Source: Lachnospiraceae bacterium (GTDB lineage: Bacteria; Bacillota; Clostridia; Lachnospirales; Lachnospiraceae). Taken from it: a DNA stretch of 64,000 bases. Shown here one piece after another: positions 1 to 64,000 of this stretch. The stretch is taken from NCBI GenBank assembly GCA_014239155.1, contig JAAZZQ010000056.1, positions 62,001 to 126,000 of the forward strand. The letters run 5' to 3'. Within the stretch, counting starts at the first letter, position 1. Each line of letters opens with the position of its first letter. The notes under the pieces were generated by a model. That model saw only the letters and a program-made list of their open reading frames with translations. It did no database searches and was not told where the DNA came from. A program made the position numbers and the translations under genes.

Positions 1-186
1 GCTTTTTCCCAGTTACAATTCTATACATACATTTTAAATATATTGTATCTGGTATACATCTTATTACCATATCTGTTATCCACATTTTATCTATTCCTCT
101 AATATTTTTCACATGTAGCAAGAAGGTTCCTTATCATAAAGCAAATGATGTATCCAAAGCATGAATAAAACATCACCCATAAAGCA

Positions 187-1128
187 CTAATGACTATACA
201 CAGTTATGCGCGGATCCTTAAAAATATTTTCTCCAAGTAGTCCAATATCAGTATATTTTAAACCAAATCTCCACATAACATATGGCAGTGAAAGTTGATC
301 CCGATAACTTTTATAATGTAGAAACTCTCGCCACCACTTATTCATTATCTCTGTAGACAGAGCATTTTTCAGATCCACTGCAATTATCGTACACTCATAT
401 AATCCATAATCCCTTGGAAAACCAGACTTATTATACACTTTCATCTGGTACTCTATAGCTTCTTTTTTGCCTTTTTTCCTGTTAATGCAAACTTTCGATT
501 CCACATAAGCACACTGCCGCTGGCTGTGCGAAAAAATGGCAATCCCTGTCCTCACTTTTGTCTTTATTAGATAACTTCCTAGAAACGATTGTATTCCTAT
601 ATTTCCATCCACATAAATCGCATAATCAGCATCCGGAAACAATTCCTTAGGATGCATCTTTATATACCGATTTAAAAGTATTTTATCGTAATTTGCGGAA
701 ATACTTTCTGGTATCGAATGCATAATCCACTTTGTATCTTTCGTCTCTGTAATCTTTTGAATATCGTCTGTAAAACAGATATACTCCACATTTTCAAACC
801 CAAGCAATGGTTCTTTTAGATTATCATATCCACCCAAAATACAAGTATATATTACTATTTTTTTCTCCCTTAGTAACATATAACTCTCATATGTGTCTAG
901 TTCATCAAAATACAGCTCTCCTTTTTTATTATTTTGATACTTGCGAAGTTTCCTATCTATTGCTTTTAATCTGATAGCATCCATAAAAAATTTCAAATCA
1001 AATTTACTAACCACATGTATAAAATTATTTATTTGCTGTCCCTTTAGGTAATCCGCACCATAAAAAAGACTGTTAAATTCAGCATTTCTGTGCTCTATAC
1101 TATCAAATAAGTTTTTCGTATACTCCAT
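187..1128 (-). CDS. DUF616 (TOD1/MUCI70-like) putative glycosyltransferase
   Basis: A 313-residue soluble protein, probably a cytoplasmic sugar transferase and the last gene of the long minus-strand glycan operon inside this window. Residues about 94-103 (YTCILGGYDN), 118-122 (CFTDD) and 166-176 (DADYAIYVDGN) are the hallmark blocks of the DUF616 family, known in plants as TOD1/MUCI70 and frequent in bacterial capsule clusters. The last block carries the acidic residues expected to bind nucleotide-sugar and metal. The start is the ATG at 1126-1128, preceded by GAAGGAA at short spacing. It lies 32 bases after the GT2 gene upstream. The donor and acceptor cannot be read from sequence. The family call is fairly secure; the specific reaction is unknown. 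Confidence 0.75.
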   Translation of the reverse strand: MEYTKNLFDSIEHRNAEFNSLFYGADYLKGQQINNFIHVVSKFDLKFFMDAIRLKAIDRKLRKYQNNKKGELYFDELDTYESYMLLREKKIVIYTCILGGYDNLKEPLLGFENVEYICFTDDIQKITETKDTKWIMHSIPESISANYDKILLNRYIKMHPKELFPDADYAIYVDGNIGIQSFLGSYLIKTKVRTGIAIFSHSQRQCAYVESKVCINRKKGKKEAIEYQMKVYNKSGFPRDYGLYECTIIAVDLKNALSTEIMNKWWREFLHYKSYRDQLSLPYVMWRFGLKYTDIGLLGENIFKDPRITVYSH

Positions 1129-1160
1129 ACTTCCTTCATATCCTTCACGTCTTTCACTTG

Positions 1161-2093
1161 TTATACCAACACCATCAATCCTATATTTCTAATTATACCT
1201 GACTTCCACATATGATATCGAATGATATTATATCGTCTTACAAAAAAATTCTGTTGTGGTAGTGACGAAAACGCCGTTGCCATTCTTTTAATATGCTCTG
1301 GAAGTCTATCCTTATAAATCTCTAAAAATTCCTTTATTTGCGGGGTAGTATCCATTACAATCTTCCTTTGACCGCCAAGGTTTAAAAGCTTGTTTTTCAC
1401 ATCATTTTTGTATCCTATGCTACCCTGTACATTATTGCTATGCTGCCTGTACTTCATTGTTGGTTCATCAATATATTTTATCTCGCCAAAAGCAGATGCT
1501 ATAAGTGCCAGCCAACCATCGTGCATTGTTGCTCTCTGGGGAAACTTGTCCAGCATTTCAGCCATACTTTTGTTGAGCATTGTCGTACAACCCTGCACTT
1601 TATTTTCCATCATCAAATGCGGAAAATCAAGTTTAGAAACCCAATAATGATTCATCCGCCGAAATGAGCCATTCACTATATTCAGCGCATCATCCACTAC
1701 ACTTACATCAGTGCAGACAAGAAGGGGGATATGATTCCCATAAGCGCTTACCAACTCGTTCATTCCATTCATGGTTTTTTCAATCTTATCCGAATTCCAT
1801 ACATCGTCTTGATCACAAAGCATAATATAATCATCTTTTGTTATATGCAATCCAACTTCATATATTCCATTCAAAAAGTTAATAATAGCACCTTTTTTAA
1901 CTTGGTTTACTTTAAAAAATATTTTATCAGGATACTTTTTTTGATATGCCTTTATTATTTCCACAGTATTATCATCTGACTGGTCATCCAATATAATAAT
2001 ATTCCAATTCTCTATGGTATTATCCACTATAGACTGCAACTGTTCCCTTATATATTTCTCACCGTTGAAGGTACACATTACAATATAGATCAT
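1161..2093 (-). CDS. GT2 family glycosyltransferase (rhamnosyltransferase-like)
   Basis: A GT-A fold glycosyltransferase of 310 residues. The N-terminus MIYIVMCTFNGEKYI, followed by DDQSDD near residue 35 and DQDDVW near residue 93, is the pattern of the RgpB/WbbL-like branch of GT2, which transfers rhamnose or a similar deoxyhexose onto a lipid-linked acceptor at the inner membrane face. An in-frame TTG at 2123 would add ten residues, but the ATG at 2091-2093 has AAGAGG seven bases upstream, so that start is preferred. It sits between another GT2 gene and the DUF616 gene in the same direction. The family is clear; rhamnose as the donor is only a resemblance. Confidence 0.85.
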   Translation of the reverse strand: MIYIVMCTFNGEKYIREQLQSIVDNTIENWNIIILDDQSDDNTVEIIKAYQKKYPDKIFFKVNQVKKGAIINFLNGIYEVGLHITKDDYIMLCDQDDVWNSDKIEKTMNGMNELVSAYGNHIPLLVCTDVSVVDDALNIVNGSFRRMNHYWVSKLDFPHLMMENKVQGCTTMLNKSMAEMLDKFPQRATMHDGWLALIASAFGEIKYIDEPTMKYRQHSNNVQGSIGYKNDVKNKLLNLGGQRKIVMDTTPQIKEFLEIYKDRLPEHIKRMATAFSSLPQQNFFVRRYNIIRYHMWKSGIIRNIGLMVLV

Positions 2094-2157
2094 ATATTTT
2101 CCTCTTAAAAGTTCCAATCCCAAGTAACATAAAAAACAGTATTTTTCCCTTTTTGTT

Positions 2158-3219
2158 TTACATATATGTTCTACGACATAAAAACTTAAAATAAATATTT
2201 CCTATTGTCTTTCCCCACAGTATCCTATGTTTCTCAAACATTAAAATCGTCATCCGTATTACTTTATCATATATATTAGGCATTCTAATATTCCGAAGTT
2301 TCCTACCATATTCATCATAGTATTGATCCACAAGCTGATTATATTGCATTTTCCTTTTGTTGTCCGTTTCACCTTTCCAAACCTTATACCATATACTTTG
2401 CATATTTAAGAAACAACCAACAATATGTTTCTCAAAAGCTTCTGTTAAATGATTTCGTTCCAAAAAACGAAGCACCTCTATTCCTGCCTGAACCGATTCA
2501 TAGTGAAACTCCTTTGGATGAACAGATGATGATAAGTTCGTATATACACGTCTGTGCAAATACATTAACCGATTGTCAAACAACACTGTATTAGCACGGT
2601 AAAAAAGCATTGGAGTAAACAACACATCCTCAAAAAAAACCCAATAAAGACTCTCCCTATATGGAAGTACATCGAGCCTAGCCTTCTCAACCAGACCCCG
2701 CCTCATCATTTTCCCCCATATAGGCTGCGCCAATGGAAAATCAAGCTGATTCGCATATATTTTATTGCATGCGTCTTTTCCGGCCAATATAAATGTATTC
2801 GCTGTATCTCGATTCCACACAGGTGTTTCCATCTCTTCCTCTATCTTGTCCTCCCCCCGGATACATATCATGTCAACTTGTTCATTCTGTGCAAACTTCA
2901 TCATTTCTTCATACATGTACGGCGCAATAAGGTCATCATTGTCTATAAAACTTACCCATTCACTGTTATCTGCATAAAATCCATCTTCCCTGGAAATAGA
3001 CAATCCCCGATTTCTGTCATGATGTATCACATGCACCCTTTTATCGCGCAAAGCATATGCATCACATACTTTCGTAGTTTTATTATCTGTGGAATTGTCA
3101 TCTACTAGATATAATTTAAACTCTGTATATGTTTGGCATAGTATAGAATCTATACATTTTTCCAACGGTCCTGCACTGTTATATACCGGAACAATAATGC
3201 TCAGCTTCTGGGAATTCAT
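2158..3219 (-). CDS. GT2 family glycosyltransferase
   Basis: A 353-residue GT2 enzyme. The nucleotide-binding block LSIIVPVYN is at residues 6-14, LVDDNSTD follows near 39-46, and the metal-binding SFIDNDD is near 90-96. The C-terminal third (after about residue 230) is basic and aromatic-rich, as in capsule GT2 enzymes that sit on the membrane surface. The start ATG at 3217-3219 has AAGGA ten bases upstream. The gene ends 64 bases before the next start, and only four bases separate it from the gene upstream, so the two are co-transcribed. The sugar specificity is not readable. Confidence 0.87.
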   Translation of the reverse strand: MNSQKLSIIVPVYNSAGPLEKCIDSILCQTYTEFKLYLVDDNSTDNKTTKVCDAYALRDKRVHVIHHDRNRGLSISREDGFYADNSEWVSFIDNDDLIAPYMYEEMMKFAQNEQVDMICIRGEDKIEEEMETPVWNRDTANTFILAGKDACNKIYANQLDFPLAQPIWGKMMRRGLVEKARLDVLPYRESLYWVFFEDVLFTPMLFYRANTVLFDNRLMYLHRRVYTNLSSSVHPKEFHYESVQAGIEVLRFLERNHLTEAFEKHIVGCFLNMQSIWYKVWKGETDNKRKMQYNQLVDQYYDEYGRKLRNIRMPNIYDKVIRMTILMFEKHRILWGKTIGNIYFKFLCRRTYM

Positions 3220-3223
3220 GTTT

Positions 3224-4012
3224 TCACTTTCCTTTTCGTCTACTCAATAAGTTTTGTATTTTCACCACAAATGTTCCATTCCAGTCCAAAACAGCCCCTT
3301 GAAAATAAATCTTTGCCATCTCTAAATTGGTCATAATCGGGCGAACTTTTATGTCAATCTTAATGCCGTTTCGTCTACAAAGCTTTGCTCCTTGCTGCAT
3401 CCATTTACCCTTTCGTACACCTTCCTCATATGGAAATTCATAATCCAACGCAACAAGGATTGGCTGCTGGTCTTCTATCCTATCATCATTTATTTGTAAA
3501 GATGCAATCCGCTCGAAATCCCACGCACTCCAATCGTCATCTATTGTCTTGTTTAAGAAACTGCTGTCCCAGATACCGATCTGTGTTGCAAACGAGTATG
3601 CCCTTCCTCTTTTATAATATCCTATGTTTTTATGTCTTTCCCAATGTCCATGACAAGCAGGAGACTCTATCATCCTCATATTTGCAGCATTATATTTTAT
3701 CGCCCGCCTAAGTTGCTTCTGAATATCCTCATTGTGTACATAATCACACAAAAGATAATCGTCCATCCACAAACTGACATATGGCGTTTGGGCTTCATAT
3801 ATAGCTGTTTTTATCATTTTTCCCCATGTGTCATCTATTTGAATAATCTTGGTAAACACATACTGCTTATCTGTACTATGATATGCATCTGTCACTAAGA
3901 TCACCGGATATGGACAGTCACTCCAATATTTTTGAAATAATTTAGAGAATATTTCCCACATATCCCTGTTTTTCCAACAGGAATATATAATAATAGATAA
4001 TTTGTTATTCAT
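3224..4012 (-). CDS. putative GT-A type glycosyltransferase, unassigned family
   Basis: A 262-residue protein with no signal peptide or membrane segment. It opens with LSIIIYSCWKNRDMW, a GT-A-like first strand followed by a helix. At residues 82-88 it has WMDDYLL, a plausible DxD-type metal site, inside a stretch describing a second strand (PYVSLWMDD). Further motifs are HGHWERHKNIGYY and ATQIGIWD in the acceptor half. I recognise the style from capsule clusters but cannot name a Pfam family. It lies between two GT2 genes with gaps of 4 and 21 bases, so it very likely acts in the same pathway. The start has AAAGGA ten bases upstream. Confidence 0.6.
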   Translation of the reverse strand: MNNKLSIIIYSCWKNRDMWEIFSKLFQKYWSDCPYPVILVTDAYHSTDKQYVFTKIIQIDDTWGKMIKTAIYEAQTPYVSLWMDDYLLCDYVHNEDIQKQLRRAIKYNAANMRMIESPACHGHWERHKNIGYYKRGRAYSFATQIGIWDSSFLNKTIDDDWSAWDFERIASLQINDDRIEDQQPILVALDYEFPYEEGVRKGKWMQQGAKLCRRNGIKIDIKVRPIMTNLEMAKIYFQGAVLDWNGTFVVKIQNLLSRRKGK

Positions 4013-4033
4013 ATTATAATAGTCCTTTGTTGA

Positions 4034-5023
4034 TTATTTAATCTTTCCCACAATCCGGCTATTTTTCAGCACATTAACTGCATATATCAATGCAACATGA
4101 AAGCAGATAACCGGATGAAGAAACCATGCTAACGATGGGAATTTAACAAATCCTCTGATGCTATCTATAATTGGAATGATAAAAGTTGTCATTGTCAATC
4201 CTAATTTTATCATCTTCGGCATTGTCAAATTATAAGAGTATGTCCTGTACTGATCGCCTCTGCCAAGCTGTGTAGAATTTCTCTTAATCTTTCCTATCAA
4301 ATCTTTATAGTTCGACGAATGATTATGCACAACTGTGTCCTTCATTATAATATAATTGTTATATCCTTGCTTAATCAACTCAAGATTTGAATCAATATGA
4401 TAAAAAAAAGGTTGCCACTTTATAAGATACACATATTCTTTTTTAATCAGAAATCCTTGTGAACCTATTGTGGGCAAGGTTTTACTATCAAACTGAATTT
4501 TAAAATATTTGTCATTATCATTTAAAACTACTCCTCCAAGATTCCATCTTTTCTCGGTCTTCATCATATGATCCCTGCGATGTAGATAATAGACTGCCGG
4601 ATCACAGCAACCATAAAGCGCCATATATTTGTCTGAAAGACTTGCCTTTTGACAGTACGCAAACTTTGATACTTGCCCACCTACACAGTTTTCATCAACT
4701 ACAGCCCTCACTAGATTTTCAAGCCATGCTCTATGCGTTAAAATATTATCATCGTCAATAAAAAACAAATACTCACCCATCGCATGTTCAATTCCTATAG
4801 ATTTTCCACGTTCTGGATCATGAGTTCCATTTCTGACAATTTTCCCTCCAAACTGTTCTTTTGCTATATTAACAGTATGATCCTGAGAATCATCATCCAC
4901 TATCACTATTTCAATTTTTTCTTGTGGATATGACTGTTTCCTGATACTTTTTAGACATTTTGGTAATCTTTTTTCGCCGTTATATACGGGTATAATTACA
5001 GAAATAAGTGGAAATTTTTCCAT
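4034..5023 (-). CDS. GT2 family glycosyltransferase with C-terminal membrane segments
   Basis: A 329-residue GT2 enzyme. ISVIIPVYNGEKRLP (residues 7-21), VDDDSQD (42-48) and FFIDDDN (87-93) are the donor and metal-binding blocks. Residues about 275-320 form one or two hydrophobic helices, so the enzyme is probably anchored at the cytoplasmic membrane face. The 'ERGKSIGIEHA' stretch before the acidic motif is typical of GT2 enzymes acting on polyprenyl-linked oligosaccharides. The start ATG has AGGAGG six bases upstream. A gap of 147 bases separates it from the GT4 gene upstream, with nothing recognisable in it. The specificity is unknown. Confidence 0.85.
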   Translation of the reverse strand: MEKFPLISVIIPVYNGEKRLPKCLKSIRKQSYPQEKIEIVIVDDDSQDHTVNIAKEQFGGKIVRNGTHDPERGKSIGIEHAMGEYLFFIDDDNILTHRAWLENLVRAVVDENCVGGQVSKFAYCQKASLSDKYMALYGCCDPAVYYLHRRDHMMKTEKRWNLGGVVLNDNDKYFKIQFDSKTLPTIGSQGFLIKKEYVYLIKWQPFFYHIDSNLELIKQGYNNYIIMKDTVVHNHSSNYKDLIGKIKRNSTQLGRGDQYRTYSYNLTMPKMIKLGLTMTTFIIPIIDSIRGFVKFPSLAWFLHPVICFHVALIYAVNVLKNSRIVGKIK

Positions 5024-5170
5024 TTCCTACCTCCTGTTGTGAAAAATATCTGTGAACTTATTAATTTGGATCAACGTAGTTCCTTCTCTACTATATACTA
5101 TTTCACCAAAAATATCCATATATAATATTCAGAAATAAAAGAGTTCTTTAAAATATATATGCAAAAGTTT

Positions 5171-6346
5171 TTATCTTCTATTGTAGCAATTATTTATAAA
5201 CTCCTCCAATTCCTTTCCAATTCCGTCCCATTGGAATTGTGACGAATACCAATATGCACTTTCCCTTTTTCTGTCATATATCACTTTATCAAAAACAACC
5301 AATTGCATTTGCGCTGCCAATCCATTTATAGTCTTCTCGAAACACAGATATCCAGCCTTTCCGTAATTAACTGCCTCTCTAATTCCGGGTGAATCAAATG
5401 CAATACTTGGAGTTCCAACACATCCTGCCTCTGTAATAGGAATACCCCATCCTTCTCTCACAGAAGGAAAAAGAAGCGCCCATGAGCGACTCAAAAGTTC
5501 TAGTTTTTTATCCTCTGAAACAAATCCCCAGCTCACGACATCCCCTGTCGGATTGCTATCCGTTGCATCCTCCCATACTAAATGATTCCTTTCACAAATA
5601 GACATTAAATTCCTTTCCACATACTTCTGATCTTTTTTTCCAATAATCCACAATCTCGCATATGGATAGTCCTTTTTCACACGAGCAAGCGCCTCAACAG
5701 CTATGTCAATTCCCTTATAAGGAGAATATCGTCCTGCATATATAAACGTAGGCATGCGTTCTTTGGCACACCAATATTCCTGTTTCCACGGTTTAAAAGA
5801 AACACCATTGTGAATAATTTTTATTTTACCCGCCTGATAACCACGTTTAACCAACTCTTCTTTTGTAGATTCTGATACTGTAATAACTGGATCATTACGA
5901 TTTAATTGAAGAAAACTTTCTTCTAGTAATTTCCCAACTTTATTTAATGGAAACCTAGCACTATAGTTCCATATTTCCTTAGTCAACTGATGAATATAAA
6001 ATATCCTTTTTTCCGGTTCAACCCAAAGCGGTGTAAAAAAGCGGTGTGTATTGCACTGATCAATTACAAAATCTATATTTTGTCTATTTAATGAATAAAA
6101 TCTTATTGCTGCAAAAATTACTGTACTAACATTTCCATGTCTCAAATAAGTTACACCATCAATTACCTCACTCTCACATTGTCCTTCCATTCGTGTTGAC
6201 AAATGATAAATTCTAAACTTGCTTTTATCTACACGGCTAAGCATCTCATGTGTATGAACCTCTGCTCCCCCTGCATTTGGCGATGTAATATCTCTCCATG
6301 AGAGTGATAATACTGTTATTTTATTACTTTTCTTAAGCTTTTTCAC
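5171..6346 (-). CDS. GT4 family glycosyltransferase
   Basis: A 391-residue GT-B fold enzyme. The acceptor domain begins with ITVLSLSWRD and has the glycine loop NAGGAEVHTHEM near residues 24-35. The donor domain begins near residue 205 with TFIYAGRYSPYKGID and contains the E-x7-E type motif SVREGWGIPITEAGC near 293-307. This is the standard GT4 layout of a retaining transferase that adds mannose, glucose, GlcNAc or a similar sugar. The start is a GTG at 6344-6346 with AAAGGA about eleven bases before it. The 203-base gap upstream of it holds no gene. The family is firm; the sugar is not known. Confidence 0.88.
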   Translation of the reverse strand: MKKLKKSNKITVLSLSWRDITSPNAGGAEVHTHEMLSRVDKSKFRIYHLSTRMEGQCESEVIDGVTYLRHGNVSTVIFAAIRFYSLNRQNIDFVIDQCNTHRFFTPLWVEPEKRIFYIHQLTKEIWNYSARFPLNKVGKLLEESFLQLNRNDPVITVSESTKEELVKRGYQAGKIKIIHNGVSFKPWKQEYWCAKERMPTFIYAGRYSPYKGIDIAVEALARVKKDYPYARLWIIGKKDQKYVERNLMSICERNHLVWEDATDSNPTGDVVSWGFVSEDKKLELLSRSWALLFPSVREGWGIPITEAGCVGTPSIAFDSPGIREAVNYGKAGYLCFEKTINGLAAQMQLVVFDKVIYDRKRESAYWYSSQFQWDGIGKELEEFINNCYNRR

Positions 6347-6549
6347 AAATGGTTAATTCCTTTCACAAATTTTATTCATATTATATACTAAAGCATGTTG
6401 GAAAATGCTTTTCCTTAGATATGCATCAAAATTTATAGAAGCTTTTGTGTCAATGAAAGAAGTCGTAGCAAACTATGGCAACTGAATCTAGTGCAAGTAT
6501 CACAAAGCAATAAATACAACTCTTTAATATCATATTTTCTCAACATTAT

Positions 6550-8115
6550 TTATCCTAATATTCCAGTCTTCCTAAACCGAGATTTAAAGAAAATATATAA
6601 ATTATGCACCCTCTTCTCAAATATTCCAACTCCAGTAATTCCTAGAACCAAATAATAAGGTGCATAAAGCAATAAGTATCGTGAACGTCCTTCAAACATT
6701 AACGTAAAAAGAGTAATTCCCACAACTGTTATAGAAAGAACAAACTCTGTATCTGAAATTTTTTTCACAAATGAACACGCAGCAACAAATGCCATCATTA
6801 AAATCATAAGCCATTGTATCTGCAATACATTGTTCATAATCTTGTTACCTTTTCTGAAATAATAATATCTTAATATTCTGCTTGCCGTATGGTTTGGTGG
6901 ATCACTTTTCCAGTTCACAGCACCTCCTTCCTTTCCAAAAAAAAATGTCCCATCATTATAATGCATAATTAATTTTTTATATTCAAACATTAATAATCCT
7001 AATAATCCTTTTTCTTGTATTCGTTCCTTAATAATCTTAAAATTACCCTTTTGTCTGTCAGACAAATTATCAAAGGAATAACTATATTGCACATCATTAT
7101 TGTTCCAAACTCCAGTGGTTTTTTCATTTAACCCCATCATAGCATAATGCAGTGGTGTAAACTTCAAATTAATATTCTGTTCAAAACCAATATAGCGAGT
7201 CCCAAAATCTGCTAACACACTAGAAAATATATAAGAAATCAAAATAATAAGTACGCCTTTTACAATTCTTATCTTCCCTATATGCCCATCCATTTTGATA
7301 CACTTAAAAAATTCGCATATTCCAATAGCAATAAAGCAGATTATTACAGTTGCCTTTACATGATATCCTATTAAGGCCGTAATACCAATTGCTAGCCACT
7401 TAAACCAAGCTGCTTTTCCCTTCCATGTATATAAATAAATTACAACCGCATTAATTGCCATCGCATAAACATCTGTATAAGGTACTGAACTTTGCGGAGA
7501 CAATGCCAGAAATATAGCTGCTGACACAAAAGTGCAAAAAGCATAATATCTACCTTTAGTATTTTTCACAGTTAATGTTATTAATATGCAAGTCATATTA
7601 ACACATAAAGTTCCTACCATAACACTAAAATAGTACATATCCTGTATCCCAAAATGATTACTTATCTTTTTAATAATTGTTAAAATAAATACCATAAATG
7701 CCTGATGAGGATTCTGCGACAAATATTCACTATAATAAGCGCTATCTCTTATAACTAATTCCCCCCTAGCAACTTTTTCAGACATCTCTGCGATTGCTCC
7801 ACAGTCCCAACCCGATTTATAATATGTATTATATATAATATACATCTGAATTGCATACAATACCATGCTTGCTATCACTAATATAAGCCAGCATTCTTTT
7901 GTCGTAAATTTATCTACAAAAGTTTTTATTTTCTTTTTGAACATGCATAAACCTAATAGTATTACTATCCCCATCAATGCCAAAGTAAAATTTGAATAAG
8001 AACACTTTAACGGGCTAAAATATTCTATTCGTTTATCTACAACAATAAGTGATAAAATCAATACTGTAAAAAATACTTTATACGCTTTACAAAATATTGT
8101 TTTCATAATCTCCAT
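6550..8115 (-). CDS. polytopic membrane protein, putative GT-C glycosyltransferase
   Basis: A 521-residue protein with about eleven hydrophobic helices spread over its length. After the third helix there is a large outer loop with SGWDCGAIAEMSEK and YLSQNPHQAF, which fits the acidic first external loop of GT-C enzymes such as ArnT/PMT/PIG-M relatives. These use polyprenyl-phosphate sugars on the outer face of the membrane. A second soluble loop follows near residues 320-400. The start ATG has GGAGG seven bases upstream. It is the last of three consecutive large membrane genes (11489 down to 6550). No activity is proven; it could also be a polymer-handling membrane protein. Confidence 0.6.
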   Translation of the reverse strand: MEIMKTIFCKAYKVFFTVLILSLIVVDKRIEYFSPLKCSYSNFTLALMGIVILLGLCMFKKKIKTFVDKFTTKECWLILVIASMVLYAIQMYIIYNTYYKSGWDCGAIAEMSEKVARGELVIRDSAYYSEYLSQNPHQAFMVFILTIIKKISNHFGIQDMYYFSVMVGTLCVNMTCILITLTVKNTKGRYYAFCTFVSAAIFLALSPQSSVPYTDVYAMAINAVVIYLYTWKGKAAWFKWLAIGITALIGYHVKATVIICFIAIGICEFFKCIKMDGHIGKIRIVKGVLIILISYIFSSVLADFGTRYIGFEQNINLKFTPLHYAMMGLNEKTTGVWNNNDVQYSYSFDNLSDRQKGNFKIIKERIQEKGLLGLLMFEYKKLIMHYNDGTFFFGKEGGAVNWKSDPPNHTASRILRYYYFRKGNKIMNNVLQIQWLMILMMAFVAACSFVKKISDTEFVLSITVVGITLFTLMFEGRSRYLLLYAPYYLVLGITGVGIFEKRVHNLYIFFKSRFRKTGILG

Positions 8116-8252
8116 ACTTTATCCTCCAACTTAAACTCCTTCATTCACCTTTTATACATTTTTTTCTAAATAACAGAACTATTATAATCAACACAAAATC
8201 GGTGAATTAAAAGCTCTATTTTATACACTTATATATTGTACTATATAGAAAC

Positions 8253-9449
8253 TTACATATTTCGTCTTATAATCAATTCAAAAAATTCTAGTATAAATAT
8301 CATATATACAAACACACAATTAACTTGTTGTATTCTTTTTCCATACTTTTGTCCTATATTATTGTAAATATTTCCCATAAAAATTCCAATTGCAGCAATA
8401 CTACAAACTACAAAGAACACTGCCATTCTACTCCAGTAAATCACATGCACCCCAAAATAATCAAGTACAGATCCCAGACCACAAATCCCTGCTATTAAAA
8501 AAACAAAAATACATACCATTCCCATCCATGCTATACGCCCATCCTTTTTCCACTCAAAGAACATCCCGAGCATCATGTAAACAAATCCAAATGAAAATAA
8601 AATTCCAAGGCTATTAAGACCTGATTCTCCATGTGCAGATAATGTTATATCGTAACTAAATCTGATATCGCTCAAGCGTCCCATTGCATGGTACCGCATT
8701 GGCATAACCAAATCAAGAATGCGCATTCCTTCCTGCTTTGCTGTCTGAATATCATCTAACTTTAGCGTGGAAGCCAATATACAAACAAAACCGCAAAGTA
8801 ATAAAAAAGGCACAAAAAATCTTAACGCAAATCTCGTAATCTCCCGATCTCTACGTTGTATCAGCAAAAAACAAAATATAACACATGTCATCACACTAAT
8901 TCTAATATCAATGAAAGGTGCTAAGCATATTAAAATCTTATATCCTTTATTTACAACTAATTTTCTACAATATATCCAATCATAAAACATACTCATAAAA
9001 AGTGGGACTAGAAAAAAATTGGAGGTCATCATCTGTCCCTCCCCCCTATCAATATGAAACGGCATAAAAGCGGCTAAAACTGCTAAACCTACTGATAGGA
9101 AGACAGGCACTTCTAATTTTCCCAAGAAATAATATATTGAAAAAGAAATCATAAAAAAGGTACAAATATAGTATATATTAATTCCTGTCCAAACATTACC
9201 ACAAATTTTTACTAATAGCAACATTATAATATTTTGTATATTATACTCGCAGATACTTAATATATTTTCTTGTATGTTCTTTTCCTCTGTTATTGCTATC
9301 AATCGAATAAAATTATCAACTGCCTTATCTATATCAATCGCTATTGGTTGTACTAAGTGAGCATGATGACTAAACAGGTATATTAAAACTGCTACAACTG
9401 TAACCGCAAAAACAATAATATATTGTTTTGTTTTATTTATTATACTCAT
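8253..9449 (-). CDS. polytopic membrane protein, GT-C-like
   Basis: A 398-residue protein with roughly ten hydrophobic helices. The first long external loop carries IAIDIDKAVDNFIRL and later AFMPFHIDRGEGQMMTSN. This parallels the layout of the next gene upstream (9465-11489), so the two may be distant relatives, this one lacking the soluble C-terminal domain. It ends at a charged EFFELIIRRNM shortly after the last helix, so the shorter length looks natural rather than truncated. AGGAGG lies five bases before the ATG, and only 15 bases separate it from the upstream gene. The function is inferred from context as glycan assembly at the outer membrane face. Confidence 0.55.
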   Translation of the reverse strand: MSIINKTKQYIIVFAVTVVAVLIYLFSHHAHLVQPIAIDIDKAVDNFIRLIAITEEKNIQENILSICEYNIQNIIMLLLVKICGNVWTGINIYYICTFFMISFSIYYFLGKLEVPVFLSVGLAVLAAFMPFHIDRGEGQMMTSNFFLVPLFMSMFYDWIYCRKLVVNKGYKILICLAPFIDIRISVMTCVIFCFLLIQRRDREITRFALRFFVPFLLLCGFVCILASTLKLDDIQTAKQEGMRILDLVMPMRYHAMGRLSDIRFSYDITLSAHGESGLNSLGILFSFGFVYMMLGMFFEWKKDGRIAWMGMVCIFVFLIAGICGLGSVLDYFGVHVIYWSRMAVFFVVCSIAAIGIFMGNIYNNIGQKYGKRIQQVNCVFVYMIFILEFFELIIRRNM

Positions 9450-9464
9450 CTCAGCCTCCTACAA

Positions 9465-11489
9465 TTATTCTATAATTCGTTCACGTATCTCAGTTAATTC
9501 TTTATCCGAATATTTTTTATAAAGTTCTTGGTTATATTTCTCTAGAGAATAGAAATATCTCCTTTCATCACAACAAACAATTGGTTCTCCTAGATATTGT
9601 TCAAATTCATTTATTATTTCTAGATAGGAATCATCATGATACATCATTTTATCAAGATAAATTCCTTCATAACCATATACTCCTACTGCCGTCAGGAAAT
9701 TATTAATATTGTGATATTCATTTAATAATTTATCAAAACTACTTTTTTGCTTTCCGCCATCATTCCAATAAGTTGTTTGCGCTACAACAGCCGGTATACT
9801 CAATTCATAGGCTCGTCCCACAGTCATCAACTCACCCTTATGAACGTCTTCTATAGAAAGTGGTAGCTCTAAAATCATACTATTTTCTGGAACCTGTTTC
9901 TCTACAGCACCAATAAAACGATACCATTCATCAAACTCTTGTTTCCGCTGCCCATATCCAACAAAACCAAACATGCCTTTATAGATAAAATCTGTTGGAA
10001 TAGATAACAGTAACACAAAAACTAGTATCCCAGACGCTACAATATACAATCCCTTTCTACAAATAGGTTTGACGATAGTTCCAATTCTGTCAATAATTTT
10101 ATCCATTAATATTGCAGATGAAATCAATCCAAAAGTGGCAATATACACACACATCCTGCTATAACCACGAATACCAGTAGTAATAAATGCGCCAATTAGT
10201 AGAGATAATCCACCTTTAACTGCCACTACAAGAATGAAACAATGCATCAATCCACATATTTTCAAAATTTTATCTTTTTCTTTATAATTTCTTTCTTTAT
10301 ACTGAAATATCATTATAATAGAATAGATAAATCCTATCCCTGCCAGTACACCAATCACAGCACATTCTGCTGCTTGTGGATTATTGATGTCTGTTATCGC
10401 ACCTAAAATTGACTTTCCCATCTCAAATGCACTATTGACTGAGGGAAGAATCATGCTTCCTGCCTTAAGAGAGCCCAGTTGCACATCAACAAGACTTCTT
10501 CCTGCATATGCCCCCACATAATCTGTATATTTCCACAGAATTACATATACTCCCCCTGCAATTACTGCCAGAACAGCAAAACTTATATAAACCTTACTCA
10601 TTGTAATGTATTTCTGAATTCGTTTTAATAACAGCACCAGTCCCCACAAGATTATAATTGAAATAATAACTACAAAAAGCTGTAACCAATATCCCATCTG
10701 AAGCACAATCGAGCTTAATCCAACACTTTTTAAAATTTTAGGAAGTGTGTATGAAGCAATTCCTAACCCAATAGCGAAGAAACTTAGAAACGCTAATATA
10801 ATACTGTTTATATTCTTCTTTGTAAATAATACATATATCATAACAAATGCAAGCAAAATCATTCCTAAAAAGGCATAATATGCAGAATTCATTCCCATAT
10901 AAAGCATCACTACTAAAGAAAAAAACATAGTGCCACTTTCAAAGTTATCAAGATAGCTATCAGTGCGCATTAATTCTATTAAGATATAACAAAACAACGG
11001 AATATAAAAACAGGTCCCATAAATTAATAATACTGTATTACAACCCAAAATAAAATACGAAATATTTCCATAGCAAACGCCCACTAACATAGAACAAAAT
11101 TTTTTTATCCGTAGACATGTGCATACCCAAAACATGCTAAGCGAAAGTAACATAGAATTTAAAATTGCATGAATATTGATAGCCTCCTCCACACTGCCTG
11201 TTATCCTCCAAATTAATTTGAGTAAAGGCATTGGAACACTAGAATCACCAAAACTATCAGCATATACATCTGCATAGGGTTCTCCATAAATAACAAAATG
11301 ATGAACTGATCCACCTCTTACATAATTTTTTAATTCCAACAGCACACCTAAAGAGTCACTGCGATACCCTGATATTGGGACACGCAAATCTGTACCCCAT
11401 AGATGATATGCTGAAATTGAAATTATAGCTGACAAGAATACTGTTAGGAAAACGTAAATCAGACCTTTCCTAGATAATTTATGCATCAT
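9465..11489 (-). CDS. large polytopic membrane protein with extracytoplasmic C-terminal domain, GT-C-like
   Basis: A 674-residue protein. About twelve hydrophobic helices cover residues 8-515 and a soluble domain covers about 520-674. The first external loop has GYRSDSLGVLLEL and PYADVYADSFGDSS, with acidic residues where GT-C enzymes hold their catalytic loop. The layout resembles YfhO/GT-C proteins that decorate wall polymers. The C-terminal domain (PENSMILELPLSIEDVHKG and what follows) is where such proteins have an outer domain. Tandem ATG codons follow GGAGG, and the upstream DHHW gene ends 18 bases before. The specific role is unknown; transfer of a lipid-linked sugar outside the cell is the likeliest. 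Confidence 0.6.
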   Translation of the reverse strand: MMHKLSRKGLIYVFLTVFLSAIISISAYHLWGTDLRVPISGYRSDSLGVLLELKNYVRGGSVHHFVIYGEPYADVYADSFGDSSVPMPLLKLIWRITGSVEEAINIHAILNSMLLSLSMFWVCTCLRIKKFCSMLVGVCYGNISYFILGCNTVLLIYGTCFYIPLFCYILIELMRTDSYLDNFESGTMFFSLVVMLYMGMNSAYYAFLGMILLAFVMIYVLFTKKNINSIILAFLSFFAIGLGIASYTLPKILKSVGLSSIVLQMGYWLQLFVVIISIIILWGLVLLLKRIQKYITMSKVYISFAVLAVIAGGVYVILWKYTDYVGAYAGRSLVDVQLGSLKAGSMILPSVNSAFEMGKSILGAITDINNPQAAECAVIGVLAGIGFIYSIIMIFQYKERNYKEKDKILKICGLMHCFILVVAVKGGLSLLIGAFITTGIRGYSRMCVYIATFGLISSAILMDKIIDRIGTIVKPICRKGLYIVASGILVFVLLLSIPTDFIYKGMFGFVGYGQRKQEFDEWYRFIGAVEKQVPENSMILELPLSIEDVHKGELMTVGRAYELSIPAVVAQTTYWNDGGKQKSSFDKLLNEYHNINNFLTAVGVYGYEGIYLDKMMYHDDSYLEIINEFEQYLGEPIVCCDERRYFYSLEKYNQELYKKYSDKELTEIRERIIE

Positions 11490-11507
11490 TATACATCTCC
11501 TCCAATA

Positions 11508-12641
11508 TTATTCCATTCTCACACAATTATCGTATCCTTCATCTTTCATGATATTGTTAATATAGTGCAAAATAACTACTGCATCTGGATTATATTCATC
11601 AATAGTTTCATAATCTGCCTCACCTGTCATCACTTCTCTATATGATAAAATCAAAAACGGATTTACTGCTTTCCCATACGAATCTGTTACTACTAAGATT
11701 CGCTTATTATTTAACGCTTGATAATTAATAAAATGCTCACAAGATCTTCCCAACACATTATCATAAGTATAGCGTGATGTCTGCTCCTTTTTATCTAAAG
11801 CCTTCTTATTAATTACAATATCTTCAAATATTCCTTCCTCAAAATTATCCGAAATTCTGGTTTCAAACGCAGGTAAAATCAAATCAAAATCGTCAATTCC
11901 CGCAAAAAATGCACCTGTGCGTTGTCCTCTTGATCCAAGGTGCCATTCTGGATAAGTTGTTATATTATAATTTGTAAAATCCATAACTTCTTGTTCCACT
12001 TCACAGTCTAGTTTTTGCATTAAAATCTCATTTATCTTCATATATGCATAAAATCCTGCCTTAGTAGTCCAGTGATGATCTGTTTTGTACATCATATCAT
12101 AATGATCAATACCATCTTCATGTATTGTCTCTCTAAGATCAAGAGGCTCCACTCCACCTTCCTCCAGCATTTTAACAAATCTATCCAAATTATCATTTCC
12201 ATAGTCACTGACCCCACTTGGAAGCTGCAAATCATATTTACATGACGTATAAGGAGGAATCACATATAGAAACACAATCTCTCTTTCATCAAAATATTGT
12301 TTCATACTTATTATATTATCTGCATTATGCTGTAATTTTTCCTCCTCTACAAAATCATAAGGAGTCAACAAATACCCATTGTTAAGTTTTACAACTCCAT
12401 TCATCTCCTTGTGCCCCAAAAGATTATGCATTGCCCCATTTAAATTAACGAATGAGAACTTCTCATAAAAATTTGTTGCAATATCTGTCTCAAGTTTACT
12501 GCCAAGTTCCACTGTCCACTCATTATTTTCAATAATCCCAGTATCATAATAGTGAATCAGTTTTGTAAAAGATGCCATTCCTAACACACCAACTACTACA
12601 ATAAACACAATTGTGTATGTAATCGCTGATACTTTTTTCAT
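11508..12641 (-). CDS. DHHW/AlgJ-AlgX-like SGNH family protein, partner of MBOAT
   Basis: A 377-residue protein with one N-terminal membrane helix (residues about 7-30) and an extracellular domain. The family signature KTDHHWTTKAGFYAY near residue 190 supplies the Asp-His pair, and VVTDSYGKA near 315 supplies the serine block, together forming an SGNH-type triad as in AlgJ, AlgX and the DHHW family. It sits 13 bases after an MBOAT gene. In alginate, wall and capsule acetylation the MBOAT protein carries the acyl group across the membrane and the SGNH partner moves it onto the sugar. The start has GGGAGG about six bases upstream. Acylation of the glycan is inferred from this pairing. Confidence 0.8.
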   Translation of the reverse strand: MKKVSAITYTIVFIVVVGVLGMASFTKLIHYYDTGIIENNEWTVELGSKLETDIATNFYEKFSFVNLNGAMHNLLGHKEMNGVVKLNNGYLLTPYDFVEEEKLQHNADNIISMKQYFDEREIVFLYVIPPYTSCKYDLQLPSGVSDYGNDNLDRFVKMLEEGGVEPLDLRETIHEDGIDHYDMMYKTDHHWTTKAGFYAYMKINEILMQKLDCEVEQEVMDFTNYNITTYPEWHLGSRGQRTGAFFAGIDDFDLILPAFETRISDNFEEGIFEDIVINKKALDKKEQTSRYTYDNVLGRSCEHFINYQALNNKRILVVTDSYGKAVNPFLILSYREVMTGEADYETIDEYNPDAVVILHYINNIMKDEGYDNCVRME

Positions 12642-12654
12642 ACAATACCTCCCA

Positions 12655-14079
12655 CTAGAAATTAAAATAAATAAAGGGATTATGCATTCCTAAAATTAAG
12701 AATGAGACTGCCCATAGAAATACTATTCCATATCCAATTGGTAGCACTATTAATTTTATTCTATTCAAAGTCTCAAACTTCTCAATTTGCATATTTAACA
12801 TTCCAGCAACAGGCATTGCAAAAACAATCCCCATCAGTATATATACTCCATATTCCCGCAAAAAATAGATAACATTTGAATCTATTACCCAATTTGTATT
12901 ATAATATCCCATCATACCTAAACAATACCTGAGTCCCATACTAATTCCTACGGAATTAAATATAACCCACCCAAAATTCACACTTATTAGTGTAAAGAAT
13001 TGCCAGAAAATTCTCAATACACAACTTCGCTTACTTGGTTTTACAATAAATTTTTCAATAAATAGTAATATAAAATAACCGAATCCCCATGCAACAAAAC
13101 TCCAACTTGCCCCATGCCATAAACCTGTCAAAACCCATACAACAAATAAATTCAATATATGTCTTAATACAGGAACATGAGAACCACCAAGCGGAATATA
13201 AACATAATCCCGAAACCACTGTCCTAATGAAATATGCCATCTTCGCCAAAATTCAGTCACACTTTTTGCAATATAAGGATAACTAAAGTTTTCTTCAAAT
13301 TCAAATCCAAACATCTTTCCCAAGCCAATAGCCATATCAGAGTATCCAGAAAAATCATAAAATATTTGTAAAGAATAACAAATAGATCCAATCCATAAAA
13401 TAATAGGATTCACATCTGTAATCGTCTCTGCCATTGCCCACACTTTCACTGCAACGACTGACAAATTATTGGAAAGAATCACTTTTTTACAAAAGCCTAA
13501 TAAAAATCTTCTTCCTCCTTCCGCAAACTTATCCAATGTACATTTTCTCAATATAATCTGTTGCTCAATCGCCTTATATCTAACAATAGGGCCAGCAATA
13601 AGTTGTGGAAAGAAGGATATATATAATGCTAAAAGCAATGGATTTTTCTGCACTTCAACCTGTCCTCTATAAACATCAATCACATAAGACAGCGCCTGAA
13701 AAGTAAAAAATGAAATACCAATCGGCAGTGCGATATTCCTTATTTGAAAGTTTGTACCTACTAACTGATTTGTAGCAGATATCGCAAAATCAAGGTATTT
13801 AAAAACAAATAAAATTCCAAGATTTACTGCCACATCAAGCACAAGCAATAACCTTGCTTTGCTATGGAAAGACCTTATCTTATCGATTGCCAATGCAAAA
13901 CCAAAATTAATAGCAATAGAAGCACTCATTACAAAAACAAATCGTGGTTCCCCATATCCATAAAAGATTAAACTTGCTGCCAATAATATATAATTTCTAT
14001 ACTTATCTTTAGCCAAAAAATAGATAAGCATCACTACTGGCAGAAAGAAAAATGTAAACAGTAAACTTGAAAAAACCAT
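12655..14079 (-). CDS. MBOAT family membrane-bound O-acyltransferase (AlgI/DltB-like)
   Basis: A 474-residue polytopic protein of the length usual for AlgI-type MBOATs. FFLPVVMLIYFLAKDKYRNY at the N-terminus, FPQLIAGPIVRY near residue 160 and the catalytic-histidine block VLTGLWHGASWSFVAWG near residue 320 are all diagnostic. EFWRRWHISLGQWFRDYVYIPLGG just before is also typical. It would pass an acyl group, commonly acetyl, from the cytoplasm to the DHHW protein encoded immediately downstream. One base separates its start from the stop of the upstream gene, indicating translational coupling. A second MBOAT lies at 39156-40631. The acyl donor and sugar target are unknown. Confidence 0.92.
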   Translation of the reverse strand: MVFSSLLFTFFFLPVVMLIYFLAKDKYRNYILLAASLIFYGYGEPRFVFVMSASIAINFGFALAIDKIRSFHSKARLLLVLDVAVNLGILFVFKYLDFAISATNQLVGTNFQIRNIALPIGISFFTFQALSYVIDVYRGQVEVQKNPLLLALYISFFPQLIAGPIVRYKAIEQQIILRKCTLDKFAEGGRRFLLGFCKKVILSNNLSVVAVKVWAMAETITDVNPIILWIGSICYSLQIFYDFSGYSDMAIGLGKMFGFEFEENFSYPYIAKSVTEFWRRWHISLGQWFRDYVYIPLGGSHVPVLRHILNLFVVWVLTGLWHGASWSFVAWGFGYFILLFIEKFIVKPSKRSCVLRIFWQFFTLISVNFGWVIFNSVGISMGLRYCLGMMGYYNTNWVIDSNVIYFLREYGVYILMGIVFAMPVAGMLNMQIEKFETLNRIKLIVLPIGYGIVFLWAVSFLILGMHNPFIYFNF

Positions 14080-14080
14080 A

Positions 14081-14929
14081 TTAGTTCACCCTTCTTCGCA
14101 ACATTTTTTGTACCCACATTATATTTTTAATGCGCTCACGCTCAATATAATATACTCCCTTAAGATTTCCTTGTGCAAGATACGCTTTAATCTGAAGTTT
14201 TCTTCTTTTTGACAACTCTGCTTTTACCCGTCTAATTGAAGTTTCTCTCGTATGATGATAAACATAAAAGTCAGCAATTGGAAGATTTTCTATAATGGTA
14301 ACATTATACTTTTTCATCAAAATTGATAAAATACTTTGATCATGTCTATTTTCCACAAATCCTTCATAATTATCAAGACTACATGTATTGGGAGCATCCG
14401 TAATAATCCTATAGTCCTGAGCATATTGAAGCCATTCATTCATAATTTTGCATGTATTTTCTGTCTTCCTGAGGATAAAAACTCCTGCCCAACATTGATA
14501 TTGGTCTGTATACTCTTTTTTATCACAATCCATATATACAAAAGCATCTCGTTTAGTCCAGTGTTTCTCTAAATACTTATAACGCCTGCTGCCCACCATA
14601 TCAATATTATTACTTTTCATATATTGTATTATAGTTCGTACATTTCCACGGTAATATCCTCCTGCGCCATCCATATAAATCAGAAAATCACCATCATTAA
14701 TTTCTGCCAATGCTTTATTTACAAAATACGGTTTCCACAGATAACACCCTTTCCTGCGTTCTCCACCAGCTTGCAGAATTTTTTCGTTTTTCTTCTTAAA
14801 CTCGGCATCTATATGGGTAATATTATAACATAGCGTCCTATCAACTTTTCCCTTCTTTAAAGCTGTATTAAGCTGAAACTTTGCTGATGGCATATAATTT
14901 TCATCAGCACATGCCATTGCATATACCAT
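14081..14929 (-). CDS. capsule-cluster glycosyltransferase-like protein (paralogue of 26129-26956)
   Basis: A 282-residue soluble protein. The ordered motifs are CYLWKPYFVNKAL, GDFLIYMDGAG, HWTKRDAFVYMDCD, QCWAGVFILRKT, YRIITDAPNTC and ENRHDQSILS. The same order occurs in the protein at 26129-26956 and in unnamed families common in capsule and LPS loci. LIYMDGAG gives a likely DxD metal site and RHDQS a likely catalytic or acceptor block. The start codon overlaps the stop of the ABC flippase gene (TAATG), with GGAGGAG upstream, so translation is coupled. I take it as a GT-A transferase; no named activity can be given. Confidence 0.62.
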   Translation of the reverse strand: MVYAMACADENYMPSAKFQLNTALKKGKVDRTLCYNITHIDAEFKKKNEKILQAGGERRKGCYLWKPYFVNKALAEINDGDFLIYMDGAGGYYRGNVRTIIQYMKSNNIDMVGSRRYKYLEKHWTKRDAFVYMDCDKKEYTDQYQCWAGVFILRKTENTCKIMNEWLQYAQDYRIITDAPNTCSLDNYEGFVENRHDQSILSILMKKYNVTIIENLPIADFYVYHHTRETSIRRVKAELSKRRKLQIKAYLAQGNLKGVYYIERERIKNIMWVQKMLRRRVN

Positions 14930-16686
14930 TACTTTTCTCCTCCAAGCACTTCCATCTTATCACGCTCTATGAATCCACTATTGCCAACTTCATAGATTTT
15001 ATCACATTTTCTAATTGTACTTAACCTATGCGCAATCACAATTAACGTCCTAGTGCCATGCAGACCATCTATTGCCTCCATAACCTCTCTTTCAGTATCA
15101 CTGTCTAACGCAGAGGTTGCCTCATCAAGTACTAATACATTGGGATTGCGATAGAGTGCTCTGGCAATACCAATTCGTTGCCGCTGCCCGCCAGAAAGTT
15201 TCACGCCTCTGTCTCCAATCATCGTATCCAATCCGTCTGGCAAAGCTTGTACAAATTGATCAAGCTGTGCTTCCTGCAATGCTTTTTCTATCGCAGTATC
15301 ATCAATTTCTGACTCTGGTATGCCGAACGCAACATTAGCACGTATATTATCATCCATAAGATAAATTACCTGTGGGATATATCCAATACCTTCATGCCAC
15401 GACTTCATGCATTTTTTAATGTCTATGCCATCAATTGTAATTGTGCCTTCTTGTGGTTCAAGTATTCCAAGAATTAGGTCTGCTGCCGTCGTCTTACCAG
15501 CGCCCGATGCTCCAATTAATGCCACGGAGGTGTTTTTCTGAATCTCAAGAGTTGCATCTTTTAATATCCACTTATCAGAGCTTGGATAGCGAAAAGAAAC
15601 CTGATTTAACCGAATCGATTCATCAAAAGTAACTTTTACTGTATCGTCTTGCTGCACTGCTCGTTTTCCTATAAGCTGTTCTATCTCTTTTAGGTCTTTG
15701 TATACAGAGTCAATCGCAGGCTTATTAAACATCATACCACTAATGTAGCCTGTTATTTTGTTAAAGGAAGGAAGCATACGAAATGCCGCAACTGCAAAGA
15801 CAGACAGCGTTGTGACAAAAGACACAATATCACTTTTTACCACTGCAATTTTTATAATCATTGCAAGCATCAAACTGCATATACACACTGTCTCCATAAC
15901 AGGTTTGGGCAGATAAGTAAGTATTGATTGCTGTCTTTGCACTTTTGCACAGTCTTTATAGTTCTTATCATAATTTGTTATAAAAAAGGATTCTTTGTTT
16001 GCCACTTTAATTTCTTTAATGCCTGAAAATGCCTGAAATAGCCATTTTGTTACCAAAACATTTGCCTGTCTGCTCTCCTCTCCTATTCTCACAAGCACTT
16101 TTCTAAAAAATATGGTAAAAATTCCCATAAATAAAAATAATAGCGCGGCAACTGCAATTGTGGACACCCAGTCTTGAACAAGCAAAAATATAACAAGTAC
16201 TGTGCTAACGCTAAATTCTGCAAGGAACTGCAAGACATTTAACGCCACTGTAAAAAAACCATTGACATCACTTGTAATATTCCGCTGAAACTCTGCTACA
16301 TTTTTAGAAATATGAAACAGATAATCTTGTTGCATATAGCTTTTCATCATTCTGACAGACAGACGTTGCTGGTTATTAAAAACAAACCGATACTGAAGAC
16401 TGTACATTGCCATCACATAAATATTTTTCAGAATATAAATGATTATCAACAAGACCGCCAAAAACAAAATCATTTGATTTGCGTCTGCGATGCCAGTATA
16501 TTTTCGAATTAATATAAAATACCATTTCTCATCAATTGTTTGTGGTTGCATAGCAACATTGATAAGTGGCATAACTGCAGAAACGCCCAAAAGTTCTACA
16601 AATGCCCCGATAAATATAATTACAAGCAATATTCCTAAATTAATTTTCTGTTTTCTGTCCAAAACGTAATTAATCTTTTTTAGCAT
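14929..16686 (-). CDS. ABC-type lipid-linked oligosaccharide flippase, PglK-like (first copy)
   Basis: A 585-residue fused ABC exporter: six membrane helices (residues about 15-320) followed by an ATPase domain. The ATPase has Walker A GASGAGKTTAADL, signature LSGGQRQRIGIARAL, Walker B VLVLDEATSALDSDTE and the switch histidine in VIAHRLST. The N-terminus MLKKINYVLDRKQKI and the whole membrane domain resemble Campylobacter PglK/WlaB, which flips undecaprenyl-PP-glycans, more than MsbA drug exporters. A TTG at 16725 is in frame, but the ATG at 16684-16686 has AAGGA seven bases upstream and avoids most overlap with the upstream gene. A paralogue is at 36188-37930. It is the candidate flippase here, as no Wzx is present. 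Confidence 0.85.
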   Translation of the reverse strand: MLKKINYVLDRKQKINLGILLVIIFIGAFVELLGVSAVMPLINVAMQPQTIDEKWYFILIRKYTGIADANQMILFLAVLLIIIYILKNIYVMAMYSLQYRFVFNNQQRLSVRMMKSYMQQDYLFHISKNVAEFQRNITSDVNGFFTVALNVLQFLAEFSVSTVLVIFLLVQDWVSTIAVAALLFLFMGIFTIFFRKVLVRIGEESRQANVLVTKWLFQAFSGIKEIKVANKESFFITNYDKNYKDCAKVQRQQSILTYLPKPVMETVCICSLMLAMIIKIAVVKSDIVSFVTTLSVFAVAAFRMLPSFNKITGYISGMMFNKPAIDSVYKDLKEIEQLIGKRAVQQDDTVKVTFDESIRLNQVSFRYPSSDKWILKDATLEIQKNTSVALIGASGAGKTTAADLILGILEPQEGTITIDGIDIKKCMKSWHEGIGYIPQVIYLMDDNIRANVAFGIPESEIDDTAIEKALQEAQLDQFVQALPDGLDTMIGDRGVKLSGGQRQRIGIARALYRNPNVLVLDEATSALDSDTEREVMEAIDGLHGTRTLIVIAHRLSTIRKCDKIYEVGNSGFIERDKMEVLGGEK

Positions 16687-16699
16687 TCTTTTATCCTTT

Positions 16700-18358
16700 T
16701 TAGTCCGGCTTATAAAACTGGACAATCTCAGTCTCTGTCTGTGGTCTTTTCCTCATATAAGCATCATAATCCTTAAAATAGTGCCCCATATCCCATGCCT
16801 GATAGCCTCTTTTGTGCAAATCAGAGGCAAGCACCTTGGCTGTTGGTCCAAGTACAATGCACACAAGCTTTTTGGGATCGGTTCTTAAAGCCGCTCGCAA
16901 TAATATATCATATTTATCAAATGCATTCATACTTGGCGCTGTAATAAAATCAACGGAGGCGCATATGGAGTATGCTTTGTATTCCAGCCTGTCTAGCACA
17001 CCCTCTCCACATATCAGCGTAATCTCCCGTTCTTTTAATAAATTTTGCATATGTTTGTAATATTGTTGAAAATTGTACTTTTCATACGTCTGATATACCT
17101 GTGTAATACAAGTGTCTATATAAGTCATATCTCTATTGCAGTTCCTACAGAAAAATCTGCGCTGTGCGGTCAAAGATTTCGCAAACGAGGCTACAAATGG
17201 ATTTAAATTCTTTATTGGATGCGTGTAATAGTATGGAATCCCAATTTTCAGCCCCTCTGTCTCTGTTCTTAGTATCTTTCTAAGCCTGCGTGCTAATTTG
17301 GGATTAAATTCCTGAAATGGTATGGACTTTCCTTGCATAATTGCAATCTCGCCATCTCCGTACCGCAGAAAACTTACTTTTTCTTTTTCAAGCAAACGCA
17401 TTGTTTCTCCTGTAGTCAAAATGGAAATCTTATCTACATATGCACCTTTCTCATATCGCAGGCGTTCCAAATGGCGATCAACTCTTATAGGAACTTTTGT
17501 TAGTTTTCCAGCAATTTCCTTTGCTTTCTTTTTATAGAGTCGTGCCACAGAGTATCCTTTTGCTTTTTTTCGCAAGATAAAATATTCCGCCCCCACATGT
17601 ATCACATGATTTTTTATTGCTGCAATCTTCTCAATATCTAGTGTGTTATCCTCGTCATTATACAATCTATCCAAGGAATAAATATCTGTGAGCATACTGT
17701 CATCAAATCCATTCTGATGTGTATCCTGCACCCTGTTTACGGTAATTACAATCGCACAACTTGAGCCTGCATGACATGCCATATGTGGTCGCATAATGCG
17801 CTTCTCTCTGTTCTCTGGAGTCAGCATTGCCTCATAATAATTGGGATTCTTTATAACATTTTCTTCCTCCATTGTCAGTTTAAGAACGTCTTCCTTGCGA
17901 TATAATGTGCAGTCCAGTTCCCACGGATAATTATAATGTTGGTATTCGCAATTCCATTTCCACTCAAACACGTTATTATCTGTTGAAAGATTCTGCGGTC
18001 TTGGAATGATATTATCTCCAAGCCGAACACTATAACCAAACACTTTGGGATTGTCCGCAAGATAAGACGCCGCCCCTATAAGACAAAACTGCCTTGTAAA
18101 CACAACATCATCACAGCCAAACATAATATAGTCATCTGCATGTGTTATAAGTTGTTTTAAGTCATTCTCAAACGTTTCTTCTTTTACCCAAGTCACTTGT
18201 GGAAAATTTTCCTTTATTTTCTGGTAGCGAACGCCTTTTGTCTCACAATAAAGCACTGTAATATGGCTCTCCTTTATGTCAGAAAATCGAAGTAAACTTT
18301 CCAAATATGCATGTAATTGCAACGGACGATCTTTTGAAAATACTATTACTGAAATCAT
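16700..18358 (-). CDS. bifunctional glycosyltransferase: GT2-like domain fused to GT-D (DUF1792) domain
   Basis: A 552-residue two-domain protein. Residues 1-250 form a GT-A-like domain: MISVIVFSKDRPLQLHAYL at the start, DDYIMFGCDDVVF near 92-104. From about residue 315 a GT-D domain follows, marked by FLRYGDGEIAIMQG, then IGIPYYY, ICGEGVL and IVLGPTAKVLASDL. The RYGDGE block is the hallmark of the DUF1792/GT-D fold first described in streptococcal adhesin glycosylation. The two domains probably add two successive sugars. The end is 14 bases before the ABC flippase ATG. The start has AAAGGG about eleven bases upstream. The domain assignment is good; the substrates are unknown. Confidence 0.8.
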   Translation of the reverse strand: MISVIVFSKDRPLQLHAYLESLLRFSDIKESHITVLYCETKGVRYQKIKENFPQVTWVKEETFENDLKQLITHADDYIMFGCDDVVFTRQFCLIGAASYLADNPKVFGYSVRLGDNIIPRPQNLSTDNNVFEWKWNCEYQHYNYPWELDCTLYRKEDVLKLTMEEENVIKNPNYYEAMLTPENREKRIMRPHMACHAGSSCAIVITVNRVQDTHQNGFDDSMLTDIYSLDRLYNDEDNTLDIEKIAAIKNHVIHVGAEYFILRKKAKGYSVARLYKKKAKEIAGKLTKVPIRVDRHLERLRYEKGAYVDKISILTTGETMRLLEKEKVSFLRYGDGEIAIMQGKSIPFQEFNPKLARRLRKILRTETEGLKIGIPYYYTHPIKNLNPFVASFAKSLTAQRRFFCRNCNRDMTYIDTCITQVYQTYEKYNFQQYYKHMQNLLKEREITLICGEGVLDRLEYKAYSICASVDFITAPSMNAFDKYDILLRAALRTDPKKLVCIVLGPTAKVLASDLHKRGYQAWDMGHYFKDYDAYMRKRPQTETEIVQFYKPD

Positions 18359-18465
18359 TTTCTTTTATACCCTTTATTTTTATAAAATTTTTAATTTTCT
18401 TTCTCGATACCATCTCATTAATATAATAATTAATTTTACATTCTTTATTTGTATTTTTCGCAGTA

Positions 18466-18960
18466 TTATTTCTCTTTCCAATTCAACATCGCATACCAAG
18501 CCATATTTCGATATTTATTTTGCATCCTTACTGCATCCTTAAATTCGCCCTCTAAGTCAAACCCACAGTTTTCATAAAATTTTCTGGCCCCAACATGATC
18601 TGCTAATACCTTTAAGTATATCCTGTGCAATCCAAGATCCTGAAATGCATAGCGTATTATCTCTGTTGCTGCGCGCTCTGCCAAACCAGTATTCCATACT
18701 TTTTTTCTTGCTGCTATCACAAGCTCTGCATTGTGATCCTTCTCTGAAATATGTTTGAGGCTGATTGTACCCAAATATTCATCATTGTTATCAACTATGG
18801 CAAAATGTTGATTTTCCTCATCAAAACTATATTGAATAAAAAGTTTTGCCTTCTCTAGTGTTACATCAGCAAATGGATAGCGGAACCAACAGTTCACTGT
18901 TTCATCATGCATCCACTCTAACATGAAAGCCGCATCCTTCTCCTCTAATCTCCTTAACAT
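18466..18960 (-). CDS. GNAT family N-acetyltransferase (RimJ/RimL-like), first of a pair
   Basis: A 164-residue GNAT protein: MLRRLEEKDAAFMLEWMHDE start, YLGTISLKHIS on the central strand and HRIYLKVLADHVGARKFYENCGF for the acetyl-CoA-binding half. It is about half identical by eye to the protein at 19394-19885, so the two arose by duplication. Its ATG lies inside the last codons of the cupin gene (7-base overlap) with GAGGAGG upstream. Beside a sugar isomerase-like cupin and a DegT aminotransferase, it probably N-acylates an amino sugar nucleotide, as WecD and PseH do. Protein acetylation cannot be excluded. Confidence 0.78.
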   Translation of the reverse strand: MLRRLEEKDAAFMLEWMHDETVNCWFRYPFADVTLEKAKLFIQYSFDEENQHFAIVDNNDEYLGTISLKHISEKDHNAELVIAARKKVWNTGLAERAATEIIRYAFQDLGLHRIYLKVLADHVGARKFYENCGFDLEGEFKDAVRMQNKYRNMAWYAMLNWKEK

Positions 18961-19382
18961 AAAGTTTCCTCCTCAAATTTCTTTCTTACAATCTCAAGAT
19001 ATTTAGAATAACTTCGTATATATTCATTTTCATCATAATGTTCGCTTGCAAGCACCAAGAGCACAGAATCGTGTGAAAAATCGTACATATCTTTCCATAC
19101 CATCTTGGGAAGATAAATGCCAATATGCGGTCTGTCCAAGCGAAATATTTTCTGATTTATTCCATCATCTACCTTTACCTTTGATGTTCCGGCAACATTA
19201 ATCAGCACAAACTCTGTATTATAGTTTGCATGTTTTCCTCGGATAACCTCTTTATCCGAACCATAAATATAAAAAACTCTCTTAATTTCAAACGGAATAT
19301 CCTGATTCCCTTCCACAATAACCAGATGTCCTCTATCATCTCCTTTTTGTGGAAATTCTATCAATCTGCACTGTTCTATCAT
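18954..19382 (-). CDS. WxcM/FdtA-like cupin, putative dTDP-4-keto-6-deoxyhexose 3,4-ketoisomerase
   Basis: A 142-residue single cupin. RLIEFPQKGDDRGHLVIVEG, FEIKRVFYIYG and RGKHANYNTEFVLINVAG match the WxcM-like family, to which the sugar ketoisomerases FdtA, QdtA and TylM3 belong. With the DegT aminotransferase at 19972-21072 it would give a 3-amino-3,6-dideoxyhexose. One caution: the active-site HAH pair of FdtA reads HAN here, so the second histidine is an asparagine and isomerase activity is less certain. The GTG at 19397 has no usable ribosome site; ATG at 19380-19382 gives the family's normal start. It overlaps both GNAT genes or lies within a few bases of them. Confidence 0.72.
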   Translation of the reverse strand: MIEQCRLIEFPQKGDDRGHLVIVEGNQDIPFEIKRVFYIYGSDKEVIRGKHANYNTEFVLINVAGTSKVKVDDGINQKIFRLDRPHIGIYLPKMVWKDMYDFSHDSVLLVLASEHYDENEYIRSYSKYLEIVRKKFEEETLC

Positions 19383-19393
19383 CTGTTTTCTTC

Positions 19394-19885
19394 TCACTCC
19401 CTATCATTGATTATTCCATACCATGCAAGGCTTTCATAGCTGCCATTCAATAAAATTGCATCTTTGGAAGTACCTTCATACACAAAACCACATTTTGTAT
19501 AAAAATGTTTTGCGCGCTCATTTTTTTCTAATACATTTAAGTACACCTTATGCAGTTTCAACGTGTCAAAAGCATAGTGCAAAATTTCCTTTGTGGCAAG
19601 TGCTGCTGCGCCTGTTCCCCTTGCAATGCTTCTGACGACAATCGCATATTCCGCAGATCGATTTTTTTCTGATATGTCTTTAAGACTCACTGTGCCAAGA
19701 TACGCATCGGATTCATTCACAACAGCAAAATGCTTGTTTAAACTGGAAAAACTATTGTCTATAAATTTTGTAACACTTTCTAAAGTTGCCTGCTCAAAAG
19801 GAAAACGAAAGTTCTGTGTTGTATCCTTATCGCGCATCCACTCTAGCATAAACATAGCATCTTTTTGTTTTAATCTTCGTATCAT
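19394..19885 (-). CDS. GNAT family N-acetyltransferase, second of a pair
   Basis: A 163-residue GNAT protein and paralogue of the one at 18466-18960: MIRRLKQKDAMFMLEWMRDK, AYLGTVSLKDIS, IARGTGAAALATKEIL (the pyrophosphate-binding loop) and HKVYLNVLEKNERAKHFYTKCGF. The two copies flank the cupin gene, and each is a candidate for acylating the amino group made by the DegT aminotransferase. GAAAGG lies about eight bases before the ATG. Having two raises the possibility that each acts on a different sugar or with a different acyl-CoA. The family is certain; the substrate is inferred from neighbours only. Confidence 0.8.
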   Translation of the reverse strand: MIRRLKQKDAMFMLEWMRDKDTTQNFRFPFEQATLESVTKFIDNSFSSLNKHFAVVNESDAYLGTVSLKDISEKNRSAEYAIVVRSIARGTGAAALATKEILHYAFDTLKLHKVYLNVLEKNERAKHFYTKCGFVYEGTSKDAILLNGSYESLAWYGIINDRE

Positions 19886-19971
19886 TTCATTTGCCTTTCA
19901 AATATTGCCAACTATTCATTCTTTCTTAAAAAGATTTATTTTACCAAGATATATCCGTATTTTCCTATCGC

Positions 19972-21072
19972 TCATTCTATTCTACATGTGTTAATCTGCT
20001 CTATCACATAATCCTGTTCCTCCAGTGTCATTCCTGTATAGATAGGCAGGCTTAAAACCTCATTTGCGTAAGTTTCTGTAATTGGATAATCACCCTTTTT
20101 ATGTCCAAGAAAATGGTAACATTTTGCCAAATGTGGAGGAATTGGATAATGTATTTGCGTCTGTATGCCGCTTTGTTCTAATGATTTTTGCAAGGAATCC
20201 CGAGCATTACATTTTATTACATACTGATGATAAATGTGCTCTGCTTCATCTCTTATTCTAGGCAAATAAACTGCTGGATTTGTAATTCCTTTGTCGTATC
20301 GCTGTGCCAACATTGTTCTTTCATTATTCAACTCTTGCAGATGGGATAATTTTACCCGCAAAAGAGCGGCTTGCATTTCATCAAGCCTCGAATTGACCCC
20401 TTCTATTTCATTATAATATTTCACCTTGCTACCATAGTTGCGCATCATGTATATCTTATCTGCAAATGCCGCATCATCTGTAACAATAGCACCTGCATCT
20501 CCAAAGGCACCAAGGTTCTTGGTTGGATAAAAGCTAAAACATCCTGAAATACCAAAAGTTCCTGTCATTTTTCCAGCAAAACATGCGCCATGAGACTGCG
20601 CGCAGTCCTCGATAATCTCGAGGTGATGTTTCTTTGCAATATCTACTATCTTTGTCATTTCAGATGCCTGACCATACAAATGCGTGACCATAATTGCCTT
20701 TGTCTTATCTGTAATTGCCTGCTCTATCTTGTCTGCATCCATATTAAAATATTCATCGGGTTCAACAAACACAGGAACTGCATTATTTTCCGTAATGCCA
20801 AGCACTGTTGCAATGTACGTATTTGCCTGCACAATCACTTCGTCGCCGCTGCCAATGCCAAGCGCCCGCACTGACAGAATCAGTGCATCAAGACCTGAGT
20901 TTAATCCTACACAATATTTTCTACCTGTAAATTTTGCAAATTCTTCCTCAAATTGCTTGACTTCGTTTCCCAATACATACCATCCAGAACGCAGTACGCG
21001 CAGTGCTGCCTGCTCGTATTCCTCCTGATACATCCGAAACTGCCTGTCTAGTACATTGCATTTTATTTGCAT
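19972..21072 (-). CDS. DegT/DnrJ/EryC1 family sugar aminotransferase (FdtB/QdtB-like)
   Basis: A 366-residue PLP enzyme of normal family length. GLNSGLDALILSVRALG near residues 57-73 binds the cofactor phosphate, EDCAQSHGA near 153-161 carries the ring-contacting Asp, and FSFYPTKNLGAFGDAG near 178-193 has the Schiff-base lysine in 'PTKNLG'. The C-terminus holds QIHYPIPPHLAKCYHFLG, which contacts the nucleotide sugar. Such enzymes aminate keto-deoxysugar nucleotides. The neighbouring WxcM-like cupin points to amination at C3. GAGGGA lies about ten bases before the ATG. It is separated from the GNAT gene by 86 bases. RmlA and RmlB, which would supply the precursor, are not in the window. Confidence 0.87.
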   Translation of the reverse strand: MQIKCNVLDRQFRMYQEEYEQAALRVLRSGWYVLGNEVKQFEEEFAKFTGRKYCVGLNSGLDALILSVRALGIGSGDEVIVQANTYIATVLGITENNAVPVFVEPDEYFNMDADKIEQAITDKTKAIMVTHLYGQASEMTKIVDIAKKHHLEIIEDCAQSHGACFAGKMTGTFGISGCFSFYPTKNLGAFGDAGAIVTDDAAFADKIYMMRNYGSKVKYYNEIEGVNSRLDEMQAALLRVKLSHLQELNNERTMLAQRYDKGITNPAVYLPRIRDEAEHIYHQYVIKCNARDSLQKSLEQSGIQTQIHYPIPPHLAKCYHFLGHKKGDYPITETYANEVLSLPIYTGMTLEEQDYVIEQINTCRIE

Positions 21073-21147
21073 ACTTTATATTCCCTCTTATTTCGCTGCT
21101 TCAGCCGCTTTTTTCTCTATTTTTTTTCAAATATTTGTTCTGTTTTT

Positions 21148-22110
21148 CTATACAGTCTTATCTGTCGGGAGATTGATATAGCTGCCCAATTCTACATTAA
21201 ATTCTTTTGGTGCAATAAAGTTCAGTCCGCCCTCCGTCGTAAATGTCATTTCACCAAAATAGATTTTCCCTTCCACATTATATAAATCCACCCTTACATG
21301 GCGAAAACCTTCGCTCAATTTAGCGGCAAGTCGAATCATTTCTTTATAGTTAGAAGGCAGCTTAGGAACATTACCCGCATTGCTGTATCCCCATCTATAT
21401 TGAGTGAAGTTTCCTTGTGCATCAAAAATATATCGTCTATGATGTGTAAATCTTCCTGTGTCTACCCAGAAATATTTTACTTCACCATTAAAACACATAA
21501 ATTTATAGTCATATAATTCATTATTGTTTTGACACAAATATTTTTCTGCAATAATTTTAGGCACTATATCTTTATAGTGCAGTTCCATCCAATAATACGC
21601 AAAATTCTTATTCATTGCATTTGTAATTTTTTCTCTTGCGCTGCTTAGGTCAAATTCTGCTTTATCCTTCACAATAACATTTGCGCCCGATCCAGTGTTT
21701 AATTTCAGTACAAACTGTCTGGGAAGTTTTGAAAAATCAATATCATCAAAACGATCCCAAACACCAAATAATGGTATTAGATATTCTTCGCCAATTTTAT
21801 CTGCCACCCAGTCACACACCTTATATTTATCGGAAAGCATTGTGCTTAACGGATTTTTGTCGTATAGTTTAATCCACTGTATCTTCTCATTATATGTGAC
21901 AGGAGCCTCTAAATGTAACTTTTCTCCTGTAGATGCCGCATATAGTTTTTCTAATAGTTGCGGGTATTGGCGCTCATCAGCCCCACTTATAATCTTATAT
22001 CTGAGTTCACCTGCATTTGCACTGCCGTTCATTCTGTCGAGAACTTTATATATAAGGTATTTCACTCCGCCAAATTTACAACTGTATATAACTTTTCTCA
22101 CCAGTGACAT
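21148..22110 (-). CDS. TupA-like ATP-grasp protein
   Basis: A 320-residue protein of the TupA-like ATP-grasp family. NEKIQWIKLYDKNPL, SDKYKVCDWVADKIG, FVLKLNTGSGANVIV (the ATP-binding hairpin) and RVDLYNVEGKIYFGEMTF (the metal-binding end) are the family blocks. The founding member, TupA of alkaliphilic Bacillus, is needed for teichuronopeptide, so the expected chemistry is ATP-dependent joining of a carboxylate to an amine; many relatives are loosely annotated as glycosyltransferases. In-frame starts exist at 22173 (TTG) and 22140 (ATG), but only the ATG at 22108-22110 has a strong site (AAGGGGG, six bases upstream). It may attach an amino acid to the glycan; that is inference. Confidence 0.78.
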   Translation of the reverse strand: MSLVRKVIYSCKFGGVKYLIYKVLDRMNGSANAGELRYKIISGADERQYPQLLEKLYAASTGEKLHLEAPVTYNEKIQWIKLYDKNPLSTMLSDKYKVCDWVADKIGEEYLIPLFGVWDRFDDIDFSKLPRQFVLKLNTGSGANVIVKDKAEFDLSSAREKITNAMNKNFAYYWMELHYKDIVPKIIAEKYLCQNNNELYDYKFMCFNGEVKYFWVDTGRFTHHRRYIFDAQGNFTQYRWGYSNAGNVPKLPSNYKEMIRLAAKLSEGFRHVRVDLYNVEGKIYFGEMTFTTEGGLNFIAPKEFNVELGSYINLPTDKTV

Positions 22111-22212
22111 TTTATACCCCCTTGCGTGGCTTGCACACATACCAATTGGTAGTTTGAGATGTTCTTTTTTCAAACTTTTTCTTTTCCAATTTTTACTCTT
22201 CCATTGGTATAA

Positions 22213-23145
22213 CTACAATTTATTTTGAATACTTTTATATTCATTGCGCAATATATCATCTAATTGCGGATATGCGACCAGCATTCTGTGAAAGTCTTTC
22301 CATAAAAGCTCATCTCCGCTGTCATTAATCTTATTTAGACATTCACCTTCCTGTGTGCCCTTAACAGCTTCTATTCTTGGTATATTATTTTTCACAACAT
22401 TTATTTTCACACCATTTAAAACTGCCATAAGCCAAAACCATATATCGTCGTTTGTTGGAGCAAGCTTTCTGCACTTTTCCTCGTCAAGCACCTCCGGATT
22501 CAGAATATGCGGCGGATATAATACCCCGCCTACCCCTGTAAGCTTATGAAGATATGACGGAAACGGATATATCTCAAACTCGCCTTTTTTCATTTTAAAT
22601 TGATTGTCCTTCATATAAAATTTGGTTATCCGATGGCAATGTACATAACTTGGAGCCTTCAAATATGCTAAATACAACCTTCTTAGCCAATGCCTTTCAT
22701 AATAGACATCATCATCCGCAGTCACAATAATATCCTCAGGATACTTGCGTAAAGTCGGTATTAACTTTTTATATGACTTAATATCACTACACCAATTAAT
22801 TGTCAACCCGTACTTCTTTAACGCCAATAATTTGTCAGGCAATCCCCCTTCTTTGCTTGGGAACTGCTCTTTCGCAAGCCATAATATGATTTTATCGGGT
22901 TTTAAAGACTGCATTAACAAAGACTTTACTGTTATATCAACAATATCAATCCTTGCGGGAAATGAAGTTAATGAAACAATGATTTTTACTTTTCTTTTAT
23001 TAGATGTAATTCCAAGCCACCTTTTTTTGTTAGAACATAATCTCCACCTAACTTTATTGCGAAAAGGCAGGGTTCTCTTATATATCGTCTTAATTAATCC
23101 GCCCATTCCCTGCTCGTCAATTATTTCAAGTACCCTTTTTATCAT
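22213..23145 (-). CDS. putative glycosyltransferase, GT-A type (unnamed capsule family)
   Basis: A 310-residue protein. The N-terminal 50 residues are basic, followed by KIIVSLTSFPARIDIVDITVKSLL, a pattern shared by an unnamed family frequent in capsule loci. IIVTADDDVYYERHWL near residues 138-153 carries the DDD metal site, and PTNDDIWFWLMAVLNG near 225-240 is the likely catalytic block, as in GT2-like and GT-A enzymes. There is no membrane segment. The start has GGAGGAG six bases upstream. It is flanked by the TupA-like gene and a GT4 gene on the same strand. Glycosyl transfer is likely; donor and acceptor are unknown. Confidence 0.7.
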   Translation of the reverse strand: MIKRVLEIIDEQGMGGLIKTIYKRTLPFRNKVRWRLCSNKKRWLGITSNKRKVKIIVSLTSFPARIDIVDITVKSLLMQSLKPDKIILWLAKEQFPSKEGGLPDKLLALKKYGLTINWCSDIKSYKKLIPTLRKYPEDIIVTADDDVYYERHWLRRLYLAYLKAPSYVHCHRITKFYMKDNQFKMKKGEFEIYPFPSYLHKLTGVGGVLYPPHILNPEVLDEEKCRKLAPTNDDIWFWLMAVLNGVKINVVKNNIPRIEAVKGTQEGECLNKINDSGDELLWKDFHRMLVAYPQLDDILRNEYKSIQNKL

Positions 23146-23218
23146 TATCGCTCCTCCATAAAACCACAGAGTTCACCATACAAATTTTTATATCTATCCC
23201 GCTAAAATATTATATCTT

Positions 23219-24343
23219 TTATAAATATAAGTCAACTATTTCCAGCATTTCCTTAGCTGATTTTTCCCACACAAATTGCTCTAAAATACGCTTTTTGGCA
23301 TCTGTACCAATCTTTTTGCAGCCTGCTTCCAATATTCTTTTTATAAGCATATCTTCCGTATCACAGATATAGCCTGACTTTTCATTTTCGATAATAAAGG
23401 ATGGTCCTGGTGCATCAAGTGCAATTACTATACCTTCGTAGTACATAGCTTCAAGAATTGCCATACCAAAAATCTCATGCGTATTCAAATTTACATAACA
23501 CTCTGACAAGCAGTAGAGCTCCCACATTTTCTCATTAGGAACTTTTTTATATATTGTTACCACACGATTCAATCCACTGTTATTGACTGCCCTTTCTGTC
23601 GCTTCAGATAATTCGCCCTGCCCCACCATAAGCAAACGATATTGCTTATCATATTGATATATTCTTTCAAAAATTTCTATCATTTTAAGCGGCTGCTTTT
23701 CTGCAGTCATGCGACCCACAAACAATATAATTTTATCGGTATCCTGATATTCCCATGCCTTCTTTAAATCTGATATTTCGTAGCGTGCATAGTCTTCTTT
23801 TAAGAGTTCTGTGTCAAGCCCTACAGGTATTGTATAAATATTATCTCTTGCGCCTTTGCACTTTAAATATTGTGCCAGCACAGGTGTTTTTACTACAGTT
23901 GGTATTTTCTTATAATATTGTACATTATTGCACAGAATATCAACAATTCGTTTTTTCAGTATAGATGAATTATTGCTCTGTACTACCCCAATATAGGGAA
24001 GACACAAAATACTATTTCTTCTGCACCACTTATAAAAACTGTGAAACGCAATATAATTATCCGAAGCTGTAATATAACAGTCCCTTAACCTGTCAAGTTG
24101 ACTGTAATTAGGCAACGCATGCTTACCAATATGTCTACACTTGCAATATTCTATATTAATTCCACTTCTTGTAAGCTTTTCCGAATTTCGTTCCAAATCG
24201 GGTATCAAATGATAAACCAATACATCATGCCCTTTCCGTGCTAGTGCCTTGGCAAGCCCCTCCGCTTGTGAGTTATAGTAATGGCTTAAACTTTTTTCTT
24301 CTATGTTAAGTGATATAATACCTATTTTCAAATTATTCTCCAT
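23219..24343 (-). CDS. GT4 family glycosyltransferase
   Basis: A 374-residue GT-B enzyme. [14 protein letters not shown] begins the acceptor domain, with [21 protein letters not shown] after it. The donor domain begins near residue 205 with [19 protein letters not shown] and includes [18 protein letters not shown] with the second conserved glutamate. The ATG at 24341-24343 has only AAGG directly beside it; a TTG four codons later is preceded by GGAG and could be the true start, shortening the protein by four residues. The gene is spaced 36 bases from the GT2 gene upstream. The sugar specificity is unknown. Confidence 0.86.
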
Positions 24344-24379
24344 CCTTAATGCATCGACGGTTTAAGTAGTATTGTACTT

Positions 24380-25114
24380 TTAGTGAAGCCTTTGAAGCCA
24401 CTCATAAATATAACTCTTTAAACATATAAAGTAATACCTTTTTTTTGACATATATCCTCGTTCACAACGAATTTTTGCGCTCTCTCGCACCCCCGTCTGA
24501 CTACTTGACATTCCACCAAGTTGGAAATTTGACAGTACTCGCATAACGGGCGTAAATATAACCTTTTTTGTGTCAAAAAAGCGCAACATTAACTCCAAAT
24601 CTGCAGATGAACGATATTTTAAATCAAATGCACCAAAATCCTCGTATGTGATCTTTGTCACAAAACAGGTGGGGTGGGTTATCATTTGCTCAGGCAGAAA
24701 CTCATGGCGATAGATGAATGTTGCTTTTTCCTTGCAATCCTCATAGGTCCGCTGCATACCATATATCACTTGATACTTTTCATTTTTATAATGTTTTATG
24801 ACCTGCTCAACTGTATCAGGCTCATACCAATCATCGCTATTTACAATACCGATTAGTTTCCCATTAGCGCGCTTTATACCCTTGTTCATCGCGTCATAAA
24901 TACCATTATCCTTTTCCGATATAAGTAAAAAGCGTTTTGGCAATTTTTCTTTATGCCGATTAATAATTTTTAAAGTATCATCTGTGGAACCACCGTCTAT
25001 TATTATATACTCAATATTTGCATAGGTCTGTTTTTCAATGCATTCCAGAGTCTTTTCTATTGTTTTTGCGCTGTTAAAGCAGGGGGTTAAAATTGTCACT
25101 AACAGTTCCGACAT
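24380..25114 (-). CDS. GT2 family glycosyltransferase (WcaA/PGL-like short form)
   Basis: A 244-residue GT2 enzyme: LLVTILTPCFNSAKTIEKTL, IIIDGGSTDDTL and IGIVNSDDWYEPD in order. The IDGGSTDDT form is typical of short GT2 transferases such as WcaA-type colanic acid enzymes. An open frame continues to 25270 and would overlap the upstream gene by 137 bases, but the ATG at 25112-25114 has AAGGAG eight bases before it, starts exactly at the domain boundary and leaves a 19-base gap, so that start is chosen. FQLGGMSSSQTGVRE near the end is also a usual block of this subgroup. The sugar is unknown. Confidence 0.88.
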   Translation of the reverse strand: MSELLVTILTPCFNSAKTIEKTLECIEKQTYANIEYIIIDGGSTDDTLKIINRHKEKLPKRFLLISEKDNGIYDAMNKGIKRANGKLIGIVNSDDWYEPDTVEQVIKHYKNEKYQVIYGMQRTYEDCKEKATFIYRHEFLPEQMITHPTCFVTKITYEDFGAFDLKYRSSADLELMLRFFDTKKVIFTPVMRVLSNFQLGGMSSSQTGVRESAKIRCERGYMSKKRYYFICLKSYIYEWLQRLH

Positions 25115-25133
25115 TGAATATGCTCCTTCTATA

Positions 25134-26132
25134 TCACCAATAACATCCCTTTTCCACTGTGCGTGCATTGCTAGGCTTCTCCTCCGCGAGCGGTCTAACC
25201 CATGCATCATTAAAAAAAGTTGCGATTTTGGTAGGATAATGATTCTCCCAGCGATAACCTTTAATACCAAATAGGAGCTGTGTCGCTCCGCCTAAGTGAA
25301 TCGCCTGTTTTCCTGCATCTTTCAACTTTGATGCCAACGGCATACCATATGCTCCACACCCTATAATGGCTACATCAAAATCAATGTTTAGCGCCTGTTC
25401 ATACATATAGTCAAGCGCTTCAAACCATGTATCAAAACGTTCATCTTTTTCCCCACACAATGTTTGTACAGCCTTTAATGTTTTTAATTCAAACCGCGGA
25501 AGAATCTCTGAATTGGGAAAAATCAATTCACGTCTTTTGTATTGCTCCTGAATTGTACTTTCAAACGGATGAATTACCAAAACTTTTTTTCCTGCTAGTG
25601 CTGCTGACCACGGTCTTCCCGATGCAAGCCACGGCTCTAGTCGAAACAAAAATGTCAAATTTACATTTGGAGCAAATTCTTCAATCACAAAATCCTCCAT
25701 ATTTAAATGCCACATTGCAAGCAAATCAGCATTGGCACCTGAACGAAGAATTAACTTAGAAAATTGCTCCAGATATTGATAATCCACAGGGAAAAATCCT
25801 GACAATTGCCCTAATTTTGTAAACCATTTATTCAGGTAGGCATCATCTTCCAAACTGTGACCCTTGTATTTTATCTTAAGGTATCCCACAACTGTCTGAA
25901 GCTCTGTATTGCCAAAACGACAAGCCATAAAAGGTTTCCCTTCCATAATTTTCTGATAAAGATAGTCATTTGTTTTTGTTGACGACATCACCCACTTTTT
26001 TGCATAATGCGGCATAACAGGTTCTCTATGGAAATATTTCACAATGCCATGACGCCTCAGACACTTATTAAAATAAAAATCACGCCATTTCCACCGTTTT
26101 TCGTATCGAATCCACTTTTCTTTCCTTGTCAT
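25134..26132 (-). CDS. capsule-cluster protein with divergent GT-D-like domain
   Basis: A 332-residue soluble protein with a basic N-terminus. KPFMACRFGNTELQTVVGYL near residues 66-85 resembles the RYGDGE core of GT-D (DUF1792) but reads RFGNTE. VLVIHPFESTI near 190, DVAIIGCGAYGMPLASKL near 265 and IHLGGATQLLFGIKGYRW near 285 form a Rossmann-like half parallel to the LGPTA region of GT-D enzymes. Similar proteins occur in capsule loci without a named activity. Its ATG overlaps the upstream stop by four bases, with GGGAGG before it. I read it as a distant GT-D transferase; this is inference from motif order. A non-enzymatic role is possible. Confidence 0.5.
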   Translation of the reverse strand: MTRKEKWIRYEKRWKWRDFYFNKCLRRHGIVKYFHREPVMPHYAKKWVMSSTKTNDYLYQKIMEGKPFMACRFGNTELQTVVGYLKIKYKGHSLEDDAYLNKWFTKLGQLSGFFPVDYQYLEQFSKLILRSGANADLLAMWHLNMEDFVIEEFAPNVNLTFLFRLEPWLASGRPWSAALAGKKVLVIHPFESTIQEQYKRRELIFPNSEILPRFELKTLKAVQTLCGEKDERFDTWFEALDYMYEQALNIDFDVAIIGCGAYGMPLASKLKDAGKQAIHLGGATQLLFGIKGYRWENHYPTKIATFFNDAWVRPLAEEKPSNARTVEKGCYW

Positions 26133-26956
26133 CTTATTCCTCCCAGCCTGCGTCTGACTTTTTTTATCAATCCAGTAGTCTTGCGAACTACCTTCAATCT
26201 ACGAACTCGGACCTCTAACAGACTCCCCGCATTCAGACGATGGGAATCGACAATCTGCGGATATGTGCTTCTGTGTTCTACTTCTGGCTCATAATGGTTT
26301 ATTTGCCCAAATTGTGATGGGTCTCGAAATCTTTTAAAACCATATTTTTTTGACATCAATGAAATTACAGATTGGTCATGTCTGTGGTCTGTAAACTCCT
26401 TGTAGTTTGGAAGTCCCATAACATTTGGTCTGTCCGAAATAATGCGACTATCCTGCGCATACTGCAACACCTCATCAAGATAAGCCTGCACTTGAGGCGC
26501 CTTTTTGCAGACAAAATATCCGCCAATTGACTGTGGGGTATCTGTGTATTTCGCTTCATCACAGCCAGTTAGTACAAATGCATCCCTTTTTGTGCTCTTC
26601 TTTTCTATTCTCTCTTGTTCTAGCGAAAAAATCATAATAGGCACCTTTTCGTGTTCCATACAGTCAATTAAATATTGTATTTTATTGACATAAACGGCAC
26701 CCGAATCAATATAGACCAGATAATCCCCCGCGCCCAATTCATCATATGCTTTCCTGTAGAAATATGGTTTCCAGAGATAATATCCCCCACCTCTAGGTGA
26801 TGCTAAAATCTCCCGATTACGTCTAAAAAATGCCTTATCAATATCCTCTGGTCCATACTCAATAACTTTATCTGCCCCCCATTGTCTCGCTGTCTTGCTA
26901 TTGAGTTTTTGTGCGCGTTGAAAGTTTTTATCTGCATAATTTATCGCTATTATCAT
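26129..26956 (-). CDS. capsule-cluster glycosyltransferase-like protein (paralogue of 14081-14929)
   Basis: A 275-residue soluble protein with the same motif order as the gene at 14081: YYLWKPYFYRKAY, GDYLVYIDSGAVY, KSTKRDAFVLTGCD, QSIGGYFVCKKA, DSRIISDRPNV and DHRHDQSVIS. LVYIDSGA is the probable metal site. The two genes are far enough apart in sequence to have different acceptors, but clearly share ancestry. AGGA lies nine bases before the ATG, and the stop overlaps the next gene by four bases. A GT-A transferase is the most likely reading; the family has no assigned activity that I know of. Confidence 0.6.
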   Translation of the reverse strand: MIIAINYADKNFQRAQKLNSKTARQWGADKVIEYGPEDIDKAFFRRNREILASPRGGGYYLWKPYFYRKAYDELGAGDYLVYIDSGAVYVNKIQYLIDCMEHEKVPIMIFSLEQERIEKKSTKRDAFVLTGCDEAKYTDTPQSIGGYFVCKKAPQVQAYLDEVLQYAQDSRIISDRPNVMGLPNYKEFTDHRHDQSVISLMSKKYGFKRFRDPSQFGQINHYEPEVEHRSTYPQIVDSHRLNAGSLLEVRVRRLKVVRKTTGLIKKVRRRLGGIR

Positions 26957-27027
26957 TTATTTTTGTCCTCTTGTTTTTTCTTTATGCTTAGGAACACAAA
27001 ACACTATTTCCTTTTCACCATATCCTT

Positions 27028-27843
27028 TTAAATCCCCTGCAACTTCACCCAACTTTTGCACTGTTTGACTGCCTCCCATCCCATACCGTTCTGCCACATA
27101 TACCAAAATCTTTTCTTAAAAAAAAGTTGCCTCTCTGCCTTTTTGAGTTGTCGCAAATTTGAGGCTGTGACGGATTTATCAGACATGCGGTAATATACAA
27201 TCTGTTTGTCTAACAGCCCAAATTGATAACCTGCATGTAAAACTTCCAAATTCATTGGATAGTCCTCAAACCATCTATAACTTTCATCATAACCGCCAAT
27301 TTTTCTAATAAAATCCATTGTATAAAATGTAGCTGACGGCGCCACAATTCGATTTTGAATCAGCAACATGCGATATTGTTCGTGTCGGTCTTTTCTAGCA
27401 AATTCATAACATCGGTCACAATATGCCTGTACATCTGCATACACCGCATTTGGGTTTTTATCATTAAATAATTGCACTTTCGCAATTGGAAATACACCTG
27501 GATTGTGTTCACAAAACTGAACATAGCTTTCAATCGCATCTTTTGTCAGGTAATCATCTCCGGCAATACCTTTATAATATGCCCCTTTTGCCACTTTAAG
27601 CCCTCTGTTAATATTCGCGGGAAGCCCTGTGTTTTTATCTGATGTGACAAGTTTTATGGATGCGAGTGCTTGCCTGTTCTGTGCAATCCATTTTTGCACG
27701 ACTTGTACTGTATTATCAGGAGAGGCGTCGTCTGTAACAATCAGTTCAATATTGGGATACGTTTGGTTTTTAATACTATCTAGTGTCTCAACAATCGTTT
27801 CCGCAGAACGATACGACAAGACAATCACACTTACCAGCTTCAT
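27028..27843 (-). CDS. GT2 family glycosyltransferase
   Basis: A 271-residue GT2 enzyme: VSVIVLSYRSAETIVETLDSI, LIVTDDASPDNTV and YKGIAGDDYLTKDA near residues 89-102. The AGDD form of the metal motif and IVAPSATFYTMDFIRKIGG afterwards are usual in capsule GT2 enzymes adding hexoses. The start is the ATG at 27841-27843 with GAAAGG eight bases upstream. Between this gene and the Wzy-like gene lies a short inverted repeat (27864-27894) that sits in the 5' region of this coding sequence. Specificity is not readable. Confidence 0.88.
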   Translation of the reverse strand: MKLVSVIVLSYRSAETIVETLDSIKNQTYPNIELIVTDDASPDNTVQVVQKWIAQNRQALASIKLVTSDKNTGLPANINRGLKVAKGAYYKGIAGDDYLTKDAIESYVQFCEHNPGVFPIAKVQLFNDKNPNAVYADVQAYCDRCYEFARKDRHEQYRMLLIQNRIVAPSATFYTMDFIRKIGGYDESYRWFEDYPMNLEVLHAGYQFGLLDKQIVYYRMSDKSVTASNLRQLKKAERQLFFKKRFWYMWQNGMGWEAVKQCKSWVKLQGI

Positions 27844-27863
27844 AGTCTACGCCTTTCTAAGCA

Positions 27864-27894
27864 GGTAACAGTTCAGACAAGCTGAACCGTTACC
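27864..27894 (-). repeat. solo GTAACAGTTCAG inverted repeat
   Basis: GGTAACAGTTCAG and CTGAACCGTTACC flank the five-base loop ACAAG, giving a 13-pair stem with one wobble pair. The minus-strand core GTTCAGCTTGTCTGAACTG recurs, with one change, in the hairpin at 46387-46414. The Wzy-like stop codon sits in one arm. It is read as two abutting ends of the composite element described at 46387-46520 and 46739-46908. Confidence 0.75.
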
Positions 27895-29068
27895 GAAACA
27901 GTCCCTTAACCTGCCAAAAATATCCTTCAAACTCTTGTTTTTCTGCAAATGGTTGATACCAATAAAAACCCATTAATACAAAGAGATAATTTCTTAAAAG
28001 ATACACAGAAATAAAGTGCGCCTCCATTAAATTATAAATGGAAAAGACAACCACCATACAAAACAAAACACTGTCTTTTTCTTTATAACTTTGATATAAC
28101 AGATAAAAATTCATTGCAATATAAAGGATTCCAGGTATAATTCCATACCAGTAAAACAGCCTGACAAATCCCGCATCAAAGTATTCTGTATTTTCGGCAG
28201 CAGCAAACCATTTCCAATTTTCAAGCCGCGCTGCCTCAACTGCATAACAGCTTTGGTATCTGCCATTTAACATCTTGTCCAGTTTATGCATTAATGAGTC
28301 TGTTGTAAAATAAGTATTCTCCACATGGGAGCCAATCATAGAAAAAGCAATGCACCCTGTCACAATAGCAGCCCCTAACAGATAAATTCCTTTTCCTTCT
28401 CTAAATTTTTTGCTATATTTCATAATAGGAATCAATGCAGCAGACATTAACCACACCAAGAATCCAGTTTTTGAGTCCGTCAATCTAAATAAAATAATAT
28501 CCATTATCGGGAACAAAACAAACCAATACCATTTTGCGCTGTCAATATAACAGTAAAATGCCAGCATACCGACAAGCCAAAGCATACCATGCAAAGCATT
28601 GGGGTGCCCCATGCCCAAGGTATATCTCGTTTCAAATAGTTGTTCCCCCTGACTGCCTCTTCCAAAATCAGCGGTCATAGAGATACTTCCATAGAGTCCA
28701 GTTACGGACAACAGCATCAGCAGCACGCAACCTATAAAAGTAACCCAAAACACAACTTTCATTATCTTTTTAATCTCTATTCCTTTGCAGGCAGCAATAA
28801 ATGCAACAACTCTTACTGCCTCATCTTTTTCATGAATCAAGTAAGATACAAACAAAATACTACCAGTCAATAGGATACAAATCCATTCTTTTGTTGTGTA
28901 TTTTGTCAAAGTGATTTTGATACAAAACAATAGAAATGTTAAGCGAAACAATTGACTCTCTAGCGGGTTCATATATGCACTTTTATCCACAATCACAATC
29001 AATAACTCTATTATCAATCCAAGCCAGAAACACGCTTCTCCAATCTTCTTTGCCTGGTCATATCTCAT
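27890..29068 (-). CDS. Wzy-like oligosaccharide repeat-unit polymerase
   Basis: A 392-residue integral membrane protein with about ten helices and a large outer loop. RYTLGMGHPNALHGMLWL near residues 145-162, followed after two helices by RLTDSKTGFLVW, is the arrangement seen in Gram-positive capsule polymerases (HPN motif in the outer loop, then T-x-S-K/R-T at a helix start). It would join lipid-linked repeat units outside the membrane. AGGAGG lies six bases before the ATG, with ten bases to the upstream gene. The stop codon lies within the left arm of a hairpin repeat. It is the only clear polymerase in the window. An O-antigen-ligase-like role is the alternative. Confidence 0.75.
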   Translation of the reverse strand: MRYDQAKKIGEACFWLGLIIELLIVIVDKSAYMNPLESQLFRLTFLLFCIKITLTKYTTKEWICILLTGSILFVSYLIHEKDEAVRVVAFIAACKGIEIKKIMKVVFWVTFIGCVLLMLLSVTGLYGSISMTADFGRGSQGEQLFETRYTLGMGHPNALHGMLWLVGMLAFYCYIDSAKWYWFVLFPIMDIILFRLTDSKTGFLVWLMSAALIPIMKYSKKFREGKGIYLLGAAIVTGCIAFSMIGSHVENTYFTTDSLMHKLDKMLNGRYQSCYAVEAARLENWKWFAAAENTEYFDAGFVRLFYWYGIIPGILYIAMNFYLLYQSYKEKDSVLFCMVVVFSIYNLMEAHFISVYLLRNYLFVLMGFYWYQPFAEKQEFEGYFWQVKGLFR

Positions 29069-29078
29069 TCTGTTCCTC

Positions 29079-29921
29079 CTATTGAATCAACCCCAGTGCC
29101 TTTCGGATTTTCTTAAACCGTCTTGGTCTGTTCTCATACTTATACTGTATATAAGCACTGCACTCTGGCAGTTTTTTCTCAAATGCTGCCTCATCATTCA
29201 TCCAATCATTCACTTCGCTGTGGGAAGTAAAGAGAATTGGCAGCAGTCGTTCTATCTGGTGTGCCTCAGAAGGAAATCCCGGGTCCAATCCATAATTCAT
29301 TAATTTATTTAAGTTTAAATAAAATGCTTTGCTGTGCATTTGAATCTGTTCTCGTCTCACAATATAACAAGCGCCCGGCGCAAAAGCAAAATACTGTGGA
29401 ATCATTGGTTTTTGATAGATAAAACGCATCAAGTCATCCACATCATTAAAATATTTCTTTGGATGGTTAGGTGACTGTACATACCAAGAATCATTTTTTT
29501 CAACATACATATTTTCCATAGCAAGGAATGTGTTTCCCAATGTATTTTGTTCTTTATTTTCATTGTATTTGGAATATTTATCCCAATACTGCTTTTCTTC
29601 ATACAAAAAAGTAAAACCTTTGTTCTGATATACCTGTTGAAAAAATTCCATAGAGCAGTGCCGCCCAATAATATTTCCTTTTAATAGGCAAAGGACCTCT
29701 GGCAAGGAATCATAATATTCAGCAAAATAAGAAAAATAACTGGTAATATTGTGCCCCGTATTCTCCACATCTTTTATATTTCGGTTCATTTGATGAAGTT
29801 TTCTCTTAACTTCCTGATTGTCAGAACAGTCATATAGAATATAATCGTTGCACAATTCAATTAATTCTGTTGGGATTGTATTGTAATTATGAATTAAAAA
29901 GAAATTTTGTGTCTTTTCCAT
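29079..29921 (-). CDS. DUF3431-like putative glycosyltransferase
   Basis: A 280-residue soluble protein. FFLIHNYNTIPTE at the start, VENTGHNITSYFSYFAEYYDSLPEVLCLLKGNI in the middle, and PGACYIVRREQI followed by FPSEAHQIERLLPILF near the C-terminus match the layout of DUF3431, a GT-like family best known in fungi and present in bacterial capsule loci. The N-E-x-G-x-x-x-x-x-Y arrangement in the middle part is shared. No membrane segment is seen. It sits between a Wzy-like gene and a GT2 gene with gaps of 10 and 2 bases, so a role in the same glycan is likely. The activity is unproven. Confidence 0.55.
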   Translation of the reverse strand: MEKTQNFFLIHNYNTIPTELIELCNDYILYDCSDNQEVKRKLHQMNRNIKDVENTGHNITSYFSYFAEYYDSLPEVLCLLKGNIIGRHCSMEFFQQVYQNKGFTFLYEEKQYWDKYSKYNENKEQNTLGNTFLAMENMYVEKNDSWYVQSPNHPKKYFNDVDDLMRFIYQKPMIPQYFAFAPGACYIVRREQIQMHSKAFYLNLNKLMNYGLDPGFPSEAHQIERLLPILFTSHSEVNDWMNDEAAFEKKLPECSAYIQYKYENRPRRFKKIRKALGLIQ

Positions 29922-29923
29922 TC

Positions 29924-30865
29924 TTATTGCTTCCTTCCTGCGCTATACGACCGCAATCTGTTTTTCAAAAAACATTGTACTGTCGCTTTCTGTTCTGCGA
30001 ACCATTTTTTAATAAACATTTGTTTATCAATTCCAAGTTTCCTTGCCTCACAGAATCCTGTGTGATATTTTAAAATAAAATTTTCTGTAAAATATGCTCT
30101 ACATACTGCACTTTTCTGCAAGTGATATTTCAGATACATATAACGGTAATCATTATATATCCGCATATCCTTCTCCGAAAAACTTTCCGTATATTGTTTT
30201 TCATGAACACCAATCGAAATTAAAGGCTCCCTTGTATATACAAACTCTGGGCTCTTTTGAAGCAAATCAAAATAGAGAAACATATCAGATGCCCAATTGC
30301 TGCGCTCGTCAAAAAATGTCAATTCACTGCCTCGACGATAAAGTGTGGCACTTGGCGCTCCAATCTGATTTCCCAGAAAAAGATTTCTATAATCCTTGCG
30401 CAACCTATCTATAAAATCATTGTCTGCAAAGCGGTCATAGCTGTTTGTTGTCTGTGTTGCTTTATGGTGCAACGCATTTACTGTTTGCTTGTCCAACATT
30501 ACTTGCCGACTCCCAGAAAAAGCAAGTGATGCATTTGGATTTTTGTCAAGCAGTCCGACAAGCTTACCAAGGCTATCAGAAAAGGTAAACCAGTCATCAC
30601 TAAACATAATCTTAATATAATCCCCTTGCGCCATGCGAATTGCAGCATTCCAATTGAAGATATGACCATATGGCTTTGCGTTATGGAAATAGTTTACACC
30701 TGAATAGTGTTCTTTTACAAGTCTTTCTGTCGTATTATCCGTGGAATCGTCTGAGAGATTCACTTCAAAGTCTGTATAATCCTGACAATAGATGGAATCT
30801 AACAGGCGTTTTACTTCCGCTGCATTATTATAACAAGGAATGCATATTGAAACCTTCTTGCCCAT
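29924..30865 (-). CDS. GT2 family glycosyltransferase
   Basis: A 313-residue GT2 enzyme: KVSICIPCYNNAAEVKRLL, VNLSDDSTDNTTERLV and YIKIMFSDDWFTF near residues 85-97. FLGNQIGAPSATLYRR afterwards is the acceptor-side block usual in this subgroup. Two start codons are possible; the ATG at 30863-30865 has GAGGT nine bases upstream, while the ATG at 30878-30880 itself overlaps that site and the previous stop codon. The later one is chosen. It lies within a run of transferases from 34139 to 24380 with near-zero spacing. The sugar is not known. Confidence 0.86.
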   Translation of the reverse strand: MGKKVSICIPCYNNAAEVKRLLDSIYCQDYTDFEVNLSDDSTDNTTERLVKEHYSGVNYFHNAKPYGHIFNWNAAIRMAQGDYIKIMFSDDWFTFSDSLGKLVGLLDKNPNASLAFSGSRQVMLDKQTVNALHHKATQTTNSYDRFADNDFIDRLRKDYRNLFLGNQIGAPSATLYRRGSELTFFDERSNWASDMFLYFDLLQKSPEFVYTREPLISIGVHEKQYTESFSEKDMRIYNDYRYMYLKYHLQKSAVCRAYFTENFILKYHTGFCEARKLGIDKQMFIKKWFAEQKATVQCFLKNRLRSYSAGRKQ

Positions 30866-30876
30866 AATAACATACC

Positions 30877-31854
30877 TCATTTTCTAAGAATCTTCTTGCC
30901 TGTCCGTTTTATTGCCACCAATATATTATAACATACGTTTTTTATTGTCATTTTTACTCTGCGAAATGTCTTTTGCACTCCCTTTTCTTCATGCATAATC
31001 AAAAAATCAAATTCCTTTTGATGCTCTCGGATATAGCGTGGGAATGTCTCATCAATTTCACATCGAACAAACTGTGCGTTGCGACCAAAAATATCTTTGC
31101 CGTCTTTAATCTGATCTGTTACATTGGACAACACATGTCTGGAATTATATTCCTGATGTGCTGCTGAAACCACCTTTTCCTGTACTCGCTTTCTAATATC
31201 CTTCTCGCCATGTCCTCCCATGTAGCCAAAATGCCAGCCCCCATTCTCCACACGAATCCCAATTTCCTTGCGTTCTGGAAATCGGAGCTCACCGAGCAAC
31301 AAATGTTGCTCTCTTAACAGTCGATAGCTTAACATTTTTGTTCCAATCCATTTTTTGTGCGCTACGCCCTCAAACTCTCCTGCGTAGGACAGTAAATTTC
31401 CGGAAATTTCTTCCATATTCAAATAGCAATAAAATAGTCGCTGTGCAAAATGATAAATCTTATCCTCCTGAAAATTCTGCAAAATCTCACAAATCTTATC
31501 GGGATTTGGAATTTCATCAAGATCGCTAAACAGAATAATATCCTCATCTTTACAGTTAGAAAGCCCTCTAGTCACTGCATTTTTTTGAAAAGTATCACGC
31601 TCATGTGTACCGCCTTGTGGTGTGTCGTCTACCACTACATGAATAATTTTATCTGCAAATTTTGCAAACAAATGTTTATTTTCTTCGTAATATAAAGGCT
31701 TCTTCAAACCAGAGAACGTCTCTGTTGCCTCACTAATCACAAATCTGTCCACTACGGGCGCAAGGACATTTAACCGAATCTTTAGAATATCCAATTCATT
31801 AAAGAACTGAAAACAATCATAAACCACTGCTCCTAATCCTTCTTTCTTTTCCAT
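30877..31854 (-). CDS. GT17 family glycosyltransferase (beta-1,4-GlcNAc-transferase III-like)
   Basis: A 325-residue protein of family GT17. VVYDCFQFFNELDILKIRL, FVISEATETFSG, ERDTFQKNAVTRGL and DIILFSDLDEIPNPDK (the metal site) match the family throughout. Animal members are the MGAT3 enzymes that add bisecting GlcNAc; bacterial members occur in LPS and capsule clusters. It has no membrane segment, unlike the Golgi enzymes. The ATG at 31852-31854 overlaps the upstream gene by 22 bases; a GTG at 31825-31827, with AAGGA nine bases before it, begins just at the conserved domain and could be the true start. The family call is strong; GlcNAc as donor is only a family expectation. Confidence 0.82.
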   Translation of the reverse strand: MEKKEGLGAVVYDCFQFFNELDILKIRLNVLAPVVDRFVISEATETFSGLKKPLYYEENKHLFAKFADKIIHVVVDDTPQGGTHERDTFQKNAVTRGLSNCKDEDIILFSDLDEIPNPDKICEILQNFQEDKIYHFAQRLFYCYLNMEEISGNLLSYAGEFEGVAHKKWIGTKMLSYRLLREQHLLLGELRFPERKEIGIRVENGGWHFGYMGGHGEKDIRKRVQEKVVSAAHQEYNSRHVLSNVTDQIKDGKDIFGRNAQFVRCEIDETFPRYIREHQKEFDFLIMHEEKGVQKTFRRVKMTIKNVCYNILVAIKRTGKKILRK

Positions 31855-34139
31855 CTATCAATTCCAGCCACTATTATAAATCCCACAATGGATAACGCTG
31901 ACAAAAGGTATCCAACTTTCCACAATAATGGTATCACATAACGCACTTCAATCTCCCCTTCATACTGTGGACTAATTACAATACTGACACAATTGTTATA
32001 ACCATTGCGGATTGCAAGCTCTTGTCCGCTATTTTTATCATACGCATGATAGTGATCATAATTTAAGAGCGGGATTTCCACTGTTTTTTCTTCTTCAGAC
32101 TGATTTTTGCAGAAAAATGTTGTTACACCATCTTGATACTGATATTCGCTTACTGTCACAGACGTCTCATCTGTAACAATTTTTCGTACTTCTAACGCTT
32201 CCATTATAGTCCCTGTGGGCAAATATTCCCCATATCCAATCTCTGTGGGCATTGCGCCGTAGACAGTAATGGTCTTGGCTTCATCTGTAAAATCTCGGAA
32301 AAACAACCCTGCATTTAACACAGTAAACAAAAGCATAGCACCACAACACAATTTTACTGTAACACTGCCCTTGTGTTCCGAAATCACTTTTACTCCTGCC
32401 ACTGCTGCAAAAACGCCAAATACAGTTGCAAAAGCATAATAGCGCCAAGGATACTGAATCATACAGAGCACTTTCGCAATGATACCACTGATGTTTCGCA
32501 CACTGTCCCACGGCATAAAACGCAGAGAAAACACAATGCTCAGCACTGCAAATCCAGCACAGTATGCGCCAAACCGCAATATTTTATCCCGTTCAATCTC
32601 CCAGTCATACTTCTTTGCACAGCAATACAAGGCAACGCCAATCCCTATTATCAGAGAAAAACCAACCGACATTGGCATCTCATCAAGTGTTCCCTTGACA
32701 CTTCCACCTGTCGCAGTCATAAACAATCCTAGCGCCTGCACAAGATAAGTCCCTTGCTCCTGAATCTGATTAACTTGATTTGCTTTCACTGTCAGATTCA
32801 TTGTCATAGAGGACAAAAATGGTATAAGGAACGCCGCATTTACAGCAAATGTAATCAATGCTGCTCGCATCAACGCCAGAAACCTTTTTGGCTCCAATGT
32901 TTTTTTCATGGTAATCAGGCAAAACAATACAATACACAATACTGTTAGCTCACAGGTAAGAATATGACATCGAATAATTCCTGTAAGTCCAATGACAATC
33001 GGCATATCGTCACGCCATGTAATTTTTTTCTCCTCAGTCATATAAACCCGCGCAAATCCATACAATACAAGCGGCAAAAATACCATTGCTGTGTACTCCC
33101 CAACAGAAGCCCTTGTGTAGACATCCGCAAGTCGATAAGCTGACAAAGTATATAAAATCGCACCAAATAAGGCAAATCGCTTATTGCGAAACAATCCCTT
33201 TATACAATAGAAACAAATAAGACAAGAGGCTGCATTGATTAAAATTGCATATATTTGATAAGACACCTGCAAGGGTGCGCCTAGACAGTAAATAAATGCA
33301 GGAATATACAAAAATAATTGACTGTAAAACAGTGGCGTCGCATACCCATATCCATTTACCATTTCCGTTTGAATGGGCACAATCCAATGTCCGTTCTTGA
33401 TTCCTTCTGCCAAAGACCAGATGCGGGCATTGTGAAAGTCCATGTCATGCCCCCAATACAGAAAGTCGGTAAACAATGGCAGACTAGAAAAGAATATGGT
33501 AAGTCCAAGAACAAGAACAATCTGTTTATTGGCATAATTATTGCGCGTAAAAAAGTATCGATACCCAACATCTGCCACAGCAAACAGTAAAAGCCAACCA
33601 AGCAGACACAAAAAGCGCCACAAAGACAATTCCCTAATTTCTATTTTGGAAAAACGAAGTTCCCCAACACCACCAAACAACACATGCACTTCCAGATCCT
33701 GCACACCGTTAAAAGACCGCACCCAAAGTCGGTCTGTCATACTTGTTTTTGTATCCTGTAATAAAATTTCACTGCATTGAAATCCTGCGCGATGTCTCTG
33801 CGAAGTCATCTGTATTATACCCGAATAATCCTCGCAAGTACGCTCTGTATTTGAGATGGACTCATACGAAACCACGACCTCATACATTCCATGCGGCAAT
33901 GCAAATGGCGCTGACTGAAGCACTTTCTGTAATGACTGTTCTTCCTTATATGTGCCTGCCATACGGTAACTGCCATCACTCTCCAAAAGTACCTTGTCCT
34001 CTACAATGCTCATATTTGTATTATCCAAAGTGTACGCAGCCGGTTTCCGAAATGCAACAAGCAGCATAATCAATAGAAATAACGTTTCTACTGCAAGTAT
34101 GATTGTAAAACCTTTGTTCTGCGCAATCCATTCTTTCAT
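31833..34139 (-). CDS. large polytopic membrane protein, PTPS-related / GT-C type
   Basis: A 768-residue protein. Helix one is at residues 12-30. A beta-rich outer domain covers about 40-170 (DNTNMSIVEDKVLLESDG onward). About twelve helices then run to residue 620, and an outer C-terminal domain is closed by a final helix near 735-758 and a lysine-rich tail. YWGHDMDFHNARIWSLAEG after the second helix carries the acidic, His-containing first loop of GT-C enzymes, and VYTRASVGEYTAM is another block of the '6-pyruvoyl-tetrahydropterin synthase-related' membrane family. Such proteins are presumed to add lipid-linked sugars outside the cell. AAGGAT precedes the ATG. The activity is inferred. Confidence 0.65.
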   Translation of the reverse strand: MKEWIAQNKGFTIILAVETLFLLIMLLVAFRKPAAYTLDNTNMSIVEDKVLLESDGSYRMAGTYKEEQSLQKVLQSAPFALPHGMYEVVVSYESISNTERTCEDYSGIIQMTSQRHRAGFQCSEILLQDTKTSMTDRLWVRSFNGVQDLEVHVLFGGVGELRFSKIEIRELSLWRFLCLLGWLLLFAVADVGYRYFFTRNNYANKQIVLVLGLTIFFSSLPLFTDFLYWGHDMDFHNARIWSLAEGIKNGHWIVPIQTEMVNGYGYATPLFYSQLFLYIPAFIYCLGAPLQVSYQIYAILINAASCLICFYCIKGLFRNKRFALFGAILYTLSAYRLADVYTRASVGEYTAMVFLPLVLYGFARVYMTEEKKITWRDDMPIVIGLTGIIRCHILTCELTVLCIVLFCLITMKKTLEPKRFLALMRAALITFAVNAAFLIPFLSSMTMNLTVKANQVNQIQEQGTYLVQALGLFMTATGGSVKGTLDEMPMSVGFSLIIGIGVALYCCAKKYDWEIERDKILRFGAYCAGFAVLSIVFSLRFMPWDSVRNISGIIAKVLCMIQYPWRYYAFATVFGVFAAVAGVKVISEHKGSVTVKLCCGAMLLFTVLNAGLFFRDFTDEAKTITVYGAMPTEIGYGEYLPTGTIMEALEVRKIVTDETSVTVSEYQYQDGVTTFFCKNQSEEEKTVEIPLLNYDHYHAYDKNSGQELAIRNGYNNCVSIVISPQYEGEIEVRYVIPLLWKVGYLLSALSIVGFIIVAGIDRWKRKKD

Positions 34140-34229
34140 ATCCTTTTATCCTTTTCGCAATAATCTTATTCCTATTCACGCCAATTTTTATACGCGCGAC
34201 AGAAGAAATCTGCTGTGCACATCGAGCGG

Positions 34230-35039
34230 TCAGTCTTTTTCACCGCCAGTATAACAGAATTTTAGGCATTGTTTACAGAATCTCTTACACCGTCTCAAAA
34301 ATGGTTCTTTGATAAAATTTGGATACTGCGCGTTTGTTCCTTCCCATTTATGAAACGCAAATGGCGTGATTCCCTGCACTTCTGGTATCATTTTTTCATG
34401 GCTGTAGTATTTGGCTACTTCCAGTGGAGCAATACGCATTCCTTCTGCTTCCAATAGATGCCGAATCTTACAACAAATAAAACCATCTTCGTAATACCAC
34501 ATGCGCCCATACGCGTATTCGCCCTCCCACGGAATCCCTGCTTTTTTAGGAAAATCCATCAATCGTTTGCTTCGTATTCCTGCGCTGTTGCCAACACGAC
34601 AAATCTTTCCGTCTTTATCTCGATAGGTAGTTTTGTCTCCCTTTGGTGGCAGCGGCCACGGTGCACCAATATAATCATAATCCAGAAATGCATCTTGCCA
34701 CAGTTCTGGGTGTACGACAAATCCATCTGCATGAACAATCAACGCAAATTCCGTGTGAATGTGGCTTCCTAGTTCATAGACCATCTTATAATTAAAATCA
34801 TCAATATTTTTTAATTTATCTGTGTGGCTGTAACGAATCTCTTTCGGCAGTCCAAATGGCTTTTTATGGGTAATAAATACTACATCTCCAAATACAATCC
34901 CACGCATACTATACAGCATTGCTTTGATGGTCGCTTTAATATTTACGCTGCTCATCGCTACAAGTGTCACCTGCGGCAGATTTAACTTTTTTGTGCTGTT
35001 ACCCATATCCCAAACATGCCCCCTTCGACGGTATCTCAT
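34230..35039 (-). CDS. DUF5672 family putative glycosyltransferase
   Basis: A 269-residue soluble protein. LPQVTLVAMSSVNIKATIKAM, FALIVHADGFVVHPELW, FLDYDYIGAPWPLP, VGNSAGIRSKRLMDF and WYYEDGFIC follow the order of the DUF5672 domain, a GT-A-like family common in capsule clusters. IVHADGF likely holds the DxD equivalent. The start is uncertain: the ATG at 35037-35039 has no clear ribosome site, and the ATG at 35004-35006 has AAGGGGG about twelve bases upstream and begins closer to the domain. A 90-base gap follows before the large membrane gene. The family is good; the reaction is not established. Confidence 0.7.
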   Translation of the reverse strand: MRYRRRGHVWDMGNSTKKLNLPQVTLVAMSSVNIKATIKAMLYSMRGIVFGDVVFITHKKPFGLPKEIRYSHTDKLKNIDDFNYKMVYELGSHIHTEFALIVHADGFVVHPELWQDAFLDYDYIGAPWPLPPKGDKTTYRDKDGKICRVGNSAGIRSKRLMDFPKKAGIPWEGEYAYGRMWYYEDGFICCKIRHLLEAEGMRIAPLEVAKYYSHEKMIPEVQGITPFAFHKWEGTNAQYPNFIKEPFLRRCKRFCKQCLKFCYTGGEKD

Positions 35040-35110
35040 TATTACTATTCACAGTTAGAAGCTATGAATAGCAACAGTATTTGCGCAGTTTAACTCTAAA
35101 TAATAACATT

Positions 35111-36127
35111 TCATCTACGTTTTAATCTGCGTTTTAGAGACCGTATCGCTCTTACAGACAAATCCTGATAAATAAGCCAACGACTTCTTATCTTTGCCGT
35201 CACCAAAGCCCCTCCATCTAGTCTCTGCCCAATCCTTTTATAGTATGCCGACTTTTTCCTATATTTGTCAAGCGCTTCTCTACATTCTTCGGCCGTGTAT
35301 TGCTTTCCCAATCTGTCAAGATACATAAAATTCGAATATATGTTCTGTTCTGACGCCCAGTACCCATCTGACACATTATGTCTCGCCCAGTATTTTGGCG
35401 CGATAATATGCTGTACTGTATCACTTGTAAACGCTGGAAAAAAAGCAAATGTTGAGTTGGACAATATTAAATAACGTGCGTTTTTAATCGTTGTATAATC
35501 TCCTGCCAAATCAAAATGATATGCCTTCACTTCAGGAAGAATCCTTTTTGCCGCTGCCAAATCATCTGTCACTGTCATAAATTCCATATCCGAGCGAATT
35601 TGTCGCATAATCTTTATCGCATCAAGCCAATATTTGCGTCTTAGAAAAAGTTCTGGGTTGCTCGTATACTCGCCGCCCCGAATATTAATAATACAGAGAT
35701 TTTCTTTACAATAATCCCTACAATCATATGCAGGTTTTACTTTCAGCCACGTTTTAATTTCTTTTTTATAATTGCCAAAATAGGACTCATCCTGCATATT
35801 TCCATACAGAAGTGTGGTTCGGTCAAGTGCCAAAAGTCGCTTGTCAGCGCCAGTAATATAGCATCCATGTTCTATATCATGCTTTGAATTTCCAAGATAA
35901 ATTCTATCCTCTTTTTCATAATATGTCTCTGTAAACTGCTCTTTTGTTTTATTTAACCCGCAATCTAGCTCCATAAAGTACATGCAGTCTAATAATTCTC
36001 TATTTAGTATACTAAAATCATAGCCTTTGGCATATGCAAGCGCCCTTGTTGTCACATAACAAAATAATTGGTTGCCAAGCCCTTGCCCTTTTAGCAATTC
36101 CGTTGCAATAATTGGTTTGTTTTCCAT
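35111..36127 (-). CDS. GT11-like (alpha-1,2-fucosyltransferase family) protein, divergent
   Basis: A 338-residue protein of the GT11 type. GQGLGNQLFCYVTTRALAYA at the N-terminus is the family's first block. CIINIRGGEYTS near residue 148 stands where GT11 enzymes have HxRRxD, and YLILSNSTFAFFPAFTS near 215 is the third block (SNSTFSWW-like). The second block has lost the His and the second Arg (NIRGGE), so donor handling may differ from GDP-fucose enzymes. GAGGAAAT precedes the ATG. It lies between the DUF5672 gene and the second PglK-like flippase. A second, canonical GT11 gene is at 41800-42696. It is most likely a deoxyhexose transferase. Confidence 0.72.
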   Translation of the reverse strand: MENKPIIATELLKGQGLGNQLFCYVTTRALAYAKGYDFSILNRELLDCMYFMELDCGLNKTKEQFTETYYEKEDRIYLGNSKHDIEHGCYITGADKRLLALDRTTLLYGNMQDESYFGNYKKEIKTWLKVKPAYDCRDYCKENLCIINIRGGEYTSNPELFLRRKYWLDAIKIMRQIRSDMEFMTVTDDLAAAKRILPEVKAYHFDLAGDYTTIKNARYLILSNSTFAFFPAFTSDTVQHIIAPKYWARHNVSDGYWASEQNIYSNFMYLDRLGKQYTAEECREALDKYRKKSAYYKRIGQRLDGGALVTAKIRSRWLIYQDLSVRAIRSLKRRLKRR

Positions 36128-36162
36128 ATTTCCTCACATTTTACCTCAGCCGGAGAAGACTC

Positions 36163-36178
36163 CCACTTCTATAAGTGG
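36163..36178. repeat. short hairpin between GT11-like and flippase genes
   Basis: CCACTT, loop CTAT, AAGTGG is a perfect six-pair hairpin in the 60-base gap before the divergent GT11-like start. On the minus strand it is followed by TCTTCTCCGGCTGAGG, with no T-run, so it is not a plausible terminator. It may be a remnant of the same palindromic repeats found elsewhere in the window. Confidence 0.4.
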
Positions 36179-36187
36179 TCCGTAATA

Positions 36188-37930
36188 TCAAAGCGTTGTC
36201 TCCACAATCTTTCCCTCATCAACTTTATAGATAATATCACACTTCTCAATTGTATTTAAACGGTGTGCAATAATCACCATTGTCTTTCTGCCGTGAAAAC
36301 TGTTGATTGCCTCCATCACTGCTGCCTCAGTCTCATTGTCCAGCGCAGAAGTTGCCTCGTCAAATACCAAAATTTCTGGATTGTGATAAAGCGCTCTTGC
36401 AATACCAAGTCGCTGCCTCTGTCCACCTGAAATGCGGATTCCTCTGTCCCCAATCGCAGTGTCTAGCCCTTCTGGAAGTCCTTTAATAAATTCCTTTAAC
36501 TGCGCCTCTTCAAGTGCCTGCCAGATGCGATTGTCGTCAATCTCCGCCTCCGCAATTCCAAAAGCAATATTATTTCTAATGGATTCATCCACCAGATAAA
36601 TAGACTGCGGAATATAGCCAATCTGTGCCAGCCATGCCGGATAATTGTCAAAGACATTCTCTCCATCACAGGTGATACTGCCTTCTCTAATTTTTAAAAG
36701 TCCTAGAAGAATATCTACAACCGTCGATTTCCCAGCCCCTGATGGTCCCATAATTCCAACGGACTTTCCATAAGGAACAATCATATTTGCCTTGTCAAAT
36801 ATCAGTTTGTCCGTATTGGGATAAGCATATACAATATCTTTCAGCTCAATACAATGTTGAAGCTGCATCTTCTTTGACTTATCAACTGGTCTCAGTGTCT
36901 GATTTGTCCTGCGGCTAATTTCATTAATATTCATATTTTCATACACGTAGTCAAGACAAGGGCGGAAAAAAGAAATATCCGTCAGATAAGTATTAATGCG
37001 ATTCACACTTGGCATCATGCGGCTTGCCGCCACTGCAAAGGCGGCAAGCATTGGTACAAGCGAAGAAGCATCATTTCCAAAGGAAATATATACAACAATA
37101 TATCCAAGTACACTTGCCATAAAAACTGTCTCAATCAAAAGCCTAGGCAAGCTATTTAAAACAGCGTGCTTCTGAGAATATCCAGCGCCAATCTTTCCAC
37201 TCTGCTCATAATTGTCTGCAAAAAATGCTTCTCTGTGTAAAACCTTGACATCTTTAATTCCATAAATTGCCTGAATCCTCCACTTTGCAATTTTTGACTG
37301 AATCGCCTGATTCTTTTCTCCTAGATTAGAAAGACGTGGCTTAAGTACCTTGATAATCAAAAAAGAGAGTATGCCAAACACCACAAGCAGAAATAACAGC
37401 AGTTTCCAATCCGTAACAATCATTACAATACAGAGTAAAACAAACACCACCAACTCTGATGCCAAGGAAATCATTGCCATTAAAATATTAAATACATTTG
37501 GAATATCACTGTCTGTCAGTCGAAATACGGTTGGAATATCCGCATCCAAATAAAACTCGTATGGTCTGTTTAAAAACTCTCGAAGCACTTGACTAATCAA
37601 CTTGTTTCGATTTAATGCGATAAAACGATTCTGCACATATACAAGCAAGAGCAAAAATCCATTTTTGAGCGCATATAAAAAAATCAATGCAAGCAAAAGT
37701 GGAATAATAAATCCCTCAATATCTTGAATACCAAGTACCTGCATTGCCCACCGCATATATTTATTTTCTTGCATCTTAACAGGGTCTATAATCGCCCATG
37801 CAATGGGTAACACTCCCGATACGCTAACTGTCTCTAGCAGACCACCGACAAAGATAAGTACGCCCAAAAAACAAATTTGAATTTTCTGTTTTCTGTCCAG
37901 AATGTAGCGCATTTTTTTAATTATATCCAT
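36188..37930 (-). CDS. ABC-type lipid-linked oligosaccharide flippase, PglK-like (second copy)
   Basis: A 580-residue fused ABC exporter, paralogous to the gene at 14929. The N-terminus MDIIKKMRYILDRKQKIQI, a six-helix membrane domain to about residue 320, then Walker A GPSGAGKSTVVDI, signature ISGGQRQRLGIARAL, Walker B ILVFDEATSALDNETE and VIIAHRLNT. The resemblance to PglK is in the membrane half as well as the ATPase. AAAGG lies twelve bases before the ATG, a long spacing. The 117-base gap upstream is filled by a three-hairpin element (37958-38077). Having two flippases suggests two glycan intermediates or two joined loci. Confidence 0.85.
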   Translation of the reverse strand: MDIIKKMRYILDRKQKIQICFLGVLIFVGGLLETVSVSGVLPIAWAIIDPVKMQENKYMRWAMQVLGIQDIEGFIIPLLLALIFLYALKNGFLLLLVYVQNRFIALNRNKLISQVLREFLNRPYEFYLDADIPTVFRLTDSDIPNVFNILMAMISLASELVVFVLLCIVMIVTDWKLLLFLLVVFGILSFLIIKVLKPRLSNLGEKNQAIQSKIAKWRIQAIYGIKDVKVLHREAFFADNYEQSGKIGAGYSQKHAVLNSLPRLLIETVFMASVLGYIVVYISFGNDASSLVPMLAAFAVAASRMMPSVNRINTYLTDISFFRPCLDYVYENMNINEISRRTNQTLRPVDKSKKMQLQHCIELKDIVYAYPNTDKLIFDKANMIVPYGKSVGIMGPSGAGKSTVVDILLGLLKIREGSITCDGENVFDNYPAWLAQIGYIPQSIYLVDESIRNNIAFGIAEAEIDDNRIWQALEEAQLKEFIKGLPEGLDTAIGDRGIRISGGQRQRLGIARALYHNPEILVFDEATSALDNETEAAVMEAINSFHGRKTMVIIAHRLNTIEKCDIIYKVDEGKIVETTL

Positions 37931-37957
37931 TCTCTAATCATACCTTTCACTTGTAAT

Positions 37958-38077
37958 ATACGCACGGTAAGTAGAGCCGTGCGTATTGCGCCAGCCGCAG
38001 CCGCAAAGCGGCATACTTCCTCATGCGGCTGTGTGCATCACTTTATACTAGTGGTCAGTTTTTTGACCACTAGTATA
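37958..38077 (+). repeat. three-hairpin palindromic element, copy a
   Basis: Three hairpins occur in order. HP1 is ATACGCACGG / CCGTGCGTAT (37958-37967 and 37977-37986). HP2 is compound: basal GCGC (37988-37991) pairs with GTGC (38033-38036), T38032 is bulged, CAGCCGCA pairs with TGCGGCTG (37992-37999 and 38024-38031), inner GCCGC-AAA-GCGGC covers 38000-38012, and an 11-base one-sided bulge ATACTTCCTCA covers 38013-38023. HP3 is a perfect 14-pair palindrome with loop GTTTTT (38044-38077) and reaches into the 3' end of the SGNH gene. The layout is shared with elements near 46.6 kb and 60.0 kb. Confidence 0.8.
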
Positions 38078-39136
38078 GATTTTTTCATAATCATAATTTA
38101 GATAATACTGTTTCTCTGCCTCCAAACGCTTTAGATAATTATCTTGTGTGACAAGCCCCGCGTCGGAAGCAATCCACTGCAAAATCTGACTGTTTATCCT
38201 TGCAGAATAATGCTCCTTATCCCTGTAATTATCAAGATTTGTAATCACTTCATACTGATCAAAAAAATTATATAGTTTCACATTGGGGCATTGCAACAAC
38301 AATTCTGTCACTAATTGTTCTGCTTCAAATTGTCTTATAATAGATCCCTCCTGTATCAAGGAATCCCAATAACAGATGCTGTATGGTGTATAAAAAACAT
38401 AAAATGTCGTATCTGGATATTTGTTTACCAATGAAATCACATTTTCTGTTATATTTTCTATGGTCATTTTTCGTTCTTCTGGTCCCAAAAATGTTGGCAT
38501 ATCCTCCTCCACATGATTTCTGTCATATGTCTGCAAAATATACTGTAATCCTGTTTCTTTCTCCCATGAAGAATATGCATCCATCGTTGTCCGTGGCTGT
38601 CCTGTCACCGTCTTTAAAATATTGGGTAAGACGCCATGATAAAAGATAGACTTATTAAATACATACTGTACATCATTCCACGGATTATCATCATAAAGAT
38701 ACTCCGGGTATCCCTCATACTGTGTCCAGCCTTTCTCTCGAATAAGGCCACTATAATCTAATGTCCACAGAACGGTTTTCAAATTTTTGTTGCGCTGTAA
38801 TGCTCGCTCTAAGTTTTGTGAAAGCTCTTGAAATCCTGCCCCAGAGAATGTTTCTTTTACAGATTGGGTTCCAAACAAAGCATCCATTTCACTTGGCTTA
38901 AAGTTCTGCGCCATTGATGTTCCCGTAATAATAGCATTGTAATCAAAATGTCTTGAGATCCCATCATTTGTATACCGCTCGTCATACAGTCGATAGGAGA
39001 CAAATGAAAACGGCTTGTGAAAATGAAAATATGGATCAAATATCCAAACAATCAAAAAAACAAGAAAAATTGACAGTAATAGTGACACAAAACATCGCAC
39101 AAACCATTTTTTGGCATCTTTTTGTCTCTGGTCCAT
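38048..39136 (-). CDS. SGNH-type O-acyltransferase partner of MBOAT
   Basis: A 362-residue protein with one N-terminal helix (about 13-32) and an extracellular domain. AIITGTSMAQNFKPSEMD near residue 65 resembles the GDS serine block, and DNYRDKEHYSARINSQIL near 315 supplies the catalytic Asp and His of an SGNH enzyme. It follows an MBOAT gene by 19 bases, the arrangement used to O-acylate extracellular sugars. Its last nine codons and the stop codon lie inside a 14-base-pair palindrome (38044-38077), so the present C-terminus (YTSGQKTDH) seems to come from an inserted element. AAGGGAAGG precedes the ATG. It is not closely related to the DHHW protein at 11508. Confidence 0.75.
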   Translation of the reverse strand: MDQRQKDAKKWFVRCFVSLLLSIFLVFLIVWIFDPYFHFHKPFSFVSYRLYDERYTNDGISRHFDYNAIITGTSMAQNFKPSEMDALFGTQSVKETFSGAGFQELSQNLERALQRNKNLKTVLWTLDYSGLIREKGWTQYEGYPEYLYDDNPWNDVQYVFNKSIFYHGVLPNILKTVTGQPRTTMDAYSSWEKETGLQYILQTYDRNHVEEDMPTFLGPEERKMTIENITENVISLVNKYPDTTFYVFYTPYSICYWDSLIQEGSIIRQFEAEQLVTELLLQCPNVKLYNFFDQYEVITNLDNYRDKEHYSARINSQILQWIASDAGLVTQDNYLKRLEAEKQYYLNYDYEKIYTSGQKTDH

Positions 39137-39155
39137 TATCCTTCCCTTTCAGTTT

Positions 39156-40631
39156 TTAAAAATTAAAATACAAAAACTCACTGACATCTGAAAGCGTTAA
39201 AATGCTCCACAACATTAAAACAACAATCACAATAATCTGTTTGACAGAATAACGCATCTTGGCAATTTTTTCCTGTGTATTCTTCATAAAAAAACAAGCA
39301 GCCACAACAATCAGGCTAAATCCAACTAACAGGATTCCCGGATACTGTCCCACAATCCCGTCAAGTCCAATTTTACAAAGGAACTTTACCTCCACCAAAT
39401 CATTAAATGCATCTGTCATAGGCTTGTATAGCACGCCATCACCAGTGACTTTTAGATGTCGCCAGAGCTGTCCTGCCTGCGCAATGGATTCCGCCCGAAA
39501 AAGACTCATTGAAAAAAGGCAAAATACAAATGTCACCAACACGCCAACTGCCCTTGGAACCCACCGAAAAAATCGCCCAAATAGCTTTTCAATTACATTG
39601 CCAATCCCATTGATTACGCCCCATAAAATAAAAGTCCAATTTGCACCATGCCATATTCCACTCACCAAAAACACAATGAGTATATTGACGTACCTTCTGA
39701 CAGGTCCTCTTCTGCTTCCGCCAAGCGGAATATACACATATTTGGTAAAAAATCTTGTCAGAGTCATATGCCATCTTGCCCAAAACTCCACAATAGATGC
39801 CGCTTTATATGGAGAGTTAAAGTTTATTGGAAGTTCTACATTAAACAGATAGCCAATCCCTAATGCAATGTCACAATATCCACTAAAATCAAAATAAATC
39901 TGCATGGTATAGCATACCATCAAAACCAGCACACTCACTGCATTAAGATCGCTTATATTTTCATAGCCGATTATCACAATCTTAGAAAAGGTGTCTGCTA
40001 TCAGAACTTTTTTGGCAAGTCCCAGCGCAAATGCATAGATTCCCTTGCTCAAATTTGTATAGTTCAACACATGATTTTTCTCATCTCGAAGCTGTGGTAT
40101 CAGTTCATCATGATATACAATTGGTCCTGCAACCAATTGTGGAAAAAAAGAAACATATGCCGCATACTCCAACAAACTATATGGTTCACACTCCCTTTTA
40201 TAATTGTCTATCACATAAGAAAGCTGCTGAAATGTATAGAAACTGATACCAAGCGGTAATATTACACGCAAAAGTCCAATATCCGCTCCAAAAGCACGAT
40301 TGATATTTTCAATAAAAAAATCATAATACTTAAAATAAAATAAAATGCCTAAATTAATAAACAGACCGATAAGCAATAGTATTCGCCGCCATAAAACGAC
40401 ACTTACTTTGGATAAAATGCTCACAAGCCCAAAGTTAAGCAAAATGCTCACCATTAAAATTACCATATATCGAACGCTGACCGCATTATAATCATAGCCG
40501 TAAAACAACATAGACATCACAATAAGCCAGCAAAGGGAAAGCTTGTATTTTTTTATAGAATGAAATCCATAATATCCTGCAAGCACAACTGGCAAAAACA
40601 GGAAAATAAAGATATAAGAATTAAAAAGCAT
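39156..40631 (-). CDS. MBOAT family membrane-bound O-acyltransferase (second copy)
   Basis: A 491-residue polytopic protein: FLFLPVVLAGYYGFHSIKKYK start, SFFPQLVAGPIVYHDEL near residue 170, FWARWHMTLTRFFTKYVYIPLGG near 290 and the catalytic-histidine block LVSGIWHGANWTFILWG near 325. It pairs with the SGNH gene immediately downstream and would pass acyl groups across the membrane to it. AAGGAG lies five bases before the ATG. Compared with the MBOAT at 12655 the loop after the catalytic histidine is longer. The acyl group and the target sugar are unknown. Confidence 0.92.
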   Translation of the reverse strand: MLFNSYIFIFLFLPVVLAGYYGFHSIKKYKLSLCWLIVMSMLFYGYDYNAVSVRYMVILMVSILLNFGLVSILSKVSVVLWRRILLLIGLFINLGILFYFKYYDFFIENINRAFGADIGLLRVILPLGISFYTFQQLSYVIDNYKRECEPYSLLEYAAYVSFFPQLVAGPIVYHDELIPQLRDEKNHVLNYTNLSKGIYAFALGLAKKVLIADTFSKIVIIGYENISDLNAVSVLVLMVCYTMQIYFDFSGYCDIALGIGYLFNVELPINFNSPYKAASIVEFWARWHMTLTRFFTKYVYIPLGGSRRGPVRRYVNILIVFLVSGIWHGANWTFILWGVINGIGNVIEKLFGRFFRWVPRAVGVLVTFVFCLFSMSLFRAESIAQAGQLWRHLKVTGDGVLYKPMTDAFNDLVEVKFLCKIGLDGIVGQYPGILLVGFSLIVVAACFFMKNTQEKIAKMRYSVKQIIVIVVLMLWSILTLSDVSEFLYFNF

Positions 40632-40653
40632 GTAATCTCCTTCAGTATTTGTT

Positions 40654-41709
40654 TCATTCGCTTAAGAACACTTCTTTCTGCCCTTTAGCTTTTCTTTTTA
40701 TTGGCACTATTATACGTGCATAAACCCTATTTGCAATGCAATATCCTAGCGGACTACGCAGAAACATACTCATGCGAAACAAGTCTCCTTTGCTTCTATG
40801 AACCTTTGCATAGACTTGTCGAATCGCCACTTTTTCACTCCGCATCATCTTTGCCAGACGCTTTGCATCTGTTCTTGTCTTCTGACAAGCAGACAAATCT
40901 AAATAATAGGATAAAAGACGCCTCCAAAAATAATATGCAGCCAAATCTCCCATTGTTTCCGATACATTTGTTCGGATATAAGAAATATGCGCGCGCCAAA
41001 AAGGGATTTCATCTCTAAACATTCGTTCGCTTTTGGTCACATTCATAATGCTTCCCTGTCTATCTTGTACATAATGATAAAAACCAGTATCCATGTAGAC
41101 GGCTTTTTTCAGTTTACAAAATGCTTTGGTAGTGTACATAATATCCTCTGAGTTTCTCCCTTTTGGAAAGAACATATCTTTCACCAAATCTTTATGAAAT
41201 AATTTACTCCACACAGAATTATAAATTACATATTGATCATGCCCGCAAATATAAATCTTCAATAGTGCCTCCCTAGAAAGAGGTACCACTTGATTGCTCT
41301 CTACATTAGAAGTGGTCGGGTTAAAATCCTTTGTGCTGTACTCTGTAACATAACGACAGATTGCAAGCTCTGCCTGATTGTCAACACATGCAGTGTACAT
41401 ACGTTCATACATATCTAGTTCTATCCAGTCATCACTGTCCACATAGCCAATATAAATTCCTGTGGCAACCTTAAGCCCAGCATTTCTGGCATCTGACAAC
41501 CCGCCATTTGGTTTGTGTACTACCTTTATTCGCTTATCGCTTTTTGCATAGACATCACACATCTGCCCAGAATGGTCCGTTGAACCATCATCTACTAATA
41601 TAATTTCAAGAGTTTGATAGGTCTGATGCAACACCGATTGAATGCAGCGGTCCAGATATTCTTCTACATTATATACTGGAATTATAATTGAAATTAAATC
41701 TTTCTGCAT
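40654..41709 (-). CDS. GT2 family glycosyltransferase (EpsJ/CpsI-like)
   Basis: A 351-residue GT2 enzyme of the common Gram-positive capsule type: LISIIIPVYNVEEYLDRCIQ, ILVDDGSTDHSGQMCD, NGGLSDARNAGL and YIGYVDSDDWIELDMYE. Later, FFPKGRNSEDIMYTTKAF carries the conserved ED that acts as catalytic base. The frame is open to 41769, but the ATG at 41707-41709 has AAAGGAT five bases upstream and begins at the domain edge. It lies between the GT11 gene and an MBOAT gene. EpsJ- and CpsI-type enzymes add galactose, glucose or their amino forms; which one is not readable here. Confidence 0.9.
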   Translation of the reverse strand: MQKDLISIIIPVYNVEEYLDRCIQSVLHQTYQTLEIILVDDGSTDHSGQMCDVYAKSDKRIKVVHKPNGGLSDARNAGLKVATGIYIGYVDSDDWIELDMYERMYTACVDNQAELAICRYVTEYSTKDFNPTTSNVESNQVVPLSREALLKIYICGHDQYVIYNSVWSKLFHKDLVKDMFFPKGRNSEDIMYTTKAFCKLKKAVYMDTGFYHYVQDRQGSIMNVTKSERMFRDEIPFWRAHISYIRTNVSETMGDLAAYYFWRRLLSYYLDLSACQKTRTDAKRLAKMMRSEKVAIRQVYAKVHRSKGDLFRMSMFLRSPLGYCIANRVYARIIVPIKRKAKGQKEVFLSE

Positions 41710-41799
41710 GAGAATCCTTTCATATAACAGTTCAAATACCCTTTTATAGCAATTTGGGATTTGTGACAAATTAATTTATTACAAATTAAAATTTTTTAA

Positions 41800-42696
41800 T
41801 CAACATACAGTCCCCAAAGCATCAATTAATATCCACCTAGGCCAATTTTGGTGCACTGTCTTTGTATCTATTGTCTCATAATTATCGTGGTGCAGCGGGC
41901 GCAGCATCAATTTGTCTGGATTTTGATTCAGCCTTGCTCCCCACATGCTAAAAGTGCTATTTGCACAGATATTGTGTTTGCAACAGCTCATTAACTGCAT
42001 ATCGTATAAACTGTTCCTTCCTGTATTCCAATCTACAATACGCATATTCTCTTTGTTGTAGATGCTTCTCACATATGTGATGTCATCTGAAAAAATATAA
42101 AATATTGGATTTTTCACTCGCTCTGCAATATAATTAATCGCACTGTTATAATAAGCCTCTGTGCAAATTCCCATATACCGTTTTCCATCTGCCACGGTCA
42201 AATAATCATCGCGCCGAATATGAATGCTTACCGCATTCTCTTGTCTCATTGCTTGCATTGTCTGCAAGTTGCGTGGGTCAGCACTTTTAGGAAACTTAAT
42301 CTTTTGTTGTAATAAGGATATAATGTCTATATAATATCGCTCACAGCTCCAAAAACCATAGAGATACACATTATCCATAGAAAAGATTTCTGGCATATAA
42401 ACTGCTGTCTCTCTAATAGTCCTTTCTCGTCGACCCGTAAGCTTTCTTCTAATTCGGTCTGTAACCCTCATGCTGTTATCCAAAAAAAGGCGGCGTTCCT
42501 TCTCTGTACAAACCTCGTATTTTAGTGCATCAAGCCATTCCAATTCCAGCGCACGCCACTCTCTTTCCTCGCCTTTTGCTTCTTTATATGCGTATAAGTC
42601 AAGTTTCACTTCTTTTCCAAGAAATTTAAACTTTTCATATAGCGCATATTGATAAAGTTGATTGCCAAGTCCTCCCATAACATGTATGATTATCAT
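41800..42696 (-). CDS. GT11 alpha-1,2-fucosyltransferase family protein
   Basis: A 298-residue GT11 enzyme with intact motifs: MIIIHVMGGLGNQLYQYAL at the N-terminus, AVSIHIRRDDYLTV near residue 150 (the HxRRxD donor block) and NICANSTFSMWGARL near 245. The usual reaction is transfer of L-fucose from GDP-fucose to the 2-hydroxyl of a galactose-type acceptor. GDP-fucose genes (gmd, fcl) are not in the window. The ATG at 42694-42696 has GGAG seven bases before it; the longer frame to 42729 has no ribosome site and would overlap the upstream stop. The family is secure. Confidence 0.88.
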   Translation of the reverse strand: MIIIHVMGGLGNQLYQYALYEKFKFLGKEVKLDLYAYKEAKGEEREWRALELEWLDALKYEVCTEKERRLFLDNSMRVTDRIRRKLTGRRERTIRETAVYMPEIFSMDNVYLYGFWSCERYYIDIISLLQQKIKFPKSADPRNLQTMQAMRQENAVSIHIRRDDYLTVADGKRYMGICTEAYYNSAINYIAERVKNPIFYIFSDDITYVRSIYNKENMRIVDWNTGRNSLYDMQLMSCCKHNICANSTFSMWGARLNQNPDKLMLRPLHHDNYETIDTKTVHQNWPRWILIDALGTVC

Positions 42697-42730
42697 AATC
42701 TGTCTCCATTTAGGAATATTATTTGTCATT

Positions 42731-44440
42731 TTATTTCAATGTTGTGTCTGGGCAAAAGCCCTCCCTTATCGTTTCTCCTCGAAAAAAGATTGGCGTCTTT
42801 CTTGGAATTGCCGGAAAAGAATCATATCCAACTCTATCTCCACTGCGCGGATAATAAAATATAACTCCATTCACATCATAGCTTTCCAGTTCATATTGCC
42901 CGTAATCCTGCTGAAATACATATGCCTGTTTTGCTGACTCCGCATAAACATAACGCACAAAAGAGAGCAGTTTTACAGCCGAAAATAGGAATAGTGTTGC
43001 TGTTCCCAACAACGCTATCTTTACTATCATATCCTTTTTTTGGAATTTGTCAAAGTATTTTCTTAAAATATCAAATAAAATACCACCCGTTATCACGACT
43101 GTAAGCAGAATATAAGCATATCCATACCGCAATAACGGCGCAGAAAATTGCCAAAAAATATAAGAAGAAAGAATCGTGCCAAGTACCAGAAGTTGATTAG
43201 CGTACATCTGTTCACAATTTCGTCTAAAAAGAACTTTCCGAATGATTAAAAGAATAAAAATAACAACGCAAATCATATCTGCCAGTACAAGCAACTTTCC
43301 AATGACAGGCAATGTGTTATAAAACCATGCCGGAAACCATTCTCCCACTGGCAAATCAGCCAGCGCTGCATTATAAATTCCTCTTCCCCATGTCCGAATT
43401 TCCGCCGCATCCAGCGCTGCCGATGCAGCAGGAATTTTCCAGTCTACACGAAATAAATCTAATGCTGGAAATGGATATAGCAAATATCCCGATATTAAAA
43501 CTGTCCTTGCAAGCCACGGAACAATCACTTCACACCCCAATAATAGATAAACACCAATATCGCGCAGCTTTTTTTCTCGTAGCAAGATACACAGCGGTTT
43601 TATTACCAATATTAAAATAAAACCCGCTGTTAGCTTTAATGTCATGGCATAGCCCCCCGCCACGCACAAAAGGGCGTAGGGCGCTGCCTGCTTTTCGTCA
43701 TTCTCTATAAGTTCCAGCCATTTTATTACAATAAAAAACACAACGCACATAACAGCGTAGTCAGAGGCTGGCGCAACAATATCACTGTAAATGACTGTCA
43801 GATAATAAAAAGCACCCACTCTTGCAAAATCTGTTACGAATGTCTTTCTATTCTTCTTTTTCTGAAACAGAGTAAGCACCTGTATCCAAAGCAAAAGCGC
43901 TATAAATCCATTGACCGTATGCAGAGACCTGCCACAGAGAAATTTCATACTGTAGAGTGCAGACAACGCAAAAAAGGAACTGTTGTAGGCAAAACGCACA
44001 TGAATATTGCCCAGTCCCTTTACAATACCATATTCCTCAATCCATCGAATACTCTGTGCATGATACAAATCAGAATCATAGTGCATATACCCGCGCGAAG
44101 TACAAAAGCACCACAAGATAACACTTACCGCCAACACAAGCTTTCTTGCCCTGCTGTTGTTTCTCCATACACTACATAATAGTTGTGTAATCTGCTGGTG
44201 CTGTATCGCCACAACCGGAATGCACATTCCTACAAGAACAAGATTCGCCACTGCGCCAACTTTATAAAACAAACTAAACACCTGCGCATACACAGTAATT
44301 GTTATCAATCCTGCCGCCAAAATACTACTGATACTTTTTACACGGTATTGAAAGTGCCTCCATACAATTTCGCGCAGCCGCATTCCCATCAAAAATGCAG
44401 TGATTGCAATATAGATCCAGTTAAAAAATACAGAAAGCAT
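42731..44440 (-). CDS. LIC_10190-like polytopic membrane protein
   Basis: A 569-residue protein with about thirteen hydrophobic helices. GYMHYDSDLYHAQSIRWIEEYGIVKGLGNIH near residues 120-150, then RFAYNSSFFALSALYS, is the signature loop of the LIC_10190 membrane family, found in Leptospira and Gram-positive capsule clusters. Its acidic first loop recalls GT-C glycosyltransferases using polyprenyl-linked donors. The frame is open to 44461, but the ATG at 44438-44440 has GGAGG five bases upstream and leaves 13 bases to the asparagine synthetase stop. The exact activity of this family has not been shown to my knowledge. Confidence 0.65.
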   Translation of the reverse strand: MLSVFFNWIYIAITAFLMGMRLREIVWRHFQYRVKSISSILAAGLITITVYAQVFSLFYKVGAVANLVLVGMCIPVVAIQHQQITQLLCSVWRNNSRARKLVLAVSVILWCFCTSRGYMHYDSDLYHAQSIRWIEEYGIVKGLGNIHVRFAYNSSFFALSALYSMKFLCGRSLHTVNGFIALLLWIQVLTLFQKKKNRKTFVTDFARVGAFYYLTVIYSDIVAPASDYAVMCVVFFIVIKWLELIENDEKQAAPYALLCVAGGYAMTLKLTAGFILILVIKPLCILLREKKLRDIGVYLLLGCEVIVPWLARTVLISGYLLYPFPALDLFRVDWKIPAASAALDAAEIRTWGRGIYNAALADLPVGEWFPAWFYNTLPVIGKLLVLADMICVVIFILLIIRKVLFRRNCEQMYANQLLVLGTILSSYIFWQFSAPLLRYGYAYILLTVVITGGILFDILRKYFDKFQKKDMIVKIALLGTATLFLFSAVKLLSFVRYVYAESAKQAYVFQQDYGQYELESYDVNGVIFYYPRSGDRVGYDSFPAIPRKTPIFFRGETIREGFCPDTTLK

Positions 44441-44453
44441 TTTTTCCTCCGCT

Positions 44454-46346
44454 TTATCCAATATACATTTTTTCGCAATCCAACATCCAGCTCTGAAACA
44501 TTAACAGATACCAAATCTGAATACGCCAGTTCCCTCTCTCTGTAAAATCTCTCCAAATCCGCTGCACTGCTTCTGCATTCAAAATCCCCTGCCGTTGGAT
44601 TTGTTCATAGTCAAGCAAAGACTCTGCCCACTGTCGAAGCTCTGGTTCTAAAAGCCACTGTGTAATTGGGATAGAAAATCCTTTTTTGGGTCGGTCCATC
44701 ATCTCTTTTGGAACATAACGGTACAATACATCTTTTAATATTAGTTTGCCCTCATTCCCTTGTTTTTTATACGCCATAGGAATTGTCCAAGCAAACTCAA
44801 CCACGTCTTTATCCAGCATAGGCACCCGTGTTTCGAGCGAAACCGCCATTGCAGTACGGTCAACTTTGACCAAAATATCATCTGGGTGATAGACTTCCAT
44901 ATCCATTAACATAATGCTACTTTGGGGATCGCTCAGCGCCCCATAAGGAACGCTGTTGTGTTTATATCTATATGTTTCCTGTTCCAATGCAATATGAAGA
45001 TTTGAAGCTTCTTGCGCATTGGATAACTCATACAAATGTTCAGGGCTTTTTGCCCCCAAAAGATACGCTTTTGTCTGTAGCAATTGATTATCCCGAATCA
45101 GCGGATTTCCCACTAGAAACTTACTGGCAAGTTTTCGGATTCCATAGGGATAGCGTTTCATTTTTCCCCAAATGCGATTGATTGACGCGTAGGAACCATA
45201 CCCACAAAAAAGCTCATCTCCTCCATCGCCACTTAGTGACACCGTTACATGCTGTTTTGTCATTTTGCTTACAAGATACGTTGGAATCTGGGAAGAATCT
45301 GCAAATGGTTCTCCAAAAATCCAAGAAAGTTTTGGAATCACTGCTTTTGCATCTTTGGCTGTAATATAAAGCTCTGTGTGCTCTGTGCCAAGATGCTGTG
45401 CAATTTCCTTTGCGTAAGTAGCTTCGTTATATGCAGGATCTTCCATACCAATTGTAAAACTCTGCACCTTGCGTGAAGACTGCGCCTGCATGAGTGCCAC
45501 AATGGTACTGCTGTCAATCCCCGCGGACAAAAATGCACCGACTGGAACATCTGCCACCATCTGTTCTTTGATAGAAGCCTTTAACAATCGTTCAAGTTCA
45601 TCTGCTGCTTCCTGTCTGTTCCCTTGAAACAAATGTGCCTGTCCATATTTTGCTACTTCTCGCACAGACCAGTATGTTGTTATTTTTGGTTCCTTATAAG
45701 GTGGGTCTAACTCCAACATACAGCCTGCATCCAGCTTATAGATATTTTGATAAATAGAATACGGCGCTGGAATATATCCATGAATAAAATACAATTGCAG
45801 TACCTTGGTGTCAATTGCATTATCAAAGCCGTCTAGCACACGAATACTGCCAATATCTGAGGCAAAGACAAAATGTCCATGAACAAATCCATAGTATAGT
45901 GGCTTCTCACCAATCCGGTCTCGAATCAATGTCAACCGCCTTGTCTTTTTATCAAACAATGCAATGGCAAACATTCCTTTACAATGTTTGATAGTCTCTG
46001 TCACACCATATGCCTCAATCGCCTCAAGCAACACTTCTGTATCAGAAGTTCCTCGAAAAGCAGTTATTTTTTTCTCTTTTAATAGCTTATCCCGCAGCCT
46101 GCGATAGTTATAAATCTCACCGTTAAACACACATACATACCTTCCAGAAGCAGAGTGCATTGGCTGCATACCTGTCTCTGACAAATCTACAATGGAAAGC
46201 CTGCGATGTCCCAACACAACATTGGCTGTATCATCTGCCCAGATCCCACCTGCATCCGGTCCCCTGTGATACATTCTTTGATTCATCTTTTCTATATTTT
46301 CTTTCCAATTTTTAGGGCTGTTGCAAAAACCTGCTATTCCACACAT
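44454..46346 (-). CDS. AsnB-type glutamine-dependent amidotransferase (asparagine synthetase-like)
   Basis: A 630-residue protein with an N-terminal Ntn glutaminase domain (Cys2 in MCGIAGFCN, MYHRGPDAGG, FNGEIYN, GTSDTEVLLEA) and a synthetase domain from about residue 235 (AFLSAGIDSSTIVALM pyrophosphate loop, SLSGDGGDELFCGYG). The start is fixed by the catalytic cysteine at position 2: ATG at 46344-46346, with GAGGT about eleven bases upstream; a longer frame to 46463 runs into hairpin repeats. Enzymes of this type at the head of glycan loci are thought to amidate uronic acids or other carboxyl sugars; housekeeping asparagine synthesis is the alternative. It appears to be the first gene of the long operon. 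Confidence 0.88.
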   Translation of the reverse strand: MCGIAGFCNSPKNWKENIEKMNQRMYHRGPDAGGIWADDTANVVLGHRRLSIVDLSETGMQPMHSASGRYVCVFNGEIYNYRRLRDKLLKEKKITAFRGTSDTEVLLEAIEAYGVTETIKHCKGMFAIALFDKKTRRLTLIRDRIGEKPLYYGFVHGHFVFASDIGSIRVLDGFDNAIDTKVLQLYFIHGYIPAPYSIYQNIYKLDAGCMLELDPPYKEPKITTYWSVREVAKYGQAHLFQGNRQEAADELERLLKASIKEQMVADVPVGAFLSAGIDSSTIVALMQAQSSRKVQSFTIGMEDPAYNEATYAKEIAQHLGTEHTELYITAKDAKAVIPKLSWIFGEPFADSSQIPTYLVSKMTKQHVTVSLSGDGGDELFCGYGSYASINRIWGKMKRYPYGIRKLASKFLVGNPLIRDNQLLQTKAYLLGAKSPEHLYELSNAQEASNLHIALEQETYRYKHNSVPYGALSDPQSSIMLMDMEVYHPDDILVKVDRTAMAVSLETRVPMLDKDVVEFAWTIPMAYKKQGNEGKLILKDVLYRYVPKEMMDRPKKGFSIPITQWLLEPELRQWAESLLDYEQIQRQGILNAEAVQRIWRDFTERGNWRIQIWYLLMFQSWMLDCEKMYIG

Positions 46347-46386
46347 ATCTGTTCTGACCTCATTTATTGTTATTGCTAAAAATTTA

Positions 46387-46520
46387 TAACAGTTCAGACA
46401 AGCTGACCTGTTACTGCAAAAATCCATTGAAAATCGCCTTTGGCGATGGATTTTTGCTCTCAAGTTTTACATGTTCATATGGTCTTCACAAGTCTTGTGA
46501 AGACCTGTCTAAATTGTTAC
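46387..46520 (-). repeat. composite inverted-repeat element, copy II
   Basis: Read on the minus strand, it starts with head GTAACAATTTAG (46520-46509), then palindrome GGTCTTCACAAG-T-CTTGTGAAGACC (46505-46481), a linker containing ATGTAAAACTTG, a bulged hairpin GCAAAAATCC / GGATTTTTGC enclosing ATCGCC-AAA-GGCGAT and a seven-base bulge (46457-46416), and ends in hairpin GTAACAGGTCAG-CTTGT-CTGAACTGTTA (46414-46387). The head and the terminal CTGAACTGTTA are inverted relatives, giving the unit terminal inverted repeats. The parts occur in the same order as in copy I (46739-46908). Confidence 0.75.
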
Positions 46521-46544
46521 AAAAATTTCCATGTAGCGTTCAAA

Positions 46545-46657
46545 AATGCCATTGGCATTCTTACTGCGGTGTGCGGGTCAGCTCCGCTGACAAATTACAG
46601 ATTCGCACGCCTGCAATCTTGCCGGAGGTTTATCTCAGTAGGAGATTGTTCTCCTAC
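46545..46657 (+). repeat. three-hairpin palindromic element, copy c
   Basis: HP1 is AATGCCA-T-TGGCATT (46545-46559). HP2 has basal TGC/GCA (46565-46567 and 46613-46615), bulged T46612, an eight-pair stem GGTGTGCG / CGCACGCC with one wobble (46568-46575 and 46604-46611), inner GTCAGC-TCC-GCTGAC (46577-46591) and a 12-base one-sided bulge AAATTACAGATT (46592-46603). HP3 is GTAGGAGA-TTGT-TCTCCTAC (46638-46657). Helix lengths and the bulged T match copies a and b while the helix sequences differ. It lies in the presumed leader of the glycan operon. Confidence 0.75.
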
Positions 46658-46674
46658 CGAAATAGTAACACATT

Positions 46675-46703
46675 TTTATACTAATGCCTAGTGTATGTAG
46701 AAA
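46675..46703 (-). promoter_or_regulatory. candidate sigma-A promoter for the glycan operon
   Basis: On the minus strand, TTTCTA (46703-46698) and TATAAA (46680-46675) are separated by 17 bases. The -10 box matches five of six consensus bases and the -35 box three. It begins directly after the T-run of the adhesin terminator, a sensible place for a new promoter, and would give a leader of about 320 bases before AsnB. The weak -35 box may call for an activator. Confidence 0.35.
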
Positions 46704-46736
46704 AAAACAGTGTATTCTCTGTAGAATACACTGTTT
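46701..46736 (-). terminator. rho-independent terminator of the adhesin transcript
   Basis: AAACAGTGTATTCT (46705-46718) and AGAATACACTGTTT (46723-46736) form a perfect 14-pair stem with loop CTGT. On the minus strand the stem is followed by a run of T (46707-46701), while on the plus strand only TT follows. It therefore ends minus-strand transcription coming from the adhesin gene at 46934-53473, about 200 bases after its stop codon, and separates it from the glycan operon. Confidence 0.85.
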
Positions 46737-46738
46737 TG

Positions 46739-46908
46739 GTAACAGTTCGGCCTTCGGCTTTCTGTTACAGGTATCAAGCCATGCAAAACCACTTGATGGC
46801 GTCAAAGCCATGCCTTGTAGCTTGATGCATCTCTGCCACTACACAATTTTACATGGCTTATAATTCTATAATTTGCAGTAAATGCAAAGTTTTAGACTAA
46901 ACTGTAAC
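46739..46908 (-). repeat. composite inverted-repeat element, copy I
   Basis: Read on the minus strand: head GTTACAGTTTAG (46908-46897), hairpin TTTGCA-N5-TGCAAA (46888-46872), linker containing ATGTAAAATTG, a long bulged hairpin closed by ATCAAGC / GCTTGAT (46826-46773), and end hairpin GTAACAG / CTGTTAC with inner GCC-TTC-GGC-type stem (46768-46739). The order of parts equals copy II at 46387-46520, but the hairpin sequences have been replaced. It lies between the adhesin stop codon and its terminator. Confidence 0.7.
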
Positions 46909-46933
46909 CTGTCTTGGACTTTATTTTAATTCC

Positions 46934-49900
46934 TTATTGTAATACGCGCACAACAATTTCTTTTTTTATCCTAGAACCATCATTTGTGGTTATTGTAATA
47001 ACCACATCCTCCTGTCCTCTCTTTTTGGCGGTTAGTTTACCAGAGGAGCTTACGGAAACCAATTTAGAATTACTGCTCTTATAAGTCAGTTTCTTATTTG
47101 TAGCAGTAATTGGATTGACAATTAACTTATCGGAAAGCTGTAATGTCTTTTTGTTCTTAACACTTTTTACAAACAGCGTAATGATCTCTCGACCTTCATT
47201 GTCTTTTTCTTTCCAGATATCTTTTGCTACATCAATACTCTTAACCATCTTGCCTACATATAAAGTAATCTTACCTGATTTCTTACTTCCGTCTGTTGCT
47301 GTCGCAGTAATCGTGACCTTTCCATTGCTGTGCCCAGTCACAATACAGCTTCCATCATAGTTTGGTGTCACCTCCGCAATATTCGGATTGCTAGATTTCC
47401 ATGTTACCTGTTTGCTAACGCCATATTGATCGACATAATTTTTTGCACCGGTAATATCGGCTTTCAGCGTAATGTTTGCATGATTCGTATCAATATCTAT
47501 TCCGACAATGGACGCATATTCGAGATTGACATTATCCTTTTGTTCCACAATCTGTACTTTTGTTGCAGGCGCCACACAATGAACTCGGAACTCACAGATT
47601 GCTGTGCCACCATCTGCCGCAATTGCTCTGACAATCACATTACTATCGCTGCTTGTATCATAATCTCCGCTGCCAAATAGTTTCTTTACCGTAATCTTAC
47701 CACTTTTATTTACAGATACCAAACTTTTTACTTCGCTTTCCCATGTCACTTTTTTCGTTGTCGCTGCTAATGGTTTAAACGCCAGCTTTAACTGGACAGA
47801 TTTTTTATAACCCACATAGACATCGTAAACACCATCTGCCGGTTCAATTTTTGTTATCTGCTTTGTGACTACTAATGTAACACTCGCCTTTTTATTGCTG
47901 CCATCAGTAGCGGTTGCAGTAATCACTGCTGTACCATTTTTCTTAATCTCGACATTACCTTTTTCATCCACTGTAGCAACAGCTGTTTTATTAGATTTCC
48001 ATGTCACTCTATCATCATAGGAAGCACCATCCACCGATGCATTAAACTTGATATCATTATTCCATGTCTTACCTTCATCTAGTGTAAATCCTTTAATCAA
48101 ATCTACACCAAGCTTTTTATCTTTTACAGAGACCCCATTTGCCAAAATATCTACACTAGAAACCGCAGAACATACTTCAACATAATAATCATCTGTCTTT
48201 TCACTTCCCTTTTTTGAAGTTGCTCTAATAATAGCAGTTCCTTCTACATTCCTCTTTGCGGTTACTTTCCCTTTAGAATCGACTGTGGCAAGCGATGGAT
48301 CCAAAGAAGACCAAGTTACAGCTACCCCTCCCTCTGTAGAAAGTTGTATCTTTTTCCCTTTTGCCACCTGTTTGGGACCAATGATTTTTACAGTTGGATC
48401 TATATCTGTCACATTCAATGTATAGGAATCTTCTTTCTTAGAACCATCTGTGGTCCTTGCGGTAATTGTCACCTTTCCTTCTTTTTTAATCTGGATAGTC
48501 GCCTCACTGTAACCATAGTTATTTTCAATTAAATAAACTTCCGCAATGGCTTTATTCGATGTGAACCACTCTACTTCTTTGCGATAATCGTTTTGCTGAT
48601 TTGAGCCACCACTAAGTTCCGCAACAAAAGATACTCTGCGGTTGCTATTTATATCTTGCATATCTATTTCTGAACTTTTATCAGCGCTTATATAGCTTCC
48701 GTTAAATTCAGTAATCTCTATTTTATCGTTCTTCCCCATTACATAAACGATATGTTCTGCGTACTTGCCGCTGCCGTCCGCTGCCTCCGCTCTAATCTTT
48801 GCTGTTGCTTCCCCTGTCCCACTAATTGCAGTCACATAGCCACTGTCGTCTACTACAACAGCGTTCTTGTCACTGCTTGTCCATATTATATTTTTGTTTG
48901 CTGCATCTTTGTCGGTCACTTCTGCATGTAATTGAATCGATTGCCCCGCCCCTACATAGTGGCTTCCAGTAATCGAAATACTTCTTACAAGTGTTGCCAC
49001 ATTTACTGTTACTTTTGCAGTTTTGTTGCTGCCGTCAATTGTGGTTGCTGTAATAATTGCTCTGCCAAGTGATTTCGCTGTAATCGTACCTTTTTCATCA
49101 ATCGTAGCAACCTTCTCATTGCTAGATTTCCAATCGACAATCTGGCTTGCCTCCTCAGGCAAAATTCTTGCTGCTAACGTGCGGGTTTCCATTCCTGCGT
49201 CAAGGTCAATTCCTACTATTTTGTTTGTAACAATCACATCATCTTCCAGATTTGTGTTTCCATCTGGTATCATAATATCAAAGGTTTTCACTGCCTCTGT
49301 AACTTTTACCGGAAACGTTTCAGAAGCACCGCCTCCATCCGCTGCTGTAGCAGTAATATCTGCCACACCTTTACTGATTCCTGTTACTTCTCCTGTATTT
49401 TTATCTACAGTTGCAATAGATGTATCATCTGACTCCCAACAAACTGCTTTATTTTCTGCTGATTTTGGAAAAACCTCTGCCTTTAGTTTTATTTTTCCGC
49501 CTTTTGCAACCTTGCTACTTCCTGTAATAGTTATAGAAGATACGAGCGACGAAACATTTATTGTAACGGATGCTGTAACACCACTGCCATCTGCTGCTGT
49601 AGCAATAATTTCTGTTTTTCCATATCCATTTACTGTCACGGTGCAGCTTCCATCTTTATGATCTTCCACTGTCGCCACTTTTGTATTTGCCGATTTCCAT
49701 AAAACAACTTGCGATGCATCGTCTGGTTTATTTTTTGCTCGAAGAGTTAATGTTTTACTGTCTGTCTCAGGATTCAAACCAATTGACTTCCCATTAACAG
49801 GGTGCTTCATGTCTGTTGCTTTATAGATTTCAATAGATTCTATCCTAGGAATAACGATAAACTCCATCTCATAAGAAGCCTCGCCGCCATCCATAGAAGT

Positions 49901-52900
49901 TGCCTTCAATGTCACTTTGGTTTCGCTTCCCACATCCTTCGCAGTAATAATCTTCTTCTCCGCATCAATTGTAAGACAATTCTTGGGATTCATTTCCCAT
50001 TTTAATCCCTCATCAGTAGCATCTGCAGGTGTAAATTTAGGAACTAGCCTTACACTACATCCGCTAGTCAACAATACCCTGCCCTGAGAATCCAACACAA
50101 CCGGTGTGTTCTTATCTACTTCCTTTGGCTCTAACACAAACGATTGCACAATTCGTTTTGTTCTAATCGTTGTTTTCCCAACTTTGTTGCTTCCATCTTT
50201 TGTCAGTGCTGTTATTTCTGCTGTTCCACTAATGTTTCCGGTTACAATACCTTTTTCTTTGTCCTTAAACTGAATTACAGAAGAATTATTGGACTCCCAT
50301 GTTACCTTTTGACTTGCATTGCTTGGGGACACAACAGCACTAAGCATCTCTGCTGGCTGTTTTAATTTCTTTGTCCCAACAGCAATAAATTTCTTTGTCA
50401 CCAAATCATAAATCGCCGTTTTCTCTGTAATATCTTCCTCTCCTAGTTTAACTTTTACACCTGTCGCCAGAGGTAAAACTGTAATGTTAACACTTTTTGA
50501 AGAAATAGTATCTCCATCAGTAACCGTAAACTTAACTTTAACAGGGCTTCCTGATGGTGTTGGCTTAAGCCCTGTCACTTCTGCTTTTGGTGTTCCTAGG
50601 GTATTTGCTTTTGGCGAAATCTTAACATATTCGTTGTTTCCGGGCCCCCACTGAATTTCTGCATTGTCCGAAAACCCCTTTGTCACTGCCTCAAGTACAA
50701 TGGTTTCCTTAACTGCAATATCTAAATCCTCAAGTTCTGCACCATCTTCAACTCTTCTAATATGGATAATGCTATCCTTTTTGGAAACGGTTACTTTTAA
50801 TTCTAGCGATTTTGATAGAGAGTTGTCCTTTAATGTTCCTGTAATTGTTGCGCTGCCTGGTGCCTCCGCTCTAATTACTCCTTTTTCGTCAACTGTAGCA
50901 ACTGATGTATCATCAGAATCCCACACCATTTCTGTATTTTCTGCTTTCTCTGGTGTAAAGCGTACTTTTATAGCATATTCTTCTCCTTTTATCAGCTCAA
51001 TGCTGGTTTGGAACAGTTCCATATCCTCCACAATTGTAGCACTTTTCCACTTTGCATATAAAGTTACTGGCGCATTCACCTGATTATTAAAATTATAGGA
51101 AACATTTAATCCCGCATCACTATACCAACCCTGAAATTCTGCATAATTCTTTGTCGGATCTTCAGGTTTGTTTACAGAATTGCCTTTATTTATCAATTCA
51201 AAATAAGAACTTCCTGAATAACCACCATTTAACTCATAAACTACAGGATACCAATATTCAGGTTCCTCTTGACCACTTAGTATAGGATATCCGTCATTAA
51301 TACCACTATTGTCCGAAGAAAAACTTCCTCCAAGAATTGTAATTGCATCTTGTGATTTTAGAGCACTGGAAGTCTTTGCCATTTCCGCATCTGAAACACC
51401 ACCTTTTTCTCTGTAAAATGCAATACTATGTTCATCACCAACATAAAGACAGCTTGTATAGGAAGTATCTTCCTCCTTGCCAAAAAATCCCACAAGCATT
51501 GCTGCATAAGAACCTTCCTCACCAGTTATATTTCCAGCATGATAACAGTTGGATATAAAACCTTTTTTGATGATTCCTGCTATACCGCCAAGATACTGTG
51601 ACGTTTTGGCAGCACGAACACTTCCTGTGTTATAACAATTTTCAATTGGTACTCTATAACTCTCCCCTGAACTTCCTAAGATACCACCAATCCCCACTGA
51701 TTTTGTAGTTCCGCCACTGCCGTTAATACTTCCTTGATTAAAGCATTCACCAATACTGTACTCCCGATTCCCATTATATAACCCTACAACACCACCGACA
51801 TTTGCCAAACCAGTTACAGATCCAATATTTCCACATCTTGTAATTGCTCCGGATGTTGATCCAGCAATACCGCCAATATTTTTATCTTCTCCGTTAACCG
51901 CTGCATAGTTATAACAATCGTGAATGGTTCCTAACTTATTCTGTGCTACAATACCGCCCGCTTCACCAATTTCCTGCGAATTGTTTTTCTGCCGTACTAC
52001 TCCATAGTTCGTACAATCTGCGACTTCTCCTTCATTTATGCCCACGATACCTGCTACAATATAAGCACCTTCAATACTCATGTAATTGGCACAGTTTTTA
52101 ATACTATCAGATTCCCTTGATGTATTGGTTCCAGCAATTCCAGCAACAACTGCTGCCTTTGTATTAATGCTGCCCACTGTATAACAGTTCTGGATTACCC
52201 CATTGTTTCTGCCGACAATACCACCAATATCTTTTTTTGCATCCGCAGTACTTGCAGATGCTGTAATTCTTCCTGCAAAGACACAATTTTCGATATTTCC
52301 TTCATTTACTCCTACAATCCCGGCGGTAAAATCCATATCACTTGTAGACTCCAGATTTCCGGTAACCACACAATTGGTAATCATACCATCATTGCGTCCA
52401 GCAATAACACCCGCAGAACGCTCTCCTGTCAGTGATGCATTGCTAATATGTAAATTCTTAACTACTGCCCCCGATTGAATCACTGGAAACAAACCTTGAT
52501 CTACTTTTAGATTCTGAATAGAATATCCATTACCATCAAAAATGCCAGCAAACCCACCACTATAATATGCAGGCTCTGATTTCATATCAATATTGCAAGC
52601 TAATGTTACTGTACTTCCATCATAATCATTCTTGCCAGTAAGAAAACCCAAAAACTGATCTTTGTTTTCTATTCTGTACTCATTTGATGAAATTTCTACA
52701 GGATCCTGCACAGATGCATAAGCCCTAACCGATACAACATCAAACGATGTTGTATTTCTCTTTGACTTAGAAATATATACTGACGCATCTACTTCAGGCA
52801 CAGGAACTGATGTTTGCATTTCAGTCGTTTCAATTGTAACTGTTTCAAGTTCCATTGTTTCAAGTTCTGTGGTTTCTAATTCTGTGCTGTCTTCTGTTCC

Positions 52901-53473
52901 CTCTGTCTCCGTGTTTTCTTCTGTCTCTATTGTATCCGTTTCTGTTTCCTCTGTACCACTTTCCGTCTCTGTATTGCTCTCCGTCTCTGCCGTCTCTGTG
53001 CTACTTTCTGTCTCTGTTTCTATTGTCCCTGTGCTTATCGTCTCTGTGCTACTCTCTGTCTCTATTTCTGTTGTCCCTGTGCTTGCTGTCTCTGTGCTAC
53101 CCTCTGTCTCTGTAGGCTTCGCACTTATTGTTTCTGTGCTGCTTTCTGTCTCTAACTCTGTGGTTTTTGTACTTATTGCCTCTGTACTGCTCTCTACCTC
53201 TGTAAACTCGGCACTCTCCGTCCCAGTATCCTGTTCTATTTCCGATTCTTCTGCACTTTCTTCTATTTCTTCTACTTCTTCGCTTTCGTACGTAGTCGTA
53301 TTCCCCTCCTGATGTGTTGGGGATTCTTCCTGCCCTGCAGTCATTTGTGTCTCATATTCATCTGTCTCCGATGCATAAGCTATTCCTGTCTGTGGAAGTT
53401 CCGTCGTAATCAAAGCTACCGACAATATTACAGCGGCTACTCTCTTGATTCGTTTCAATCCCTTGTACTGCAT
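46934..53473 (-). CDS. giant secreted adhesin: Thr/Glu repeats, GLUG repeats, InlB-like repeat, about 14 BIG2 Ig-like domains
   Basis: A 2179-residue protein. Residues 1-34 are a signal peptide (basic MQYKGLKRIKRVAAV, hydrophobic core, likely cleavage after IAYA). Residues about 35-235 are Thr/Ser/Glu-rich with 16-residue tandem units. About 270-730 hold GLUG repeats of the GGIVGxNxGxIxNC type. An InlB/Flg_new-like repeat follows near 745-815 (WYPVVYELNGG to LYAKWK). The rest is about 14 BIG2 domains, each with a W-x-S-x-D/N-x-x-x-A-x-V-D core and an ITATAxDGS end. The protein ends within the last BIG2 domain, with no LPxTG or membrane anchor. ATG at 53471-53473 follows AGGAGG by six bases. 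It is probably a cell-surface or matrix-binding protein. Confidence 0.87.
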   Translation of the reverse strand: MQYKGLKRIKRVAAVILSVALITTELPQTGIAYASETDEYETQMTAGQEESPTHQEGNTTTYESEEVEEIEESAEESEIEQDTGTESAEFTEVESSTEAISTKTTELETESSTETISAKPTETEGSTETASTGTTEIETESSTETISTGTIETETESSTETAETESNTETESGTEETETDTIETEENTETEGTEDSTELETTELETMELETVTIETTEMQTSVPVPEVDASVYISKSKRNTTSFDVVSVRAYASVQDPVEISSNEYRIENKDQFLGFLTGKNDYDGSTVTLACNIDMKSEPAYYSGGFAGIFDGNGYSIQNLKVDQGLFPVIQSGAVVKNLHISNASLTGERSAGVIAGRNDGMITNCVVTGNLESTSDMDFTAGIVGVNEGNIENCVFAGRITASASTADAKKDIGGIVGRNNGVIQNCYTVGSINTKAAVVAGIAGTNTSRESDSIKNCANYMSIEGAYIVAGIVGINEGEVADCTNYGVVRQKNNSQEIGEAGGIVAQNKLGTIHDCYNYAAVNGEDKNIGGIAGSTSGAITRCGNIGSVTGLANVGGVVGLYNGNREYSIGECFNQGSINGSGGTTKSVGIGGILGSSGESYRVPIENCYNTGSVRAAKTSQYLGGIAGIIKKGFISNCYHAGNITGEEGSYAAMLVGFFGKEEDTSYTSCLYVGDEHSIAFYREKGGVSDAEMAKTSSALKSQDAITILGGSFSSDNSGINDGYPILSGQEEPEYWYPVVYELNGGYSGSSYFELINKGNSVNKPEDPTKNYAEFQGWYSDAGLNVSYNFNNQVNAPVTLYAKWKSATIVEDMELFQTSIELIKGEEYAIKVRFTPEKAENTEMVWDSDDTSVATVDEKGVIRAEAPGSATITGTLKDNSLSKSLELKVTVSKKDSIIHIRRVEDGAELEDLDIAVKETIVLEAVTKGFSDNAEIQWGPGNNEYVKISPKANTLGTPKAEVTGLKPTPSGSPVKVKFTVTDGDTISSKSVNITVLPLATGVKVKLGEEDITEKTAIYDLVTKKFIAVGTKKLKQPAEMLSAVVSPSNASQKVTWESNNSSVIQFKDKEKGIVTGNISGTAEITALTKDGSNKVGKTTIRTKRIVQSFVLEPKEVDKNTPVVLDSQGRVLLTSGCSVRLVPKFTPADATDEGLKWEMNPKNCLTIDAEKKIITAKDVGSETKVTLKATSMDGGEASYEMEFIVIPRIESIEIYKATDMKHPVNGKSIGLNPETDSKTLTLRAKNKPDDASQVVLWKSANTKVATVEDHKDGSCTVTVNGYGKTEIIATAADGSGVTASVTINVSSLVSSITITGSSKVAKGGKIKLKAEVFPKSAENKAVCWESDDTSIATVDKNTGEVTGISKGVADITATAADGGGASETFPVKVTEAVKTFDIMIPDGNTNLEDDVIVTNKIVGIDLDAGMETRTLAARILPEEASQIVDWKSSNEKVATIDEKGTITAKSLGRAIITATTIDGSNKTAKVTVNVATLVRSISITGSHYVGAGQSIQLHAEVTDKDAANKNIIWTSSDKNAVVVDDSGYVTAISGTGEATAKIRAEAADGSGKYAEHIVYVMGKNDKIEITEFNGSYISADKSSEIDMQDINSNRRVSFVAELSGGSNQQNDYRKEVEWFTSNKAIAEVYLIENNYGYSEATIQIKKEGKVTITARTTDGSKKEDSYTLNVTDIDPTVKIIGPKQVAKGKKIQLSTEGGVAVTWSSLDPSLATVDSKGKVTAKRNVEGTAIIRATSKKGSEKTDDYYVEVCSAVSSVDILANGVSVKDKKLGVDLIKGFTLDEGKTWNNDIKFNASVDGASYDDRVTWKSNKTAVATVDEKGNVEIKKNGTAVITATATDGSNKKASVTLVVTKQITKIEPADGVYDVYVGYKKSVQLKLAFKPLAATTKKVTWESEVKSLVSVNKSGKITVKKLFGSGDYDTSSDSNVIVRAIAADGGTAICEFRVHCVAPATKVQIVEQKDNVNLEYASIVGIDIDTNHANITLKADITGAKNYVDQYGVSKQVTWKSSNPNIAEVTPNYDGSCIVTGHSNGKVTITATATDGSKKSGKITLYVGKMVKSIDVAKDIWKEKDNEGREIITLFVKSVKNKKTLQLSDKLIVNPITATNKKLTYKSSNSKLVSVSSSGKLTAKKRGQEDVVITITTNDGSRIKKEIVVRVLQ
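52992..53216 (-). repeat. 48-bp tandem repeats in the adhesin stalk
   Basis: Units beginning GTCTCTGTGCTAC (plus strand) start at 52992, 53040, 53088 and 53130, with a fifth, diverged unit from 53178. Spacings are 48, 48, 42 and 48 bases, all multiples of three, so gain or loss of a unit keeps the frame. The encoded 16-residue unit is of the ETESSTETISTGTTEI kind. It probably forms a flexible, negatively charged, possibly O-glycosylated stalk whose length can vary by slippage. Confidence 0.85.
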
Positions 53474-53581
53474 TTTATTCCTCCTCATTACTTTTCAGAC
53501 TCTTGAAATCTTCTTACAAATCCAACTCCAAAAGCCTATTTTCCCTAAATCCCAATTGCCAAACTTTTCCTCGTCTATTCT

Positions 53582-53609
53582 ATAATATTTTTTTCTGTTT
53601 TTCCATAAA
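53582..53609 (-). promoter_or_regulatory. weak candidate promoter for the adhesin gene
   Basis: On the minus strand TTTATG (53609-53604) and TATTAT (53587-53582) are 16 bases apart, about 110 bases before the adhesin start. The -10 box is good and the -35 box poor. The 299-base gap it lies in is shared with the plus-strand sensory operon; apart from the two promoter candidates I see nothing else there. Confidence 0.25.
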
Positions 53610-53670
53610 TTTCATAGAAATTTTACAAATCTAAACGTAGTAATATGGTAATTAACCAATGAATTGCAGA

Positions 53671-53699
53671 TTGCCAAAATTCTTAAAAAATGCTATTCT
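53671..53699 (+). promoter_or_regulatory. candidate extended -10 promoter of the sensory operon
   Basis: TTGCCA (53671-53676), a 17-base spacer, and TATTCT (53694-53699) preceded by TGC, that is, an extended -10 (TGn) promoter. It lies 74 bases before the lipoprotein start and is well placed to drive the three plus-strand genes. Confidence 0.5.
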
Positions 53700-53772
53700 A
53701 TTTTTGTCAAGTTAAATTTTTACAATCATTCTTTTTTATTTAAAAAAGTTTCGATTTCTTATGGAGAACATT

Positions 53773-55020
53773 ATGAAAACAAAATGCAAATTCTATCTAT
53801 TGTTCCTTGTATTAATCCTGTTATTGACTGGATGCCAACAAGAAGTCTCTGTCTCTGAGACAGAACTAATTGCCTCAACACCAGTTTCTAACACAGTTGA
53901 CTTAACTGTCTGGGGTGCAGCAGAAGACGAAGAACTGCTTCGTCAGATAATCAATACATTTGAAGAAACTTATCGCGGACAAGCAAATTTTAACATTACC
54001 TATCAACCACAAAGCGAAAGCCACTGCATGGATGCTTTGATGGCAGACTTAGAAAATGGTGCAGATGTGTTTGCTTTTGCGGATGACCAACTAAATGCAC
54101 TTGTCGCAGCAGGCGCATTAGAACCTATTGAAGATGCCGCTTCTGTCAGAGAGGCCAATCTGCCAGAAGCCGTTGTCGCGGCTTCTATAAACGATACAAT
54201 GTACGCGTTGCCACTGACAGCAGACAACGGATACTTTCTATATTATAATAAGGATTATTTTTCAGATGAGGATATTCAATCGCTAGATCGAATCCTTGCG
54301 ATTGCGGCGGAACACAGCAGCCAATTTTCTATGGATTGGTCCTCTGGCTGGTATATCTATTCCCTGTTTGGCAACACGGGACTCACTGTCGGATTAAATG
54401 ATGATGGCATCACCAATTATTGTACTTGGAATGCGGTGGATAACAATATTAAGGGAATCGATGTTGCACAGTCCATGCTTGAGATTGCTGCACATCCTGG
54501 CTTTCTTAGCACAGACGATGCCGGTTTTCTGGAAGGCGTACAAAATGGCACAATTATTGCGGGCGTCAATGGCGTGTGGAATGCCGTTGCAGTAGAAGAG
54601 GCTTGGGGCAGTAGCTTTGGCGCTGCAAAGCTTCCTTCTTATACTTGTGCTGGACAGCAAATACAAATGGCTTCGTTCTCTGGCTATAAACTCATTGGCG
54701 TAAACGCCTACTCTAAACAGAGAAAATGGGCTGCTAAATTGGCTGCATGGATTGCTGACGAAGAAAATCAAAAACTGCGTTTTCGGATGCGTGGTCAAGG
54801 TCCTTCTAACCGCAATGCGGCTGCCTCAAAGGAAGTACAAGACTCCCTTGCAATTGCGGCCCTGCTAGAACAGTCTGAATTTTCCTGTCTGCAACGCATT
54901 GGAGGGAAATTCTGGGACCCAGTCACTATATTTACTGGCGAAATTCTAGCTGGAAATCCATCGGGAAAAGACTTGCAAGAACAACTCGACCAAATGGTTG
55001 CAGGAATTACTGCCCCCTAA
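53773..55020 (+). CDS. extracellular sugar-binding lipoprotein (ABC solute-binding protein family 1)
   Basis: A 415-residue lipoprotein. MKTKCKFYLLFLVLILLLTGC is a type II signal with lipobox LLTG|C. The body follows the MalE/UgpB fold: VDLTVWGAAEDEELLRQII at the start, MDALMADLENGADVFAFADDQL, NGYFLYYNKDYFS and GVNGVWNAVAVEEAWG. Such proteins bind sugars outside the membrane for ABC importers, but no permease or ATPase genes are nearby. It sits instead before a chemoreceptor-type gene and a histidine kinase, so it may act as a sensor. An upstream ATG at 53761 is in frame, but GGAGA lies six bases before the ATG at 53773, which is preferred. Confidence 0.87.
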   Translation: MKTKCKFYLLFLVLILLLTGCQQEVSVSETELIASTPVSNTVDLTVWGAAEDEELLRQIINTFEETYRGQANFNITYQPQSESHCMDALMADLENGADVFAFADDQLNALVAAGALEPIEDAASVREANLPEAVVAASINDTMYALPLTADNGYFLYYNKDYFSDEDIQSLDRILAIAAEHSSQFSMDWSSGWYIYSLFGNTGLTVGLNDDGITNYCTWNAVDNNIKGIDVAQSMLEIAAHPGFLSTDDAGFLEGVQNGTIIAGVNGVWNAVAVEEAWGSSFGAAKLPSYTCAGQQIQMASFSGYKLIGVNAYSKQRKWAAKLAAWIADEENQKLRFRMRGQGPSNRNAAASKEVQDSLAIAALLEQSEFSCLQRIGGKFWDPVTIFTGEILAGNPSGKDLQEQLDQMVAGITAP

Positions 55021-55074
55021 CGACAGAATAGAACGATTAAAATACGATTTATGCTCAAAGGAGGATTTGTTTCC

Positions 55075-56661
55075 ATGAAAACAATTAGTTTAAAGCATCG
55101 GTTAATCTTGCCCATTGCCCTTCTGGGTATTGTTGCGCTTTTATCAAACATAATTTCGATTGCAAATATACGCAATGTAAATGCGAGTGCCTCCAAAATT
55201 GCCGACAATTATATGGATGGCAAAAGCCGTCTGGCTGAAATTTACCAATCCTCCATGAATATTCACAAAATGGCTTTGAGTCACATCGTTGCCACAGACT
55301 ACACCACTATGACCACTCTTGTTCAGCAAATTAAATTAGAGGAAGCACACCTAGACAACCTGCTTACGCAATACCAAGAATATGTCATTCCAACGGATCA
55401 AAAGACTTATCAATCGCTTCTCTCCGATTATGATTCCTTCAAACATGCACTTGTTCATTTGGCTTGTGCAAGTGCCAGCCGCAAGACACAAGACGCCTAT
55501 CTCCTTGCAAATGGTGATGTGGCGACGTTTTCCCATGCTATAGAGACTGATATTGACGCGCTGAACGCCTCTATTCAAGAACAGACCACCACCGCTCGAA
55601 AACAGCTTGCCTCCGTATATCTCATATCGCTGACCGTGGGAATTGCAGCGGCGTCAGCCTGTATTTTATTGGTCTTTGCCGATCTAAAACTAATTACCAA
55701 ATATGTTGTTCGCCCAGTCAAGAGCATCTTACAGACAATACAGGAAAGCTCTAATCGCATTAACACAATGACTGGAGAGGTCTTAAAAAGAACACGTGCC
55801 TCAAAAAAAAGCGCCGCCGACCTCTCCACACTTGCTGAAGCGTTGTCCTCTGCTTTTCAGAATGTGGCAGGCAATGTATCCACTATCAATCACAATGCGG
55901 AGGATATCCGGCTTGATGTTCACAATATTGCAGAGGAATGCAATACCATTAGCGACTATACAGTTCAAATGAACACGCGGGCCGACGCAATGCAGCTCTC
56001 TGCACAGTCCAGCGCAAAAAACACAGATAGCAAAACCAAAGAACTTCTAGGCGCACTAAATGATGCTATAGAAAAAAGCCACAGCGTAGACCAAATTAAA
56101 ACTTTGACAGGAGAGATTCTTGCAATTGCCCAACAGACACAACTCATTGCATTAAATGCCTCTGTGGAAGCTGCACACGCAGGAACCGCCGGCAGGGGAT
56201 TTGCCATTGTTGCAGACGAGGTGCGCGCCCTTGCTAATTCTAGTCAAGAAACTGCAAGTCGTATTCAGGAAATGAACACAGTTGTCACCGCCACAGTACA
56301 TAATCTCTCAGAGAATGCACAGAACCTTGTAGATTATATGAGTCAGTCTGTCCTAACTGAATTTCAGGCGTTTGTGGCATCTGGAAGCCAATATAAAGAA
56401 GATGCCGCCTACATTCGCCGCGCAATGAATAACTTTTACCAAAGAACGAACTGTCTAAAACATTCTATGTCTGGTATTGCAGACTCCATTAATACCATTA
56501 CAAAAGCAGTCGGCGACAGTGCAGGCGGCATTGCGGGCGTCGCAGATAACACCAAAAACTTAGCCAAAGATATGGAGGATATTACCAAGCAAATGGACGA
56601 TAATCAAGAGATTGTAGCAGACTTAAATCGAGAAACGGTCGTGTTCGACAACTTGTATTGA
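55075..56661 (+). CDS. methyl-accepting chemotaxis-type receptor
   Basis: A 528-residue membrane receptor. Helices at about residues 11-33 and 182-207 bracket an extracellular helical sensor of about 150 residues, resembling a four-helix-bundle sensor. The cytoplasmic hairpin tip IAQQTQLIALNASVEAAHAG, followed by GRGFAIVADEVRALA, is intact, so coupling to CheA/CheW is expected. A standard HAMP is only weakly visible (VVRPVKSI). There is no C-terminal CheR-docking pentapeptide. The frame opens at an ATG at 55051, but AAAGGAGG at 55057-55064 indicates the ATG at 55075. It follows the lipoprotein gene by 54 bases and may sense its ligand-bound form; that is inference. Confidence 0.88.
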   Translation: MKTISLKHRLILPIALLGIVALLSNIISIANIRNVNASASKIADNYMDGKSRLAEIYQSSMNIHKMALSHIVATDYTTMTTLVQQIKLEEAHLDNLLTQYQEYVIPTDQKTYQSLLSDYDSFKHALVHLACASASRKTQDAYLLANGDVATFSHAIETDIDALNASIQEQTTTARKQLASVYLISLTVGIAAASACILLVFADLKLITKYVVRPVKSILQTIQESSNRINTMTGEVLKRTRASKKSAADLSTLAEALSSAFQNVAGNVSTINHNAEDIRLDVHNIAEECNTISDYTVQMNTRADAMQLSAQSSAKNTDSKTKELLGALNDAIEKSHSVDQIKTLTGEILAIAQQTQLIALNASVEAAHAGTAGRGFAIVADEVRALANSSQETASRIQEMNTVVTATVHNLSENAQNLVDYMSQSVLTEFQAFVASGSQYKEDAAYIRRAMNNFYQRTNCLKHSMSGIADSINTITKAVGDSAGGIAGVADNTKNLAKDMEDITKQMDDNQEIVADLNRETVVFDNLY

Positions 56662-56680
56662 CATGCGTCTACACGATTGT

Positions 56681-56764
56681 TAAAATAGAAACTAAATAAG
56701 TTACAGTTTAGACAGGACTTTGCACTGCGCTGCAAATTATGGCTTATATAAGCTTTCTATTTTA
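56681..56764 (+). repeat. 84-bp element with 11-bp terminal inverted repeats
   Basis: TAAAATAGAAA (56681-56691) and TTTCTATTTTA (56754-56764) are perfect inverted ends. Inside are the head GTTACAGTTTAG (56700-56711), the hairpin TTTGCA-CTGCGC-TGCAAA (56719-56736) and the 12-base palindrome GCTTATATAAGC (56742-56753). The head plus TTTGCA hairpin also occur in copy I at 46872-46908, with a different loop. It fills the gap between the receptor and kinase genes. No T-run follows, so it is not a standard terminator. Confidence 0.75.
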
Positions 56765-56810
56765 GTAATGTATACCAATTCAAAATATTGAGCCTTTGGG
56801 AGGAAATGAC

Positions 56811-59800
56811 ATGTATCATTGCCATATCAATTTCTTTTTTTTGGGAAAACAACGCAAACTATTTAAGTTAATTGAGGAGCTATCCCCTCTCGAACATTTT
56901 ACACATGAATATTTTGAGAGTAAAACGCCCTACGAATCAATGATTTCAAAGGCGGATGTTATTATTGTGAATCTCCACGATATGGATGCTGCCACGACAA
57001 TGCAGATGTTGTTATCAGAAAAAAGACAAACTACCAATCTGATTGTTCTCGCAGACAAGCAACAGATTGCCTGTCTGGCAGAGATGAACGGATGTCTTGC
57101 AGAAATCTATGATATTTGGACACTACCGTTGTCTAACGAAGAACTTACCTTTCATTTTGTTAAATGGCAACAAGACTACAAAACACAAAAAGACTATTGG
57201 CAGTCTAATCAATACTTAGAATCCGCGATTAACAGCGTACCAAATCTGGTCTGGTACAAAACCAAAGATGGTATCCACAAGAAGGTCAATGATAGTTTCT
57301 GTCGAACAGTCAACAAAACCAAAGAGCAAGTGGAAGGCCGCAAGCATGCTTACATATGGGATGTCGCACAAGATGATCCCGCGTGCATTGAATCGGAACA
57401 GGAAGTTATGACACGAAAGGAAACTTGTATCTCGGAAGAGATTGTTCAGACCAGCGATGGGGAAAGACTACTTACAACATACAAATCCCCCTTATATGAT
57501 CTGGATGGAAGTGTTATGGGTACCGTCGGTATTGGTATTGATATCACACAGGAAAACGAATACAAACAGCAGCTGATTGCCAAGACCAAAGCCTTAGAAA
57601 CCATTTTCACTACAATGGACTGTGGCATTCTATGTCATACTGTTGATGGATCCAGAATTACCAGCATTAATGGCGCTGCCCTAAAAATTCTAGGATATGA
57701 ATCACAGGAAGAAATGATCGCAGCAGGTTTTGATATGATTGCTCCTTCTGTACTAGACGAGGATCGGCCACTTCTACAAGAAGGAATTCTGTCCTTGAAG
57801 GAAATTGGTGACAGTATTAATGTGGCATACCGCATAAGACATAATAATGGTGATCTGTTGCATATTATGGGAAATATCAAACTGATACAAGAAAATGGAG
57901 AACTGTTATATCAGCGTTTTTTGTTGGATTGCACTATGCAAAGATTGCATGAAGAAGAAAAACACAAACAGGAAGAACAGCGCCAGATGGAACTTGTTCA
58001 TGCATTAAGTATCGATTACAATCTTGTATGCTTTTTTGATCTGGATACAGGTCTAGGCAGGGCACTTCGGATTAGTGATTGTCCTTATAAGATTTTGGAT
58101 AAACTTTTTGATGGTGAACTTCTTATGGAGAAAAATCTTAACCTCTATATAGACCAATGTGTCTACGAGGAAGATCAAGAATTGCTCCATCAAGCAGTTT
58201 CACGAGAGAATCTAATGAAAAAACTTGCTGAAAAACAAGTGTATTCTGTGAATTACCGCACTGTCTGTTATGGAGAAATGCGCTATTTCCAAATGAAAGC
58301 TGTATGCGCTGGAGACTGGAGCCAGAATTGTGGTATTGTCCTTGGTTTTCATAGTATTGACGAAGCGATTCGTAAGGAAATGGAAAAGACAACGATTCTG
58401 GAAGATGCACTGCAACAAGCAAATCATGCCAACAAGGCAAAAAGTATCTTTCTCTCCAATATGTCGCACGACATCCGCACACCAATGAACGCTATTATTG
58501 GCTTTACTACATTGGCACTCAGCCGCATTGAACATACAGACCAAGTTGAGGGATACCTCAAAAAGATTATGACTTCTGGAAACCACTTGTTGAATTTAAT
58601 TAACAATGTACTTGATATGAGTCATATTGAAAGCGGCAAAATGCAGTTGTCTGAACAGCTTTGCTCTCTTCCTGAAATCCTGCATGGACTGCGCAACATT
58701 ATACAAGCAGACATCCACTCCAAACAGCTTGATCTGTACATGGATGCCATTGATGTACAGAATGAAAGAATCTATTGTGACCGACTGCGATTAAACCAAG
58801 TACTGTTAAATCTTTTGAACAATGCGATTAAATACACAACTGCCGGAGGTATTGTTAGCATCAAGGTTACAGAAAAACCAAGTGCCAAGGAAGGATATGC
58901 CAACTATGAATTTCAAGTAAAAGATACTGGTATTGGCATGAGCGAAGATTTTGTCAAGCATATCTTTGAACCGTTTGAGCGAGAGCGCAACTCTACGATT
59001 AGCGGTATTCAGGGAACAGGACTTGGCATGGCCATCACCAAAAACATTGTCAACATGATGAATGGTTCCATCAGCGTAACAAGTAAGCAAGATGTCGGAT
59101 CAGAATTTACGGTTTCTTTCACCTTCCGCATCAGCTCAGAAGTAAAAGAGTCCCCGTTAATCCCAGAATTACAAGGATGCAGGGCACTTGTGGTAGATGA
59201 CGACTTTAACACTTGTGACAGTGTTTCCTATATGCTACAACAGATTGGAATGCGCGCGGAATGGACTCTTTCTGGAAAGGAAGCTGTGCTGCGCACGCAT
59301 CAGGCAGTGATGCGCAAGGACTTCTATTCTGTCTATATTATTGACTGGCTGCTGCCAGACATGAACGGAATTGAGGTCGCACGCAGAATCCAAAAGGAAA
59401 CCGGCGGAAATGTACCAATCATTGTTTTGACTGCATACAACTGGGAAGATATTGAAGACGAAGCAAAAGAAGCTGGCGTCACAGCATTTTGCAGCAAGCC
59501 GCTATTCTTGTCAGAGCTTCGGGAATGTCTGCACTCCATTGCAGTCACGGAAGAGGGAAATGATTCAGACACAGACAAAAAAGCATCTATGTTCCATGCA
59601 GAACACCTTTTACTTGTGGAAGACAATGAACTCAACCAAGAAATCGCTGCTGAGATTTTGCAGGAAGCTGGATTTTCAGTTGAGATTGCTGGAAACGGGA
59701 AAATTGCTGTCGAAATGCTAGAAAAATCAACCCCGGGCTATTATCAACTTATCCTGATGGACGTACAAATGCCTGTGATGAATGGCTATGAGGCAACCCG

Positions 59801-59975
59801 CGCTATCCGCAAATTAAAGAACACACAGCTTGCATCCATTCCCATTCTTGCCATGACAGCCAACGCCTTTGAGGAAGATAAACAGGAAGCTCTAAAAAGT
59901 GGTATGAATGGACATATCGCCAAACCGATCAATATTGATAATTTAATGAGCGCTTTAAAGCGCGTATTGCATTAA
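56811..59975 (+). CDS. cytoplasmic hybrid sensor histidine kinase with PAS domains and two receiver domains
   Basis: A 1054-residue protein without membrane helices. Residues 1-120 look like a degenerate receiver (VIIVNLHDMD). PAS domains follow at about 140-255 and 265-390, and a third PAS-like region at about 400-535. HisKA has the phospho-acceptor His553 in SHDIRTPMNAI, and the HATPase has NLLNNAIKYT, DTGIGM and GTGLGMAI. REC1 has Asp845 (IIDWLLPDMNG) and REC2 has Asp984 (LILMDVQMPVMNG). There is no DNA-binding output, so phosphate must pass to another protein. GGAGG lies seven bases before ATG 56811. It is third in the sensory operon, after the lipoprotein and receptor. Confidence 0.92.
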   Translation: MYHCHINFFFLGKQRKLFKLIEELSPLEHFTHEYFESKTPYESMISKADVIIVNLHDMDAATTMQMLLSEKRQTTNLIVLADKQQIACLAEMNGCLAEIYDIWTLPLSNEELTFHFVKWQQDYKTQKDYWQSNQYLESAINSVPNLVWYKTKDGIHKKVNDSFCRTVNKTKEQVEGRKHAYIWDVAQDDPACIESEQEVMTRKETCISEEIVQTSDGERLLTTYKSPLYDLDGSVMGTVGIGIDITQENEYKQQLIAKTKALETIFTTMDCGILCHTVDGSRITSINGAALKILGYESQEEMIAAGFDMIAPSVLDEDRPLLQEGILSLKEIGDSINVAYRIRHNNGDLLHIMGNIKLIQENGELLYQRFLLDCTMQRLHEEEKHKQEEQRQMELVHALSIDYNLVCFFDLDTGLGRALRISDCPYKILDKLFDGELLMEKNLNLYIDQCVYEEDQELLHQAVSRENLMKKLAEKQVYSVNYRTVCYGEMRYFQMKAVCAGDWSQNCGIVLGFHSIDEAIRKEMEKTTILEDALQQANHANKAKSIFLSNMSHDIRTPMNAIIGFTTLALSRIEHTDQVEGYLKKIMTSGNHLLNLINNVLDMSHIESGKMQLSEQLCSLPEILHGLRNIIQADIHSKQLDLYMDAIDVQNERIYCDRLRLNQVLLNLLNNAIKYTTAGGIVSIKVTEKPSAKEGYANYEFQVKDTGIGMSEDFVKHIFEPFERERNSTISGIQGTGLGMAITKNIVNMMNGSISVTSKQDVGSEFTVSFTFRISSEVKESPLIPELQGCRALVVDDDFNTCDSVSYMLQQIGMRAEWTLSGKEAVLRTHQAVMRKDFYSVYIIDWLLPDMNGIEVARRIQKETGGNVPIIVLTAYNWEDIEDEAKEAGVTAFCSKPLFLSELRECLHSIAVTEEGNDSDTDKKASMFHAEHLLLVEDNELNQEIAAEILQEAGFSVEIAGNGKIAVEMLEKSTPGYYQLILMDVQMPVMNGYEATRAIRKLKNTQLASIPILAMTANAFEEDKQEALKSGMNGHIAKPINIDNLMSALKRVLH

Positions 59976-59988
59976 CTTCAAATATAAT

Positions 59989-60120
59989 CGAGTAGGGAAG
60001 ATTACTTCCCCTACTCGCGCGCCGGGTGTCCGTCAGCTTGCTGACATATTTCATTTAGACACCCGTGCGCATATAAATCCCCGTATAGCATTTTCCGCTG
60101 TACGGGGCTTTGTATGCGCA
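59989..60120 (+). repeat. three-hairpin palindromic element, copy b, between convergent genes
   Basis: HP1 is CGAGTAGGGAAG / CTTCCCCTACTCG (59989-60017, one bulged base). HP2 has basal GCGC/GCGC (60019-60022 and 60067-60070), bulged T60066, CGGGTGTC / GACACCCG (60023-60030 and 60058-60065), inner GTCAGC-TT-GCTGAC (60032-60045) and bulge ATATTTCATTTA (60046-60057). HP3 is CCCCGTATAGC / GCTGTACGGGG (60079-60089 and 60097-60107), enclosed by TGCGCATA / TATGCGCA (60066-60073 and 60113-60120), which competes with the basal stem of HP2. It may also end transcription of both flanking genes, though T-runs are weak. Confidence 0.8.
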
Positions 60121-60131
60121 TTGGCGTCCAA

Positions 60132-63100
60132 TTAATCTATTTTTTCTTGCTTCTTTTGTCTTTTCTTTTTCCTGTGTGCTTTTCCTTTCTTAACAACAAT
60201 AATTAAGAGAAATACTGCTGTCACTGCACCTGCTACATAGCCAACGATCAATGCTATATCAGCCTTATTTTCCACAACACAGAAATACGCTTGTGTGCCT
60301 GTCATGTCAACCTGCAAATATTGTCCTCTGCTCTTGCCCTCTTGCTCTATCCATACTCCATCCAGATATTCATAGAGAACTGCGTCTTCATATGGATTTA
60401 AAATGCGCAGTGCAAAGGAATCTGTCTCCTTAATACCACCATTTTCCAGAATGACTTCATACACTACACTCTGCTTTCCAACCGCTTCCTCCGGCGGTAC
60501 CATATCGCTTACTTTCACATTTAATATTGTATTTTCTGTAAAAATATCTTCCACCAAAGCATATGGTTTCTTCCATATGCCTTCCTCTACATCATTGTGA
60601 TCGCCACTGCTCTGTACTACAGTCACATTATCCTTATACACTGCCTCCACCACAATTGTTCCGTGCATTGTCTGATTAGAGACATCCGGCCAAGCCCCAT
60701 AGAAACCTTCTTTTGTAGGAATCTGTGGAAAATTTAATTGGTCAAGTTTCTCACCATATTTTACTTCCTCAGAACCAAGATAAGTATCCTCAATCTTGTA
60801 AATCACTTTAAGATGCCAAAACTGTGTGGGAAGCTGCTCTACCGTCAACAAATCCTCATAACGAATTGGCTCTGCCACACCAATATAACTAATATCATCA
60901 ATTCCATGAATCTCATCACCCACATAGTAATTTCCAACAATTTTGGCTCCCTGTTCCTGCGCGTCAATATCCATCTCCTCATAGTCAGCCACTTGACCTG
61001 CAATGGCGCCTGCCCTGCCATTTGCAGATTGTACATCCGCCATTGCATAACAATTTTTTAGCGTTTGCGCATATCCTGCAATCCCCCCTACATTTTTATT
61101 GCCATTGACAGAACACAGTGCATAACAATTTTTAATAATAGTAAAGGATTCGCCACAGATGCCTCCCACATAGTCTCCTTCTGTGCTCTCCACACTGCCA
61201 TAGCATTCGGAATCCATTATAATACCATGATTCATATAACCACAAATACCGCCTGCCCCATTTTTTTTGGCAGTGATATAGCCTTCATTCACGCTGCCTG
61301 TCACAAGGCATTTCATAATAAAGCGTCTGCCAATCTTATAGTCCACTGTGCCCGCAGCACTATCCTCAGGATCTTCCTCATCAATGGACATGGCGCCTGC
61401 AATGCCTCCTACATTAATATCTCCCTTTACAATACCTTTATTGGTACACGCATCAGTTCGCCCTGTTGTAATCGTATCAATCTTATCGTCATCAACATCT
61501 TCATACAGTTCCTCTATGCTTAGATTCTCCATATCCACCATGCGGTCCGCCAACAGATTAAACACAACATTTAGTTGGTCGTTAACCGCTCTAAGATCAT
61601 CATTAATTCTGTCAGAATAACTTGCTGCATTGTCACTTAATGATTTAATACTGTTTGACAGTCCTTTTAACTGATTATGAAAATTCTCCTTCGTTGCGTC
61701 AAATGCATCCCCTAGTTGAGAAAAGCGGACATCTGGCTGCACATTCATATAGTTCACAATTCCTTTGATGCCATTGTTCGCTGACCGAAGTGCATCAAGC
61801 ATATCCTGAATTTGGTTCGTCGCTTTCTCTAAATCGCTCTTTGCCGCCTTCGCCGCATCCGATGTATAAGGGGCAACAATATTATAGATCGTAGTTAGAC
61901 TGCTCAAAATTGCAGATGCTGATGTTGACATTGTTCCTAGCGATTCCACTAGATTTAACACCTCTGTCACAATCGCTTGTTGTTCTTCATTCGTGAGCGT
62001 TTCCCAACTTTTATAAGAACCATCTGACTTTTGTACAATACTCTTAATATGATTGATGGACTTCTGCACTTGATCTGACGCCTGTGTCAACTCATCAATT
62101 GCGTCATCAATATTGGTCTTAGATGTATTGACTGCCTGTTCTTTGTTCTGTTTCTGAAAAGAAATATTCACTGTGCAAGGTGCCTTTGACAACTTAGTAA
62201 TATCAAATTCATAAAGATAGGAACCACTCTGTTTTCTGGAAACAGACAACTTTTTGCCGTCTGCATCTGTGACTTGAATGCTTTTGACCGTATAGGAAAC
62301 GCTTGGCTTCGCTGTAAGAGTCACCTTTCCCTGTGCATTGCCTGAGTAGGTAGCGTCACCGCTAAAATTGGACTTCAATACAATGTCAATTGGTTCAAAC
62401 AGCGCTATAACTTCCACCGCTTTATCTGGCATTATAAAAGAATATCGTTTTCCATCACGCTCAAGACTTGGTGTCTCTCCATTTACTGTTATCTGGCTAA
62501 GAATATAACCATTGTTTGACACTGGCGTCACATAGACTTTATTTCCCGCCTTAGCACTTGAAATATCAACCGCTACAGATCCGCCAGTGCTGGATACTGT
62601 TGTAATATTGTAGGTAGTGCCAATATCCGTTGAAGTATCTTCCTTTTTTACAAAAGTAACAAAAGCAATATATTTGTTTGGGTCTGTATTTTCAAGTTTT
62701 ACAACATACTTATAAGTTTGCTCACTCTCTCCCTTTTCCAACCCACTTTTAGGAATCTGGTCAGACGATATTGTGTTTGCGGAAATGTTATCCCCTAAAT
62801 TAAACATAGACTCTTGTGTTTCAAGTTCCTCGACAAAAGCATTCTCCGTCCCAAAAGTAGTTTCTTCCGCTTCCTTGTCGGTTAAACTTTCACTGCTATC
62901 CGCACTCTCTGTCTCTAATGTATCCCCACTACTTACTTCAAGAGACTCCTCTTGACTGCTGTCTGTACTTTCTATCTCTGCAATATCTTTGTTATTTTCC
63001 TCTGAAGACTCTTGTTCATTATGGTTCGTACTCTCTGTCTCTAATGTATCTCTACTGCTTACTTCAACAGGCTCCTCTTGACTGCTGTCTGTACTTTCTG

Positions 63101-64000
63101 GCATTGATTCATTATTATTTTCTTTGTCTGTAATCGTCTCATCTTGCAGATTCACATCTGAACTTACATCGTTTTCCACGGTGTCATCCCCTGATACTGC
63201 TCCCCCCGGAAGCTTTTGGAATTCCAGTGCAGCTTCCTCTGAGACATCATACCCTTCTTCTGGTACAATTGTAATTGTATAGCTAACCCCGTCTGATGCC
63301 TTTGTGGCAGTTACTGTTCCTCCAACATTGGATTCCGCATAAATACGTCTGTCCGAATCACTATCATACTGATATTGAAACAGTATTTCTACCTCTGCAT
63401 CAGAGTCTGGCATTGTGAAACTCCACTCATTCGCATCAGAATTGCTCTGCGTCGGTGTAACTTTACTGCCATTTATCCGCATTTCCTTGTACTGATAATT
63501 TGGTCTTGTTGTAATATGAACTGTGACATTCTCTCCTGCCGCAGCGGTGTTTCCTCCTGTTATATACGCGGTTCCGCCGGTTCCCGACCGAACTGTAATC
63601 CGATGTACCGCCGCCGCAGTTTTTGTAAATACTGCCTCGACCACTGTCGATATATTATCTTTTATATCTATCTGTCGGTCAAGTGTTATCTCATGATCTG
63701 CTGTCACAGTCCCTGAATAAGTGCTTCCATTTACTTGAAAGGAATCAAACTGGTATCCCCCAGAAGCAGATGCCTTAAAAGTCACCTGATTGCCATTTTG
63801 CGTTGTTGTGACATGTCCGCCTGCAGTTGACTTTACAAGAAACGCTCCCTTGTATACAAACTCCGCTTTTATCTTGACATTTGCTTTTGGCATTACAAAA
63901 GTATACTGATCCTCCCTGTCACTCACGGTCGAAATCCCAATCTTTTTTCCTTTTTTGTCTGTCACAGTTAAGGAGTCCTCTTTTAATTGATACCCCTCAT
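60132..64000 (-). CDS. giant surface protein, 3' part (InlB-B-like repeats, acidic repeats, helical region, GLUG repeats, C-terminal membrane anchor)
   Basis: The reading frame is open to the right edge, so the start lies outside the window; about 1289 codons are present. In order: bacterial InlB-B/Flg_new_2-like repeats (YTFVMPKANVKIKAEF, WSFTMPDSDAEVEILF, YSFIMPDKAVEVIALF); a Ser/Glu/Asp-rich stretch with a duplicated 42-residue unit between the second and third; a helical, probably coiled-coil region of about 230 residues; GLUG repeats (KGDINVGGIAGAMS, GGICGYMNHG, GNKNVGGIAGYA); an InlB-like strand block; and a membrane helix IALIVGYVAGAVTAVFLLIIVV with a lysine/arginine-rich tail. It is membrane-anchored rather than sortase-anchored, and a probable adhesin. 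Confidence 0.85.
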   Translation of the reverse strand, partial: EGYQLKEDSLTVTDKKGKKIGISTVSDREDQYTFVMPKANVKIKAEFVYKGAFLVKSTAGGHVTTTQNGNQVTFKASASGGYQFDSFQVNGSTYSGTVTADHEITLDRQIDIKDNISTVVEAVFTKTAAAVHRITVRSGTGGTAYITGGNTAAAGENVTVHITTRPNYQYKEMRINGSKVTPTQSNSDANEWSFTMPDSDAEVEILFQYQYDSDSDRRIYAESNVGGTVTATKASDGVSYTITIVPEEGYDVSEEAALEFQKLPGGAVSGDDTVENDVSSDVNLQDETITDKENNNESMPESTDSSQEEPVEVSSRDTLETESTNHNEQESSEENNKDIAEIESTDSSQEESLEVSSGDTLETESADSSESLTDKEAEETTFGTENAFVEELETQESMFNLGDNISANTISSDQIPKSGLEKGESEQTYKYVVKLENTDPNKYIAFVTFVKKEDTSTDIGTTYNITTVSSTGGSVAVDISSAKAGNKVYVTPVSNNGYILSQITVNGETPSLERDGKRYSFIMPDKAVEVIALFEPIDIVLKSNFSGDATYSGNAQGKVTLTAKPSVSYTVKSIQVTDADGKKLSVSRKQSGSYLYEFDITKLSKAPCTVNISFQKQNKEQAVNTSKTNIDDAIDELTQASDQVQKSINHIKSIVQKSDGSYKSWETLTNEEQQAIVTEVLNLVESLGTMSTSASAILSSLTTIYNIVAPYTSDAAKAAKSDLEKATNQIQDMLDALRSANNGIKGIVNYMNVQPDVRFSQLGDAFDATKENFHNQLKGLSNSIKSLSDNAASYSDRINDDLRAVNDQLNVVFNLLADRMVDMENLSIEELYEDVDDDKIDTITTGRTDACTNKGIVKGDINVGGIAGAMSIDEEDPEDSAAGTVDYKIGRRFIMKCLVTGSVNEGYITAKKNGAGGICGYMNHGIIMDSECYGSVESTEGDYVGGICGESFTIIKNCYALCSVNGNKNVGGIAGYAQTLKNCYAMADVQSANGRAGAIAGQVADYEEMDIDAQEQGAKIVGNYYVGDEIHGIDDISYIGVAEPIRYEDLLTVEQLPTQFWHLKVIYKIEDTYLGSEEVKYGEKLDQLNFPQIPTKEGFYGAWPDVSNQTMHGTIVVEAVYKDNVTVVQSSGDHNDVEEGIWKKPYALVEDIFTENTILNVKVSDMVPPEEAVGKQSVVYEVILENGGIKETDSFALRILNPYEDAVLYEYLDGVWIEQEGKSRGQYLQVDMTGTQAYFCVVENKADIALIVGYVAGAVTAVFLLIIVVKKGKAHRKKKRQKKQEKID
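62904..63099 (-). repeat. direct repeat in the acidic region of the second surface protein
   Basis: A stretch of about 70 bases beginning ACTCTCTGTCTCTAATGTAT occurs at 62904 and again at 63030 with a few substitutions. The 126-base spacing is a multiple of three, so the 42-residue unit can expand or contract in frame. It encodes repeats of the STDSSQEE and SSGDTLETES kind. Confidence 0.8.

Follow-up and report, generated by a model that had tools for sequence, protein, structure and literature searches.

A bulged, covarying compound hairpin in dispersed palindromic repeats of a Lachnospiraceae genome and its relatives

The REP/BIME repeats associated with TnpA-REP (RAYT) are small imperfect palindromes that are found in hundreds of copies between genes and near gene ends, occur in tandem and inverted pairs, have bulged stems and are presumed to be mobilised as single-stranded DNA, and in all these respects they resemble the family described here, three copies of which lie in the window (the whole stretch of 64,000 nucleotides of a Lachnospiraceae contig that was analysed). 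GTAG REPs have been reported from Proteobacteria, Cyanobacteria, Chloroflexi and the PVC group, and the parts of the same source drawn on here give five phyla for CGTC REPs, Firmicutes not among them (PMC3733652). The present family differs from REP/BIME in having no unpaired GTAG/CGTC foot (sub-family I starts AATCGAG.., and its GTAG lies inside the stem of hairpin 1), in its two-hairpin unit, its 12-nt one-sided bulge and its attachment to terminators; furthermore, no Y1 gene flanked by copies was found in 32 Y1 loci of up to 3.4 kb.

Elements of the IS200/IS605 class have end hairpins with an extrahelical base, produce no target duplication and insert beside a short sequence, and the present family is like their ends, and like PATE-like derivatives of them, in the extrahelical base; one nested insertion free of duplication and the ATAAAA beside 38 of 56 sub-family I ends suggest that it may share the other two features. 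The end hairpin of IS608 has an unpaired T17 (PMC8266576). The asymmetric bulge of the present family is far larger, however, and no transposase gene or matching Y1 element was found for it.

Pneumococcal RUP, BOX and SPRITE are likewise folded, non-autonomous, present in many copies and enriched between convergent genes. The inverted ends of RUP resemble those of IS630-Spn1 (PMC3049150), and IS630-type ends are also carried by the present elements where they occur in one bacterial family, f11. Sub-family I, unlike these repeats, has no inverted ends and is polar to terminators, a separation made by description and not by sequence or fold. Group IIC introns target terminators, and the likeness to them lies in insertion beside a DNA stem-loop. 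Their DNA target is a stem-loop (PMC10190682); the present elements are set apart by their size of about 82–150 bp, by having no Rfam match and by the lack of a group II RT match in their own genome. Taken as a whole, the family works like REP/BIME repeats and MITEs, yet it has neither the REP foot nor, in the Y1 loci examined, a linked transposase, and no description of it was found in our literature searches.

A covarying compound hairpin in three sub-families

The original prediction held that three loci in the window, here copies A, B and C (Table 1), share a plan of simple hairpin, compound hairpin and simple hairpin. With DNA energy parameters the three copies fold as drawn (z = -10.2, -4.6 and -9.1), and at each of them 0 of 200 shuffles matched the native fold energy. 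An architecture scan (basal helix of 3 bp, T bulge, 8-bp helix, 0–2 unpaired bases, inner hairpin, bulge of 9–14 nt) recovered exactly copies A, B and C on the plus strand of the window; it returned one unrelated AT-rich match on the minus strand, 1, 0, 0 and 0 matches on four shuffled plus strands, and a few chance matches in other loci too.

Table 1. Positions in the window of the three copies, their hairpins and the terminator beside copy C
Feature	Position	Strand	Basis
Copy A, sub-family III, whole TA-flanked element, ends TATAC...CTAGTATA	37957..38077	+	sequence
A hairpin 1, 11 bp, 7-nt loop	37958..37986	+	DNA fold
A compound hairpin: 8-bp helix CAGCCGCA/TGCGGCTG, inner GCCGC-AAA-GCGGC, 11-nt bulge, bulged T	37987..38037	+	fold, architecture scan
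A hairpin 3, 14 bp, genuine part of element	38044..38077	+	fold
Copy B, sub-family II, shortened third hairpin	46539..46657	+	sequence comparison
B hairpin 1, AATGCC-ATT-GGCATT	46545..46559	+	fold
B compound hairpin: 8-bp helix GGTGTGCG/CGCACGCC, inner GTCAGC-TCC-GCTGAC, 12-nt bulge, bulged T	46565..46615	+	fold, architecture scan
B mini-hairpin remnant GCC-GGA-GGT (GCC-GGA-GGC in other sub-family II copies)	46621..46629	+	
B hairpin 3 remnant GTAGGAGA-TTGT-TCTCCTAC, shortened from a longer third hairpin	46638..46657	+	
Copy C, sub-family I, complete two-hairpin unit AATCGAG...GCGC, 85 bp	59986..60070	+	boundaries from tandem array and one nested insertion elsewhere
C hairpin 1, CGAGTAGGGAAG..CTTCCCCTACTCG	59989..60017	+	fold
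C compound hairpin: 8-bp helix CGGGTGTC/GACACCCG, inner GTCAGC-TT-GCTGAC, 12-nt bulge, bulged T	60019..60070	+	fold, architecture scan
Resident terminator between convergent genes, outside mobile unit	60079..60107	.	differs between copies; relatives without element keep terminator

A covariance model (R1) was built from 26 copies, including A, B and C, which as members of the building set score 39.3 bits (E 7.8e-9), 64.8 bits and 78.1 bits at their compound hairpins, respectively. Covariation was gauged by shuffles and by sliding the pairing partners. Among the 26 copies 92.5% of cells were paired, with two-sided changes at 11 of the 18 pairs; the covariation score was reached by 0 of 500 shuffles and the number of pair types by 4 of 500, and pairing fell to 21–45% when partners were slid by 1–3 columns. 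The values for 109 matches (105 distinct sequences, eight sampled genera) were 93.0% paired, 16 of 18 pairs with two-sided changes and 19–50% on sliding, in an alignment fitted to the model, so that these counts lean towards it. As had been claimed, the structure of the compound hairpin is real and covaries, and the signal is strong in both sets. Its one-sided bulge of about 12 nt is loosely conserved in sequence (ATATTTCATTTG, ATATTTCCTCTG, AAATTACGGATT), and the helices vary. The claim that unrelated helix sequences keep their pairing stands as to the pairing; because copies B and C have the same inner hairpin, GTCAGC..GCTGAC, part of the sequence is related after all.

The simple hairpins are specific to the sub-family, and the three window copies represent three sub-families (A, III; B, II; C, I). 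The three-hairpin plan holds for copy A, is degenerate at copy B and fails at copy C. In sub-family I the consensus is AATCGAGTAGGG..CCCTACTCG followed by GCGC-CGGGTGTC-C-GTCAGC..GCTGAC-ATATTTCATTTG-GACACCCG-T-GTGC, and a variant combines an unchanged hairpin 1 with a different compound sequence (GACCCGTG.. with GCCAC..GTGGC). The unit, AATCGAG...GTGC, is 82–87 bp long. At L240 2446-2937 (strain 526-35), six such units of two versions stand head to tail with 87-bp spacing, preceded by a 5'-truncated unit, and the last ends GTGC|ATAAAAA before a terminator. At L126 a sub-family I unit is nested in a sub-family II copy, within the conserved 3' end of the latter (GGCTGAG^ATAAA), without duplication, a single case. 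The array and the nested insertion together define sub-family I as hairpin 1 plus compound hairpin. Since the hairpin that follows varies among sub-family I copies and relatives without the element keep the terminator, the supposed third hairpin of copy C is host DNA.

A true third hairpin is found in sub-families II and III and in elements of other bacterial families, and it is often preceded by a mini-hairpin whose loop is GGA or GTA. The sub-family II consensus reads TTCAAGAATGCC..GGCATTCTTG, then CTGC-GGCGTGCG... Two other dispersed repeats share the neighbourhood of copy B: one at window 46387-46524 with inverted ends GTAACAGTTCAGAC, which in L131 (~16815-16990) splits a sub-family I hairpin 1 with an apparent 8-bp duplication GAAGTTTC, and one at window 46734-46909 in the same intergenic space, present in several genomes of the genus.

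In sub-family III, hairpin 3 is kept with paired changes in other copies (by eye), and copy A and its sub-family III relatives have the ends TATAC..GTATA. An element of the copy A type is held by the relatives' loci L301, L302 and L306, and by L304, where it is cut by the contig end. The orthologous place in G033 is without copy A, and comparison with that genome showed copy A to be an insertion, which took the place of the 3' end in a coding sequence. The minus-strand ORF at 38048-39136 has its last codons and stop (38048-38050) supplied by hairpin 3 of copy A, and the G033 orthologue has another end.

Copy number and distribution

The check set by the original prediction came out in its favour: searches for further copies found many, both in the window's own genome and in relatives of the genus. 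A pattern of the inner hairpin and bulge start occurs at 26 places in the own genome (0 for the reversed control), and R1 gave at least 139 matches at E<=0.01 from 150 scored of 1,495 first-look candidates. Almost the whole of the contig that contains the window and the whole of one other, together 459 kb, have 19 matches at E<=0.01, which implies about 190 copies for the 4.57-Mb genome, an extrapolation from two contigs already known to hold copies. Many copies lie outside genes (R1 matches, crude ORF caller).

R1 matches were obtained in 29 of the 35 other same-genus genomes sampled, in 30 of 60 relatives overall (own genome included; the counts per genome are lower bounds from 93 scored candidates) and in 0 of 24 sampled genomes from other families. 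In an order-wide sample 15 of 295 genomes match, and in a class-wide sample searched with a wider model 7 of 391, the own genome included in both and one of the seven belonging to another order. The exact pattern, among the matches listed (80 of 88 named stretches), falls mostly in records labelled Lachnospiraceae; the remaining listed stretches belong to Clostridiaceae, Eubacterium, Roseburia, Acetatifactor, Hungatella, Parablautia and one archaeal record, the last judged a chance match. A Methanoperedens match (L166) covers the inner part only, at 21 bits, and was judged to be due to chance.

Comparison with Rfam revealed no matching family: the whole window had 0 matches at the gathering score, the best match to copy A in a lax search was IS102 (21.9 bits, cut-off 46), and in a lax search of five loci with relatives both matches lay elsewhere in the loci, off the element. 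Carriage by phages or plasmids was considered and set aside for the sequences searched, with 0 stretches for two patterns in viral contigs, no match for the f11 element in phage records and none for the window C unit in plasmid records. Separately, 19.5 kb of the window is reported to be 100% identical to G016:C6:78082-97582, in a genome classed as another species.

Placement at terminators and orthologous sites

The surroundings of sub-family I were analysed in a cleaned set of 59 of 92 rows (dropped were 22 rows of sub-family II, 2 of III, 7 array members other than the last and 2 repeats), 28 of which come from the own genome and some of which are orthologous sites of close relatives and so partly non-independent. 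In 32/59 rows the first 25 nt downstream contain the start of a hairpin of 7 bp or more, compared with 4/59 at the upstream mirror position, and 27/59 rows are without a downstream hairpin by script. AAAA is present in the first 12 nt in 48/59 against 6/59 at the mirror position. The 3' flank is ATAAAA at 38 of 56 non-tandem ends, and the 5' flank shows only a weak preference beyond one A. With the element read left to right and a crude ORF caller, the gene directions were '<<' 34, '><' 12, '<>' 6 and '>>' 2 in the 54 rows with genes on both sides (5/59 have no gene on one side). The 3'-side gene therefore points at the unit in 46/54, which places the unit beyond the terminator of that gene and antisense to it.

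For sub-family II, there is no excess of downstream hairpins (1/20, and 1/20 at the mirror position), and the 3'-side gene points at the element in 13/22. In other genera the 10 of 14 elements with a terminal A-run were analysed (L315, an orthologue of L273, and L318, L325 and L326 were left out); by script a hairpin of 7 bp or more follows the A-run directly in 6 of the 10, and by eye an imperfect one does so in 3 of the remaining 4. Some TA-flanked f11 elements are at terminators and several are not (by eye). Strand use by the elements varies from contig to contig (chi-square 32.0, 9 d.f., p 2e-4, 141 of 145 matches); in the two contigs read, most genes lie on the minus strand and most copies on the plus strand, and replication and terminator direction are confounded there. 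At L026 2985-3139, a single terminator is flanked by two inverted units whose 3' ends both lie at its base.

Orthologous sites with and without the element were both found. It is absent for window A in G033, for window C in G003, for L117 and L118 in G010 and for L019 in L172; it is present in other comparisons, for example for copies B and C of the window in G016, which is near-identical, and at L021, L072, L076, L193 and L273. Where L010 is compared with L152 (G033), the matching terminator is kept and the element is absent. At the window C site, G003 and G022 have the terminator and no element (the two sides being on different contigs in G022), in G007 a short piece left of another unit lies on the far side of the terminator, and in G035 the element is truncated. 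Dispersal, repeated boundaries, tandem units, the one nested insertion and these empty sites support the transposable palindromic unit of the original prediction. Among 12 full-length sub-family I units of the own genome the best pair is only 93% identical (median 79%), which indicates that movement there is old; in f11 genomes several copies are identical in sequence, which indicates more recent activity.

Candidate enzymes and explanations for the spread

Y1 transposase matches are present in 20 of 36 same-genus genomes, and 13 of the 30 genus genomes with R1 matches have no Y1 match. Across the 32 Y1 loci, the sole R1 match below E 1 has 27 bits (L098), with two more at E 1.3 and 3, and six inspected loci (L088, L103, L095, L091, L093, L085) carry unrelated end hairpins of their own. 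R1 and Y1 counts are correlated (rho 0.40, p 0.014), and both track genome size (0.61 and 0.54). A Y1 transposase was accordingly rejected as the present-day driver, given the lack of linkage to copies and the unrelated ends in the six loci. The own genome has one apparently intact Y1 (IS200-type) gene, at L031 1450-1920 (minus), whose 3.4-kb locus contains no R1 match. No mobilising gene for sub-family I was found in the searches for Y1, IS630-type and group II RT genes.

The explanation we prefer, to which we would give about an even chance, is that the copies are a family of small non-autonomous palindromic mobile elements whose enzyme recognises a single-strand fold and joins it at terminators. 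It is somewhat unlikely, by our reckoning, that all sub-families are instead ordinary MITEs that IS630-type, TA-targeting DDE transposases move as double strands by cut and paste, the hairpins serving as inverted ends while the compound hairpin hitch-hikes. The f11 element of about 146 bp has perfect inverted ends TATAGTAAACGACA, and a degenerate IS630-type gene of G313 has the identical 14-base end TATAGTAAACGACA some 90 bp in front of it; the ends of copy A and its relatives point the same way. However, inverted ends are missing from sub-family I, whose ATCGAG start is preceded by CA in 18/34 and by TA in 10/34 (tandem joints included). A search with PF13358 identified no IS630-type gene among 6 candidates in the own genome and found one in only 1/6 genomes tested, and the retention of the compound fold across sub-families with different ends would stay unexplained. 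G313 has a second element (L255:512), whose compound hairpin is almost unchanged but whose ends differ. Retrotransposition, in which element RNA would be reverse transcribed from the terminator T-tract in a SINE-like way via a group IIC intron RT, we consider improbable. No group II RT match was obtained from 9 candidates in the own genome or in the copy-rich G033 and G022, although copy-rich G007 and G016 have such matches, and there is no correlation with copy number (rho 0.20, p 0.23). Placement beside T-tracts would suit this route, as would G-T as the commonest pair at one basal position (63/105) and the copies that appear 5'-truncated with an intact 3' end; yet some of the truncations have other causes, L131 being a nested insertion and L076 vs L245 an internal deletion, and LINE-like 5' truncation was abandoned as a main argument.

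The one-sided changes bear on a further explanation, a structured regulatory or 3'-end-protecting host RNA selected beside terminators. Outside pair 7/83 there are 57 G-T vs 87 A-C, without pair 4/85 as well (unformed in sub-family II) 55 vs 68, and in hairpin 1 of 36 copies 24 vs 32. As a test of strand polarity, these counts showed no bias. Because a selected RNA should favour G-U, the lack of a G-T excess over A-C argues against a maintained host RNA. Strong covariation and a position adjoining gene 3' ends would accord with such an RNA, but the units are mostly antisense to the terminator-side gene, are missing from several orthologous sites and number about 190. The structured-RNA option of the original prediction is disfavoured by this decay of copies, and we hold it to be very improbable.

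To return to terminator-joined mobile elements, mobilisation as folded single strands is plausible in view of the polarity, the one duplication-free case and the fold. The constant part would be the basal helix, the bulged T, an 8-bp helix of free sequence, the inner hairpin and the one-sided bulge of about 12 nt, and the enzyme would recognise this fold of one strand during movement. The folded strand may then be joined 3' of a TTTAT-like sequence, in the strand bearing the terminator hairpin, which would be the lagging-strand template if genes are mainly on the leading strand; the Y1 transposases of IS200/IS605 insert in a similar lagging-strand-template manner. The TA-flanked, inverted-end sub-families (copy A, f11 elements) seem to ride on an IS630-type transposase. 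A wider reading, which we put forward tentatively and regard as rather unlikely, is that one fold has been reused by several mobile lineages of Clostridia (terminator-aimed two-hairpin units, four-hairpin elements and IS630-ended MITEs) because an undescribed enzyme recognises the single-strand compound hairpin and docks on a terminator hairpin exposed in replication.

On the preferred explanation, gut Clostridia would possess a REP-like repeat superfamily of their own that is defined by its structure, not its sequence, and is placed with polarity at terminators. On the wider reading, if true, terminator-guided single-strand transposition would be a new mode. The copies offer a ready set of natural insertion sites for an enzyme search. 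The elements may also alter how transcripts end between neighbouring genes, and at copy A a coding sequence has already lost its own 3' end to the element.
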